Below, in pieces: positions 1-52,727 of a stretch of DNA of 52,727 bases. Under the pieces are notes generated by a model. The model was not told the DNA's origin. It ran no database searches and worked only from the letters and a program-made list of their open reading frames with translations. The DNA is from Boseongicola sp. SB0665_bin_10 (lineage in GTDB: Bacteria > Pseudomonadota > Alphaproteobacteria > Rhodobacterales > Rhodobacteraceae). The stretch's first letter is position 1, and the number at the start of each line of letters is the position of its first letter. The position numbers were made by a program, and so were the translations under genes. Location: assembly GCA_009838075.1 (NCBI GenBank), contig VXSG01000025.1:1-52727 (forward strand). The letters are read 5' to 3'.

Positions 1-1165
1 GCATCAGACCCCCCGGCCGGGGGGCCTCTGTCCAGGGACGGTCGTATTCGGGCGCGCTGGACGAAAGCCTCGAAAGCGGCAGGTCCGCCTTGGTTTCCCC
101 TTGGTGCATGACGAGAAACCTGTCTTCCTCGATGGTCTCGCCCACGATCGCGAAGTCGAGATCCCACTTTTCGAAGATTGCCTTCGCCTCCGCCTCGAAC
201 TCGGGCCTCAGCACCATCAGCATGCGTTCCTGGCTCTCGCTGAGCATCATTTCGTATGCCGTCATGGCCTTTTCGCGCTGTGGCACGGCATCCAGGTCGA
301 GCCTGACGCCGAGACCGCCCTTGTCGCCCATCTCCACCGCCGAGCAGGTGAGGCCAGCCGCACCCATGTCCTGGATCGAGATCACCGCGTCGGTGGCCAT
401 CAATTCGAGACAGGCTTCAAGCAGCCGCTTCTCGGTGAAGGGATCGCCCACTTGAACGGTGGGCCGCTTGTCCTCGCCGCTTCCGTCGAATTCCGCGGAG
501 GCCATCGTGGCCCCTCCCACACCGTCGCGTCCAGTCTTCGCGCCAAGATAGACGACCGGCATGCCGACGCCGCTCGCGGCAGAGTAGAAGATCCTGTCGG
601 AGTCCACGATGCCGGCGGCAAAGGCGTTCACGAGGCAGTTGCCGTTGTAGCTGCCGTGAAGCCGTACCTCGCCGCCCGTCGTCGGCACGCCAAAGGCATT
701 GCCGTAGCCACCGATTCCCTCGACGACCCCTGACACGAGGCGCTTGGTCCTGGGATGGCCGGGCTCGCCGAATGAAAGCGCGTTCATCGCGGCAACCGGC
801 CTTGCGCCCATCGTGAAGATGTCTCGGAGTATGCCTCCCATCCCTGTCGCCGCTCCCTGATAGGGCTCGATATACGAGGGATGGTTGTGGCTCTCCATCT
901 TGAAGACCACGGCCTGGCCGTCCCCGATATCGACAACGCCCGCGTTTTCGCCCGGGCCGCAGATCACCTGCGGTCCTGACGTCGGAAGGGTCTTCAGCCA
1001 TTTCTTTGATGACTTGTAGGAGCAATGCTCGTTCCACATCGCGGAGAATATGCCGAGCTCGGTCAGGGTTGGCTCCCGGTTCAGTATGCGGAGAACTTCC
1101 TGGTATTCCTCAGGGGTGAACCCGTGCGCGGCGATCAGATCTTCGGTGATCTCGGGTTCCTGCAT
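1..1165 (-). CDS. purL: Phosphoribosylformylglycinamidine synthase subunit PurL, C-terminus cut by window edge
   Basis: Large subunit of FGAM synthase, the ATP- and glutamine-dependent fourth step of de novo purine synthesis in the cytoplasm. The minus strand reads the N-terminal ~388 residues of a protein usually ~720 long. Recognisable blocks are the [16 protein letters not shown] motif near residue 32, [25 protein letters not shown] and the [13 protein letters not shown] region. No stop occurs before the window start, so the 3' part lies outside. I start at 1165 (MQEPEI), as in close relatives, because a GGGAAGGG ribosome-binding site lies just upstream; an in-frame ATG at 1195 is less likely. 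This is the separate-subunit form that needs PurQ and PurS, neither of which is in the window. Confidence 0.95.
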
Positions 1166-1295
1166 GTCCCTTCCCTTCAAGGCTGCTGCACTCATAGAAG
1201 AGGGGAAGGGCAGGGGAAAGGGGCAGACGGCGATTGACAGCCGCTGCAGCCCGGCTTCGCGGCGTCCCGCCAGCCAGGGTTCGGAGCACGCCCTC

Positions 1296-1868
1296 TCAGG
1301 CAAGCCCTCCGTTCCTGAGATTCTGCCTCGCGGCCTGGGCGCATTCCGCGATGCGCCTGGCGCGCGTCGGGTCGGTCCTTGCCCACTTTATCTTTTCGAG
1401 CCATGCACGCTTGATCGACCGGGACCAGCTGTCGAAAGTCGAGCGCGCCGGGCCAAGCGCATCGGCCAGGTCGTCCGGCACTTCGAGCCGCTCGACGTCA
1501 TCCAGGAAGGTCCACATGCCGCGTTTCTTCGCGACCGCGACCCGTGCTTCGCCCGACGGCTGCATGCGCCCCTCGGTCCGGAGCCTTGCGACGATGCCCT
1601 TGCTTGCCGCAGACCAGGCCGAACTGTCCTTCCGAGGGGAGATCAAGTGCTTGTAGCGTGTCTCGTCAACCGAACGAACCGCGCTGTCGATCCAGCCCCA
1701 GGCGATCAGCTCCTCGACCACGTCGCCCCAGGGTAGGTGGGCGACGTGGACCTTCTTGTAGGTTACCAGCCAGACCGACCCTGACGAATCGTGGTTGTCG
1801 GCCAGCCACGCCCTGAGTTCCTCCATGGAACGCATCTCTACATGGGGCCTGTTCGCTGCCGCGCTCAT
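1296..1868 (-). CDS. YdeI/OmdA family protein
   Basis: A 190-residue protein of the YdeI / OmpD-associated (OmdA) family. It carries the N-terminal block typical of the family ([19 protein letters not shown], then the TYKK and WGWIDS motifs) and a basic C-terminal segment ([17 protein letters not shown]) found in the OmdA domain. Members are small cytoplasmic proteins linked to bacteriocin or antimicrobial-peptide tolerance; the biochemical activity is not settled. The ATG at 1868 overlaps the TGA of the upstream ACT-domain gene (ATGA), so the two are probably translationally coupled. The frame stays open further upstream, but that sequence is a shadow of the ACT gene. Confidence 0.8.
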
Positions 1869-2302
1869 GGTCCATCCTGCGCTTCTGCCTGCCGCGCACG
1901 CAGGATGGCCAGGGCTTCTTCCGCCCGATCTGCCGGCACGAAAACGTGATCGTGCCGGGTTGCGGCAACGACGTTCGCCGGAATCCCCTGCGCGGCGAGG
2001 GCGGACGAGACTGCGGCCGTCAAGCCGACGCCGTCGAGCGCGGACCGGACCGTCAGCGTGATCTGCCGCATCGGAATCCCGCCGGCGATTCCGAATCGTT
2101 CCGCTTCCTCCTGGGGGAGGATGAAAGACATTCCCTCGTCCTCGACGAAGCTGCCCCTGGCCGCTTTCGCGACGTCTGTCGCAAGGGCGTCCCTCGTGCA
2201 CGAACAGAACACGTATGCGCCCGGATGCAGGAGCGGTTGCATCTGGGCAATCATCGCCCTCGTGTCCTTGATCGGTTCCGCCACGTCTCTCCTTGGCTCC
2301 AT
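1865..2302 (-). CDS. ACT domain-containing protein
   Basis: Small regulatory-type protein of about 145 residues. It has an N-terminal segment (MQPLLHPGAYVFCSC) and a C-terminal ACT-like domain with SALDGVGLTAAVSSALA and the closing HDHVFVPADRAEEAL, which together match the stand-alone ACT_3/ACT_7 (DUF2241-type) family. ACT domains usually bind amino acids; no ligand can be inferred here. The start is uncertain: 2302 (MEPRRD) or 2254 (MIAQMQ) both fit, and neither has a strong ribosome-binding site. Its stop overlaps the start of the YdeI-type gene by 4 nt. Confidence 0.75.
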   Translation of the reverse strand: MEPRRDVAEPIKDTRAMIAQMQPLLHPGAYVFCSCTRDALATDVAKAARGSFVEDEGMSFILPQEEAERFGIAGGIPMRQITLTVRSALDGVGLTAAVSSALAAQGIPANVVAATRHDHVFVPADRAEEALAILRARQAEAQDGP

Positions 2303-2431
2303 GTTCAGTCCCGGCCCGCGTTGATCAGGCCCTGCCGCATCCGCCATCGCTGGGCGGGAAATGGGCTTCGCGCGGAGGAGGCCCGCCGGTGCCGCAGGTC
2401 GGGTCCGACGGAGGGCCCGTTCGGAGCCGGT

Positions 2432-5227
2432 TCAATGCGCCTCGGCCCAGTTCCTGCCCTGGCCGGCGTCCACGATCAGCGGGACATCGAGATGGACCGC
2501 CGGGTCGGCAGCGCCCTCCATGACGGCACGCGCAATTCCGATCAGGTCGTCGACGGCTGGGTCTTCGACCTCGAACAGGAGTTCGTCGTGCACCTGCAGA
2601 AGCATCCTTGCGGGAAGCTTGGCGATGGCATCCGGCATCCTGATCATTGCGCGACGAATGATGTCCGCGGCCGTGCCCTGGATGGGCGCGTTGATGGCGG
2701 CGCGTCTCGCGAACCCCGCGTGCGGACCGCGCTTGTTTATTTCCGGCGTGTTGATGCGGCGACCGAAGAGCGTCTCGACATATTCGTGCTTCTTGGCGAA
2801 GACGACCGTTTCGTCCATGTAGTCGCGTATTCCCGGAAATCGCTCGAAGTAACGATCGATGAATCCCTGCGCCTCAGCCCGCGGAATGCGGAGATTCCGC
2901 GCCAGGCCAAAGCCGGAAATCCCGTAGATCACGCCAAAGTTGATCGCCTTGGCCTGCCGCCTCACGTCAGGGGTCATCGCGTCCAGAGGTACGCCGAACA
3001 TCTCCGAGGCCGTGGTCGCATGGATGTCCTGCCCGTCCCGAAAGGCCTCCTTCAGCGCCTCGATCCCGGCGACATGGGCAAGAATGCGCAGTTCGATCTG
3101 CGAGTAGTCGAGACTGACAAGGCTCTGTCCCTCCTCGGCCACGAACGCTTCGCGGATCCGGCGACCCTCCTCGGTGCGCACCGGGATGTTCTGGAGATTG
3201 GGATCGGTCGAAGCAAGGCGTCCCGTGTTGGCCCCCGCGATCGAGTAGGACGTGTGAACGCGGCCGGTGTCCGGATTCACGTGATCCTGCAGCGAGTCGG
3301 TATATGTCGATTTCAGCTTCTGGAGCTGCCGCCAGTCCAGGACCCGGCCGGGCAGTTCGTGCTCGGTCGCAAGATCTTCGAGCACGTCCGCGGGCGTGGC
3401 GTATTTTCCGGTCTTGCCCTTCTTGCCCCCGGCCACGCCCATCCGGTCAAAGAGGATGTCGCCCACTTGGCTGGGGCTGCCAACATTGAACTTCGTGCCG
3501 GCAAGCGCGTGAATTGCGTCCTCGAGTTCCGCCATTTTCTGCGCGAACGTGTTCGACATGCGTGCAAGCGTGCCGGAATCCACCTTGATGCCGCGCATTT
3601 CCATCTGGGCAAGGACCGGAACCAGCGGCCGCTCCAGCGTCTCGTAGACGGTCGCAACCTTCTTCCTGTGCAGTTCGGGCCTGAACAACTGCCAGAGCCT
3701 AAGCGTTATGTCGGCGTCCTCGGACGCATACTTGACCGCCTCTTCGATCGGGACCTTGTCAAAGGTGATCTGGCTCTTGCCGGTGCCCAGAAGCGACTTG
3801 ATCTCGATCGGTCGGTGGTTGAGGTAGCGCTCGGAGAGCGTGTCCATGCCGTGACCGTGAAGGCCGGCATTCATGGCATAGGACATCAGGAGCGTGTCGT
3901 CGAAGGGGGCAATCCGCACTCCATGGCGCGCGAGGATCTTCGCGTCGTATTTCAGGTTTTGCCCGATCTTGAGAATGGCGGGATCTTCAAGGATCGGCTT
4001 CAGGATTCCGAGCGCGTCCTCCGCTCTCATCTGGCCTTCGGCAAGCTCTCCGGTTTCAAAGAGGTCTTCCCCGGCCGATGCCTTGTGGATCAGTGGAAGG
4101 TAGCATGCCTTGCCCGGCCTGACCGCAAGCGAGATGCCCACGAGTTCAGCCCGCATCTCGTCAAGGCTGGTCGTCTCGGTGTCGATCGCGAGGCGGCCCA
4201 AGGCTCGTGCATCGGCGACCCAGGCATCGAGCGCCGCGGCGTCGCTGATCCGCACATATCCGTCGTGGTCAAAGGCCTGCGCATCCGGTGCCCGGTCTTC
4301 CTCTTTCGTGGTGGCGGTTTCCTGCGCGGCCGGTACCTCCCGTCCCAACGCCTTGGCCACCCGTCCGGTAATGGTTCGGAATTCCATGGATGCCAGGAAG
4401 GCCAGAAGGTCGTCGGCCACGGGTTCCCTGACCTCCAGGGATTCCAGGGAACAGGGCAGGTCCATGTCCTGAACGAGCGTTACCAGCTTGCGCGACAGGA
4501 GGATCTGCTCCTTGTGGTCGACAAGTGTCTGGCGGCGCTTCTCCTGCTTGATCTCGCCTGCCCTTGAGAGAAGGGTGTCAAGATCGCCGAATTCATTGAT
4601 CAGGAGTGCGGCCGTCTTGACGCCGATTCCGGGTGCGCCGGGGATGTTGTCAACGCTGTCGCCAGCCAGTGACTGAACATCGATCACCTTGTCCGGACCG
4701 ACGCCGAACCTTTCCTCGACTCCCGCCGCGTCGATCCTGACGTTCTTCATGGCGTCATGCATTTCCACGCCATCTCCGACGAGTTGCATGAGATCCTTGT
4801 CGGAAGACACGATCGTGACGCGTCCGCCGGCTTCGCGGGCGGTGTTTGCGAGCGTGGCAATGATGTCGTCCGCCTCGAAGCCCTCTTCCTCGAGGCAGGC
4901 GATGTTGAAGGCACGGGTGGCTTCGCGCGTCAGCGGCATCTGGGGTCGCAGGTCCTCGGGCATTTCCTCGCGATTCGCCTTGTACAGTTCGTAGAGGTCG
5001 TTTCTGAACGTGTGCGAGCCCTTGTCGAAGACGACGGCCATGTGGGTCGGGGCGTCGGGACCCTTGTTGTCCTCCATCATCTTCCAGAGCATGTTGACAA
5101 AGCCCGAAACCGCTCCGACGGGCAGGCCGTCGGACCTTCTCGTGAGCGGCGGAAGCGCATGAAATGCACGGAAGACGAATGCGGATCCGTCAATCAGGCT
5201 GAGATGATGTCCCCTGCCGAATGCCAT
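2432..5227 (-). CDS. polA: DNA polymerase I
   Basis: 931 residues, normal length, with all three domains. The 5'-3' exonuclease covers about residues 1-295 (FEADDIIA at 117, SLAGDSVDNIPG at 187). The 3'-5' exonuclease has its catalytic acids in place (DTET at 349-352, NLKYD at 424, YASEDAD at 500), so proofreading should be active. The polymerase core has motif A DYSQIE at 707-712, motif B with AINFGVIYG at 761-769 (Phe, not the Tyr that relaxes dideoxynucleotide discrimination) and motif C HDE at 880-882. The enzyme processes Okazaki fragments and fills repair gaps. I chose the ATG at 5227 because GGAGAAAG precedes it and MAFGRGHHLSLIDGS matches the family start; the longer open frame to 5410 has no homology signal. 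Confidence 0.97.
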   Translation of the reverse strand: MAFGRGHHLSLIDGSAFVFRAFHALPPLTRRSDGLPVGAVSGFVNMLWKMMEDNKGPDAPTHMAVVFDKGSHTFRNDLYELYKANREEMPEDLRPQMPLTREATRAFNIACLEEEGFEADDIIATLANTAREAGGRVTIVSSDKDLMQLVGDGVEMHDAMKNVRIDAAGVEERFGVGPDKVIDVQSLAGDSVDNIPGAPGIGVKTAALLINEFGDLDTLLSRAGEIKQEKRRQTLVDHKEQILLSRKLVTLVQDMDLPCSLESLEVREPVADDLLAFLASMEFRTITGRVAKALGREVPAAQETATTKEEDRAPDAQAFDHDGYVRISDAAALDAWVADARALGRLAIDTETTSLDEMRAELVGISLAVRPGKACYLPLIHKASAGEDLFETGELAEGQMRAEDALGILKPILEDPAILKIGQNLKYDAKILARHGVRIAPFDDTLLMSYAMNAGLHGHGMDTLSERYLNHRPIEIKSLLGTGKSQITFDKVPIEEAVKYASEDADITLRLWQLFRPELHRKKVATVYETLERPLVPVLAQMEMRGIKVDSGTLARMSNTFAQKMAELEDAIHALAGTKFNVGSPSQVGDILFDRMGVAGGKKGKTGKYATPADVLEDLATEHELPGRVLDWRQLQKLKSTYTDSLQDHVNPDTGRVHTSYSIAGANTGRLASTDPNLQNIPVRTEEGRRIREAFVAEEGQSLVSLDYSQIELRILAHVAGIEALKEAFRDGQDIHATTASEMFGVPLDAMTPDVRRQAKAINFGVIYGISGFGLARNLRIPRAEAQGFIDRYFERFPGIRDYMDETVVFAKKHEYVETLFGRRINTPEINKRGPHAGFARRAAINAPIQGTAADIIRRAMIRMPDAIAKLPARMLLQVHDELLFEVEDPAVDDLIGIARAVMEGAADPAVHLDVPLIVDAGQGRNWAEAH

Positions 5228-5538
5228 GCCTTTCTCCGGAGCGGTTTTCCGGAGTGATCGCACATTTGGCCGGGGCTCGCCAGAGGATGCGTCGCCGGAT
5301 TCCTTTCCGGTTGCGCCTTGGCGGACCAATGCCTTGATGCCCGGGCGAAACGGACGTGCCCGCGATCGTGGCATGTGCCGGCGCGCCGACGAAACTTGGT
5401 TGACGGCCATCGGATCTCTGCATAAGTCCCCGAAGAATCAAGACCGGTCAGTCCGGCAGGGAGTGAAGTTGAAAGGGGCCCGATGGGTCCCTTTCTCCTT
5501 TCCGCAAGCCGGTTCCCTTGCGGGCCTCGATACGGCAT
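5228..5538. other. Intergenic region upstream of polA
   Basis: No gene recognised. It should contain the polA promoter and leader and the end of the VOC transcript. The only clear structure is the inverted repeat at 5472-5494, listed separately. The open frames here are GC-rich shadows without family resemblance. Confidence 0.5.
5472..5494 (-). terminator. Candidate hairpin terminator of the VOC gene
   Basis: A 10-bp inverted repeat (AAAGGGGCCC, 3-nt spacer, GGGTCCCTTT) with one mismatch lies 45 nt downstream of the VOC stop. The stem is strong, but no clean U-run follows on the minus strand, so a factor-assisted terminator or transcript-end stabiliser is also possible. Confidence 0.4.
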
Positions 5539-6012
5539 TCAGCGTGAACCGAGTTCGGATGCGGTCTTGATAGAACCATCATGGGCCACGAGTTCGACCG
5601 TGTTGCCTTCGGGGTCCTCGGTGAACACTCCGCGCCAGCCGACCCAGCCAAAGGTCTCCACCCGGCACGGCAACCCCTGCGCCTCGTACCAGCTCATCAC
5701 GGCTTCCTGTTCCCCGAAGGGCAGGCTGAACGCCAGATGATGAAGCGAGGAGGACGCGCCCGTCGCTGGCGCCTCGCCTCTGGTCGGGTGCAGCTCGGGA
5801 CGCGAAGCATATTGCTTGTCGAAGAGCGCCAGAACCTGCGTGTGCCCGCCAAAGCCGTCCGCGATGCGAAAGAACACGATTCCCTCGGCAACGTTGCCCT
5901 CCATCTGCTCCAGTCCGAGCACATCGCCGTAGAAGGCTGTCATTCGCCCGAGATCGTCACAGCGGATGGCGATCTCGCCAAGGCCACGGACGTGAAAGCC
6001 GCGCTCGTTCAT
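5539..6012 (-). CDS. VOC (glyoxalase/dioxygenase fold) family protein
   Basis: 157 residues forming one vicinal-oxygen-chelate module pair. The first half begins RGLGEIAIRCDDLGRM...FYGDVLGL; the second contains SSSLHHLAFSLPF and ends with the typical FTEDPEGNTVELVAHD. The His in HHLAF and the Glu in NTVEL are the usual metal-ligand positions. The family covers glyoxalase I, fosfomycin-resistance enzymes and ring-cleavage dioxygenases; nothing here decides the substrate. ATG at 6012 with GGAGA 5 nt upstream. It lies upstream of polA in the same direction but 311 nt away, so it is probably a separate transcript. Confidence 0.85.
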   Translation of the reverse strand: MNERGFHVRGLGEIAIRCDDLGRMTAFYGDVLGLEQMEGNVAEGIVFFRIADGFGGHTQVLALFDKQYASRPELHPTRGEAPATGASSSLHHLAFSLPFGEQEAVMSWYEAQGLPCRVETFGWVGWRGVFTEDPEGNTVELVAHDGSIKTASELGSR

Positions 6013-6344
6013 GGTTGTCTCCGTCAGCAAATCGGGACCGTTCGGCAACGCTGTACCCGCCCGGCCCAAGGCAGACAAGACAGCCTGGTCGCTGGAGCAG
6101 GCCGCGTCGATCTCAGATTTCACGGCTGCGTGCCTCCAATTCGTGACGATGGAGACGAGCATCGAGGCATGATGCGAACGAGGTGCTCCACGCGTCGGAT
6201 TGGCGTGGCGAGCCAGCGCCTGCACCACGGCGGGATCAGTGCCAATTTCGTCCTTGATGTTGTCGCTTGTTTTTCTGCATCAACTACAGTTACAGAGCAC
6301 TGATGCGCGGCAATCCGGCCGCGTGTGTGCGTGGAAGGAACCTC
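6013..6344. other. Divergent promoter region, VOC gene / ialB
   Basis: About 330 nt between divergent genes. No coding sequence is recognised. An AT-richer stretch near 6250-6300 is the likely place for the rightward promoter of the IalB-type gene, but I cannot name firm -35/-10 boxes. Confidence 0.4.
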
Positions 6345-6929
6345 ATGATCAGAGATCTTGCGTGGGCGCTGGTTTTCATGGCGCTTCCCTTCGGGGCCAT
6401 CGCCCAGACCTCGTCAGCCGGGCAGGCCGATCCGAATGCCGGCTTGTCTCTCGGGGTGCCGGAAGGCGGGGCCGATGTCTATGTCAAGGACACGTTCAGT
6501 GATTGGAAGCTTCTCTGCATCAGGGTCGCGGACAGGACGGATCCCTGCGAACTCTACCAGCTTCTGCGTGATCAAGACGGGAATCCGGTGGCGGAAGTCA
6601 CCATGTTTGCCGATTCTGTCGACCCGCAAGTCGTGGCGCGGGCGACGATCGTGACACCGCTCGAGACCTTGCTCACGGAGAATCTCCGCCTTGCGGTGGA
6701 TGGCGGTGAGGCTCGCATCTACCGGTTTCTCTTTTGTCGCACGATTGGGTGTTTTTCGCAGCTTGGACTGACCGATGACGAGATCGGCCAGTTCCGGCAA
6801 GGGGCGGTTGCGACAGTGACAATCGTTCCTGCGGCGGCGCCTGGCAGGACCGTTGACCTTGATATGTCGTTGAGCGGGTTTACGGCCGGCTGGAACGCGC
6901 TGCTCGAATACGACAAGGCGGCCGAGTGA
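6345..6929 (+). CDS. Invasion-associated locus B (IalB) family exported protein
   Basis: 194 residues. The N-terminus is a Sec signal peptide (hydrophobic DLAWALVFMALPFGAIAQ, likely cut after Ala-Gln), and the mature part should be periplasmic or outer-membrane associated. Family markers are TFSDWKLLCIR near residue 50, paired cysteines (C...DPC, FLFCRTIGCF) and the C-terminal LSGFTAGWNAL. IalB was first described in Bartonella, but homologues are widespread in free-living alphaproteobacteria with no proven role, so the name does not imply virulence. ATG at 6345 with GGAAGGAA upstream. It is convergent with imuA, with only 6 nt between the two stop codons. Confidence 0.85.
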   Translation: MIRDLAWALVFMALPFGAIAQTSSAGQADPNAGLSLGVPEGGADVYVKDTFSDWKLLCIRVADRTDPCELYQLLRDQDGNPVAEVTMFADSVDPQVVARATIVTPLETLLTENLRLAVDGGEARIYRFLFCRTIGCFSQLGLTDDEIGQFRQGAVATVTIVPAAAPGRTVDLDMSLSGFTAGWNALLEYDKAAE

Positions 6930-6935
6930 TCTGCC

Positions 6936-7553
6936 TCAGGCCCTGGCCGGGTCGATTCTCGGCCTGGCCTTTCCGCCACTGAGGTGCCAGCGCTTCACCG
7001 GCTCCGTTCTCGCGCGGAGTCGATCAAGCTGCCAGGCTTCCTGCTTTCCTGTTCCATGAGCAGGCGTCATGCTCCACCGGGTTTCGACGCCTGGCGCCCC
7101 CCCGGTTCCCGGAGTCAGGATCAGGCCAAGGGGCACACAGGTTCCTTCCGTCGCCCCCGCTTCGGCCGCCAGTTGCAACCGCCTGACGGGAATGAGGCCG
7201 GGCGGTTCCGGCAGGTCGGCCACGACCAGGGGCACAAGTCCCGCGCGCAGCGTTTCCTCCATCGTCCAGAGCAGGTCCTCGGGCCGCTTCGGCCGGATGA
7301 AGATGAATCGCGAGGGGTCGGCGAGATGCAGCATTCCGTCGGGGTTCAGATGCACGGGCATCCACGCAGGGTGGATCCAGAAGACCGGTCCCTGCATTGC
7401 GCCTGCAGCCATCATTGCCAGTCGGCGCCTGGCAATGCCGCAGAACTCGTGCACGCGGCCCCGGTTCAGGGACAGGCCGCGAAGGAATGTCACTTCGGAC
7501 GCGGTGTGGCGCCGGTGGCTTTTCCGGACCAGGAGGTGGGCAGCATCAGGCAT
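6936..7553 (-). CDS. imuA: ImuA-type translesion synthesis accessory protein (orphan, SOS-controlled)
   Basis: 205 residues resembling the short alphaproteobacterial ImuA/SulA-like RecA-fold family: VHEFCG at 34, a GPVFWIHPAW block, RPEDLLWTMEETLRAGLVPLVVADL and PVRRLQLAAEAG. In bacteria with the ImuA-ImuB-DnaE2 mutasome, ImuA supports error-prone bypass after DNA damage. The identification is reinforced by a GTTC-N7-GTTC LexA operator 18 nt upstream of the start. No imuB or dnaE2 lies next to it: the following gene is on the other strand. No good Shine-Dalgarno precedes the ATG at 7553. A C-terminal basic tail (GGKARPRIDPARA) ends the protein. Some members are annotated only as hypothetical, so the exact role is inferred. 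Confidence 0.7.
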   Translation of the reverse strand: MPDAAHLLVRKSHRRHTASEVTFLRGLSLNRGRVHEFCGIARRRLAMMAAGAMQGPVFWIHPAWMPVHLNPDGMLHLADPSRFIFIRPKRPEDLLWTMEETLRAGLVPLVVADLPEPPGLIPVRRLQLAAEAGATEGTCVPLGLILTPGTGGAPGVETRWSMTPAHGTGKQEAWQLDRLRARTEPVKRWHLSGGKARPRIDPARA

Positions 7554-7570
7554 GAGGGGAACAATAGATT

Positions 7571-7585
7571 GTTCCCTTTATGTTC
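7571..7585 (-). promoter_or_regulatory. Alphaproteobacterial LexA (SOS) box upstream of imuA
   Basis: The + strand reads GTTC CCTTTAT GTTC, an exact match to the alphaproteobacterial SOS operator GTTC-N7-GTTC. It lies 18 nt upstream of the imuA ATG, where bound LexA would block transcription. It shares its GTTC at 7571-7574 with a second symmetric element, the palindrome GAACAATAGATTGTTC at 7559-7574. Confidence 0.75.
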
Positions 7586-8027
7586 TCAACCCCGGAATCA
7601 ACAAGGAATCGGTTCGGAAACACTACGGAAGACATATCACTTGCCGGACAAGCGTTGCAGACGTTCCCGCCGAGGCAGATGCCTCCCATGAGGGGACTGG
7701 AGACGGCCAGTGCAGCAGGCCAAAGCCGCCTCGCGTCAAAGGCCCTTCCCTGCGTCTGCGACCGCTTGCACGTGGTTCACCGCGCGCATCCGACGCTCCC
7801 TTTGTGCGCGCTGCCGAAGCGCTTTCACGCGAACCGGGAGCGGCTCCCGGCCACGAATGACGGATGCATGTTCCGCCACTGAGGAGAGGTCTTTCGCCGC
7901 ACCTCCCTTGCCCGCATGGATCCGGTGGCCCATCCCCTGTGGCAACGGCGCTCGCATGAAGACGCGGAACCGGCAGGCGGCCGGGCGGTCTTGTCATTCG
8001 GCGCCATGACGGGCAGAGCGCGGGAGC
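7586..8027. other. Intergenic region, no gene recognised
   Basis: 442 nt between the divergent imuA and EamA-transporter genes. Several open frames exist on both strands, but none shows family resemblance, a ribosome-binding site or natural composition. The left end holds the SOS promoter of imuA; the right end should hold the transporter promoter. Confidence 0.4.
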
Positions 8028-8915
8028 ATGGAGCCTTGGGTTCTCTTTTCGGTGCTCGCGGCGGCGGCACAGACCATGCGCTTTGCGGTCCAGAAGGTCC
8101 TTGTCAGCGCGGCGCTCAGCCCCGCAGCGGCGACATGGGCGAGGTTTCTCTGGTCATGGCCGTTGGCAGTTGCGCTGGCATTCGCGTATGGCCGTGCAAC
8201 CGGAGCCGATTTTCCGGAGTTGACACCCGCGTTCCTGATCTACGCGATTCTGGGAGGGGCATTCCAGATCCTGGCCACGATCTGCACCGTCAGCCTGTTT
8301 TCGATGCGGGCCTTCGCGGTCGGCATCACGTTCAAGAAAACCGAGGTCATGCTGACCGCTCTCGCCGGCTTTGTCATCTTGGGCGACATGATTTCCGGTC
8401 CGGGGGCTGCCGCCATTGCCTTCGGATTTGTCGGCGTGCTGCTCCTGTCCGATCCGCCTGAAGGCGGCAGCATTTTCAACAAGGCTGCGGGAATCGGGAT
8501 CCTGTCCGGCATCCTGTTCGCGCTTTCCGCCGTCACCTACCGGGGCGCGACGCTGTCTCTGTCGTCCGGCGACCCGGTTCTGACCGGTGGCGTGACACTG
8601 GCGGTCGTCGTGCTCTGGCAGACGCTGGCGCTGGGGACCTGGCTTTGGCTGAAGGAACCGGGCCAGATCGTCGCCACCCTTGCCGCCTGGCGCCAGACGT
8701 CGATCGTCAGCGTCTTCTCGCTGGTCGGCAGCTGGAGCTGGTTTGCCGCCTTTTCCCTCATGAACGCCGCCTATGTCTTTGCCGTGGGGCAGATCGAACT
8801 GATCTTCTCGATCCTGATCGGCGCACTCTGGTTCCGCGAGGAGCTCAAGCCGCGGGAATTGCTCGGGATCAGCGTCCTGGCGATTTCGATCCTTGCAATC
8901 GCGTTCCTGGCCTAG
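8028..8915 (+). CDS. DMT-superfamily transporter (EamA domains)
   Basis: 295 residues with about ten hydrophobic segments arranged as two EamA repeats (roughly residues 1-140 and 150-295). The loop ending TFKKTEVMLTALAGFVILGD and the closing EELKPRELLGISVLAISILAIAFLA are typical of inner-membrane drug/metabolite exporters. The substrate cannot be told. GGGAGC lies directly before the ATG. The last 4 nt overlap tail to tail with the convergent Nudix gene. Confidence 0.88.
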   Translation: MEPWVLFSVLAAAAQTMRFAVQKVLVSAALSPAAATWARFLWSWPLAVALAFAYGRATGADFPELTPAFLIYAILGGAFQILATICTVSLFSMRAFAVGITFKKTEVMLTALAGFVILGDMISGPGAAAIAFGFVGVLLLSDPPEGGSIFNKAAGIGILSGILFALSAVTYRGATLSLSSGDPVLTGGVTLAVVVLWQTLALGTWLWLKEPGQIVATLAAWRQTSIVSVFSLVGSWSWFAAFSLMNAAYVFAVGQIELIFSILIGALWFREELKPRELLGISVLAISILAIAFLA

Positions 8916-9571
8916 AGCCAGATTACCCGGCTTCCCGCCTCGTCGTTGCACAGGTAGGGCACCTGGTCCGGGGCGTCGGTGCGTGGAAGGTGGCGCTGAA
9001 GTTCCGTCAAGACGAGCCGGGTGACAAAGGGCAGGTTAAGTTCGCGGGCCCGGTCGACCCGCACCCATTGAACATGACTGAGCTCGGATTCGGCCCTGGA
9101 GAAGTCATCGGCATCGAACCGAAGTGCCGCCGCGTCGGCCAGGAAGAATCGCGCATCGTAGCGGCGCGACAGGCCAGGAGGCGTAAGGGCGCGAAAAAAG
9201 AATCTGAGTGCGCCGGCATCAGGCAGAAGGCCTCGCTCTGCAAAGCCGCGCCACGGCTCGGGCGGGTTCGGCCAGTTGCCCGTGCGTCCCAGGCACTGGC
9301 CGGTTTCCTCCCAGAGTTCGCGAATCGCGGCGGCGGCGAACCGGTCGGAATCCGTCGCCGTCGTTTCGGTCAGCAACCTCCCTTTGCAGGCCGGGTCGAG
9401 GCCGGGGCACGGCACGGTTTCGTCGGTCTCGTCGACGGCACCGCCCGGAAAGACGAACTTTTCGGGCATGAAGGCCGCGGCTTTGCCGCGTTGTCCCATC
9501 AGGATCCGGGGCGCGTCCTTGGGGTCCCTGACGAGGATGACGGTCGCCGCATCTTGGATTGGAACGGACAT
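8912..9571 (-). CDS. Nudix hydrolase with a split Nudix box (NUDT19-like)
   Basis: 219 residues. The Nudix motif is present but interrupted: KFVFPGGAVDE near residue 38 is followed by about 35 residues before AAIRELWEETG. An insertion inside the box is a known feature of the NUDT19/NUDT8-like subgroup, whose members act on CoA derivatives; that substrate is inference here. The metal-binding REXXEE core is intact (RELWEE). The start at 9571 lies 10 nt after the metG stop, so the gene is probably cotranscribed with metG. Confidence 0.85.
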   Translation of the reverse strand: MSVPIQDAATVILVRDPKDAPRILMGQRGKAAAFMPEKFVFPGGAVDETDETVPCPGLDPACKGRLLTETTATDSDRFAAAAIRELWEETGQCLGRTGNWPNPPEPWRGFAERGLLPDAGALRFFFRALTPPGLSRRYDARFFLADAAALRFDADDFSRAESELSHVQWVRVDRARELNLPFVTRLVLTELQRHLPRTDAPDQVPYLCNDEAGSRVIWL

Positions 9572-9581
9572 TTCGGGCAGT

Positions 9582-11300
9582 TCAGTCCCGCGATCCGGCA
9601 AATTGCGCCCGCCACGCTTCCCGTTCGTCGTCAGTGATCTTGCGGAAGAGCATGTCCGGAACGTCAATGGCGTGTCCCGGCTTAAGCACTTCCAGCGCGT
9701 CACCCATGTCCGATGGCCATGCGGTGTCGGACGTGTTCATCGCGTCTAGCATTCGAGCCGACGCGTCCGGAATGAACGGGGCGGAGATTACCGCATAGAT
9801 GCGGATCAGGTTGAGCGCGAGGCGAACGGCGACCGCCGCGCGGTCCGGATCCTTGCCGTAGGCGGTCCATGGGGCGGCAGCCTGCAGGTACTCGTTTCCG
9901 GCTGCCCAGAGCGCGCGCAGTTCAGCGGCAGATTTTCGAATCTCGATAGCTTCCATATGGGTCTCGTAAGCCTTGAGGCCCCCTTCGAGGCGCAGGATCA
10001 GGGCCTCTTCGCCTGGCCCCGGCGTCCCGCCGGACGGAACGGTGCCGCCAAAGCGCGACCTGCAGAACTTGGTCACCCGGCTCACGAAGTTGCCGAGAAC
10101 GTCAGCCAGATCCTTGTTCACGCTCGCCTGGAAGTTGTCCCAGGTGAATTCGCTGTCCGAGCTTTCGGGTGCATGGCTCAGGAGCCACCAGCGCCAGTAG
10201 TCGGCCGGAAGGATGTCAAGCGCCTGATCCATGAAGACGCCGCGGCCGAGTGAGGTCGAGAACTGTCCGCCGTCGTAGTTCAGGTAGTTGAACGACTTGA
10301 TGTAGTCCACAAGTTTCCAGGGCTCGCCCGATCCTATGATCGTCGCCGGGAAGCTGAGAGTGTGGAAGGGCACGTTGTCCTTGCCCATGAACTGGACATA
10401 GCGGACATCGTCCGCGCCCTTGTCAGTGCGCCACCATCGCTCCCACTCCGCGTCCTCGGCCCCGCGCCCGTCAGTCCACTCCTTGGCGCACGCGATGTAC
10501 TCGATCGGCGCATCGAACCAGACATAGAAGACCTTGCCTTCCATGCCCGGCCAGGGCTTGTCACCACGCATTACCGGAACGCCCCAGTCGAGATCGCGGG
10601 TGATGCCCCGATCCTGCAGGCCGTCGCCGTCATCCAGCCACTTCCGGGCGATCGAGGTGGTCAGAATCGGCCAGTCGATCTTGCTGTCGATCCAGTCAGA
10701 AAGCTGCTGCCGCAGGTTGCGCTGCTTGAGATAGAGGTGCTTGGTTTCCCGCATCTCCAGGTCGGTCGAGCCGGAAATCGCCGAACGCGGCTCAATGAGG
10801 TCGATCGGGTCGAGCTGCTTGGTGCAGTTTTCGCACTGGTCCCCGCGCGCGCGTTCATATCCGCATTCGGGGCAGGTGCCTTCGACATACCGGTCGGGCA
10901 GGAATCGGCCGTCCGTTCCGGAATAAAGCTGGTTCTCGGTGACTTCCTCGATCAGACCGGCCTCTGCGAGCCGACCCGCGAGATGCTGCGTAAGCCGGTG
11001 GTTTTGCGCGCTTGACGACCGGCCGTACTTGTCGAACGAGAGACCGAAACCGTCCGCGAGATCCTTCTGGACGGCCCACATTTCCGCGCAATACTCGGCA
11101 ACGGGCTTGCCCGCCCGGTCCGCCGCGAGCTCCGCGGGAGTGCCATGCTCGTCGGTCGCGCAGAGGAAGAGGACTTCGTGTCCCCGGGCGCGCATGTAGC
11201 GGGCATACAGGTCCGCGGGAAGCTGTGAACCGACAAGATTGCCAAGATGCTTGATCCCGTTGATGTAGGGAATGGCGCTGGTGATGAGAATGCGGTCCAT
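9582..11300 (-). CDS. metG: Methionyl-tRNA synthetase
   Basis: 572 residues. Class I aminoacyl-tRNA synthetase charging initiator and elongator tRNA-Met. Visible parts are the HIGH-type signature HLGN at residue 18, the zinc knuckle [17 protein letters not shown] near 143-159, the catalytic domain ([11 protein letters not shown]) and an anticodon-binding helical domain (residues ~400-555). There is no C-terminal dimerisation EMAP domain. The KMSKS loop reads QFSTSLGRG: the KFSTS form is usual in this clade, and here the leading Lys is Gln as well. Otherwise the protein looks intact and is surely essential. The Nudix gene follows 10 nt downstream. Confidence 0.96.
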
Positions 11301-11446
11301 CGGGTGGTTCCTTCGGTTCGAAGCGCTCTTTAGCCCAGCCCCAAGCGGGCGTCACCCCATGTTCCGTGATCGTGACGCCGGACATGGAGATGGTGCCTGG
11401 CGCTGCGGCCAGAGGTGCCGCGACCGAACGCGTGCTGCCACTCCGC

Positions 11447-11941
11447 TTCGCGATTTCTTGCGCAAGGTCGGGCCAAGGTGAGGCGCAGGATGAAAGTCGC
11501 GGATCATCCGAATGCTCGCCGGATTTCCGATCCCTGCGGCCCCGTCGAGCGGCGCGCTGCCGCGCCGGTTGTCTGGCACGACGTGGTGTTGGTCGAAGAG
11601 GCCGAGCTCGAGCGTGCGCGACCAGATGGCGCGACGAAAATGGCATCCGTCCATCTCGCGGCCTTCGGTCGGCGGGAGCGGACCGGCCGCCGTGCGACCA
11701 AGCGTCGCGATGTTCTTCTCGAAAGCAAGCGCGATGGCGCAGTGACTGCAGATGATCCCGATTTCGATCTGTCCAGCGCACCGGGTCGGACCTCGGGCGG
11801 GGCGCAGGAGATGTTCGTCGAAGAGACCGTGCCGTCGTCCATCGTGAAGATGCCAGTGGCGGATTCCATGTTGCTTGCTTCGCCGAGGACCTTGTCGGTC
11901 GACTGCGCACAAACATCGACGGACGTCACTCCGGCCATCAG
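11447..11941 (-). pseudogene. Decayed gene, family not firmly identified
   Basis: The 709 nt between metG and the GST gene hold no intact gene. On the minus strand one frame (about 11941-11775) reads naturally (AGVTSVDVCAQSTDKVLGE, then ATGIFTMDDGTVSSTNISC) and then turns to Arg/Ser-rich nonsense. A second frame picks up (IEIGIICSHCAIALAFEKN, LELGLFDQHHVVPDNRRG, IGNPASIRMIRDFHPAP). This is what a frameshifted remnant looks like. The first block is reminiscent of the C-terminal sheet of Gfo/Idh oxidoreductases, but that is a weak impression. No good start or ribosome-binding site is visible. Confidence 0.35.
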
Positions 11942-12009
11942 TCACGGCGCCATGTCGCGGCCATGCGTGCCCGCCTTGACCATCGGCATTGGCGTGGCCT
12001 CATTGCGGT

Positions 12010-12648
12010 TCAGGGCAGGGGGATGTCGCTCACGTGCCTTGGAATCTGGTAGCCGCGCTGCACGGCGGGCCGCCCGGCAATGCACACGTACCAGTCCCGA
12101 ACGTTGGAAAATTCGTGCAGGTCGATTGCCTGCCATTCGAAGCGGGAAACCCATGGCCAGGTGGCCATGTCAGTGACCGAATACGCGCCGCGGCCTGCGC
12201 CCGCGATGTAGTCGCGCCCTTCGAGCCGCTTGTCGAGAACGCCGTAGAGGCGCCTTGTCTCCTTCAGGTAGCGTTCTTCCGCGTAGGCGGACTTGCCTGC
12301 GTTGAACTTCACGAAGTGGTGGACCTGTCCGAACATCGGACCGACGCCGCCCATCTGCCACATGAGCCATTCGATCGCCGGCCAGCGCTCGTCGCCCCTT
12401 GGCAGGAACCGGCCGAACTTTTCGGCGAGGTAGAGCATGATCGCTCCGGACTCCATCATCTGGACACCGGTGTCATGGTCGACGATGGCCGGAATGCGGT
12501 TGTTGGGGGCGACACTCAGGAATTCGGGCGCGAATTGCTCGTCCTTCGAGATGTCGATGGCGTGCACGGTGTAGTCGATGCCAAGCTCTTCGAGCATGAT
12601 CGAGACCTTGCGGCCGTTCGGGGTCGTCCAGGTATAGAGGTCGATCAC
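12010..12648 (-). CDS. Glutathione S-transferase family protein (Nu/YfcG-like)
   Basis: 212 residues with the N-terminal thioredoxin-like domain (DLYTWTTPNGRKVSIMLEEL) and a C-terminal helical domain. The TPNG-K motif and the following NNRIPAIVDHD and ESGAIMLYLAEKFG are hallmarks of the YfcG/Nu-class GSTs, several of which act as glutathione-dependent disulfide oxidoreductases rather than classical transferases. Cytoplasmic. It is intact although it lies between two decayed genes; no partner gene indicates its substrate. Confidence 0.9.
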   Translation of the reverse strand: MIDLYTWTTPNGRKVSIMLEELGIDYTVHAIDISKDEQFAPEFLSVAPNNRIPAIVDHDTGVQMMESGAIMLYLAEKFGRFLPRGDERWPAIEWLMWQMGGVGPMFGQVHHFVKFNAGKSAYAEERYLKETRRLYGVLDKRLEGRDYIAGAGRGAYSVTDMATWPWVSRFEWQAIDLHEFSNVRDWYVCIAGRPAVQRGYQIPRHVSDIPLP

Positions 12649-12677
12649 GTGTCAGGCGTCCTTCAGAAGGGAAATGC

Positions 12678-12992
12678 ATGACTGACTTAACTGACCGTCC
12701 CGTCGCTGCAAGCCTTGATTGCACGGGTCGTCGAGGAGGCCGACGCCTGCGCCTCTCGTCCGCGCACATGACCACCCGGGGCGGCAAGATTCGCATTGCG
12801 GCCCCTTCGAGCAAGCCCGTCGAATTTGACCTGGACCATCTTGCCGTCAACGACATCTGCCTTTACGCCATTCGGGCGAGGGCAGACTGGCCGGCCTTCG
12901 GGCGAAGGCGTTCATGACCGGCAAGCGCGTCGACGCGAAGAGGGTTCGTATGCACCTTCCCGATGCGGGTGTTGGCGAACGCCTTTTGTCAT
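12678..12992 (+). pseudogene. Zinc-type alcohol dehydrogenase, C-terminal remnant with frameshift
   Basis: The frame 12678-12917 contains SLDCTGRRGG, HMTTRGGKIRIAAPSSKPVE and FDLDHLAVNDICLYAIR, matching the Rossmann-domain end and substrate-domain return of threonine-dehydrogenase-like medium-chain dehydrogenases. The match then shifts frame near 12900, and KAFMTGKRVDAKRVRMHLPDA (in two parts across 12899-12960) resembles the family's C-terminal segment. The N-terminal two thirds, including the zinc-binding catalytic domain, are missing. It cannot be functional. It lies just upstream of an intact DapA-like gene on the same strand and may once have shared a catabolic operon with it. Confidence 0.6.
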
Positions 12993-13040
12993 GTGCGACA
13001 GCAATTTCGGCGTGGCAGCCGCGGAATGGAGCGAAGGAAC

Positions 13041-13964
13041 ATGTCAAAGGCCAAACGAGGGATCTATGCGGCCGCCGTTTCGCCGTTTCGGGAGGACGGC
13101 ACCCTCCATGTCCAGAAGCTCGTCGCCTATTGCCAGCACCTGATCACGGCGGGAGGTTGCGATGGCGTGGCACCGACAGGAACGACGGGCGAGGGCAACT
13201 CGATTTCCCATCGCGAGCGGATGGCGCTTCCCGGCGCATTCGCCGAGGCGGGGTTCAATCCGAGCCGCGTGATCTTCGGAACCGGATCCTGCGCGACGCA
13301 TGATGCTGTCGATCTGACGTCGGCGGCGATTTCAGCCGGGTTCGTGAATGTGCTTGCCCTGCCGCCGTTCTACTACAAGGACCCCAGCGACGAGGGACTC
13401 TACGCCTATTTCTCGCAGCTTGTTGAGAAGGTCGGGGATGATCGCCTGCGGGTCTATCTCTACCACTTTCCGCAGATGTCGATGACGCCGGTCCCGGTCG
13501 ATGTCGTTGTTCGGCTGAGGCAAGCCTTCGGACCGGTGATTGCGGGCCTTAAGGACTCAAGTGGAGATCTGTCGCAATCGCTCGCCTTCGCTGAGGCCAC
13601 TGGCGGGGTCGATGCGGGCTTTGACGTCTATCCTTCGAGCGAGGCGTTTCTCTTCGATGGGCTGGCCGGTGGTTGCGCAGGCATCATCTCGGGATCGACG
13701 AACGCGTTCGGGGCCTACTCGCGCGCCGCGATGGCCGCGGCCGAAGGGCCCGATGGCGATGCGTTCGCGTTGGTGAAGGCAGCCCGCGCGGTGGCATCGA
13801 AATATCCGCTGATGGCGGCCATGAAACAGATGGAAGCCTGGCGCAGCGGTGACGACTGCTGGACACGCATGGCACCGCCGCTCGTGCCGCTGAGTGCCGG
13901 TCAGAAGGCCCGTCTCAAGGCGGATGTCGAGAACCTTGAGGCTCTGGCACAGGCGACCCCGTAA
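13041..13964 (+). CDS. DapA-family (dihydrodipicolinate synthase-like) lyase/aldolase
   Basis: 307 residues, a (beta/alpha)8 class I aldolase fold. The GTTGEGNS substrate loop is at 47-54, the catalytic Tyr in VYLYHFP near 141 and the Schiff-base Lys in AGLKDSSGD at 171. Key residues are present, so the enzyme should form a pyruvate (or keto-acid) imine. Whether it makes dihydrodipicolinate for lysine/DAP or cleaves a sugar acid cannot be read from sequence. The context of broken dehydrogenase, cupin and Gfo/Idh genes favours catabolism of a sugar or keto acid. Start at 13041 is supported by AAGGAA; the longer frame to 12963 overlaps the dehydrogenase remnant. Confidence 0.88.
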   Translation: MSKAKRGIYAAAVSPFREDGTLHVQKLVAYCQHLITAGGCDGVAPTGTTGEGNSISHRERMALPGAFAEAGFNPSRVIFGTGSCATHDAVDLTSAAISAGFVNVLALPPFYYKDPSDEGLYAYFSQLVEKVGDDRLRVYLYHFPQMSMTPVPVDVVVRLRQAFGPVIAGLKDSSGDLSQSLAFAEATGGVDAGFDVYPSSEAFLFDGLAGGCAGIISGSTNAFGAYSRAAMAAAEGPDGDAFALVKAARAVASKYPLMAAMKQMEAWRSGDDCWTRMAPPLVPLSAGQKARLKADVENLEALAQATP

Positions 13965-14375
13965 CAATGGCGGGGCAAGGCGACCGGCGCGAAGACGCAG
14001 GTTGGGCGAAGGGGTGGCGAGACAGACCATTGGGCTAGGTCGTGGCCTTGCAAGGGGAAGGCCGAATCCGATTCAGCCTCGTCCATGGCAGGACAAGATG
14101 CACCGACCCTTTGCAACGGGCGTTGCGTTCCGTGGCGCGGCCCCGGCGCGATGGGCGCCAATGAGCCGATGAAGGTCGCGCCGAAATTCGCGCCGCCCGG
14201 CTTGATCGCCCGATCCAATGAGTACTTGAATCAGGTTCGCGATGGCGTCACGCCACCGGCACGGAATCATGCCGATGGTCAATCGCCGTCTCGAAACGGT
14301 GGAGTGCTCCGAACGGGCGGGGGACAGCGATCTCGACGTTTCCGAAGCGGCCCTCGCCGCATCGCGGGCGTGAAC
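13965..14375. other. Gene-free stretch, possibly another relic
   Basis: 411 nt between convergent genes. A + frame ending with the TGA at 14371-14373 reads like a protein tail (IMPMVNRRLETVECS, DLDVSEAALAASRA), but I cannot assign it to a family and it has no start. The rest shows nothing recognisable. Confidence 0.3.
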
Positions 14376-15266
14376 CTACATCCCGGCAAGTCGGATCGCG
14401 GCCGCGATCAATAGCGGCAGGCACGCGAAATTCAGAACGGTTGAACTGACCACAAGCCCGGCCACGCGCTTCGGGCTGCGGCCATGGTGTTCGGCGATCA
14501 CGTAGGTTATCAGCGCAGAGGGCATTGCGGACAAGAGAAAGATCGCGCCTGCCTCCACGCCGTTGAGGTTGAAGACCGCGACCAGCGCAAGGCCGGTAGC
14601 CACCCCGACCGCAAGCCTTGCGCCTGCAAGCAATGCCGACGTTCCGAGATCATCGACCTTGAGCCGCGCCAGCGCACTCCCAAGCAGGATCAGCATCACC
14701 GGGATCATGATTCCGCCGAGAAGCGCGGTCACGTTCGCGACGACTGTCGGGACCGGCAGATCGGTGATGCGAAACAGGAGCACTGCCACGACTGCCCAGA
14801 CCAGCGGCAAGCGCAGCAGTTTCCGAAGGCCTGGATCGCCGGATACGACGGCGGGGGCCACCGTGTACTGCACAAGCGTGATGACAAAGTAGAATGCCGC
14901 GCCGACCGCCAGCCCCGGCTCGGCAAAGGCGAAATAGACGATCGGCAGCCCGGCGTTTCCAGCGTTGGGAAGCGACAGTGACGGCAGAAACGTCCGCCAG
15001 TTCAGGCGCAGGACAAGTAGCGCGGCCAGGGCCAGGGCACCGGCCACAAGGACCGCGGCCGAACTGATCGCGACTGCGCGGGCAAGCGAGTCGTCGGGCA
15101 GGGCGGTGCTTGTCAAGGACGAGAACACCAAGGACGGCGTCCCGATCAGCATCACGAGCCGCGTCAGCGACTCGGATTGGAAGCCAATGCCGCGAATTTC
15201 CAGGAAAAATCCAATCCCGGCAACTGCAAAGACCGGGGCGATGATGTTCAGGATCTCGCTCGGCAC
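14376..15266 (-). CDS. AEC (auxin efflux carrier) family transporter
   Basis: 296 residues, about ten transmembrane segments in the inverted-repeat arrangement of the AEC family. The N-terminal half contains the central SLPNAGNAGLPI motif near residue 100 (Asn-Ala-Gly-Asn at the helix break) and the second half LLGGIMIPVMLILLGSAL and LSAMPSALITYVIAE. Bacterial members move small carboxylates such as malate or malonate across the inner membrane; the substrate here is unknown. It is intact and stands within a degraded catabolic neighbourhood. Confidence 0.88.
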   Translation of the reverse strand: MPSEILNIIAPVFAVAGIGFFLEIRGIGFQSESLTRLVMLIGTPSLVFSSLTSTALPDDSLARAVAISSAAVLVAGALALAALLVLRLNWRTFLPSLSLPNAGNAGLPIVYFAFAEPGLAVGAAFYFVITLVQYTVAPAVVSGDPGLRKLLRLPLVWAVVAVLLFRITDLPVPTVVANVTALLGGIMIPVMLILLGSALARLKVDDLGTSALLAGARLAVGVATGLALVAVFNLNGVEAGAIFLLSAMPSALITYVIAEHHGRSPKRVAGLVVSSTVLNFACLPLLIAAAIRLAGM

Positions 15267-15429
15267 CTGATCTCGCTTCCGATTGTTGCGCAGCTTGTGG
15301 AGATTGCACGCATGACTCGATTGACCATCAGGTTACCTTGATCTCTTGCACGGGACTTCCCACGCACGAACATTTCCCCGGGAGAGGCAGCCAACGTTCC
15401 CCATTCGTCGATCTCTCCCTTTGCCAGGG

Positions 15430-15751
15430 GTGCCGGTGTGGAGACCGAACCGACGGTCGGAGGCGCGCACGCATGGCGCGCCGTTCCCCATGGGCACGAC
15501 CGCGTTTCCAGCCGATCCCTCGGTGCCCGTGCACAGCCGCAACAGCGACGAACAGGTCACGATTCGCGAAGGCGGAACCCTGGCCGCCGGCGCCGCAGTT
15601 CGGTCTGAACCTTGATCCACGGTTTCCAGCTTCATTCCCGCCGGCTTGCCCCATCGCGTCGTGAGCAATGGTGGCGGTAATCTGAAGATCCCGTGCATCC
15701 GTGCGGCGGCAGGGGACAAACCGACCTTCACGGAGCGGGCGAGACCGTTCC
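15430..15751 (+). pseudogene. Cupin-domain protein remnant with frameshift
   Basis: Two adjacent frames each carry half of a small cupin. The first has MGTTAFPADPSVPVHSRNSD followed by EQVTIREG (about 15490-15575), the metal-binding His/Glu strand pair of cupin motif 1, with one motif His replaced by Arg. The second, from 15625, has SSFIPAGLPHRVVSNGGG and LKIPCIRAAAG, cupin motif 2 and the C-terminal strand. They are separated by a short garbled stretch with a stop at 15613-15615. The normal family version would be a single ~110-residue protein. The convergent BKACE gene abuts the right end. Confidence 0.6.
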
Positions 15752-16585
15752 TCATCTGGCGCGGCGGGACAAGGTCTGACCCGCCTGGTCGACTGGCGCA
15801 GTTTCGTCCAATGCGGCTCGGACCTCCGCAACGCGTGCGGCATTGTCACGCGCCAGGGATCCGTCCGCATTCCAGAGCGAATTCTCGAAACCGACCCGCA
15901 CCTTGCCACCCAGTGCTGCCGCACGCGCCAGGCAGGCTGTTTCGGACGAACCGAAGGCGCAGACCATCCAGTCGAAAGTCAGGTCGGCATTTCGCGCATT
16001 GAGCGGTGCAAGATAGGCATCAAGATCGCATGGGCGCGGCAGCGCTGATCCTGAGTACGATCCGAGCACCAGTTGCAACTGGTGGTGAGTGCCCGGAATC
16101 ACCTCCTGGTCGATGCATTCCTGCAGCCAGTTCAATTCCCGCGCCGAGTACACAATGTGTTGCACGTCGACTCCTTCGGCGTGCGCCCAGGCGTAGAATG
16201 CCCGCGCGCTTGACGTCTCGGTGCGGGCGCGGAGCATTTCGCGAAGCGCGACGGACACCGAGAGAGGTCGCAACTCGCGGATCATTGCTTGCTGGGCGTC
16301 GGCGCTGTAACGGCCTGCCGCCTCGCTCGTCACCTGGAGGAACAGGTCGGGCACCGCGTGTTCGAGGGCGGTGATCGCCTCTCGGTACAGCCCCGTGTCA
16401 AGACTGTGCTTGCCTTCCTTGTCGCGCACATGCAGGTGCAACCCGTCCGCCCCGGCCTTTTGGCACGCCACGGCCGTCTCGACGATTTCCTCCAGCGTGA
16501 TCGGCAATGCCTTGTGGTCCGCCTTGCCCCGACGCGCACCGTTCGGCGCGACCATCAACCGTGGCAAGGGACGCGACGGCGTCAT
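15752..16585 (-). CDS. BKACE family (beta-keto acid cleavage enzyme, DUF849)
   Basis: 277 residues, a TIM-barrel zinc enzyme that condenses a beta-keto acid with acetyl-CoA and splits it into acetoacetate and a CoA ester; the type example is the 3-keto-5-aminohexanoate cleavage enzyme Kce of lysine fermentation. The opening MVAPNGARRGK, the zinc site LHLHVRD near residue 50 and the VRVGFENSLW segment near 235 are family features. Which keto acid it cleaves cannot be told; BKACE subgroups differ widely. Its ATG overlaps the stop of the Gfo/Idh remnant (ATGA), so it once followed that dehydrogenase in a coupled operon and may now lack its own strong promoter. Confidence 0.88.
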   Translation of the reverse strand: MTPSRPLPRLMVAPNGARRGKADHKALPITLEEIVETAVACQKAGADGLHLHVRDKEGKHSLDTGLYREAITALEHAVPDLFLQVTSEAAGRYSADAQQAMIRELRPLSVSVALREMLRARTETSSARAFYAWAHAEGVDVQHIVYSARELNWLQECIDQEVIPGTHHQLQLVLGSYSGSALPRPCDLDAYLAPLNARNADLTFDWMVCAFGSSETACLARAAALGGKVRVGFENSLWNADGSLARDNAARVAEVRAALDETAPVDQAGQTLSRRAR

Positions 16586-16791
16586 CCGAGTTCGGCGATC
16601 TCGGAGCTGCGCCGATCCTCGGCCGCGCGCGCGATGGCATCAAGTGCTTCGACATTGTGGACCATGTGTTCTGACGTGAACGGATGCTCCGTGGTGCCCG
16701 CGACTGCTTCGAGAAAGGCCTTGAGGTTGTGGATCACCGCGTCCTCCAATGCAAACTCGTTTCGTAACGTATACTGGCCCGTCTCCGATGC
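16582..16791 (-). pseudogene. Gfo/Idh/MocA oxidoreductase, C-terminal fragment
   Basis: About 70 codons reading ETGQYTLRNEFALEDAVIHN, LKAFLEAVAGTTEHPFTSEH and VEALDAIARAAEDRRSSEI. This is the last helix pair of Gfo/Idh/MocA-type sugar or inositol dehydrogenases. Nothing upstream on the minus strand continues the family: there is no nucleotide-binding GxGxxG domain and no catalytic EKP motif. The open frame reaches an apparent start at 16947, but the added residues are non-homologous. A non-functional 3' remnant, still overlapping the BKACE start. Confidence 0.6.
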
Positions 16792-16952
16792 AAGATGGTG
16801 CGCCTTCCCGCCAGGCGTGCCAGGGCGGCCTTCGGATCCGCTGCTTCTGTTCGAAGGCGTGCATTCGAATGAAACCAGGGGCGTGCGGAATGGCCGATGG
16901 CGTCGCTGGCATCCCGGCCTCGAATCCAGGCCGGGAAGTGACGACATCGCCT

Positions 16953-17555
16953 GTGTCCAGCACGGGCGCGCGTCGCGCCGTCATTGCCTGCGCCGTCGCA
17001 TGCGACCGTGCGGGGCTGAAAACCGGGCACCTTGGCCACCTGGTGCAGATCCCGGCACGCGAGGCCGCATTCGCCGCCGTCAGGGTCCGGCCGGACTACT
17101 GGACCGTCTTCTCGGACGCCAAGGCGCGGGAGGCTGCCGCCGCTGCCGTGCCGGCCGGCCGCGAACAGGGGCTCATGGCCCGAATCCAGGCCCTGGGCGA
17201 CACCTTCTACCGCGGGCATGAAGGAGGATTCGACGCCCGCGAGGTCGTCAGGATCGACGATCGTCTGGACGCGCTGGACGGTGCGAGACTTGCCGGCATC
17301 ACCACGTTTCCCGCCCTGCTCTTCGATCATGAAAGCCGCAAGGTGGTGCCGACCCCGAACCTGGAGACCCTGAACCGTGCTGCCGAGGCATTGGCCGCTG
17401 CCGGCCGTGCGGACGTTGAGGTCAATGCACCTGGAACGACCTCGTCGGTGGTGCTGTCGGCCCTGGCCGAGGCCGGAGTCACGCAGGTCGAGCCGGGCAA
17501 CGCCCTTCATGGCACGACGCCGCTCCCCGCCGTGGACGACCTGCTTGAGCCATGA
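16953..17555 (+). pseudogene. YhfX-type PLP (alanine-racemase fold) enzyme, internal fragment
   Basis: A continuous + frame matches the middle of the YhfX family: HLGHLVQIP, RPDYWTVFSDAKARE, GHEGGFDA, AGITTFPALLFD, VPTPNLETLNRAAEALAAAG, NAPGTTSSVVL and PGNALHGTTPL. Whole members are close to 390 residues. Here the N-terminal part, where the PLP-binding Lys of the barrel sits, is replaced by unrelated sequence, and the protein stops right after GTTPL, losing the C-terminal domain. It should be inactive. It faces away from the Gfo/Idh remnant and the BKACE gene. Confidence 0.65.
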
Positions 17556-17840
17556 CGCCGAGGTTGGCGTAAAGTGCTAGAGCCAATGCCTGCCACCTGA
17601 TGCCGACGGCTTTTGAAAAGGGCATAGAATCAGAACCTTCTGATTGCCCGCTCTTTCGAAGTGCCGTCCAAAATGGCCGGCTACAACGCGTACCGATACG
17701 CTCGTCTGGCTCCTGGCGGTGGGTGTCAGGGCGCATGGCGCCAGGGGAGAGCGGGATGGACGCCGGAAAGACTGGCATCTCTCCGTCGTCCTGAACATCC
17801 GGGCGCCCGACATCGAGGGCTGGTCCGGAGCGTTCAGGAA

Positions 17841-18209
17841 TCAGCTGACAAGGTCGACGTCGTAAGCCGCCAGCCTGGGGTCCGAACTCGCCAGACACAG
17901 GCCTTCGTGGCGCGCCTGCGCGACCAGCATGCGGTCGAACGGGTCGGCGTGGTGAAGCGGAAGCGCCGCGGCCGCCTGGGCGTGAGCCCAGGAAATCGGC
18001 AGCGGGCGGCAGCCCGCGTCGACCGCGATGTCGAAGATCTCGTCGGGAACGTCGAGCTTGCCGATCGCGCGCTTGATCCCGATTTCCCAGACGCTGGCTG
18101 CCGAAAAATGGATCTCTTCCTCGGAGATCGCCCTTGCCTGGGTCTCGGTCAGGCGCGGATCGTTCGCGACCGCCCAGAGCAGGACGTGGGTGTCGAGAAG
18201 CAGCCGCAT
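17841..18209 (-). CDS. PIN-domain toxin (VapC-like) of a type II toxin-antitoxin pair
   Basis: 122 residues, a single PIN domain of the type common in VapC-like ribonuclease toxins. Expected acidic metal ligands are present: Asp6 in LLLDTHVLLW, Glu42 in SVWEIGIK, Asp92 in DPFDRMLVAQA and Asp110 in ASSDP. The ATG at 18209 follows the antitoxin TAG with no spacing. Family members cut tRNA, rRNA or mRNA when the antitoxin is degraded; the target here is unknown. Both genes look intact. Confidence 0.88.
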   Translation of the reverse strand: MRLLLDTHVLLWAVANDPRLTETQARAISEEEIHFSAASVWEIGIKRAIGKLDVPDEIFDIAVDAGCRPLPISWAHAQAAAALPLHHADPFDRMLVAQARHEGLCLASSDPRLAAYDVDLVS

Positions 18210-18449
18210 CTAGCTCCCGGTACTCCGTTCGAACATCCCGGCAATCTCGTCATCGCCTTGGAACATATCGTTCGGCAGGGTGAAGGCGCCTTCCATGGCG
18301 CCGATCAGGGACCGTCCGGCAGGACGGCTGGCGCCCACGATCCGGGCCACGGGACGACCATAGCGTGTCAGTTCGATCGCTTCGCCCGCCTCGGCCCGGC
18401 GGATTAGCCGGGCGAACTGGGCCTTGGCTTCGGCAACGGCAATCTGCAT
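18210..18449 (-). CDS. Phd/YefM-type antitoxin
   Basis: 79 residues. MQIAVAEAKAQFARLIRRAE, then GEAIELTRYGRPVARIV, is the standard N-terminal DNA-binding fold of Phd/YefM antitoxins; the C-terminal tail (MEGAFTLPNDMF, DEIAGMFE) would wrap the toxin. I start at 18449 because homology begins there; a longer frame to 18572 runs through the operator candidate. The gene is immediately upstream of the PIN toxin, the usual order for autoregulated pairs. Confidence 0.85.
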   Translation of the reverse strand: MQIAVAEAKAQFARLIRRAEAGEAIELTRYGRPVARIVGASRPAGRSLIGAMEGAFTLPNDMFQGDDEIAGMFERSTGS

Positions 18450-18468
18450 CGCATCCTCACCATTATAT

Positions 18469-18486
18469 TGACCAACATGTAGGTCA
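18469..18486. promoter_or_regulatory. Palindromic operator candidate of the toxin-antitoxin operon
   Basis: TGACCAACATGTAGGTCA is an 18-bp near-perfect palindrome (one mismatched pair) 20 nt upstream of the antitoxin start, embedded in an AT-rich stretch. Phd/YefM antitoxins bind such palindromes and repress their own operon, so this is the likely autoregulatory site. Confidence 0.5.
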
Positions 18487-18620
18487 TGATCGTCGGAGAT
18501 GCAAGGGATTCGGGTCTTTCCCAACAAGTCGGGGTGCAATTGCCGTACGTGCTTGCGCTCAGCGACTCGCATCTGGACCGGCAGGCTCTATCGCCCTTGG
18601 CAAGGGAAAGGCCGAAAGGT

Positions 18621-18653
18621 GGGTCAAATTTGAATTCCTGGGTCAGTATTGAA
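18621..18653. repeat. Tandem 14-bp repeats resembling an IS21-family end
   Basis: GGGTCAAATTTGAA (18621-18634) and GGGTCAGTATTGAA (18640-18653) are two direct repeats with a 19-bp period. Multiple terminal repeats of this general kind bind the transposase at the ends of IS21-family elements. No transposase gene (istA/istB) is nearby, so at most this is a leftover end. The family assignment is from memory of the motif. Confidence 0.3.
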
Positions 18654-19058
18654 CTTGAGCTGACAAGTGTGGAAGAGGCTGAACGGACCCACACGCAAAT
18701 CCCTATGCGCCCGGCGTGGGAATGTCGCCCCCGGAACGGGCGGGGCGAGACGCCGTTGCGGCGCACCGGACCTCGGATTTCGGCGGCCGTTCATGGGTCG
18801 ACAGCCAGGCTGAGAATCCCGGCAGGCATTCCGGCAGTCTAAGTCGCAGGCCGGCCAGCGCGTGCACTCGTTGTGCGAACTGTCTCATGTTTGCCGTTGC
18901 CCGTCGCGGTCAGGGTGCCGACTGGCCATCTGCCGATGCGCGCATGCATGGTTGATTCGATGCGTCACATTGGGGAGGGTTCGCAATCGAGGTCACGCAG
19001 GATTCGAAATCCGGGCTCCGGCGCATTGACGACCCGGTACGGCCCTGGTCCTTCAGCG
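18654..19058. other. Gene-free stretch downstream of fabI
   Basis: 405 nt following the repeat pair and ending at the fabI stop. No frame shows homology, and no convincing terminator of the fab operon is visible. It may be remnant mobile-element or other decayed DNA. Confidence 0.35.
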
Positions 19059-19856
19059 TCACGTGCCTTGAGCGCTCTCCGCCTGGAACATGCCGAGCAC
19101 GTGATATCCGCCGTCGACGCGGATGATCTCGCCTGTCGTGGAGGTGCCGTGGTCCGAGCAGAGGTAGACCGCCGTCCCGCCCACCGCTTCAAGCGTCGCG
19201 TTTGCCCGCATTGGCGCATTGGCCTCTATCGTCTTGAAGGTCCTGCGCGCGCCGCCGATCGCTGCGCCGGCCAGTGTTTTCATCGGGCCGGGACTGATCG
19301 CGTTGACACGTATGCCCTTGGGCCCGAGGTCGTTCGCGAGGTAGCGAACGGCCGATTCAAGGGCCGCTTTCGCGACTCCCATCACGTTGTAGTTCGGCTG
19401 GACGCGGTTGGAGCCCATGTATGTCAACGTCACGAGAGTGCCCCCGTCGGTCATCAGGGCCTCGGCCTGTCGGGCGACCTCGATAAAGGAGTAGCAGGAG
19501 ATGTTCAGCGAGTTCAGGAAGTTCTCCCGGCTCGTGTCGACGAATCGCCCGGTGAGCTCTGCCTTGTCGGAATAGGCAATGGCATGGATCAGGAAATCAA
19601 GCCGCCCCCAGCGGTCCCTCAGCGTCCGAAAGCACGCCTCGACCGAGGGAAGGTCCGTGACATCGACATCGACCATGACGTCCGAACCGACGCTCCTGGC
19701 GAGCGGCTCGACGCGCCTGCCGAACCCCTCGCCCTGGTAGGAGAACGCAAGCTCGGCGCCTTCGTCCGCCAGCGCGCGTGCTATGCCCCATGCGATCGAC
19801 CGGTCATTTGCCACGCCCATGACCAGCCCGCGTTTTCCCTGCATCAGTCCAGGCAC
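19059..19856 (-). CDS. fabI: Enoyl-[acyl-carrier-protein] reductase (NADH)
   Basis: 265 residues, short-chain-dehydrogenase fold. It performs the last reduction in each cycle of type II fatty acid synthesis. Visible features: MQGKRGLVMGVANDRSIAWG cofactor site, the LDFLIHAIAYSDK segment, and the catalytic Tyr-x6-Lys in YNVMGVAK preceded by TLTYMGSNRV. The C-terminus GEIIRVDGGYHVLGM is typical. It is the third gene of fabA-fabB-fabI with a 5-nt gap after fabB. FabI is the target of triclosan-type inhibitors; no resistance change can be judged here. Confidence 0.95.
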   Translation of the reverse strand: MPGLMQGKRGLVMGVANDRSIAWGIARALADEGAELAFSYQGEGFGRRVEPLARSVGSDVMVDVDVTDLPSVEACFRTLRDRWGRLDFLIHAIAYSDKAELTGRFVDTSRENFLNSLNISCYSFIEVARQAEALMTDGGTLVTLTYMGSNRVQPNYNVMGVAKAALESAVRYLANDLGPKGIRVNAISPGPMKTLAGAAIGGARRTFKTIEANAPMRANATLEAVGGTAVYLCSDHGTSTTGEIIRVDGGYHVLGMFQAESAQGT

Positions 19857-19861
19857 GGCAC

Positions 19862-21082
19862 TTACCCGTGAAACTTGCTGAGCGCCACGGAGGCGTTCGT
19901 GCCACCGAAGCCAAAGCTGTTCGAGAGAACCGTGTCCAGCTCGGCTTCCCTCGTCTCGGTGGCAATCTCTTCGGGCCGGAGCGCCGGATCAAGCGTCTTG
20001 ACGTTGATTGAGGGGGCGATGAAGTCACCCTCCATCATCAGAAGGGAATAGATCGCTTCGTGCACGCCGGCCGCGCCAAGCGAGTGGCCGGTCATCGACT
20101 TGGTCGACGAGATCGGGGCGTGATCCTCCCCGAACACGCGACGAATCGCCTCGACCTCGATCACGTCGCCAACGGGTGTCGATGTGCCGTGGGCGTTGAT
20201 GTAGTCCACCTTGTGATCGCCTAGGTCCGAGATCGCTATCCGCATCGACCGTTCGCCGCCCTCGCCGCTCGGAGCGACCATGTCGAAGCCGTCGGACGTG
20301 GCACCGTAACCCGTCACTTCCGCATATATCCTGGCGCCGCGGGCCTTCGCGTGCTCAAGTTCCTCAAGCACGATCATCCCGCCGCCGCCACCGATGACAA
20401 AGCCGTCCCGGGATTCGTCGAAGGCGCGGGCGGCTTCAGTTGGCGTGTCGTTGTATTTCGAGCTCATCGCGCCCATGGCGTCGAAGAGGCACGAGAGGGT
20501 CCAGTGGACCTCCTCGCCACCTCCGGCAAAGACGATGTCCTGCTTGCCCAGCTGGATCTGCTCGGTGCCGTTGCCAATGCAATGGAGCGTGGTCGAGCAC
20601 GCGGACGTGATCGAGTAGTTCAACCCCTTGATCTTGAAAGGCGTGGCGAGGCATGCGGATACGGTTGACGACATGCAACGGGTCACCATGAAAGGGCCCA
20701 TCCGCTTCGGCGCACCCTTCTCGACAACGGTACTGTGGGCGGTGAAAAAGTTGGATGTCGAGGGCCCCCCCGAACCGGCTACGAGCCCCGTGCGTTCGTT
20801 GGAGACTTCGCCGTCCTCAAGTCCGCTGTCGGCGATCGCCTGTTCCATGGCAAGATAGGCGTAGGCTGCGGTCGACCCCATGAATCGCAGCTGGCGCTTG
20901 TCGATCACATCTTCCAGCACGATGTCCGGCACGCCGGCAATCTGGCTCCGGAACCCAAGCTCGGCATAGTCCGGCTGAAAAGTGATTCCGGATCGGCCGG
21001 CCCGGAGACTGGCGGCAACCTCGGTGCAGTCGTTGCCGATCGGGCAGACGATGCCGAGGCCGGTGACGACGACTCGACGCAT
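19862..21082 (-). CDS. fabB: Beta-ketoacyl-ACP synthase I
   Basis: 406 residues, thiolase fold. It elongates unsaturated acyl-ACP intermediates made by FabA. The Cys-His-His catalytic triad is complete: Cys162 in [10 protein letters not shown], His298 in [11 protein letters not shown] and His333 in TGHSLGAAG, with Lys328 and the C-terminal [12 protein letters not shown] loop. The start at 21082 ([10 protein letters not shown]) is preceded by GGGAGAAG; the open frame begins slightly earlier at 21103. Adjacent fabA makes this FabB rather than FabF. It lies 17 nt after fabA. Confidence 0.94.
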
Positions 21083-21099
21083 GCGCGCTTCTCCCTTGG

Positions 21100-21609
21100 T
21101 CAACTCTCGGAAAGAGCAACCTTCATGTCCCTCGTTTCATATATCGTCTCGCCGTCCGCTTCCACCCGGCCATCGGCCACGCCCATGGTCAGCCGGCGCG
21201 TCTGCACGGCCTTGGTGAAGTCGACGAAGTATCTCAGCAGCTTGCGGTCCGGCCGCACCATGCCGGTAAGCTTGACCGCGCCAACGCCCAGCGCATATCC
21301 ACGGCCCTTCCATCCGCGCCATCCAAGGTTGAAGCCCGTGAGCTGCCAAAGACCGTCGAGGCCAAGGCAGCCGGGCATGATCGGGTTGCCGGGGAAATGG
21401 CAGTCGAAGAACCAGAGATCGGGGCCAATGTCGAACTCGGCAACGACGTGGCCCATGCCATGCAGTCCGCCGTTGCCGCTGACCTCCGTGATCCTGTCCA
21501 TCATGAGCATGGGAGGCGCCGGCAACTGCGCATTGCCGGGGCCGAAGAGTTCGCCCCGCGCGCAAGCCAAGAGGCCATCCTTGTCGAATGATGTCGGAAA
21601 TTCAGTCAC
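21100..21609 (-). CDS. fabA: 3-hydroxydecanoyl-ACP dehydratase/isomerase
   Basis: 169 residues, hot-dog fold. Dehydrates 3-hydroxydecanoyl-ACP and isomerises trans-2 to cis-3-decenoyl-ACP, the branch to unsaturated fatty acids. Catalytic His71 ([12 protein letters not shown]) and Asp85 (CLGLDGLWQ) are present. No ATG fits: a GTG at 21609 gives the family-typical [10 protein letters not shown] start, while a TTG at 21630 would add seven residues. The G-rich run about 10 nt upstream of the GTG is the best ribosome-binding candidate. First gene of fabA-fabB-fabI, divergent from irr across 177 nt. Confidence 0.92.
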
Positions 21610-21786
21610 TTTGGCACGGCCCCCGGACAATGATGCCGATCACATGCTTCGCCCAATAACAGGGGCAAGGATTGTCGTGCAAGGGGGTGTCAGCAGCGGC
21701 CATTGTTGTCGCATTGCCCGAATCCGATTGAACCGGAGCGGGACTTTCCACTATGGTCAGGGGGAACAGGGACTGGACCGGCGGGC

Positions 21787-22197
21787 ATGATGCGCCACGA
21801 ACTCAGTTCAGAATGGCTTGGCAAGGCAGGGCTCAGGCCGACGCGGCAGCGGGTCGCGCTGGCCAGGCTTCTCGTTGGTGACGGCAAGCACAGGCATGTC
21901 ACGGCCGAAAGCCTGCATTCGGCGGCGCGGAACGCCGGCGAGGCGGTGTCGCTGGCGACGGTTTACAACACGCTTCGGGCGTTCTGTGATGCCGGGCTGC
22001 TTCAGGAAATCACCGTTGACGGCACAAAGTGCTACTTTGACACGCGCACCGACGACCATCCGCACTTCTACTGGGAAGACGAGGGACGACTTTCGGACGC
22101 ACCCGCGGACGAACTGGAGATTCGCCGGCTGCCCGGAGCGCCTGATGGCGCCGAGATTTCGAAAGTGGATGTCGTCATCAGGCTTCGCAGGACCTGA
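21787..22197 (+). CDS. irr: Iron response regulator Irr (Fur family)
   Basis: 136 residues. Winged-helix N-terminus (GLRPTRQRVALARLL; recognition helix region SLATVYNTLRAF) and a short Fur-type dimer domain. The HPHFYWED segment (His91, His93) carries the histidines linked to heme sensing in alphaproteobacterial Irr; there is no N-terminal heme regulatory Cys-Pro motif, as in other rhizobial and Rhodobacterales Irr. When iron is low Irr represses heme and iron-using genes; with heme it is inactivated. Two consecutive ATGs (21787, 21790) precede the homologous region. The position divergent from fabA is conserved in the group. Confidence 0.9.
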   Translation: MMRHELSSEWLGKAGLRPTRQRVALARLLVGDGKHRHVTAESLHSAARNAGEAVSLATVYNTLRAFCDAGLLQEITVDGTKCYFDTRTDDHPHFYWEDEGRLSDAPADELEIRRLPGAPDGAEISKVDVVIRLRRT

Positions 22198-22223
22198 CCA
22201 CGCCGGGTCGCGGCACGGTCAGG
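22193..22223. terminator. Bidirectional hairpin between irr and the SRAP gene
   Basis: CCTGACC and GGTCAGG pair as a 7-bp outer stem enclosing a GCCG/CGGC inner stem. The structure overlaps the irr stop codon and lies 18 nt past the stop of the convergent SRAP gene. No long U-run follows, so termination strength is uncertain. Confidence 0.4.
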
Positions 22224-22240
22224 CGAACGATTCGGCAGGT

Positions 22241-22900
22241 TCAGGCAGGACGGATGAGCTCCGCACCCCTGGCGCGGCTTGAGTTCACCTTGGCATGCAC
22301 CCGGTGGAACTGGAGGGCGTCATCCGGCGCGGGTTTCATTGCTGCAGCGGCGCCCTTGCCAGACTCCCCAAGCCAGAGCGGCCAGTGCCGTGCATCCAGA
22401 ATGACCGGCATGCGATGATGGATCCCGGACAGTGTCCTGTTTGCGGACGTCGTGACGATCGCACATGAGGCAATTGGAGAATCGCCCCGTTCCCAATCCT
22501 GCCAAATTCCGGCGAAGGCCAACGCGCATCCCGACTTTGGGTGGATGTACCATGGCAGGCGGTTGTTGTCGGTGTCGCGAGTCCATTCATAGAATCCGGA
22601 TGCCGGCACGAGGCAACGACGACTGCGGCACGCCTCCCTGAAGGCGGGCTTTTGCGCAATGGATTCGGCGCGCGCGTTGATGAGCAGCGGTCCGTCGGTC
22701 GGTGTCTTGTACCAATGGGGAAGGAACCCCCATCGCAACGGCCTGAGACGCCTGGTTCCGTCTTCCGACGTTACAGCATGTATGCGTTCGGACGGGCAGA
22801 TGTTGTAGTTCGGGGTGTCCGGGAGATCGTTTGCCGGAACTGCACGAAACAGGTCGGCCATGGCCTCATGGGGCAGTGTCAGGGCAAACCGTCCGCACAT
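22241..22900 (-). CDS. SRAP/HMCES family abasic-site-protecting protein (YedK-like)
   Basis: 219 residues. After removal of Met1 the catalytic Cys2 (MCGRFALT) can form a thiazolidine link with abasic sites in single-stranded DNA and shield them. The other signature elements are intact: PNYNICPSE, LRWGFLPHWY, the active-site Asn in NARAES, Glu in ASGFYEW and His in GIHHRMPVIL. The family was named 'SOS response-associated peptidase'; I see no LexA box in the short upstream region. Transcribed toward irr. Confidence 0.92.
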   Translation of the reverse strand: MCGRFALTLPHEAMADLFRAVPANDLPDTPNYNICPSERIHAVTSEDGTRRLRPLRWGFLPHWYKTPTDGPLLINARAESIAQKPAFREACRSRRCLVPASGFYEWTRDTDNNRLPWYIHPKSGCALAFAGIWQDWERGDSPIASCAIVTTSANRTLSGIHHRMPVILDARHWPLWLGESGKGAAAAMKPAPDDALQFHRVHAKVNSSRARGAELIRPA

Positions 22901-23005
22901 GGCGGAACGCTATGCTCAAGCCCCGCGCCGTGCAAACGGTCCCTTGCAGCCGGCAATTGCGGGCGCCGGCGGCGCCAGAAAGGCGGGAGCGGCTGTCGGG
23001 CGGAA

Positions 23006-23025
23006 GGCGCCCGCCGCGAGGCGCC
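23006..23025 (-). terminator. Candidate hairpin after rplI
   Basis: GGCGCC at 23006-23011 and 23020-23025 can pair across an 8-nt loop, 14 nt downstream of the rplI stop. Very GC-rich and without a U-run, so it is a weak candidate for the end of the rpsF-rpsR-rplI transcript. Confidence 0.3.
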
Positions 23026-23038
23026 CCCGCGCAGGACC

Positions 23039-23773
23039 CTAGCTTCCGGATTCCTTGCCTTCGTCTGTGTCCGCCGCCGGACCCGCTTCCGGTTCGCTGC
23101 CGGCTGCCGCGTCCGCAGGTGAGGCGCCGGTTGCATCCGTTCCAGTCTCGGTCACCTCGGCGGTCGCCGGTTCCTGCTCATCTTCGGAATCGCCGATTTT
23201 CTGCAGTTCGTCGAGTTCAGCGGCGCCGATCTCGTCGAAGAGCTCCGCAATCTCGAGTTCGGCCGTGACCTCGTCCTCGGCCGCCTGCTCGGCGATGTTG
23301 ATGCCCTTGGCCTGGAGGGCGGCTTCATCTTCGGAACGGGCCACGTTCAGCTGGATCTGAACCTCGACTTCCGGATGAAGCTTGACTGTCACGCTGTGCA
23401 CGCCGAGTTCCTTGATCGGCGCCTCGATCGCCACTTGACGCTTGTCGAGCGTGAAGCCGGCTTCGGACGCGACCTCAACCGCGTCTCTTGGCGTGACCGA
23501 CCCGTAAAGGGAGCCGCCGTCGGAGGCTTGCCGAATCACGATGAACTGCTTGCCTTCGAGCCTGCCGGCAAACGCGTCCGCCTCCTTGCGGGTCTCGATG
23601 TTCAGCGCTTCAAGCTGCACCTTCTGCTCTTCGAACTGCTTGATGTTGGCTTCGGACGCCCAGAGCGCCTTTTTCTGCGGCAGCAGGAAGTTGCGCGCAT
23701 ATCCGTCCTTGACGGAGACGATGTCGCCCATCTGGCCGAGCTTTGCGATGCGTTCAAGAAGGATGACTTGCAT
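23039..23773 (-). CDS. rplI: 50S ribosomal protein L9 with long acidic C-terminal tail
   Basis: 244 residues against ~150 in Escherichia coli. The N-terminal RNA-binding domain is standard ([32 protein letters not shown]), followed by the long helix and the C-terminal domain to about residue 150 ([18 protein letters not shown]). The last ~90 residues are Ala/Glu/Asp-rich, low-complexity and probably disordered ([20 protein letters not shown] onward). Moderate extensions are known in alphaproteobacteria; this one is at the long end. Third gene of the rpsF-rpsR-rplI operon, 12 nt after rpsR. Confidence 0.94.
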
Positions 23774-23785
23774 TGGTTTCCGTCC

Positions 23786-24013
23786 TCACTTCACGGCATA
23801 GGGAAGAAGCGCAAGGAAACGTGCGCGCTTGATCGCGCGTGCCAGCTCGCGCTGCTTGCGCGAAGACACGGCGGTGATTCGCGACGGCACGATCTTGCCG
23901 CGCTCCGACATGTAGCGTTGCAGGAGCTTGGTGTCCTTGTAGTCGATTCTTGGAGCGTTCTCGCCGGAGAAGGGGCAGACCTTGCGTCGGCGGAAAAAAG
24001 GTTTCGTTGCCAT
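23786..24013 (-). CDS. rpsR: 30S ribosomal protein S18
   Basis: 75 residues, full length. [20 protein letters not shown] and the basic helical core [20 protein letters not shown] are typical. S18 pairs with S6 on the small-subunit platform. It sits between rpsF (14 nt upstream) and rplI (12 nt downstream) in the conserved ribosomal operon. Confidence 0.97.
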
Positions 24014-24027
24014 GAGATATCCCCTTC

Positions 24028-24390
24028 CTAGCGTCGTTCGCCGCGTTCGCGGCGGGATTCGCGCTCTTCGACCCTGCGCATCTGGACCGAAGGGCCCTCC
24101 TCGTGCCCGTCGACCTTGACGGTCAGGACCCGCACGACGTCATCGTGAAGGCGCATCAGGCGCTCCATCTCCTGCACGGCAGGTGCCGGTGCGTCCGTCC
24201 TGATGAATGCGTAATGGCCCTTTCGGTTCTTGTTGATCCTGTAGGCCATGGTCTTGACGCCCCAGTACTCGTTGCCGACGACCTTGCCGCCGTTGTCCGC
24301 GAGTACCGTTCCGAAGTGTTCGACCAGACCTTCAGCCTGCGCGTTGGAGAGATCCTGGCGCGCAATGATCACATGCTCATAAAGCGGCAT
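24028..24390 (-). CDS. rpsF: 30S ribosomal protein S6
   Basis: 120 residues. The ferredoxin-like fold reads from [15 protein letters not shown] through [20 protein letters not shown] to [10 protein letters not shown], ending in a charged tail ([13 protein letters not shown]). S6 binds S18 on the 30S platform and in some bacteria the S6-S18 complex binds its own mRNA leader; I did not find a clear leader structure here. First gene of the operon. The ssb gene that separates rpsF and rpsR in some phyla is absent, as usual in alphaproteobacteria. Confidence 0.96.
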
Positions 24391-24849
24391 GTCGTCTCCG
24401 TTCTTTCAGGCGCACTTCAAAGGAGGGGCAGTGTCGCCGCGCCCGTCCACGAGAGGTTGCGCCAGTGGCATGACTTGCGGCGAGTGGCGGGCTTATACAC
24501 GGGCGCGGGCGGGGTTCAACCCATTGTGCGCACGACGCACGGGTTTCTGCGGGAGGACGGGACGCCAGCCAGGTCGGCACGGACCGGATGCGGAGGCGCG
24601 GGCCGTTGCCCCTGACTGTCGTGTCTCCCACGGCGGATCCCAGTCCGATGCATGCCACAGGCCCGCCGGCCGGGATCTTACCGGTCCGGCCCGGAAGGGG
24701 GTCGACAGGGGACGCCCCGGAAGGGTCGTCGCCTCCAGGACTGATGGCTGCCGACTGCAGGGCGCCTGGTCGACGGCCTGCCTGCCACGCGAGACTTGCG
24801 GCAGTCCAGTGCTTGACGAGTGCCGGATCGGCGGATTTGCTCTCGGTCC
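24391..24849. other. Divergent promoter region, rpsF operon / aminotransferase
   Basis: 459 nt. The left part must hold the rpsF promoter and leader; the right part precedes the class V aminotransferase. No coding frame with homology is seen on either strand and I could not define promoter boxes. Confidence 0.4.
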
Positions 24850-26073
24850 ATGAAGGAACTCGACATTGATTTCGTGAGGGCACAATTCCCGGCGTTTTCC
24901 GAGCCGTCCTTGCAGGGGCAGGCGTTCTTCGAGAATGCGGGCGGATCGTGGACCTGCCGGTTCGTGACGGAGCGTCTCGAGCGATTCTATCGCGAGAGGA
25001 AAGTCCAGCCCTATGGCCCGTTCGAGGCAAGCAGGCTGGCGGGCGAGGAAATGGATGAGGCGCGAACGCGGGTTGCAGGCATCCTCGGGGTCGATGCGGA
25101 TGAAGTGAGCTTCGGTCCGTCGACGACTCAAAACACCTATGTCCTGGCGCAGGCGTTTCGCGCGTGGTTGCCCGATGGTGCGGTCATTGTCGTGACCGAC
25201 CAGGATCACGAGGCCAACTCGGGACCATGGCGACGCCTCGAGGCGTCCGGGATCGAGATCCGGGAGTGGCGTGTCGACCCGGGCACCGGACATCTGGATC
25301 CCAGCGCGCTGGAGCCGCTGCTGGACGGCGCCGCGCTGCTCTGCTTTCCGCATTGCTCGAACGTTGTCGGCGAGATCAACGATGTCGCCGCCATTGCAGG
25401 CATGGCGCACGATGCCGGAGCGGTCGTCTGCGTGGACGGCGTGTCCTATGCGCCGCACGGGTTTCCGGATGTCGGGGCCCTGGGCGCGGACATCTACCTG
25501 TTCTCGGCCTACAAGACCTACGGACCGCACCAGGGCATCATGGTGGTGCGGCGCGCGCTGGGCGAGGCTTTGCCGAACCAGGGACACTTCTTCAATGATG
25601 GAGACCTGACGAAGCGGCTTGTGCCGGCAGGACCGGATCATGCCCAGGTTGCGGCTTGCGCAGGGTTGGCGGACTACGTGGACGCGCTGTTCGAGTCGAT
25701 GGGAGGCGGGACGCCTGGTCCGGCCGAGCGCGCGCGTGCCGTGCACGATGCAATGCGGGCTCGGGAAGCGGCGCTGCTGCAACCGTTGCTCGAATTCCTG
25801 GTTGGGCGGAACAATGTGCGCCTCCTGGGACCTCGCGATGCCCGGCATCGGGCACCGACGGTTGGTGTCCTTGCCGACCGGCCCGGCGAGGATGTCGCGG
25901 CCGCTCTGGCGCCAACGGGCATCATGGCGGGCGGAGGGGACTTCTACGCGGTCCGGCCGTTGCAAGCCATGGGCATTGATCCCGCCCACGGCGTGTTGCG
26001 GTTGAGCTTCACGCATTACACCAGCCGAGATGAGATCTCGCAGTTGATCACTGCGCTTGACCAGGTGCTGTAG
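24850..26073 (+). CDS. Cysteine desulfurase-like class V aminotransferase
   Basis: 407 residues, fold type I PLP enzyme. The PLP Lys is Lys222 in FSAYKTYGPHQG, the cofactor-stacking/Asp region is VVCVDGVSYAPHG (Asp196), and FENAGGSW at 27 and STTQNTYVLAQAF at 91 are family blocks. It belongs to the SufS/NifS-related 'cysteine desulfurase-like' group. I see no isc or suf genes nearby, and the C-terminal active-site Cys loop of true desulfurases is not evident, so a role in iron-sulfur assembly is not shown; a lyase or aminotransferase role is equally possible. Start at 24850, since homology begins within a few residues. Confidence 0.85.
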   Translation: MKELDIDFVRAQFPAFSEPSLQGQAFFENAGGSWTCRFVTERLERFYRERKVQPYGPFEASRLAGEEMDEARTRVAGILGVDADEVSFGPSTTQNTYVLAQAFRAWLPDGAVIVVTDQDHEANSGPWRRLEASGIEIREWRVDPGTGHLDPSALEPLLDGAALLCFPHCSNVVGEINDVAAIAGMAHDAGAVVCVDGVSYAPHGFPDVGALGADIYLFSAYKTYGPHQGIMVVRRALGEALPNQGHFFNDGDLTKRLVPAGPDHAQVAACAGLADYVDALFESMGGGTPGPAERARAVHDAMRAREAALLQPLLEFLVGRNNVRLLGPRDARHRAPTVGVLADRPGEDVAAALAPTGIMAGGGDFYAVRPLQAMGIDPAHGVLRLSFTHYTSRDEISQLITALDQVL

Positions 26074-26430
26074 TCGGCTCGTTGCCGACACGTTCAATCA
26101 AGCTTGCCCGATAATCCTGACCGGGGTCGCTCTCGGGCCGCATGGCTGCCGGTTCGGCAATCGGTTGGGCTGCCTATGCATTGCGGGTTGCGACATGGCC
26201 GCAATCCGTAGCGCGAACGGCCCGGGCAAGGCGCCCCGGGCATGTCTTGCATGTCCGACGTCCCTTCCGTGAACGGTTGCCGGATCGGAAGTGGCCTTGA
26301 AAGGGACCCTGGCCCTTTCGAGGCTGGTTGAGCCGGTCGGTTTGCGAATCGCCCGGGACATGTTGTGATCGCCGCCCGCAGTCGAGTCGTTTTCGAATGC
26401 GTGGATTGCCTGAACGCCGATGGAGGGCGC
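26074..26430. other. Intergenic region before the photolyase gene
   Basis: 357 nt with no recognised gene. Long antisense frames cross it but are composition shadows. GGAGGGC at its right end is the photolyase ribosome-binding site. Confidence 0.4.
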
Positions 26431-27846
26431 ATGCATGATCCGGTGATCTGGTGGGTGCGGAAGGATCTGCGTCTTTCGGACAATCCTGCGCTTGCGTCGG
26501 CACTTGAGGCGGGAGGTCCGGTGATTCCGGTCTTCATCCTGGATGAAGTGTTCGAAACCTATGGTGCGGCGCCTCTCTGGCGGTTCGGATTGGGCGTCGC
26601 GGAATTTGCCAAGTCGCTGAATGCCGCAGGCTCCCGGCTGATCTGTCGTCGCGGCTCCGCGACGGACGTGTTGCTGGACGTCGCGTCCGAGACCGGGGCA
26701 AGGGCGATTCGGTGGGGCCGGGCGTATGATGCACCGCAGGTTGCTCGCGACAGGGCCGTGAAGGCCGCCCTGCAGAAAGCCTGCATCGACGGAGCAAGCG
26801 TTCCGGGAAGCCTCCTCTTCGAACCATGGTCGGTCCAGACCAGGGCCGGAGCGCACTTCAAGGTCTATTCGCCGTTTTGGCGGGCCGTCGGAGGAATCGA
26901 TGTGGACTTTCCGATGCCCCGTCCCGGGCGACTGCCTGCGCCCGCGACATGGCCAGCGGGCGAGGATGTTGCCGGCTGGGGCCTTGCGCGGCCGTTGCGG
27001 CGCGGTGCGTCCGTGGTTGCCCGGCACGTGACGATTGGCGAGGACGCAGCCCGGGACCGGCTGGAGTCCTTCGTCGAGGAAAGGATGGACGATTACGGCG
27101 AGCGAAGGGATTGTCTTGCGGAGCCGGCAACGTCCCGTCTCTCGGAACATCTGGCGTGGGGCGAGATCAGCCCTGCCACGTGCTGGCACGCAGCGGTGCG
27201 GCCGGCCCGGGATGGCAGGCCGGGCGCGGTTTCGTTCCTGACGGAGCTCGCTTGGCGCGAGTTTGCGTATCACCTTGCCTGGCACACGCCGTGGATTCTG
27301 GACCGCAACTGGCGGGAGGCGTGGGACCAGTTCCCCTGGTCCGAGGATGACGGCACGACCGGGGTGCGCGCGTGGCGGCAGGGGCGAACGGGCGTGCGCC
27401 TCGTCGATGCGGCGATGCGGGAGCTCTACGTCACGGGATACATGCACAACCGTGCCCGCATGATCGTGGCGAGCTTCCTGACCAAGCACCTGATGACGCA
27501 TTGGCGGGTGGGGCAACGCTGGTTCGAGGAGTGCCTGATTGATTGGGACCCTGCCTCGAATGCCATGGGATGGCAGTGGACCGCGGGAAGCGGGCCGGAT
27601 GCGGCGCCGTATTTCCGGGTGTTCAATCCGGATGCACAGCAGAAGAGATTCGACGGGGGCGGCGCCTACCTCCGTCGCTGGATCGCGGAAGGCGAGGCAA
27701 CCCCGTCGGCGACCGCCCTGTCCTACTTTGATGCGGTTCCGGAAAGCTGGGGGCTGTCGCCGACGGACGCCTATCCCGGACCGGTCGTGGATCTGGCGGA
27801 GGGCCGCGCCCGTGCGCTCGCGGCCTACACGTCGAGGTCGTTCTGA
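26431..27846 (+). CDS. phrB: Deoxyribodipyrimidine photo-lyase (class I CPD type)
   Basis: 471 residues. N-terminal Rossmann-like antenna domain (VIWWVRKDLRLSDNPAL; residues 1-130), then the helical FAD domain (~200-471). Diagnostic are TSRLSEHLAWGEISPATCWH, FLTELAWREFAYHLAW, the DAAMRELYVTGYMHNRARMI catalytic block and DWDPASNAMGWQWTAGSG. It repairs UV-induced cyclobutane dimers using blue light. Some bacterial cryptochromes look similar, but the conserved WxxTGYMHNR-type block favours a photolyase. ATG at 26431 after GGAGGGC; earlier in-frame codons lack homology. Confidence 0.93.
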   Translation: MHDPVIWWVRKDLRLSDNPALASALEAGGPVIPVFILDEVFETYGAAPLWRFGLGVAEFAKSLNAAGSRLICRRGSATDVLLDVASETGARAIRWGRAYDAPQVARDRAVKAALQKACIDGASVPGSLLFEPWSVQTRAGAHFKVYSPFWRAVGGIDVDFPMPRPGRLPAPATWPAGEDVAGWGLARPLRRGASVVARHVTIGEDAARDRLESFVEERMDDYGERRDCLAEPATSRLSEHLAWGEISPATCWHAAVRPARDGRPGAVSFLTELAWREFAYHLAWHTPWILDRNWREAWDQFPWSEDDGTTGVRAWRQGRTGVRLVDAAMRELYVTGYMHNRARMIVASFLTKHLMTHWRVGQRWFEECLIDWDPASNAMGWQWTAGSGPDAAPYFRVFNPDAQQKRFDGGGAYLRRWIAEGEATPSATALSYFDAVPESWGLSPTDAYPGPVVDLAEGRARALAAYTSRSF

Positions 27847-28032
27847 ACGACGGACTGCGAAACGACGTTCGGGCGGTCGACGACGGCTTGCCCGAATCGT
27901 GCCAGCGGCGACAGCCCGGCCAATGCTCGGCTCGCACGGTTCGCGTGCATGTGCCTTGGCATGCATCATGTTGGCAGCCGCACCGTCCGCGTGACTGATT
28001 CGGCTGATCTCGGATGCCTTTCCTAGATTTTG

Positions 28033-28059
28033 TGGGAATTCATGGGAATTTTTTTGGGA
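28033..28059 (+). promoter_or_regulatory. MraZ box (three TGGGA direct repeats) upstream of the dcw cluster
   Basis: TGGGA occurs at 28033-28037, 28043-28047 and 28055-28059, in an AT-rich island. MraZ operators are direct TGGGN repeats separated by 5 nt; the first spacer is 5 nt and the second is 7 nt. MraZ bound here would autoregulate the operon. The box lies about 380 nt upstream of the mraZ start. Confidence 0.65.
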
Positions 28060-28163
28060 GCATATATTGTGCTTTTTTGCAAGAATTTGGCTCATAACAG
28101 CAATATTTAGGCAGAAACTTGCCAAAGTGAACTTGGATCTGCACAATTTCCGAAAAAATATGC

Positions 28164-28191
28164 TTGCATTCCATGCTTTCCCATGTAGTAT
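28164..28191 (+). promoter_or_regulatory. Candidate sigma-70-type promoter for the dcw operon
   Basis: TTGCAT at 28164-28169 and TAGTAT at 28186-28191 are separated by 16 nt, within the AT-rich stretch 28020-28200 that stands out from its GC-rich surroundings. Transcription from here would give a leader of about 240 nt before mraZ. Another promoter nearer the MraZ box is possible. The remaining part of 27847-28441 shows no gene. Confidence 0.4.
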
Positions 28192-28441
28192 CCACGATAC
28201 CGGAAGGAGCGGGGCATGAATCGGGACGAAGCGATCCCGGAAACGAGGCAAGAGGTTTCATACAGGCTCCCCTCATCCGAAACGAAAGATCCGGCGCGCG
28301 GGCGAGCAGACATCCCCCCAGGTGGCGCGCGCAGCTGGACCTTCCCGGGAACGGGACGAGGGCGGCGGATCGGACACTCTGGCAGCAATCCGATCCGCCG
28401 TTCTCCGTATGAGGGGCCGGAACAGGAGGCTATGCGGGACA

Positions 28442-28942
28442 GTGGTCCGGAGATTCAGGGGCGAGGGTGTCCAGAAAGTGGACACCAAGGGGCGCGTGTC
28501 GATCCCCGCCAGCTATCGCGCCGTGCTGCGCGACGGCGACCCGACCTGGTCCGAGGGCAAGATGCCCGAATTCGTCATCGTGTACGGTGACAGGCGACGG
28601 GACTACCTGGAGTGCTTCACCGTCGATGCGGCGAACGAGGTGGACGAGCGGATCAGCCGGATGCCGCGCGGGTCTCGCAAGCGCCGGGCCCTGGAGCGTC
28701 TCTTCAACGGCCAGTCGCTGTCCGCGTCGGTCGACGAGACCGGGCGCATTGTCCTTCCACTCAAGCAGCGCCAGAAGATTGGCATCGAGGACAAGGCCTA
28801 CTTCGTGGCGATGGGGGACACGTTCCAGGTCTGGAAGCCCGAAACCTACATGGCTTCCGAGGCCCCCATAGACGAGTTGCTCAACACGATGCCGGAAGGC
28901 GCTGACATCTGGACCCTTCTGGACGACGGTGAAGGCGACTAG
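28442..28942 (+). CDS. mraZ: Transcriptional regulator MraZ
   Basis: 166 residues with two AbrB-like SpoVT/MraZ repeats. Repeat 1 is VDTKGRVSIPASYRAVL near residue 13; repeat 2 is VDETGRIVLPLKQRQKIG near 96. MraZ binds TGGGN repeats and controls its own division/cell-wall operon; matching repeats lie upstream. I choose the GTG at 28442 because VVRRFRGE is where the family begins. AGGAGG stands 12 nt before it, a rather long spacing; in-frame codons further upstream would add non-homologous residues. rsmH starts 3 nt after the stop. Confidence 0.9.
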   Translation: MVRRFRGEGVQKVDTKGRVSIPASYRAVLRDGDPTWSEGKMPEFVIVYGDRRRDYLECFTVDAANEVDERISRMPRGSRKRRALERLFNGQSLSASVDETGRIVLPLKQRQKIGIEDKAYFVAMGDTFQVWKPETYMASEAPIDELLNTMPEGADIWTLLDDGEGD

Positions 28943-28945
28943 GCG

Positions 28946-29935
28946 ATGTCTGCCGCCGCCCGCGAGGCCGCCGACCCGCCGCACGTTCCCGTTCTCCTTG
29001 ACGCCATCCTGACCATGTGCGCGCCCGTGCACGGCGTTTGGCTCGACGGAACATTTGGAGCGGGCGGGCATTCCCGGGGCCTGCTCGATGCAGGCGCGGA
29101 TCGGGTGATCGCACTGGATCGAGATCCGAACGTGATCGAGATGGCTGCACGCTTGTCCGAAGCCTATGGCGGCCGGCTGGATCTCGTCGAGGGGACGTTC
29201 TCCGAACTGGATCGCCATGCAAGACCCGGACTGGACGGCGTGGTCCTGGACCTGGGCGTGTCGTCCATGCAGCTCGACCAGGCCGAGCGGGGCTTCTCGT
29301 TCCTGGCGGACGGGCCCCTGGACATGAGAATGAGCGGTTCCGGAAGGAGCGCGGCCGACATCGTCGGCGGAGCGAGCGAAACAATGCTTGCGGACATCCT
29401 CTTTCACTATGGAGAGGAACGGGCCGCACGCTCGATTGCGCGCGCCATCGTCAATCGGAGGAAGGACGCGCCGATCGAGACGACACGCGCGCTCGCGCAG
29501 GTCATCGAGGCGGCCCTGCCACGGCAGAAGCCGGGCGCAAGCCACCCGGCAACACGCACGTTTCAGGCACTGAGGATCGCGGTGAATGACGAATTCACGC
29601 AATTGGCCGGGGGGCTCGAGGCCGCGGAACGGGCGCTTCGGCCCGGCGGCTGGCTTGCCGTGGTGAGTTTCCATTCGCTTGAGGACCGGGTCGTGAAGCG
29701 ATTCTTCCAGGAGCGTTCCGGCCGTGGGGGTCGTGCAAGCCGGCACCTGCCGGAAGGTCCGGCGCAGGCGCCGCGCTTCGCCGCCCGCAGCAAGGCGGTC
29801 CTTCCATCTGCGGCGGAGGTGGCGCGCAACCCGCGCGCGCGGTCTGCGCGGCTGCGGCTCGGTCGGCGCACGGCAGCTTCGGCCGGTCCCGCGGACCGGT
29901 CGCGACTGGGGCTGCCAAGGGAGATATTGCCGTGA
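28946..29935 (+). CDS. rsmH: 16S rRNA (cytosine(1402)-N(4))-methyltransferase
   Basis: 329 residues. [10 protein letters not shown], the SAM-binding motif [15 protein letters not shown] at 33-47, [27 protein letters not shown] and the C-terminal [16 protein letters not shown] are RsmH (MraW) hallmarks. It methylates N4 of C1402 in the ribosomal decoding centre. Second gene of the dcw cluster; its 3' end overlaps ftsL by 4 nt. Confidence 0.96.
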
Positions 29936-30258
29936 AGACGCTTTTCTGCCTGGTCACCGCGACCGTTGTCCTGGCGCTTGCCGTATGGGCGTATCGTCAG
30001 AACTACGAGACCCAGGCGCGCCTGAAGGAAGTGGACGGGTTGCACGCGGAAATCGCAAACTTGCGTGGGCGGGCATCGATGCTGCGTGCCGAATGGGCTT
30101 ACCTGAACAAGCCTGAGCGGCTGGAAGATCTCGCGACCCAGAACTTTGACCGGCTGCGGCTCCTGGAACTTGGCCCCGGCAACTTTCGGCGGATCGATCA
30201 GATTCCGTTCCCGGCGGCGCCAGCCCTGGCGGTCTCGCTTGATGGAGGCGACGAATGA
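29932..30258 (+). CDS. ftsL: Cell division protein FtsL
   Basis: 108 residues: a short cytoplasmic start, one transmembrane helix ([18 protein letters not shown]) and a periplasmic coiled coil with a heptad pattern ([19 protein letters not shown]), then [14 protein letters not shown], the part best conserved among alphaproteobacterial FtsL. It forms the FtsQLB complex that triggers septal synthesis. Sequence is poorly conserved generally, but position between rsmH and ftsI, with 4-nt overlaps on both sides, makes the call safe. Confidence 0.92.
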
Positions 30259-32033
30259 CCAGAATTCCGCTTCGACCATTGGCCCGGATCATTGCGGCGC
30301 GGCAGACGGGCGAGAATCCGGACGAGATCGAGCGCGACAACCTCGAAGCGCGCCACGAGGCGGGCCGCGACCGCCTGCGCGAGCGTGCGGAGGGTCGCCT
30401 TCTGGCGCTGGGACTGGTTTTTCTGGTCGCGTTCCTGACCGTCGGCATAAAAATGGCGGCTTTGGCCACGTCGGATCCAGCCGAGCCCAAGGCTGCGGCG
30501 AGCGGCACCCAGATCGTTGCCGCGCGCGCGGACATCACCGACCGGAACGGTCGCATTCTCGCGACCAACCTGTCGACCCATTCCGTCTATGCCCAGCCGA
30601 AGCACCTAGTCAGTCCGGACGTTGCCGCACGCGAACTGGCGCGGATCTTTCCCGATCTCGACGAGGAACGCCTGTACCGTCAGTTCACCGGACCGAGAAA
30701 GTTCCTCTGGATCAAGCGCCGGATCAGCCCCGAGCAGCAGGATGCGGTCCAGGACATTGGCGAGCCCGGCCTCCTCTTCGGGCCGAGGGAGATGCGGCTG
30801 TATCCCAACGGGCGGCTTGCCGCGCACGTGCTGGGCGGGGCGAGCTTTGGCCGCGAGGGCGTGAGCGCAGCCGAGCTCGTCGGCGTTGCCGGAGTCGAAA
30901 AGGCGCTGGATGACGAGTTGCGTGATCCCGGTCGCGGCGACGTGCCATTGATCCTGTCGCTGGACCTGACCGTCCAGGCCGCCGTCGAGCACGTGCTTGA
31001 AGGCGGAATGCGCGTGCTGAATGCCAAGGGCGCCACCGCCGTCCTGATGGATGCCCGAAACGGGGAGATCCTGAGCCTCGTCAGCCTTCCGGACTTCGAC
31101 CCGAACGACAGGCCGTCGCATGTGGCGGCGGGCAAGCCGTCCGACAATCCAATCTTCAACCGTGCCGCGCAGGGCGTCTACGAGCTGGGCTCGACCTTCA
31201 AGGTCTTTGCGGCGGCCCAAGGCCTGGATGAGCGACTGGTTGCCCGCGACACCTTGATCGACACAAGGGGTCCGCTCAGGTGGGGTCGGCATTCGATCAA
31301 CGACTTTCGAAACTACGGACCGACCCTGAGCGTCGAGGATGTTGTCGTCAAGTCCTCGAACATCGGAACCGCCCGGATCGCCATGATGATCGGGAAGGAG
31401 CGGCAAATGGAGTTCCTTGAACGCCTCGGCCTGTTCTCGCCGGTGCCGCTCGAACTGGTCGAGGCGCGGACCGCACGGCCGCTTGTGCCCAGGAACTGGT
31501 CGGAAATACACACGATCACGGTGTCTTACGGCCACGGGATTTCGGTTTCGCCGCTGCATCTTGCCGCGGCATACGCATCGATTCTGAACGGAGGCACGAA
31601 AGTCGTGCCGACGCTCGTCAAGGGAGCGGTGCCAACGGGCGAGCGGGTCGTGAGCGCCGACACGTCGAGGCACATGCGCGAAATCCTTCGACTGGTCGTG
31701 ACACGAGGCACGGCGCGGCAGGCGGAGGTCGCCGGATATCATGTCGCGGGCAAGACCGGGACGGCAGACAAGCCGAATCCCCGGGGCGGCTATCATGACG
31801 ACAAGGTCATTGCCACGTTTGCGGGCGCATTCCCGGCCAATGATCCAAGATACGCGCTTGTTGTCGTTCTCGACGAACCGGTCGAAACGAGTGGTCCGGA
31901 GCCTCGGCGAACGGCAGGATGGACGGCTGTTCCCGTCGCTGCGGAGATCATTCGCCGTGCGGCGCCCATTCTGGGACTTGCCCCCGACATTGAAAGCCCC
32001 GGCAGGCCGGGTGTAGAGTTGGCGCAGTTCTGA
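30255..32033 (+). CDS. ftsI: Septal peptidoglycan transpeptidase FtsI (PBP3)
   Basis: 592 residues. Cytoplasmic segment of ~48 residues, one transmembrane helix (49-70), a dimerisation/pedestal domain beginning near 85, and the penicillin-binding transpeptidase domain. Catalytic motifs are complete: Ser313-x-x-Lys316 in GSTFK, SSN at 367-369 and KTG at 500-502. It cross-links septal peptidoglycan with FtsW. Overlaps ftsL by 4 nt and is followed by murE after 9 nt. ftsW is not in this window. Confidence 0.96.
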   Translation: MTRIPLRPLARIIAARQTGENPDEIERDNLEARHEAGRDRLRERAEGRLLALGLVFLVAFLTVGIKMAALATSDPAEPKAAASGTQIVAARADITDRNGRILATNLSTHSVYAQPKHLVSPDVAARELARIFPDLDEERLYRQFTGPRKFLWIKRRISPEQQDAVQDIGEPGLLFGPREMRLYPNGRLAAHVLGGASFGREGVSAAELVGVAGVEKALDDELRDPGRGDVPLILSLDLTVQAAVEHVLEGGMRVLNAKGATAVLMDARNGEILSLVSLPDFDPNDRPSHVAAGKPSDNPIFNRAAQGVYELGSTFKVFAAAQGLDERLVARDTLIDTRGPLRWGRHSINDFRNYGPTLSVEDVVVKSSNIGTARIAMMIGKERQMEFLERLGLFSPVPLELVEARTARPLVPRNWSEIHTITVSYGHGISVSPLHLAAAYASILNGGTKVVPTLVKGAVPTGERVVSADTSRHMREILRLVVTRGTARQAEVAGYHVAGKTGTADKPNPRGGYHDDKVIATFAGAFPANDPRYALVVVLDEPVETSGPEPRRTAGWTAVPVAAEIIRRAAPILGLAPDIESPGRPGVELAQF

Positions 32034-32042
32034 TCAGGGGCC

Positions 32043-33551
32043 GTGTCGATGCAGACCCAGGCAAGATCCAGAAGCTTGGCTGCGCTCGGGCTGGCCGCAA
32101 GGAATGCCGCTGAAGTCCGGATAACCGGCCTTGCCGCCGACAGCCGGGAGGTGCGCGAGGGCTTCCTGTTCGCGGCGCTTCCGGGAACCAGGGAGCACGG
32201 TGCGAGTCACGTGGGTGAGGCCGTGCAGAACAAGGCCGGTGCCGTCCTGACCGACCGCGAAGGTGCCGCGATTGCCGGCAGTGCGCTGGCTTCCGGCAAT
32301 GTGCCGCTCGTGGTCGTCGAGGAACCGCGCGAGGCGCTGGCTCTCGCCGCGGCGCTCTGGTTCGAGGCGCAGCCGGAAGTTCAGGTCGCGATAACCGGGA
32401 CAAACGGCAAGACGAGCGTCGCGAGCTTTACCCGGCAACTCTGGAGCGAGATGGGTGCGGAGGCGGTCAATTTCGGGACGACCGGAATAGAGGGAGCCTG
32501 TACCGCTTCGCTGGCGCATACGACGCCAGGCCCGATCGAGTTGCACGGCGCGCTTGCGCGGATCGCCAAGGATGGCATCACCCATGTGGCGATGGAAGCC
32601 TCCAGTCATGGTCTCGCGCAGCGACGGGTTGACGGCGTGCGCCTCCGGGCGGCGGCCTTCACCAATCTCGGCCGGGAACACCTGGACTATCATGCCGATC
32701 TCGAGGATTACTTCGCGGCGAAGGCGGGGCTGTTCTCGCGCGTGCTGCCCGAGGACGGGACGGCCGTCGTCAATGTCGACGGTCCCTGGGGCGCGCGCAT
32801 GGTCGAAGTGGTGGAAGCGCACGGCCAGGACCTGCTTACGGTCGGACGCAACAGCAAGGCCGCGCTGCAGATCGTGGGGCAGAGATACGACGCAACCGGC
32901 CAGGAACTGCGCTTTGAATGGGCCGGGCGCATCCATCAGGCGAGGCTGGGGCTCATCGGCGGCTTTCAGGCCGAGAACGCGTTGCTGGCTGCCTGCCTCT
33001 GCATATCAACAGGCGCGGACCCGGTGGAGACGTTCGATTCCATGCATGCCTTGCAGCCCGTGCGGGGACGAATGCAGTTTGCGGCCAGGCGAGAGAACGG
33101 TGCGACCGTCTTCGTCGATTTTGCACACACGTCCGAGGCGCTGGCCACGGCTCTGCGTGCGCTCCGGCCCCACGTGCTCGGGCGGCTGCTCGTCGTGTTC
33201 GGTGCAGGCGGCGATCGGGACAGGGGCAAGCGCCCGCTGATGGGACGCGCCGCGGCGGATCATGCGGACGTCGTGTTCGTCACTGACGACAATCCGCGAA
33301 GCGAAGACCCGGATCTGATCAGGGCCGAAATCCTTGCGGGCACGCGGGACCGTTCCTCCGACGTTGCCGAGGTTGGCGACCGGGCGGAGGCGATCCTGCG
33401 CGCTGTCGACACGCTTGGCGCGGGCGACACGCTTCTTGTTGCGGGCAAGGGCCACGAGACCGGACAGATCGTGGGTGACGCGGTCCTGCCGTTCGATGAC
33501 GTGGAGCAGGTGAGCATGGCCGTGGCCGTGCTCGACGGCAAGGGCCTGTGA
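32043..33551 (+). CDS. murE: UDP-MurNAc-tripeptide synthetase MurE (meso-DAP-adding)
   Basis: 502 residues, three-domain Mur ligase. ATP loop GTNGKT at 119-124; the carbamylated-Lys region and EASSHGLAQRRVDG follow; the substrate motif DNPRSEDP in the C-terminal domain specifies meso-diaminopimelate rather than lysine. Cytoplasmic step adding DAP to UDP-MurNAc-L-Ala-D-Glu. It starts with GTG at 32043, with an ATG two codons later as the alternative. It overlaps murF by 4 nt (GTGA). Confidence 0.96.
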   Translation: MSMQTQARSRSLAALGLAARNAAEVRITGLAADSREVREGFLFAALPGTREHGASHVGEAVQNKAGAVLTDREGAAIAGSALASGNVPLVVVEEPREALALAAALWFEAQPEVQVAITGTNGKTSVASFTRQLWSEMGAEAVNFGTTGIEGACTASLAHTTPGPIELHGALARIAKDGITHVAMEASSHGLAQRRVDGVRLRAAAFTNLGREHLDYHADLEDYFAAKAGLFSRVLPEDGTAVVNVDGPWGARMVEVVEAHGQDLLTVGRNSKAALQIVGQRYDATGQELRFEWAGRIHQARLGLIGGFQAENALLAACLCISTGADPVETFDSMHALQPVRGRMQFAARRENGATVFVDFAHTSEALATALRALRPHVLGRLLVVFGAGGDRDRGKRPLMGRAAADHADVVFVTDDNPRSEDPDLIRAEILAGTRDRSSDVAEVGDRAEAILRAVDTLGAGDTLLVAGKGHETGQIVGDAVLPFDDVEQVSMAVAVLDGKGL

Positions 33552-34999
33552 GCGCGCTTTGGACCTCCGGGACGGCTCTCGCTGCGGTGGGAGGATCTTC
33601 GAGCGGTTCCGCTTGGGAGGGGTCCGGCGTCTCGATCGACACGAGAACGCTCGAGCCGGGAGACCTGTTTGTCGCGTTGCGCGACAGGCGTGACGGCCAT
33701 GACTTTGTCGCGGAAGCCTTCCGCAAGGGCGCGGCGGCCGCACTGGTCTCACGCGTGCCAGGGGACGTTGGCCGGGACGCGTGCCTTCTGATCTGCGACG
33801 ACGTGCAGGCAGGACTGGAACGGCTTGCAGCGGCTTCGCGCTCGCGAACCGACGCGAAGCTGGTTGCGGTGACCGGTTCGGCGGGCAAGACGTCGACAAA
33901 GGAAATGCTTCGGCATGTCCTGGGGCGACAGGGAAGAACGCACGCTTCGGAGGCGAGTTTCAACAACCACTGGGGCGTTCCGCTGACCTTGGCGCGCATG
34001 CCGCCGGATGCCGACTACGCGGTGATCGAAATCGGCATGAACCGTCCCGGCGAGATCGCGCCGCTCGCGCGTATGGCGCGGCCGCATGTCGCGATAGTCA
34101 CGACTGTCGCGCCAGCGCATCTGGAGGCGTTTTCGGGAATCGAGGAAATTGCCATAGAAAAGGGTTCCATATTTCAGGGACTTGAGCCCGGCGGCGTCGC
34201 AGTCTTCAACGCGGACGTGGAAACGGCGCCGATCCTGGAGGCGGAGGCAAGGCTCCATGCGGCTCGCCAGGTCGGGTTCGGAGAATGCGCGCAGGCCGTG
34301 CTTCGCGCCGAGCGCATGACGCTGACCGCCGAAGCGAGTGTCGTCGAGGGCAGGCTTGATGATGGTTCGTTCCTCATGAAGATAGGGGCGCCCGGACGGC
34401 ACCTTGCCATGAATGCAATGTCGGCGATTGGAGCGGCGAGCCTTGCTGGAGCGGACCTGGACATTGCCGTCTGCGACATCGGAAGCTGGAGAGTGCCGAA
34501 GGGCCGCGGCCGGCACGAGACGATCCTCCTGGATCCGGTCGACAACCTCGGGATCGAGTTGATCGATGACGCATTCAATGCAAATCCGGCATCGATGGCA
34601 GCGGCCCTCGAGGTGCTGGCGGTCACGCAGCCGGCGGCTGGAACCGGCCGCGCTGCCGCGGGGCGCAGGATTGCGATACTTGGCGACATGCTCGAACTGG
34701 GGTCCGGCGAGGCGCTGCTTCACGCCCAACTGGCGGATCATCCCGCGATGGAAAGGATTGATCGTGTCATCTGCGTGGGGCAGAGAGTGCGGGCGCTTCA
34801 CGACGCATTGCCGGGCGAGCGGCAGGGGCCGTGGGTCAGGACGGCCGAGGAGCTTGCGGAAACGGTGCACAGGCATCTGTCAGCAGGCGATGTGGTGCTG
34901 GTCAAGGGTTCGAAGGGATCAAGGGCGAGTCTCGTGGCCGAGGCGATACGTGCCCTGGGCAAGGTGCATGCCGGGGACGAACAGAAGGAATTGGATTGA
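33548..34999 (+). CDS. murF: UDP-MurNAc-pentapeptide synthetase MurF
   Basis: 483 residues. ATP loop GSAGKTS at 110-116, the [12 protein letters not shown] segment near 137, [10 protein letters not shown] near 161 and [12 protein letters not shown] in the C-terminal half are MurF signatures. It adds D-Ala-D-Ala to complete the cytoplasmic pentapeptide precursor. GTG start overlapping the murE stop; its TGA shares one base with the mraY ATG. Confidence 0.95.
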
Positions 35000-36081
35000 T
35001 GCTTTACTGGCTGACTGCGTTTTCGGATGGCGGAGATTTCTTCAACCTGTTCAGGTACATAACGTTCAGGTCTGGAGGCGCCTTCTTCTCGGCGCTGGCG
35101 TTCGGGTTTCTCTTCGGGCGCCCGCTGATCAATCTCCTGCGCACCAAGCAGAAGCACGGCCAGCCGATCCGGGATGACGGGCCCGAGAACCACCTTGCGT
35201 CCAAGGCCGGGACTCCGACCATGGGCGGCGTCCTGATCCTCGGCGCCCTCGTGACGGCTTCGCTCCTTTGGGCTCGGCTGGACATTGGCTATGTCTGGAT
35301 GGTGTTGTTCGTGACAGTGGCCTTCGGCCTCATCGGCTTCATGGACGACTACAAGAAGGTCACCAGCAACTCGCATTCGGGAGTCTCGGGGCGGTTGCGG
35401 CTGCTTGCCGGCTTCGCCATCGCGACGGTGGTCGCGATCTGGGCGGCGTGGATGCATCCGCCGGAATTGCAGAATCAACTGGCCATTCCGGTCGTGAGCC
35501 TGCTCTGGAACATCGGCATCTTCTTCGTGCCCTTCACCATGTTCGTGATCGTCGGAGCGGCCAACGCGGTCAACCTGACGGACGGGCTGGACGGACTGGC
35601 GATCATGCCGGTGATGATCGCTGCCGGATCGCTGGGCGTGATTGCCTACGCGGTGGGACGAACCGACTTCACGGAGTATCTCGGCATCAATTACGTGCCC
35701 GGTACCGGCGAAATCCTCGTCTTTGTCTCTGCGCTGATCGGCGGAGGGCTAGGGTTTCTTTGGTACAACGCGCCACCGGCTGCCGTCTTCATGGGAGACA
35801 CGGGATCCCTGGCGCTCGGCGGTGCGCTTGGCGCAGTGGCAGTGGCGACCAAGCACGAGATCGTGCTGGCCATCATTGGCGGGCTGTTCGTTGTCGAGGC
35901 GCTCAGCGTGATCATACAGGTGGGCTACTTCAAGATCACCGGCAACCGGGTCTTCCTCATGGCGCCAATCCACCATCATTTCGAGAAGAAAGGGTGGGCC
36001 GAACCGCAGATCGTGATCCGGTTCTGGATCATCTCGCTGATCCTGGCGCTCGTTGGACTCGCCACGTTGAAGGTGAGATAG
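34999..36081 (+). CDS. mraY: Phospho-MurNAc-pentapeptide translocase MraY
   Basis: 360 residues and about ten transmembrane helices. Makes lipid I by moving phospho-MurNAc-pentapeptide onto undecaprenyl phosphate at the inner membrane. Conserved active-site elements: Asp-Asp in GFMDDYKK near 115, [10 protein letters not shown] near 194, the [12 protein letters not shown] Asp near 267 and [11 protein letters not shown] near 325. ATG at 34999 overlaps the murF stop; longer frames upstream lie inside murF. A 284-nt gap separates it from murD. Confidence 0.96.
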
Positions 36082-36365
36082 CCGGTGGCAACTCGCCGTC
36101 ACCGCGCCTGGTTGACCCGAAACGGGGCAGTGCCTGCCCGAAGGGCCGGTCTGGCCCGGATCCAGGCGGGCGGCCGTCCCGTTCGATCGGTCATAGGTGA
36201 CGGGCGCTTTTCTTGCCGCAGCTCACGCGGTAGCCATTTTGGCGGGAGGCACTTCGACATGAAGCGCGTGTTGCACTGCCGATTCGCGTTCGAGCCGATG
36301 TCGGCACGGGAACCTGCCGCAAGGATTGGCGGTTCGGCATTGCCGGGACGCAAGGAGATTCCCGG

Positions 36366-37766
36366 GTGATCCCGGTCAAGGGGGTCTCGGGCGCCCGGAT
36401 CGCCGTGCTCGGGCTTGGGCGGAGCGGGCTTTCCGCCATGCGCTCGCTCAAGGCGGGCGGCGCGGACGTTCTCTGTTGGGACGACAGTGAAGAGGCGAGG
36501 GCCACCGCCGACGGGGAAGGGGCCACTCTTCACGACCCGTCCGTGCCAGGGGCGTGGAACGGGGTTGCGGAACTCGTGCTGAGCCCCGGAATTCCCCACC
36601 TCTATCCTCGGCCGAATTCTCACGTTGCAGCTGCCATGGCCGCTGGCATACCTGTCGACAACGATGTCGGCCTGCTTTTCCGTTCGCTGGCCATTCCGGG
36701 CCGGACCGCTCACAGGAAATTTCCCAGGATCGTTGCGGTGACCGGATCCAACGGGAAGTCCACGACCGCCGCCCTGATCCACCATTGCCTCGTCGCGATT
36801 GGCCGCGAGAGTCAGCTTGCAGGCAACATCGGTCGTGGCGTCCTGGACATCGAATCGCCGGGGACAGACGGCACAATTGTGCTCGAATTGTCGTCCTATC
36901 AAGTCGAACTTGCACGCACCCTGGCGCCGGACGTCGCCGTCTTCACCAACTTTGGCCCGGACCATCTGGACCGGCATGGCGGGCTGGGCGGGTATTTCGC
37001 GGCGAAGCAGCGCTTGTTCCTGGAGGGCCGGCCGCGTGTTGCCGTGATCGGCATCGATGAGACCGAGGGGACGTTCCTCGCGAACCGGCTGGCCGGTGAG
37101 TCGCGCGACAATCAGGTCATTCGCGTGTCGGCCGACGCAAACTTGGCCAGCACGGGATGGTCCGTCACGGCAAGAGACGGAACCCTCACTGAATTGCAGG
37201 ATGGCCAGCCGACTGCATCATTCGATCTGGGGGAAATGCAGGGCCTTCCGGGAGTGCACAACCACCAGAACGCATGCGCAGCATTCGCGGTTCTGCGGGT
37301 GCTTGAGGTCTCGTCCACGGCCATCGAAGAGGGGATGCGGAGATTCGAGGGCCTGCCGCATCGAGGACAGGTGGTTGCCAGATGGAAGGGAGTGACGTTT
37401 GTAAACGATTCAAAGGCGACGAATGCGGATGCCGCGGCGAGATCGCTCGCCTTGTTTCCGCGTGTCCGCTGGATCGTGGGAGGCCAGTTGAAGGACGGCG
37501 GGATTTCGGCGCTGCGATCCAGCCTCGACCCTGTGGTGAAGGCCTATGCAATCGGATGCCAAGCAATGCAGGTCGCCCGGGATCTCGACGGGATCGAGGT
37601 CGAAGTCTGTTCCGACATGGCGACGGCGGTTCGTCGGGCCGCGAAGGACTCCGAGCCAGGCGACACGGTTCTCCTGGCGCCGGCGGCGGCAAGCTTCGAC
37701 GCCTATGAAAGTTTCGAGGAGCGCGGCGAGGACTTCATGGCCGAGGTGAGGAAGGCGACCCACTGA
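36366..37766 (+). CDS. murD: UDP-N-acetylmuramoylalanine--D-glutamate ligase
   Basis: 466 residues. N-terminal UDP-binding Rossmann domain (ARIAVLGLGRSGLSA), ATP loop GSNGKST at 127-133, LELSSYQVEL near 178, TNFGPDHLDRHG and FVNDSKATNADAA near 345. Adds D-Glu to UDP-MurNAc-L-Ala. GTG start with GGAGA upstream. The 284 nt between mraY and murD contain no gene I can recognise, which is loose for this cluster. murD is the last dcw gene present; the convergent transaldolase gene follows. Confidence 0.95.
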   Translation: MIPVKGVSGARIAVLGLGRSGLSAMRSLKAGGADVLCWDDSEEARATADGEGATLHDPSVPGAWNGVAELVLSPGIPHLYPRPNSHVAAAMAAGIPVDNDVGLLFRSLAIPGRTAHRKFPRIVAVTGSNGKSTTAALIHHCLVAIGRESQLAGNIGRGVLDIESPGTDGTIVLELSSYQVELARTLAPDVAVFTNFGPDHLDRHGGLGGYFAAKQRLFLEGRPRVAVIGIDETEGTFLANRLAGESRDNQVIRVSADANLASTGWSVTARDGTLTELQDGQPTASFDLGEMQGLPGVHNHQNACAAFAVLRVLEVSSTAIEEGMRRFEGLPHRGQVVARWKGVTFVNDSKATNADAAARSLALFPRVRWIVGGQLKDGGISALRSSLDPVVKAYAIGCQAMQVARDLDGIEVEVCSDMATAVRRAAKDSEPGDTVLLAPAAASFDAYESFEERGEDFMAEVRKATH

Positions 37767-37797
37767 ATTGGGGCCATCGACGCGGCGGCCTGAATTG

Positions 37798-37836
37798 CCG
37801 GGCGCGCATGTGCCCGACTGCCGGACATGCGCCCGG
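37798..37836. terminator. Hairpin between convergent murD and transaldolase genes
   Basis: CCGGGCGCGCATGT pairs with ACATGCGCCCGG, leaving a two-base bulge and a 13-nt loop. It lies 31 nt past the murD stop and 5 nt past the stop of the opposing gene, so it could serve both. No U-run is visible. Confidence 0.45.
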
Positions 37837-37841
37837 GGGCC

Positions 37842-38495
37842 TCAGAGAATCGACTGCCCGGTCTTCGCCCAGTCCTCGAGAAACGCGCCCAGACCCTTGT
37901 CCGTCAGCGGGTGCTCGGCCATTTTCTTGATCACGCCGGGCGGCGCGGTAGCCACGTCCGCACCAATTCTGGCTGCCTCGGTCATGTGGTTGACCGAGCG
38001 AATCGAGGCTGCAAGGATCTGCGTCTCGAAACCGTAGTTGTCGTAGATGTCGCGAATGTCCGAGATGAGGTCCATCCCGTCGAGATTGATATCGTCAAGA
38101 CGCCCGATGAACGGAGAGATGAAGGTCGCGCCGGCCTTTGCCGCGAGAAGCGCCTGATTGGCCGAAAAGCACAACGTCACGTTGACCATGTGCCCTTCCC
38201 CCGAAAGGCGCCTGCAGGCTTTCAGGCCGTTCCAGGTCAGCGGCACCTTGATGGCGATGTTCTCGCCCAACTTCGCCACTTCGTGACCCTCCCGGACCAT
38301 GGTCTCGAAATCTGTCGCCACGGTTTCGGCGCTGACCGGACCGTCGACCATTTCGGCGATTTCGGCCACGACCTCCTTGATTCCGCGGCCCGACTTGTGG
38401 ATCAGCGACGGGTTGGTGGTCACTCCGTCCACCATGCCAAGCTCGTTCAGTTCGCGGATTGCATCGGTGTCTGCGGTATCGACGAAGAACTTCAT
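37842..38495 (-). CDS. fsa: Transaldolase-like / fructose-6-phosphate aldolase
   Basis: 217 residues, the short transaldolase/FSA type. [33 protein letters not shown], the Schiff-base Lys in IAIKVPLTW near 84, [11 protein letters not shown] and [11 protein letters not shown] are family blocks. Short members include true transaldolases and aldolases that split fructose-6-phosphate into dihydroxyacetone and glyceraldehyde-3-phosphate; sequence alone does not separate them. The adjacent divergent priA is a usual neighbour in Rhodobacterales. Confidence 0.92.
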
Positions 38496-38595
38496 GGGCG
38501 CACCCCTCTGGCGAACGGTTCCGATTTCGTGGCACTCATATACGACACGCCCTTCGGGCTGAACCCCAAATTACCCGACGCTGAGGCAGTCACAA

Positions 38596-40788
38596 GTGAC
38601 GCGGCAATTCCAGGAATGCGAACGGATCTCGGTCCTCACGACGCAGCCGCTTGGCGGCGCCCTGGACTACATGGCCCCTGCCGGCGGCTGCATTGACGGT
38701 TCCTTTGTCGAGGTCCCTCTGGGGCCGCGCAAGGTCCTGGGCGTGGTCTGGGGACCGGGCGAAGGGAAGGTGGACGCGTCCAAGCTGCGCAAGGTCGTTC
38801 GAGTCCACGATGTGGAGCCGATGCGCGCGGAGACGAAGGCGTTTCTGACCCGTGCCGCCGATTACACGCTGACGCCGATGCCGGCGATGTTGCGTCTCGC
38901 GACGCGATCACCGGGCCTCGGTGATCCTCCGTCGATGCGCCGCATCTATCGTCGCGGCTGCCGGGAGGCGCCCGAGCGGTGGACGCGCGCGCGCAAGAGG
39001 GTCGTTGCGGCACTTGACGAGTTCGGAAGCCTTGCTTTCACGCTTGGCGAGCTGACGGAAGCGGCGGGCGTTTCGTCCAGCGTCGTCAAGGGGCTGGTTG
39101 CGCAGGGTGTCGTGACCGAAGAGGAGAGCCCGCGTGACCGGCCCTATCCCGGATTGGACCCGCGCAGGACCGAAGTTGCGTTGACGGACGAGCAGTCCGC
39201 AGCCGCAAGGTCGCTGGTCGCGGGCGTCAGGTCCGGGCAGTTCGGAGCCACTCTCCTGAAGGGAGTGACCGGATCGGGAAAGACGGAAGTCTACCTGGAA
39301 GCAGTGGCGGCATGCCTGAAGGCCGGGCGGCAAGCGCTTGTCCTGTTGCCGGAAATCGCTCTCACTGAGGGCTTCCTGACTCGCGTGGCCGCGCGATTTG
39401 GCGCCCGTCCCGCCGAATGGCATTCCGGAGTTGCCACGACCGAGCGGCGGCGTGCCTGGAAGATGGTGGCGAAGGGCGGTGCCGAGCTTGTGGTCGGCGC
39501 GCGGTCTGCGCTCTTCCTGCCGTTTCGCGATCTCGGTCTGATCGTCGTGGATGAGGAGCACGACATTTCCTACAAGCAGGAGGAAGGCGTCATTTACAAT
39601 GCCCGAGACATGGCTGTCCTGCGCGGGTCGATCGCGGGTGCGCAGGTCGTCCTGTCGTCGGCCACACCCTCGCTTGAAACCTGGGCGAACGCCGAATCGG
39701 GCAAATACGCGCGCCTTGCCCTGACGTCGCGGTTTGGTGCGGCGGTGATGCCGGACATGCAGGCAATTGACCTGCGTGACGAGCACCTGCCCGCCAGGCG
39801 CTGGATTTCCGGCACGCTTGCGCGTGCCATGAAGGAGCGAATCGAGGTTGGAGAACAGGTGCTCCTGTTCCTGAACCGACGTGGCTACGCTCCCGTGACG
39901 ATCTGCCGGGCATGCGGAAAGCAGATCGACTGCGACCATTGCGACGCTTGGCTGGTCGAGCACCGCTTCCGAAGGATCCTGATGTGCCATCAGTGCGGCG
40001 CGACGAGGCCAGTGCCGGATGCCTGTCCGTCCTGCGAGGTCGAAGGCCGGATGGCGCCGGTCGGTCCCGGGGTCGAGCGCCTGGCCGAAGAGGTTCGAGG
40101 ACTGCTCCCTGGCGTCCGGCTCGCCGTGCTGTCTTCCGACCTCTTTGGTTCCGCCAAGGACCTGAAGGCATGCATCAGGGAGATATCAGCAGGCGGCGCA
40201 GACGTGATCGTCGGAACGCAGATCGTGGCCAAGGGGCACAACTTTCCGTTGCTTACCCTCGTGGGCGTGATCGATGCGGACTTGGGGCTGCAGGGATCGG
40301 ACCTCCGGGCGGCCGAACGGACATTCCAGCTGGTACGACAGGTGTCCGGACGCGCGGGGCGGGCGGAAAGGCCGGGGCTGGCGCTGGTTCAGACATGTCA
40401 GCCCGACCACCCTGTGATGGCAGCCATCCTGTCCGGGGACGAAGAGGAGTTCTGGCGCGCAGAGGCAGCCGCGCGCCGAAGTGCGGGCGTGCCGCCGTTC
40501 GGCCGGCTTGCGGGCATCATACTGTCCTCGCCGGACGCAAGGGCGGTCATGAAGGTCGGCAAGACGCTCGCGGCCCGGGCAGGGCCCCTGCGAAGGATCG
40601 GGGCCGAGGTCTTCGGGCCGGCGGCCGCGCCGATCGCGCGGATCCGGGGGCGGCATCGCGTGCGGCTTCTGGTCAAGGCGGAGCGTGGGGCACCCATTCA
40701 GGGCGCCCTGACCGAGTGGCTTGCCCAGGTCAGGCTGCCGGCAAATCTGAGGTTGTCGGTGGACATCGATCCGCAGAGGTTCTCTTGA
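38596..40788 (+). CDS. priA: Primosomal protein N' (replication restart helicase PriA)
   Basis: 730 residues. N-terminal 3'-DNA-binding domain, then helicase motifs: Walker A GVTGSGKT at 223-230, DEEH at 319-322, SSATPS near 354. The zinc-binding insert has eight cysteines in four CxxC pairs between 437 and 480. Motif VI region is QVSGRAGRAERPG. It reloads the replisome at stalled forks. It begins with GTG at 38596, 100 nt from the divergent transaldolase start, so the two promoters must be compact. Confidence 0.95.
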   Translation: MTRQFQECERISVLTTQPLGGALDYMAPAGGCIDGSFVEVPLGPRKVLGVVWGPGEGKVDASKLRKVVRVHDVEPMRAETKAFLTRAADYTLTPMPAMLRLATRSPGLGDPPSMRRIYRRGCREAPERWTRARKRVVAALDEFGSLAFTLGELTEAAGVSSSVVKGLVAQGVVTEEESPRDRPYPGLDPRRTEVALTDEQSAAARSLVAGVRSGQFGATLLKGVTGSGKTEVYLEAVAACLKAGRQALVLLPEIALTEGFLTRVAARFGARPAEWHSGVATTERRRAWKMVAKGGAELVVGARSALFLPFRDLGLIVVDEEHDISYKQEEGVIYNARDMAVLRGSIAGAQVVLSSATPSLETWANAESGKYARLALTSRFGAAVMPDMQAIDLRDEHLPARRWISGTLARAMKERIEVGEQVLLFLNRRGYAPVTICRACGKQIDCDHCDAWLVEHRFRRILMCHQCGATRPVPDACPSCEVEGRMAPVGPGVERLAEEVRGLLPGVRLAVLSSDLFGSAKDLKACIREISAGGADVIVGTQIVAKGHNFPLLTLVGVIDADLGLQGSDLRAAERTFQLVRQVSGRAGRAERPGLALVQTCQPDHPVMAAILSGDEEEFWRAEAAARRSAGVPPFGRLAGIILSSPDARAVMKVGKTLAARAGPLRRIGAEVFGPAAAPIARIRGRHRVRLLVKAERGAPIQGALTEWLAQVRLPANLRLSVDIDPQRFS

Positions 40789-40889
40789 CAGTGCCTGCTC
40801 GGACGCGCTCCTGGCGTGCGTGGCCGAAGCGCCTGTTCGGAGAATGGCCCTGGCTTTCAATTGCCGACCGAAGGGCGTAGTGCGGTGCG

Positions 40890-42101
40890 ATGGCGAGCGT
40901 CGATCTCGAAATTGCGAATTCCCTGCCAGTCTGGCGCAGGCCCGTCACGCTTCTGCTCCTGATGGCGGCGGCGATGCCCATCGCATTTGCCACATGGTCG
41001 GCGCTCCTGAACAACTTCGTGATCGAACGCGTGGGCTTCACCGGCGTGGAGATCGGCTGGCTGCACACGGTGCGTGAGATTCCCGGATTTCTTGCCGTGG
41101 GAGTGATCGCGGTCATCATCTTCATGCGCGAGCAGGTGCTTGCGATTGTCTCGCTCCTCATGCTGGGGGTGGCCACCGCGGTCACCGCCTGGTTCCCGAG
41201 CTTGGGCGGCCTCTTGATGGTCACGGTGATTTCGTCGATCGGGTTCCACTACTACGAAACCGTCAACCAGTCCCTGCAGCTTCAATGGCTGCCGAAGGAC
41301 CGTGCGCCGCAAGTGCTTGGGTGGCTGGTGGCGGTTGGGTCGGCTGCGTCGCTCCTGTCGTACGGGGCCGTGGTGGCCACCTGGGACCTCCTGAACCTCA
41401 CGTACAACACGGTCTACATGATCTCGGGCGGGGTCTGTGCCGTGATTGCCGCCTATTGCTGGATCGTGTTCCCGAAATTCGAGGGCAACCCGCAGGAGCG
41501 GCGCATGGTGTTGCGTCGCAGGTATTGGCTGTACTACGCATTGCAGTTCATGTCCGGGTCGCGACGGCAGGTGTTCCTGGTCTTCGCGGCCTTCATGATG
41601 GTCGAGCGCTTTGGTCTCAAGGTGCACGAGGTGACGGCGCTGTTCCTCGTCAACTACATTGCAAACATGCTTGCTGCGCCGCTCATGGGCAGGGCGCTGA
41701 CGCTCTGGGGCGAGCGCAACGTGCTGATCTTCGAGTATCTCGGCTTGACCGCCGTCTTCATGGCATATGCGGGAATCTACTTCTTTGAGTGGGGTGTCGT
41801 GCTTGCGGCCACATTGTACGTGGTCGACCATCTGTTCTTTGCACTTGCGTTTGCGCAGAAGACATACTTCCAGAAAATCGCGGATCCGGGCGACATCGCC
41901 CCGACCGCGGCAGTGGCCTTCACGATCAACCACGTTGCAGCGGTCTTCCTGCCCGCGCTTCTGGGATATCTTTGGATCGTGTCGCCAGGCATGGTCTTTG
42001 TCCTTGCCGCCATGATGGCCGTAGTCTCGCTGTGCCTGTCCTTCCTGATCCCGCGGCACCCCGTGAAAGGGTTCGAGACCGCGTTCGCGGTCTTTCGATG
42101 A
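40890..42101 (+). CDS. MFS transporter
   Basis: 403 residues and about 11-12 hydrophobic helices, an inner-membrane secondary transporter of the major facilitator superfamily. Features include LLNNFVIERVGFTGVEIGWLH in the first half and FGLKVHEVTALFLVNYIAN opening the second. It lacks the classic sugar-porter motifs and I cannot name a substrate. 101 nt after priA in the same direction; cotranscription is possible. Confidence 0.82.
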   Translation: MASVDLEIANSLPVWRRPVTLLLLMAAAMPIAFATWSALLNNFVIERVGFTGVEIGWLHTVREIPGFLAVGVIAVIIFMREQVLAIVSLLMLGVATAVTAWFPSLGGLLMVTVISSIGFHYYETVNQSLQLQWLPKDRAPQVLGWLVAVGSAASLLSYGAVVATWDLLNLTYNTVYMISGGVCAVIAAYCWIVFPKFEGNPQERRMVLRRRYWLYYALQFMSGSRRQVFLVFAAFMMVERFGLKVHEVTALFLVNYIANMLAAPLMGRALTLWGERNVLIFEYLGLTAVFMAYAGIYFFEWGVVLAATLYVVDHLFFALAFAQKTYFQKIADPGDIAPTAAVAFTINHVAAVFLPALLGYLWIVSPGMVFVLAAMMAVVSLCLSFLIPRHPVKGFETAFAVFR

Positions 42102-42537
42102 TCCACGAGTCGGCGCGCGACATTGCAGGCGGAAGCGCTGCGCTTCCTGCGCCAGCGAAAGACAGGGTCGAAGCAAGGATCCGGTTCGAGCGTTGCGGAC
42201 CTGCACGCATGCGTGGAGCATGTACCGCCCCGCAAGGCCAGCGCGGTGGCGGTGCCAGCCAGGAAGGAGCGGGTTGACGACGCGCTCGAGAGCGGAGCAG
42301 GTGACACGACCCGGAATGATCTCGGGCGGCAGCCTGGCGATGCGTGCATCGAGGCCTTGGCGATCGAGTCATCACAAGTTGAAGAGGACGAGTTGTCGCG
42401 GGGTTGCCATCAAGAACCGGATTCAAGATCGTGGCGGCACGGCAAGAGGGGATTGAAGGCAGCGGGAGACGGGGTCGTCGCCTTGCCTGGAATGTGACCG
42501 CAATGCCCCCATATCTTGGCGCAGAGGAGGCAAGCCC
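42102..42537. other. Gene-free stretch upstream of msrA
   Basis: 436 nt. No frame on either strand resembles a known family; the long antisense frame crossing it is a composition shadow. The right end (AGAGGAGGC just before 42538) provides the msrA ribosome-binding site. Confidence 0.45.
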
Positions 42538-43194
42538 ATGTTTCAAGTGTTCAGGAAGAACCGTTCCATGGTGAATGCGACCGAGGCGCTGCCCGGTCGC
42601 GACGCGCCAATTCCAACCGCCGGGCGGCATTTCGTGCTTGATCGTCCGCTTGCGCTTGATGTGCCCGATGGCCATGAGGCCGCGATGTTCGGCATGGGCT
42701 GCTTTTGGGGCGTCGAGCGGAAGTTCTGGTCCCTTGAGGGAGTCTGGCTGACCATGGTGGGATATGCGGCAGGGCACACGCCGAACCCCACCTATGAGGA
42801 AGTCTGCACTGGTCGCACGGGTCACAACGAGGTGGTACGGGTGGTTCACGATCCTGCATCCGTATCCTATGACGACCTTCTTCGGGTCTTCTGGGAGGGG
42901 CACGACCCTACACAGGGGATGAGACAGGGAAATGACGTGGGCACGCAGTATCGTTCCGGCGTGTACTGGACGAATGATGCGCAACGCGCGGCGGCCGAGG
43001 CGTCGAAGGAGATCTTCGCGCATCGCCTGGCGGCTGCTGGATACGGGGATGTCACGACCGAGATCCTGCCCGCCCCGCCATTCTACTTTGCCGAGGACTA
43101 CCACCAGCAATACCTTGCAAGGAACCCGCATGGGTATTGCGGCGTCGGTGGCACCGGCGTGAGTTGCCCGATCGGCACGGGTGTTGCGGCATAG
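42538..43194 (+). CDS. msrA: Peptide-methionine (S)-S-oxide reductase MsrA
   Basis: 218 residues. Catalytic Cys55 in [11 protein letters not shown], the [20 protein letters not shown] block, [19 protein letters not shown] and the resolving Cys region near the C-terminus ([12 protein letters not shown]). Repairs the S-epimer of methionine sulfoxide in oxidised proteins in the cytoplasm. Strong AGGAGG directly upstream. The C-terminal [11 protein letters not shown] tail is the arrangement seen in many proteobacterial MsrA. Confidence 0.95.
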
Positions 43195-43338
43195 GCCTGT
43201 TGCGGCTGGCAGCAAGGTGTGCGGCTCTCGCTGGAACCGGAACCTCGCCGGCATTCGCTGACCGCAGGGCGATGCGGCACTGTCATGCCCTTGCCTGGAC
43301 TGTTGACGGCGCGCAGCTGCGCGCATAGCCCCGCACGC

Positions 43339-44208
43339 ATGAAAACATGGACCGCACTGACGACGCTGGGAGACCGCGAGCGGGCCAAGGCCCTTGGGAG
43401 AGCCCTCGAAACGCTTGACCCCGAACCTACTGGAATCGGCGTCATCATGCTCGAAGATGGCCGCGGGACCTGTGAAGTGGGCGGCTACTTTGCGGACGCG
43501 CCTGACGAGATTGCCTTGGCGCTGCTTGCGGCGGCTCACGGCGCGGCCGAGTTCACGGTCTCGAAACTGCCCGACGTCGACTGGGTTGCCCGTGTGCGGC
43601 GTGAACTGGCCCCGGTGGATGCAGGTCGCTTTCGCGTCATTTGTGGAAGTGGCATCGAGACCGTGCCCGAAGGTCGAATCCTGATCCGGATCCAGTCGTC
43701 GATGGCATTCGGAACCGGACATCATGGCACGACGCTGGGATGCCTGAAAGCCATGGACAGGCTGGCCGGGAACGGCGCGATCATTCGAAAGGTGGCGGAC
43801 ATCGGTTGCGGGTCCGCCGTACTTGCAATGGCGGCTCAACTTGCCTGCGGGGCGGAAGTGCTGGCCTCCGATGTTGATCCGGTCGCCATCGAGGTTGCGC
43901 GGGCCAATCTTTGCGCCAATGGCCTGGAGGACCGCGTGGAGCTTGTCGAGGCCTCGGGATTCGATGATGCGCGGCTGGCCGGACCGTTTGATCTCGTGCT
44001 GGCCAACATTCTCAGGGATCCGCTGCTTGGAATGGCCGAGGACATGGCGCAGGCATTGCGGGAAGGCGGACACGCGGTTCTGGGCGGGATCCTGACGGAG
44101 CAGGCGGACCCTGTGGCAAGGCGTTATGCATCCACGGGGTTCAGCCTGCGTCTGCGCGAGGACATCGGTGACTGGAGCACGCTGACCCTGACTCGAACCG
44201 GCTCCTGA
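43339..44208 (+). CDS. prmA: Ribosomal protein L11 methyltransferase
   Basis: 289 residues. N-terminal substrate domain, then a class I SAM-methyltransferase core: FGTGHHGTTLGCL at ~130, motif I as VADIGCGSAVLAMAAQL (the usual GSG is GSA), LASDVDPVAIEVARAN and LVLANILRDPLL, the PrmA equivalent of the NPPY motif. Trimethylates ribosomal protein L11; deletion is mild in E. coli. Homology starts at MKTWTALTTLG, so I use 43339. Its last 85 nt are overlapped on the other strand by the ccoS frame. Confidence 0.9.
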   Translation: MKTWTALTTLGDRERAKALGRALETLDPEPTGIGVIMLEDGRGTCEVGGYFADAPDEIALALLAAAHGAAEFTVSKLPDVDWVARVRRELAPVDAGRFRVICGSGIETVPEGRILIRIQSSMAFGTGHHGTTLGCLKAMDRLAGNGAIIRKVADIGCGSAVLAMAAQLACGAEVLASDVDPVAIEVARANLCANGLEDRVELVEASGFDDARLAGPFDLVLANILRDPLLGMAEDMAQALREGGHAVLGGILTEQADPVARRYASTGFSLRLREDIGDWSTLTLTRTGS

Positions 44209-44381
44209 AAATCCCTGTTCACGTGCCGGAGCCAGGTATCCGAGTCGTCATCCAACAGTGTTCTCGCCGCATCCCCTTCCGGGTCGTCATGCTGACCGCT
44301 TCCTGCCGTCCGGACAAATGTGACAAGCTCACCGAGTCCGATGATCAGCGAACGGGGGATGAGAACGACAGGAACATTCAT
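44124..44381 (-). CDS. ccoS: CcoS-like cbb3 oxidase maturation protein (possibly decaying)
   Basis: A frame starting at 44381 (MNVPVVLIPRSLIIGLGELV, then TFVRTAGSGQHDDPEGDAAR) matches CcoS, a ~50-60-residue single-pass membrane protein needed for cofactor insertion into cbb3-type cytochrome c oxidase. GGGAGA precedes the ATG. The frame does not stop at the normal place; it runs on to 85 residues, antisense to the last 85 nt of prmA. Substitutions in the helix (Arg in PRS, Glu in GLGELV) suggest relaxed selection. No ccoNOQP structural genes are in the window, so whether it still works is doubtful. Confidence 0.6.
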   Translation of the reverse strand: MNVPVVLIPRSLIIGLGELVTFVRTAGSGQHDDPEGDAARTLLDDDSDTWLRHVNRDFQEPVRVRVSVLQSPMSSRRRRLNPVDA

Positions 44382-44391
44382 TGGCGTCTCC

Positions 44392-44893
44392 CGCAGCCAG
44401 TGCCGCGGTGCCGCGGGCATCCGTGTCACCGGTCAGAAGGCAGACTGCCAGCCCATTCGCCTTGAGCGATTCGATTGACTTTCGTGCATCCGGCAATAGG
44501 CCCTCGGTGCTGGAAATCTCGTACGCCCGTCCGCCGACCGCGAACCCCATGTCGGAGCTTCCGCCAGCCCGGTCTCAGCGCCCGAAGCGCACGGATGTGC
44601 CGTTCGATGTGCCTTCGACCCCGCTTCCAGAGACTTCCCTGACATTCGAAACGTCTGCCGGGGCGGTCGTGGCGAGAGCATCAATGATTGTCCCGGATAG
44701 CGCTTGCTCCACGGTCCGGATGCAGCCGGCACGATGGACAATTGGCAGTGCAATCATGTGTGTCGGCGCCGCGCCGATGCGGCAGCGAAGCCCGGTGCGG
44801 CATCTGAGCGGCCACGGGTCGAATTGCCAGAGGTCGTTCTTCAACCCACATGGTGGCGCGTTGCCTGGAGGGCGCACAGTCCGGGGCCGTCAT
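44392..44893 (-). pseudogene. ccoI: ccoI/fixI copper P-type ATPase remnant, deleted and frameshifted
   Basis: Pieces in successive minus frames match one protein in order. First, a start-like MTAPDCAPS (44893). Next, VHRAGCIRTVEQALSG, the heavy-metal-associated domain with its first Cys changed to Arg. Joined directly to it is VSNVREVSGSGVEGTSNG, then SVRFGR, from the ATP-binding domain. Last, in a shifted frame, MGFAVGGRAYEISSTEGLLP and IESLKANGLAVCLLTGDT from the phosphatase/hinge region. All transmembrane helices, the CPC motif and the DKTG phosphorylation site are gone. A normal CcoI is over 700 residues. It lies between fnrL and ccoS. Confidence 0.75.
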
Positions 44894-45101
44894 GGCCAGC
44901 CTGAGAATTCAGCGCCCGGACGTAGGAATCGCCGGTCTCGGTGCAACGAACCGCGTACCGTCAAAGCGGAAGGCAAGGCTGCAGCTTTCGGCGACATGAG
45001 TGGCGCGACCGAGGGTCGCCTCCGCGACCCTGGACTCGACCGGATCGTCGGGTCCGAGAACGGCGAGCGCTACTGCATCTTCGGTGCCGCCCTGAACAAC
45101 G

Positions 45102-45824
45102 TTAGTTCGCGTTTCCGAGTTCCGCCTCAAGGCGCGACGTGTCCGGTATGATGATGCGTCTTGCCGTTTCCAGTTCGATGAGGCCGTCCTTGCGGAGTCT
45201 CGACATCTGGCGGCTGACAGTCTCGATGGTAAGGCCCAGATAGCTTGCCATCGCTTCGCGCGATAGAGGCAGGTCTATCCGGACCGGCTGATCGGCGTCT
45301 TCCGGCAATGCGGACCGGCGAACGACGAGCATCAGGAAGCTGACAATCTTCTCGCGCGCCGTCAGGCATCCGAGCAGCAGCATCCAGTCCCGGGCCGCAT
45401 CGAGCTCGTCGAACGCGATGTCCAGAAGCCGCTTCCTGATGCCCGACACCTTCTCGACCATATCCTCAAACGGTCTTCGCCTGAAGCAGCAGAGCGTCAG
45501 GTCGGTGACGGCGGAAATGTCGTGGTCGCAGGAGTCACGCCCCGGCCGACCGATGAAGTCCGACGGCAGGAGCATGCCGGTGATCTGCATTCTTCCGTCA
45601 ACGGTGGTTTTCGAGAGGGTCGCGACGCCGGACACGATCGAGGCGACGACATCCAGCTTGTCGCCTCGGACCACGACGGCCTGGCCTGCGGGGACCAACT
45701 TGTAGAACTTGATGGCGTTCAGCCTGTCGAATTCCTCGTCATTGCTTGCGGCGCAGATGGCTCGGTGTCTCACCGGGCAGTACTGGCAGTCCAATCTCAG
45801 ATCTTCGGAACGCGAAATCCTCAC
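45102..45824 (-). CDS. fnrL: FnrL-type oxygen-responsive Crp/Fnr regulator
   Basis: 240 residues. N-terminal cysteines C13, C16 and C24 (DCQYCPVRHRAICA) with C99 or C112/C113 can hold an oxygen-labile [4Fe-4S] cluster. The cyclic-nucleotide-binding-type sensor domain and dimer helix follow, and the helix-turn-helix ends in TIETVSRQMSRLRKDG, whose E-x-x-SR recognises TTGAT-type half sites. In Rhodobacter FnrL activates microaerobic and anaerobic genes including cbb3 oxidase. Here its neighbours ccoI/ccoS are broken or eroding, but the regulator itself is intact. Confidence 0.9.
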   Translation of the reverse strand: MRISRSEDLRLDCQYCPVRHRAICAASNDEEFDRLNAIKFYKLVPAGQAVVVRGDKLDVVASIVSGVATLSKTTVDGRMQITGMLLPSDFIGRPGRDSCDHDISAVTDLTLCCFRRRPFEDMVEKVSGIRKRLLDIAFDELDAARDWMLLLGCLTAREKIVSFLMLVVRRSALPEDADQPVRIDLPLSREAMASYLGLTIETVSRQMSRLRKDGLIELETARRIIIPDTSRLEAELGNAN

Positions 45825-46046
45825 GGCAAGACCACCACCTTATCTCTCAACAGTGCATCCCAAGTTGTCCATGGAGGTGACGTTACATCAATTTTGGGGG
45901 CGACCATAGGGATTATGGGACCCGAGACAAACCGTCACCCGCGGCTGGTCGCGGGACGTTGTCGACGGCAAGGGGTCCTGGCCTGACGGATCCTGGGAAA
46001 CGCGACGGCCGTCGGTCCTGCATCCTGCAAAGAGTCCCGACCTCCG

Positions 46047-46769
46047 TTACGGATCTGCCTCGGCGCGGTGTGCCGCGGCGAATTCCGACATGCTGTTGAA
46101 CCGGAAATCTGCATGCGGCATGCTTCCGGGGTCCAACGTTGCACCGAACCCGCCCTTGTCGTGTCGACGATATATCCAGCAATTCGCCAGTCCGAGTTCA
46201 TTTGCGGGGGCATGGTCATGAAACAGGCTTTCTGCCACGTGCAGGATCCGGGACTTGTCGAATCCCTGCCGGCCAAGCGTTTCGATCATGTAATCGAAGT
46301 TTCGTCGGGCTGGCTTGTACGAGCCGATGTCCTCCGCCGTGCAGACGTTGTCAAACTCGACGCGAAGCTTCTGGTTGCTGCCGGCAAAGCTGACGTTGTC
46401 CGTGTTGGTCAGGACGGCCAGCCTGTAGTGCTTCTTCAGGTATTGCAGCGCTTCCGCACTGTCCGGAAAGGCCGGCCAGCGCCCCACGGTCGCGCCGTAT
46501 GCCATGCACTCGTCCCAGGACACGGTGACGTTCCATTCCTCGGCGAGGCGCCGATAGACGACAGGCAGCAGATCGCGATACAGCTTTGACGGCGTCAGTC
46601 GCTGGATCGTGGATTCGTGAAATGCGTGGGCCTCGAGGATCTCGTCGCGGCCGAGCGCGTGGCCTGCGCGATCGGTCAGTGGCTTCAGTCCCTCGACGAT
46701 CCCCGTCTCCCAGTCAATGAGCGTGCCGTAGACGTCAAATGTAAGGACCTTGAATTCGCCGAGTTTCAA
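46047..46769 (-). CDS. HAD superfamily hydrolase, haloacid dehalogenase type II-like
   Basis: 240 residues. Nucleophile Asp12 in TFDVYGTLIDWETG, the motif II region LAVLTNTDN, the motif III Lys in SYKPARRNFDYM and the final block ILHVAESLFHDHAPANELG. The type II haloacid dehalogenase branch dechlorinates 2-haloacids, but many members act on other small phosphates or acids, so the substrate is open. The best start is TTG at 46769 with GGGGGAGAG just upstream; no ATG precedes the conserved region. Confidence 0.85.
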   Translation of the reverse strand: MKLGEFKVLTFDVYGTLIDWETGIVEGLKPLTDRAGHALGRDEILEAHAFHESTIQRLTPSKLYRDLLPVVYRRLAEEWNVTVSWDECMAYGATVGRWPAFPDSAEALQYLKKHYRLAVLTNTDNVSFAGSNQKLRVEFDNVCTAEDIGSYKPARRNFDYMIETLGRQGFDKSRILHVAESLFHDHAPANELGLANCWIYRRHDKGGFGATLDPGSMPHADFRFNSMSEFAAAHRAEADP

Positions 46770-46847
46770 TTCTCTCCCCCTTCGGTCGAAACGGCTTCCG
46801 GAATGACGCGCATGGCCGGAACCGGTTGAACGGTTGCATTGCGAACG

Positions 46848-47381
46848 CTAGCGGTTCCGGTCGCCGAACCACATGCGCCGAAACAAGCCGTCGCGCAGGT
46901 GGAATTGGTGATAGAGGGCTGCGCAGGAATGCAACAGCACAAGAAGAACAAGTAGGTTCGATATCAGCCCGTGTGCCTTTCGCGGCGCAAGAGCGGACAG
47001 GTTTGCCGGCAACGGCTCGCCGTTTCCGCCGAAGACGATCGGGAACAGTCCGCCGGACAGGGCCGTGCCCAACCCGCTGAGCACCATGAGCGCCAACAGC
47101 AGATACATGATCCAATGGGTCGCGATGCCGATCTTGTCCAGAATCGCGCTCCCGGTCTCGGCATGGGGCGGCCTCGCCGAAGCGAGCCGGACAGCAAGCC
47201 GCAGGAGCAGGAGCGCGCCCAAGGCCAGGCCGACCGTCATGTGGCCTGCGAGTCCCTGCAGTTTCTGTGGATCGGCATTGCTCATTGTGGAAAGGAGCAC
47301 CTTTCCGAAGAAGAGCGACACGACGACCATGACAGCCATGATCCAGTGCAGCGCAACCAGCAGCGGGTGGTACCTGGTCAT
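46848..47381 (-). CDS. Cytochrome b561 family protein
   Basis: 177 residues with four transmembrane helices. MTRYHPLLVALHWIMAVMVV, GLAGHMTVGLALGALLLLRL, ATHWIMYLLLALMVLSG and AHGLISNLLVLLVLLHSCAA carry the histidines that ligate two b hemes. Bacterial members of this short type are inner-membrane quinol oxidases (superoxide oxidase) or electron carriers. AAGGGAGACA precedes the ATG at 47381. Confidence 0.88.
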   Translation of the reverse strand: MTRYHPLLVALHWIMAVMVVVSLFFGKVLLSTMSNADPQKLQGLAGHMTVGLALGALLLLRLAVRLASARPPHAETGSAILDKIGIATHWIMYLLLALMVLSGLGTALSGGLFPIVFGGNGEPLPANLSALAPRKAHGLISNLLVLLVLLHSCAALYHQFHLRDGLFRRMWFGDRNR

Positions 47382-47435
47382 TGTCTCCCTTCTTGTGCTG
47401 GTCAGCACGGGCTCTCGGAACTTTCGTTCCTCAAG

Positions 47436-47455
47436 CCCCTCCCTTCAGGGAGGGG
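47436..47455. repeat. Perfect 8-bp hairpin CCCCTCCC-TTCA-GGGAGGGG
   Basis: A perfect stem with a tetraloop in the 191-nt gap between the 2-hydroxyacid dehydrogenase stop and the cytochrome b561 start. It is a candidate terminator for the sugar operon, which ends 118 nt earlier, but has no U-run in either direction. Confidence 0.4.
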
Positions 47456-47572
47456 TCGCTGACTGCAGTCTCACATTGTCCGAGCAGCTTTGTGCGGCCC
47501 AATGTCACGGCACCCGCCGCCATAGTCAACTCCTGCACGGATCCGGCATCCAGGTGCCGCGCGACCTGATGC

Positions 47573-48634
47573 CTACGAGTCGCTTCTTCCCATGACCATG
47601 GGGGCCGTCCTGGCGGCGTTCCCGACTCCAGCCACCAGTTCAACGCGGCTGGAGTCGGACGTCGCGAGCTGTCGACTGGAGTCCCCCGAGCACATGGCCT
47701 TCAGGTCCCTCAGGATCATGTCGCCGATCAGGTGGCGGCCACCGTGAACCGCCGCAGCGCGGTGCGGCGAGAGAATGAAATTGGACACGCTTCTGGCCGG
47801 GTGGTCCTGCGGCAGTGGCTCAACGGGGAAAACGTCGGCGGCGACCCGTATTCGCCCGGTCATCGCCGCTGCCACGAGTGCGTCGAAATCCACCAGGTGC
47901 GCCCGGCTCAGGAGCACGACAAGCGCCTGGTCCGGGAGCAGGGCGAGCATGTCCGACGAGATGAGGGCCCTGTTTCGGGATGTCGGGGCAGCCGTGACAA
48001 AGAGGCAGCGAGACCACTTCAGCAAGTCTTCGAGCCTGCACAGTTCCACGTCGAACCGGTCCATATCCTCCTGCGTCAGCCAGGGATCATGAGCCCTGAC
48101 ACTCGGACGAAACGGGGCGAGCAATCCCGTCAGTTCCCTTGCGATCTGTCCAAATCCGACAAACCCGATCCTGGCGCCGTGCAAGGAGAAGTCGGTCGCC
48201 GGATTCTCCTGCAGCCAGCCTTCGTTGCCGTTTCGAAACGCTTCGTGTTCAACGACGAGCCCACGTGCGCCGGCGAGGGCCATGGCCAGTCCCATTTCCG
48301 CGACGGATTCCCGGAATCCCGGAGCGCAGGAAAGGACCTCGACGCCCTTTGCCGCACAGGCCTTGTAGTCGATTGTTGCCGGGAAGGCGCCGGAAACCTC
48401 GATCACTGCGCGAAGCTTCGGTGCATCGCCGAGCATCTGCCGCGTGACAGTGGGCGTCGCGGATATCAATGCGGACGCCGCTGGCCAGGCCGCGTCAAAG
48501 ACGTCGCTGGGAATCGGTTCGTCCCTTCCCCAGATGACATCGAATTCTTCCTGCAAGGCCGAGAGCGTGTCCTGCGAGAACAGTTCAGCCAGGGTGCGCC
48601 AATGCGGATCAAGTATGACGGCGGGCTTCGTCAC
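47573..48634 (-). CDS. D-isomer-specific 2-hydroxyacid dehydrogenase family protein
   Basis: 353 residues. Substrate domain with EVSGAFPATIDYKACAAKG, then the NAD-binding domain with IGFVGFGQIARELTGLL near 158 and RAHDPW. The catalytic residues are the Arg in LLSRAHLVD, the Glu in DVFPVEPLP and the His in ILSPHRAAAVHGG. The usual NxARG around the Arg is LSRAH here. Substrate unknown; the location at the end of a sugar ABC operon suggests oxidation or reduction of a sugar-derived acid. Its start overlaps the ABC ATPase stop by 4 nt. Confidence 0.88.
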   Translation of the reverse strand: MTKPAVILDPHWRTLAELFSQDTLSALQEEFDVIWGRDEPIPSDVFDAAWPAASALISATPTVTRQMLGDAPKLRAVIEVSGAFPATIDYKACAAKGVEVLSCAPGFRESVAEMGLAMALAGARGLVVEHEAFRNGNEGWLQENPATDFSLHGARIGFVGFGQIARELTGLLAPFRPSVRAHDPWLTQEDMDRFDVELCRLEDLLKWSRCLFVTAAPTSRNRALISSDMLALLPDQALVVLLSRAHLVDFDALVAAAMTGRIRVAADVFPVEPLPQDHPARSVSNFILSPHRAAAVHGGRHLIGDMILRDLKAMCSGDSSRQLATSDSSRVELVAGVGNAARTAPMVMGRSDS

Positions 48635-49701
48635 GGGGCTTCGTCGAACAGGTGCGCATGCGCCGGGTCAAAATCGAACGAGACCGCGTCGCCCGGATGC
48701 AGGATCGTGTCCTCCGGCAGCGCCGCAACGATGCTGTCATTCGAATTCAGGCGCACGTCCACGATCGTTTCGCTGCCCAGCCGTTCGGTCAGGACCACCC
48801 TGCCGTTGAGCGGCCCCGTGCCGTCCGACACGGGCCTCAGTTGCTGCGGGCGAATGCCGAGCGTCGCCTTCTGGCCGGTCGCGTGACTGCGTTCGCGCCT
48901 CTTGACATCAAGACCGCTGATCGCGGGACCTGACACCCTGACCATGTCCGCGCCCGCATCGTCCACGGTTACCGCGATGAAATTCATGGACGGCGCGCCG
49001 AGGAAGCCGGCGACAAACAGGTTGGCGGGGTTGTGATAGAGGTCCATCGGCGCGCCCGCCTGCATGACCTCACCGTCGCGCAGCACGACGATCTTGTCGG
49101 CGAGCGTCATGGCCTCGACCTGATCGTGGGTTACGTAGATCATCGTGGTCTTCAACTGGGAATGCAGTGTCGCGATTTCCTGGCGCGTGCTCATCCTGAG
49201 CGCCGCATCAAGATTCGACAGCGGCTCGTCGAACAGAAAGACCGACGGGTCGCGCACGACCGCTCGGCCTATGGCCACCCTTTGCCGCTGGCCGCCGGAG
49301 AGCTGGGAAGGGCGACGGTCAAGGAGACTTTCCATCTGGAGCATGCGTGCAGCCTCCGCGACCTTTCGCTCGACCACGCTCTTGCTTTCCCTGCGAATGG
49401 TGAGGCCGAAGGCGATGTTCTCGCGCACGGTCATGTGGGGAAAGATCGCGTAGGACTGGAAGACCATTGCAACGCCGCGTTCCTTGGGCTGCAGGTCGTT
49501 GACGACACGGCCGCCGATCCGAAGCTCGCCGCTGGATATGTCCTCGAGCCCGGCGATCAGTCTCAGCAGCGTGGACTTTCCGCAACCCGACGGGCCCACG
49601 AAGACGACGAAATCCCCGTCCTCGATGTCGATGTCGACCCCCCGAATGACTTCGACCGTCCCGAACTGCTTGCGAACATTGGAAAGTTGAATGCCGGCCA
49701 T
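48631..49701 (-). CDS. Sugar ABC transporter ATP-binding protein (MalK/UgpC type)
   Basis: 356 residues. Walker A GPSGCGKST at 36-44, signature LSGGQRQ at 134-140, Walker B with DEPLSNLD at 158-165 and switch His192. The C-terminal ~120 residues form the OB-fold TOBE domain (LGIRPQQLRPV, DAVSFDFDPAHAHLFD) of the MalK/UgpC subfamily, which energises carbohydrate importers. Partner permeases are at 50662-52603. Only one nucleotide separates it from the upstream glycosidase gene. Confidence 0.93.
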   Translation of the reverse strand: MAGIQLSNVRKQFGTVEVIRGVDIDIEDGDFVVFVGPSGCGKSTLLRLIAGLEDISSGELRIGGRVVNDLQPKERGVAMVFQSYAIFPHMTVRENIAFGLTIRRESKSVVERKVAEAARMLQMESLLDRRPSQLSGGQRQRVAIGRAVVRDPSVFLFDEPLSNLDAALRMSTRQEIATLHSQLKTTMIYVTHDQVEAMTLADKIVVLRDGEVMQAGAPMDLYHNPANLFVAGFLGAPSMNFIAVTVDDAGADMVRVSGPAISGLDVKRRERSHATGQKATLGIRPQQLRPVSDGTGPLNGRVVLTERLGSETIVDVRLNSNDSIVAALPEDTILHPGDAVSFDFDPAHAHLFDEAP

Positions 49702-49702
49702 G

Positions 49703-50659
49703 TCAGCGCTCCAGGGTCAGGGTTCCGTCCGCGCGCCGGAACACGGGCGCGGGATCCATGATGTAGCCGCCAAAGCCGTCCGGTCCGCCGTCCCTGAAGC
49801 CGAGGAGCTTGAGGCCGTCATGCTCGACGATGCGGGCGGCGTAGCGAAGGACTTTCGTGTCAAGCGCGTCGCCGTCCGGCAGCCGCCAGGGACCGCGCGG
49901 CGATTCACTGATCAGGTAATGCGTGCCGCGCCCGATGCGACCGTTCCTCTCTGCGTTCCCGCGGGCCTGATGTTCGGGATCCATGCAGAACAGGCAGTGC
50001 CACCTGCCGTCGATCTGCAGAACCTGCGGAACTTCAAGCTGGCCCCAGCCGCCAATGAACACCGGCGGTTCCAGCGTCCAGGTCATCAGGTCCGGCGAGG
50101 TGGCAAGCCCGATGCATCCCGCATCATTGGTTTCGTCGATCCCGGCCGCGCGCGCCGTGAAGTACATCAGCCACCCCGGGCCGTCCGGATCCTTCATGAC
50201 CCAGGGGTCGCGCATGGCACGGTCGTGCCATGCGCCCTCCCAGTCGGTCTCGTAATGTGCGGCATTCGGGCCCGTCAGATCGAGGCAGAGGCCATCGCCC
50301 ACGCGTTCCCATGTTTCCAGATCCTTGCCGACGGCGTGGCCGATCCGCTGGATCAGCGCGCCTTCCGCAGCGGAGGTTCCGGTATAAAAGTAGTGCCAGT
50401 ATCCATCGTCGCCACGCAGTGTCGACCCGGTCCAGGTGGTCTTGTCGTCCCAAGCCGGACCTTCGGCGGGCGCGAGCGACGTTCCGCGATGCTCCCACGT
50501 TACGAGATCGTCGCTGACGGCATGGCCTTGGGTCACGTTCCAGTGACGGAGATCCGGGTCGCCGATCGATTTCGGAGCCTTCAGGTACCAGCAATGCCAG
50601 CTGTTGCCGTCATGCAGGTACCAGCTGTCCCAGACCCAATGATCTTCAAGCGCCAGCAT
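49703..50659 (-). CDS. GH68/GH32-like five-bladed beta-propeller glycosidase
   Basis: 318 residues without a signal peptide, so probably cytoplasmic. HWVWDSWYLHDG puts an Asp at residue 11, like the levansucrase nucleophile motif VWDSW; MRDPWVM gives the RDP transition-state motif; LEVPQV is the likely acid/base Glu region. Repeated W-WYL / WTLEPPVF-type strands fit a five-bladed propeller of the GH32/43/68 superfamily. It presumably cleaves a fructoside or related sugar after import. The gene sits inside the ABC operon, between permease and ATPase, with 1-2 nt gaps. Family placement is by motifs only. Confidence 0.75.
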   Translation of the reverse strand: MLALEDHWVWDSWYLHDGNSWHCWYLKAPKSIGDPDLRHWNVTQGHAVSDDLVTWEHRGTSLAPAEGPAWDDKTTWTGSTLRGDDGYWHYFYTGTSAAEGALIQRIGHAVGKDLETWERVGDGLCLDLTGPNAAHYETDWEGAWHDRAMRDPWVMKDPDGPGWLMYFTARAAGIDETNDAGCIGLATSPDLMTWTLEPPVFIGGWGQLEVPQVLQIDGRWHCLFCMDPEHQARGNAERNGRIGRGTHYLISESPRGPWRLPDGDALDTKVLRYAARIVEHDGLKLLGFRDGGPDGFGGYIMDPAPVFRRADGTLTLER

Positions 50660-50661
50660 GC

Positions 50662-51531
50662 CTACCCCTTGACTCCAGTTGACGCGATCGAGGCGATGAA
50701 CGCGCGCTGCAGGACCAGATAGAACGCCAGGACGGGTACCGTGATGATGGTGAGATAGGCCATGATCTCGCCCCATGCCGTGTTCAGCTGGAAGAAGTAG
50801 AGCAGCCCCACCATGATCGGTCTCAGGCCCTCCTCCTGCACGACCATGATCGGCCAGATGAACTGGTTGTTGTACATCTCGAGAAACTTCAGGATCGCGA
50901 CCGTCGCGATGACGGGACCGGACAGCGGCATCACCACGCGGCGGTAGACCTGAAACCAGCTTGCGCCTTCAACACGGGCCGACTCCACGAGATCTCGCGG
51001 CAGGTCGCGGAAGTACTGGACGAAGAGGAAGATCTCCAGCGCCCGGATGATCCAGGGCACGATCTGCACCTGGTAGGAGTTGAGCCAGCCCCAGGTGACG
51101 CCTTCGGCGGTCAGCCACGGCAGGTTGTTCACCAGCAGAAGCAGCGGCACCGCAACGGTTTCGAAGGGCAGGATGTACGTCGCGATGATGATCGCCAGCA
51201 CGACGGTCTTGCCGCGCCACTCGATGAACACGAACGAGAACGCGGCGATCGAGGCAAGGAACAGCGACAGGACCAGCGTCGTCGCCGTGATGAAGACCGA
51301 GTTGAAGATGAAGAGTCCGACCGGAGCCCTGCTGAACGCATCGCGGTAGTTGTCGACGCCGAGGTCCCCGACCGGGAGGAATGCGCGCAGTGACGAACTG
51401 TCGCTCAAGAGCTGAAGGTCCGGCTTGAAGGAGGACATGACCATGAAGAGGATCGGCAGGACGAAGATGCAGGCGATGAACCCAAGGAAGAGATACAGTC
51501 CGATCAGCCGCGTCTTGCGTTCAAGGGTCAT
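50662..51531 (-). CDS. Sugar ABC transporter permease, MalG type
   Basis: 289 residues and six transmembrane segments. The cytoplasmic EAA loop ESARVEGASWFQVYRRVVMP is near 190 and couples to the ATPase. The C-terminus QRAFIASIASTGVKG is typical of the MalG/UgpE branch of carbohydrate importers. One nucleotide follows the MalF-type gene stop. Confidence 0.92.
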   Translation of the reverse strand: MTLERKTRLIGLYLFLGFIACIFVLPILFMVMSSFKPDLQLLSDSSSLRAFLPVGDLGVDNYRDAFSRAPVGLFIFNSVFITATTLVLSLFLASIAAFSFVFIEWRGKTVVLAIIIATYILPFETVAVPLLLLVNNLPWLTAEGVTWGWLNSYQVQIVPWIIRALEIFLFVQYFRDLPRDLVESARVEGASWFQVYRRVVMPLSGPVIATVAILKFLEMYNNQFIWPIMVVQEEGLRPIMVGLLYFFQLNTAWGEIMAYLTIITVPVLAFYLVLQRAFIASIASTGVKG

Positions 51532-51532
51532 G

Positions 51533-52603
51533 TCACTTCTCCCGCGTCAGCCAGCGCTGAAGAAGCGAGATCGAGAGCACGAAGAGGAAGAGGAAGACGG
51601 AAATCGTCGATCCGCCCGAAATGTCCTGCTTTCCATAGCCGCGTTCAACCATCTGGAAGACGATGGATTGCGTGCTGTCAAGCGGCCCGCCGCCCGTCAT
51701 GACCGCGATCTGCGGATAGAGCGTGAATGCCTGCATGGTGATGATGATCATCACCAGAATTGCGGTGTTGCGGAGCCCGGGCCACGTCACGTAGCGGAAC
51801 GTCTGCCAGCGCGACGCGCCCTCGATCCTCGCCGCTTCGTAAAGTGATGCAGGGATCGTCTGGAGACCCGAAAGCCAGATGATCATGTGAAATCCGACAC
51901 CCTGCCAGATCGACATCGCCATGATCGAGGGCAGCGCGGTGGATGTCCGCCCAAGCCAGTCGACGGGTTCGAACCAGCCGAAGGTCAGCAGGTCGAGCAC
52001 CGTGTTCAAGAGTCCGTTCTGGCCGTCATAGATGAACCGCCATAGCATCGAGACCACGACCATGGAGATCACGACGGGCATGAAATAGACCGTCCGGAAG
52101 ATGTTGATGCCGCGAACCTTCCGGTTGATGAGCATCGCCAGGCCCAGAGCCGCCGTCGCCTGAAGCGGTGCGACGACCGCCACGAAGAAAAGGGTGTTGC
52201 GCACGGCTTTCAGGAAGACAACGTCGGTTGCCAGGACGAAAGTGCGCCGGTCTTCGCCACGACCGAAGCTGAACCACTCGCGCTTGCGATAGTATTCGGG
52301 GTGGTCGTCCTTGTTCCGGGTGTATGAGCGCAGCGACGGGAACACGGGCTCTCCGTCCTTCGTCCTGACGGTGCCGTCCTCGTCACGTTCGGCCTCGAGC
52401 GTGAGAACGGCAATTCCGAAGAGGCGCTCGTAATTCGCGGTGCCGACCCATTCCGTCGGGTTCGGGGACACGAGGCGCTGGTTCGTGAAGGAGAACCCAA
52501 TCGCCATGAAGAAGGGAATGATCAGGAAGGCTGCAATCAGAAGGAACGCGGGTCCGGCCATCAGCCAGCCCGCACGATTCTGCATTGTCAGTCTCGATGC
52601 CAT
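51533..52603 (-). CDS. Sugar ABC transporter permease, MalF/UgpA type
   Basis: 356 residues. The first helix (AGPAFLLIAAFLIIPFFMAI) is followed by a periplasmic segment of about 90 residues (YERLFGIAV to DRRTFVLATDVVFLKAV), longer than in minimal permeases, then the remaining helices and the EAA loop EAARIEGASRWQTFRYVTWP. I use the ATG at 52603, preceded by AGGG; an ATG at 52618 adds five residues and lacks such a site. It pairs with the MalG-type subunit downstream. Confidence 0.92.
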   Translation of the reverse strand: MASRLTMQNRAGWLMAGPAFLLIAAFLIIPFFMAIGFSFTNQRLVSPNPTEWVGTANYERLFGIAVLTLEAERDEDGTVRTKDGEPVFPSLRSYTRNKDDHPEYYRKREWFSFGRGEDRRTFVLATDVVFLKAVRNTLFFVAVVAPLQATAALGLAMLINRKVRGINIFRTVYFMPVVISMVVVSMLWRFIYDGQNGLLNTVLDLLTFGWFEPVDWLGRTSTALPSIMAMSIWQGVGFHMIIWLSGLQTIPASLYEAARIEGASRWQTFRYVTWPGLRNTAILVMIIITMQAFTLYPQIAVMTGGGPLDSTQSIVFQMVERGYGKQDISGGSTISVFLFLFVLSISLLQRWLTREK

Positions 52604-52627
52604 CCTGTGCCCTGGCATGGGTCGGGC

Positions 52628-52645
52628 GGGGCCGAAGACGGCCCC
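52628..52645. terminator. GC hairpin upstream of the permease genes
   Basis: GGGGCC-GAAGAC-GGCCCC followed by a run of C on the + strand. It lies 25 nt upstream of the MalF-type start. In binding-protein operons such hairpins often sit between the binding-protein gene and the permeases to lower permease expression; the upstream gene is outside the window. Nothing else is recognised in 52604-52727. Confidence 0.35.
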
Positions 52646-52727
52646 CCCCCAGCGCCCGCTAAGGTGACCGAGGCGGGGTTTGGCACGAAGTCAACCGAGA
52701 GAACGGAGGCGGCGGCCTCAAGAGGGT

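Follow-up and report, generated by a model that had tools for sequence, protein, structure and literature searches.

In Boseongicola sp. SB0665_bin_10, the DNA between fnrL and prmA is almost certainly all that is left of an fnrL-linked ccoNOQP-ccoGHIS operon after its deletion. Among the eight members of the genus that we examined, only this one has lost the cco operon. Oxidase loss is usually read from the mere absence of the genes. In this genome we can also see the breakpoints, the decay and the constrained regulator, with seven congeners to compare.

The window (the whole stretch of DNA that was analysed, 52,727 nucleotides) is contig C61 of the draft genome G000 (4.80 Mb in 124 contigs, 98.6% complete, 3.5% contamination). 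The seven congener genomes form the comparison set, and G000 is the eighth genus member. Seven congener loci (L063-L069) were compared by blastn, six of which span the site. Relics were identified by DNA alignment to the congeners, together with profile searches in Pfam and NCBIfam. The models were TIGR00780 for ccoN (E<=0.001), TIGR00847 for ccoS and the equivalog NF045989 for FnrL.

The relic and its intact counterpart

In all six congener loci that span the site the gene order is fnrL-ccoNOQP-ccoGHIS-prmA between the same flanks. In L063, fnrL (4307-5029) is followed by ccoN (5366-6985), ccoO, ccoQ and ccoP (these last three identified visually by their position and sequence), then by ccoG (9058-10599), ccoH (10596-11054), ccoI (11051-13180) and ccoS (13177-13329), with prmA on the opposite strand. 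All seven congeners have ccoN and ccoS, the ccoN of G004 being a contig-end piece below the cut-off. No internal stop occurs in the aligned congener copies of fnrL, ccoN, ccoH, ccoI and ccoS; the ccoN of L091 is cut by a contig end in this alignment, and the L063 copies are open separately. An FNR box (TTGACATGGATCAA) lies between fnrL and ccoN in each of the six congeners scanned.

The distance between fnrL and ccoS is 8.1 kb in the congeners (L063, L066) and 0.72 kb in the window, where the following features are found:

46047..46769, minus strand: haloacid dehalogenase type II, the intact flank opposite prmA, at the same place in L063 (locus comparison)
45102..45824, minus strand: fnrL, intact, 240 aa (NF045989, alignment, constraint at codon positions 1-2 compared to the relic)
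45100..45104, minus strand: D1 deletion junction, where the fnrL stop codon abuts nt 190 of ccoH (blastn, breakpoint comparison)
44834..45103, minus strand: ccoH relic, covering nt 190-459 of a gene that is 459 nt long in the congeners (270 columns, 85.6% to L067)
44697..44837, minus strand: ccoI 5' relic, metal-binding domain, nt 1-142 (blastn, alignment, translation)
44696..44710, minus strand: D2 deletion junction, where about 1.27 kb of ccoI is missing (blastn coordinates)
44413..44710, minus strand: ccoI middle relic, nt ~1398-1695, from the nucleotide-binding domain into the beginning of the hinge (blastn, alignment, translation)
44383..44413, minus strand: 31-nt ccoI relic, nt 1827-1857 (hinge), between deletions D3 and D4 (alignment scores)
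44229..44381, minus strand: ccoS relic with a 3-nt deletion and its stop lost (profile matches, alignment, translation)
43339..44208, plus strand: prmA, intact flank, at the same place in congeners (start codon by eye; comparisons from 43345)

The relics occupy 44124-45103 on the minus strand. Their order (ccoH, ccoI 5' part, ccoI middle part, 31-nt ccoI piece, ccoS) is that of the intact operon, so position and order both match the intact locus of relatives, as expected of pseudogenes. Blastn finds five collinear blocks in each of L063 and L065-L068, four in L064 and three in L069 (shorter contigs). The blocks at about 45103-44696 and at 44710-44412 are 77-85% identical to the congeners, and a block starting at 44398 or 44394 takes in ccoS and prmA. 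Against L063 DNA, ccoH with the ccoI 5' part gives E = 5.9e-93 and the ccoI middle part E = 9.3e-78. The original prediction of a relic of the cbb3 assembly cluster beside an intact fnrL, with CcoI pieces in the right order between prmA and fnrL, is supported by synteny, by the failure to find ccoN or other cco DNA in the genome, and by decay at a neutral rate next to a constrained fnrL. The refuting outcome named with it, frames without CcoI similarity, did not arise, as the DNA matches both ccoI and ccoS.

Profile searches of the minus-strand frames, proposed with that prediction, recover CcoS well and CcoI poorly. The ccoS frame matches FixS (Pfam, E 3.7e-10) and reaches 37.8 bits on TIGR00847, above the curated cut-off of 28.35. 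The ccoI hinge frame alone yields weak HAD/P-type ATPase matches (best E 0.0031 in Pfam and 0.0014 in NCBIfam), all below the cut-offs. The frames for ccoH and for the metal-binding and ATP-binding parts have no profile match in Pfam or NCBIfam, so their identity rests on the DNA alignment. The 31-nt piece scores 29-39 in the seven congeners, where the best of 300 shuffles (against one congener) scores 30; its likely assignment to ccoI rests mainly on collinearity.

All pieces are damaged. By direct translation, the ccoH relic has one new in-frame stop and has lost its own. The ccoI 5' relic lacks its start codon, carries a 1-nt deletion and has lost the first cysteine of the metal-binding CxxC. 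The ccoI middle relic has one new stop and a 1-nt deletion with an apparently compensating 1-nt insertion. The ccoS frame runs past its lost stop to 44124, overlapping the 3' end of prmA. It had been described as a CcoS frame with its own ribosome-binding site; the frame does match CcoS, but it is a relic, and the purine-rich stretch ahead of it sits in the inherited 3' end of ccoI. Thus, ccoGHIS is not present as open frames: no ccoG was found, ccoH and ccoI are truncated and broken by stops and frame changes, and ccoS is stopless.

Four deletions (D1-D4), about 7.4 kb in all, account for the difference between the window and the congeners. D1 is the largest (about 5.75 kb). It took the FNR box, ccoN, ccoO, ccoQ, ccoP, ccoG and the 5' part of ccoH; the window has no TTGACATGGATCAA box. 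At the D2 junction, as many as 15 nt of the window can be aligned with either side. D3 and D4 removed 132 nt and 268 nt of ccoI. In total, ccoNOQPG, a large part of ccoH and most of ccoI are lost. The large deletion and frame changes first described for CcoI are real, but there are four deletions, with stops besides, and the ccoH relic had been overlooked. Similarly, the proposed loss of copper delivery holds but understates the damage, as ccoNOQP and the promoter with its FNR box are also gone.

FnrL and the respiratory chain in the rest of the genome

No replacement for the operon was found in the rest of the draft genome. With TIGR00780 at E<=0.001, G000 has no ccoN match; each of the seven congeners has one ccoN. 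Congener ccoNOQPG DNA has no match in G000, and no target oxidase for ccoGHIS was found in the draft. The single ccoS model match is the relic itself. The genome-wide search suggested with the original prediction thus returned neither ccoNOQP nor a second ccoI. Outside the window the only cco DNA in G000 is a 34-nt match (at C86), which we rejected as a second CcoI because the gene around it encodes a CopA-like ATPase (CopA model: 628 bits, below the cut-off of 1316). The single COX1-family gene is CtaD (675.3 bits, cut-off 670.75). No cydA was found in G000 or in any of the seven congeners. In the window, a 403-aa MFS-like gene at 40890-42101 was a candidate CcoA copper importer; it has no NCBIfam match.

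The four deletions took away the oxidase genes and their promoter, FNR box included, together with ccoG and large parts of ccoH and ccoI. From this we propose that the organism would no longer make a high-affinity oxidase and would use the aa3-type enzyme for oxygen. FnrL would be retained since other low-oxygen genes need it, chiefly narK-narGHJ.

The genes narG, narH and narJ all score above their cut-offs and stand in order on C123 with a narK-like transporter gene, which is below its model cut-off (219.9 against 311.7 bits). narG is also above the cut-off in six of the seven congeners and partial in the seventh (G004). A predicted FNR box (TTGATTCAGATCAA) lies between the narK-like gene and a divergent ftrB-like regulator in G000. 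The same box is found about 2.9 kb upstream of narG in all four congener contigs that reach that far. Exact matches to the FNR pattern TTGATNNNNATCAA occur at three sites in G000, and the reversed control gives none. One of the three sites falls inside the ftrB-like gene, so an exact match alone proves little. The ftrB-like regulator might share the site on the narK side.

Nitrate control is probably the reason why fnrL is kept: narK-narGHJ would still need switching, and its genus-conserved FNR box is intact. We can take this one step further, although here we stop somewhat short of calling it probable. FnrL may now act as the switch to nitrate respiration in an organism that has no high-affinity oxidase, has dropped the microaerobic step and passes directly from aa3 to nitrate. 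D1 may have halted at the fnrL stop codon because fnrL was still needed. The predicted phenotype is an organism with aa3 only, a poor oxygen affinity and an FnrL-dependent nitrate reductase.

To see how common this is we used a sample of 150 genomes of the family, at least 95% complete and including G000 by design. A ccoN match (E<=0.001) is present in 137 of the 150 genomes and above the cut-off in 131; for FnrL the numbers are 138 and 128. Among the 13 genomes without a ccoN match, FnrL is above the cut-off in two (G000 and G061), below it in two (G083 and G173) and without a match in nine. Thus, FnrL and ccoN are usually found in company. Of the 12 ccoN-less genomes other than G000, one (G088) has narG above the cut-off, without an FnrL match; G061 has FnrL without narG. 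On these two genomes narG fails as a family-wide predictor of FnrL retention. Hence, nitrate reductase offers a likely reason for keeping FnrL in this genus but no rule for the family.

Instead of nitrate respiration, FnrL could be kept for other targets, namely haem synthesis, aa3 repression and stress proteins. We consider this possible but less likely than not, and it may apply alongside nitrate control. In G061, fnrL persists with neither a ccoN match nor narG, beside a frame that we take to be hemN. For Dinoroseobacter, PMC5398030 describes an FnrL that mediates aa3 repression and controls haem and stress genes. However, the clearest conserved FNR box in G000 stands at the narK-like gene, in a search limited to exact TTGATNNNNATCAA matches.

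Alternatively, a working cbb3 oxidase could be encoded in a divergent second cluster, making the locus in the window a dead spare copy. Some family members do carry two ccoN genes above the cut-off (for example G009, G013 and G017). Yet G000 has no TIGR00780 match at all, its COX1 family is limited to CtaD and its only ccoS is the relic, which makes a second cluster very improbable.

Decay of the relic and constraint on fnrL

To compare the relic with its intact neighbours, we took codon columns that are identical in the congeners and counted the changes in the window. At codon positions 1-2 the relic has changed in 49 of 444 columns and fnrL in 8 of 420 (p=2.5e-8). prmA, compared with all seven congeners, has changed in 13 of 476 (p 5e-7 against the relic). 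At position 3 the relic (11/115) and fnrL (8/120) are similar (p 0.48), and prmA has 8 changes in 151 columns. Because the relic exceeds fnrL at positions 1-2 and resembles it at position 3, the relic is drifting and fnrL is constrained.

The same conclusion follows for the relic from private changes, where the window stands alone against a uniform set of congeners. The relic as a whole has 9 silent and 49 non-silent ones, compared to 61 and 53 for the congeners in the same columns (Fisher 1.3e-6). Neutrality predicts a ratio not significantly different from that of the relic (p 0.097); the relic scraps change at a rate indistinguishable from neutral. For the single genes, window and congeners differ strongly in ccoH (p 0.0005) and ccoS (6.9e-5) and less clearly in the ccoI 5' part (0.06). 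In the ccoI middle part the window has the same ratio as the congeners (p 0.74), which change freely there too. For fnrL (6 silent, 9 non-silent) and prmA (6 silent, 12 non-silent) neutrality alone is not rejected (p 0.23 and p 0.59). The constraint on fnrL is visible only by comparison with the relic.

FnrL itself scores above the equivalog cut-off (328.3 against 300 bits on NF045989). Its cysteines 13, 16, 24, 99, 112 and 113 are invariant in the alignment of the window and seven congener copies; which four of them bind the [4Fe-4S] cluster we take by analogy to FNR.

Changes in the relic are as frequent at positions 1-2 as at position 3, which suggests that the cco operon was lost early on the branch of G000. 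In a tree of fnrL and prmA, G000 stands beside G003 and G005 (support 82), with G002 and G007 apart (support 100); an earlier tree without the G003 prmA gave 64 and 100 for the same groupings. On this placement the loss is derived.

Could the ccoS frame still be translated and serve a new role? Starting from a GTG it stays open for 101 codons, or for 85 when the ATG at 44381 is taken; it passes the family cut-off, and its sole small deletion is 3 nt long. However, its private substitutions are 12 non-silent to 1 silent, compared to 2 and 13 in the pooled congeners (Fisher 6.9e-5), and with its stop codon gone it ends in a run-on tail over the prmA 3' end. On the substitution pattern and the lost stop we reject a functional CcoS and consider a new role extremely unlikely. 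We also know of no role for CcoS outside cbb3 assembly, and its substrate is absent here.

We give next to no credence to an artefact of assembly or binning, in which a contig with a wrong join or many errors conceals an intact ccoNOQPGHIS. The draft has 124 contigs and 3.5% contamination, and a gap may still hold an intact cluster. However, there are four collinear deletions plus stops, and no cco DNA elsewhere in the assembly. Among congener-invariant columns, 60 of 559 are substituted in the relic, but only 16 of 540 in fnrL on one side and 21 of 627 in prmA on the other, an excess that assembly error can hardly explain. Position 3 diverges to a similar degree in the relic and in the intact genes, which fits real descent.

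Comparison with known systems

Loss of this oxidase in the Rhodobacteraceae is already known; a fossil of it beside a selected regulator is less usual in the literature we found. The open-licence literature that we searched yielded no description of this cco relic, and the passages of PMC9531527 contain nothing on cbb3. According to passages of PMC9426536, all CHUG populations have aa3, while cbb3, preceded by FnrL, is restricted to some of them (M1M2), and oxygen affinity differs accordingly. These passages mention no operon relic, whereas G000 has relics and keeps fnrL. Six pelagic Roseobacter clusters are listed without cbb3 and bd in passages of PMC12661815, with two species excepted for cbb3. 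There, absence is read from gene content; G000, in contrast, carries a fossil within a genus of keepers and retains its nitrate reductase.

The congener loci L063-L068 share flanks, order and sequence with the window and have open frames, whereas in the window about 7.4 kb are deleted and the rest has decayed.

The two functions of FnrL, in cbb3 expression and in nitrate respiration or denitrification, are joined in the cited papers and separated here. According to PMC5398030, the Dinoroseobacter FnrL induces cbb3 and most denitrification operons besides mediating aa3 repression. In Paracoccus denitrificans, FnrP acts on both cco and nar (passages of PMC4771820). In Paracoccus a single FNR-type oxygen sensor thus covers the high-affinity oxidase and nitrate reductase alike; in our Boseongicola only the nitrate branch would remain.

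FnrL without cbb3 oxidase in a second genome

A 2.4-Mb member of the family (G061) has kept fnrL.

L122 9624-11779 (G061:C294): fnrL and the adjoining hemN-like frame

We take the frame directly adjoining fnrL to be hemN-like. This genome yields no ccoN match and no narG above the cut-off, which makes it the second example in which FnrL occurs and cbb3 does not.

An FNR box between divergent genes

L099 8932-9155 (G000:C123, about 56930-57155): narK-like gene, FtrB-type regulator and FNR box site

In the window's own draft genome (G000), the narK-like gene and a CRP/FNR regulator of the FtrB type (NF006901 match, 332 bits) form a divergent pair that flanks the conserved FNR box. Because of this placement, the box may be common to the two genes and serve both. 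The third exact FNR-type palindrome of this genome lies at L096 1501 (G000:C44:24693).

Further frames in the draft genome

Contig C44 also carries a frame built with short tandem repeats (L100 5092-5520; GSPGLRVS-like units), interrupted internally by a run of unknown bases. On contig C7, two frames about 3 kb apart (L072 5230-6768 and 8055-9950) have in common the leader and the start of a solute-binding-like protein, which may reflect either a misassembly or a partial duplication.

Window 40890-42101: MFS-like protein, 403 aa

This protein has no NCBIfam match at E<=1e-5; it is also found in the congener locus L063, past prmA and msrA.
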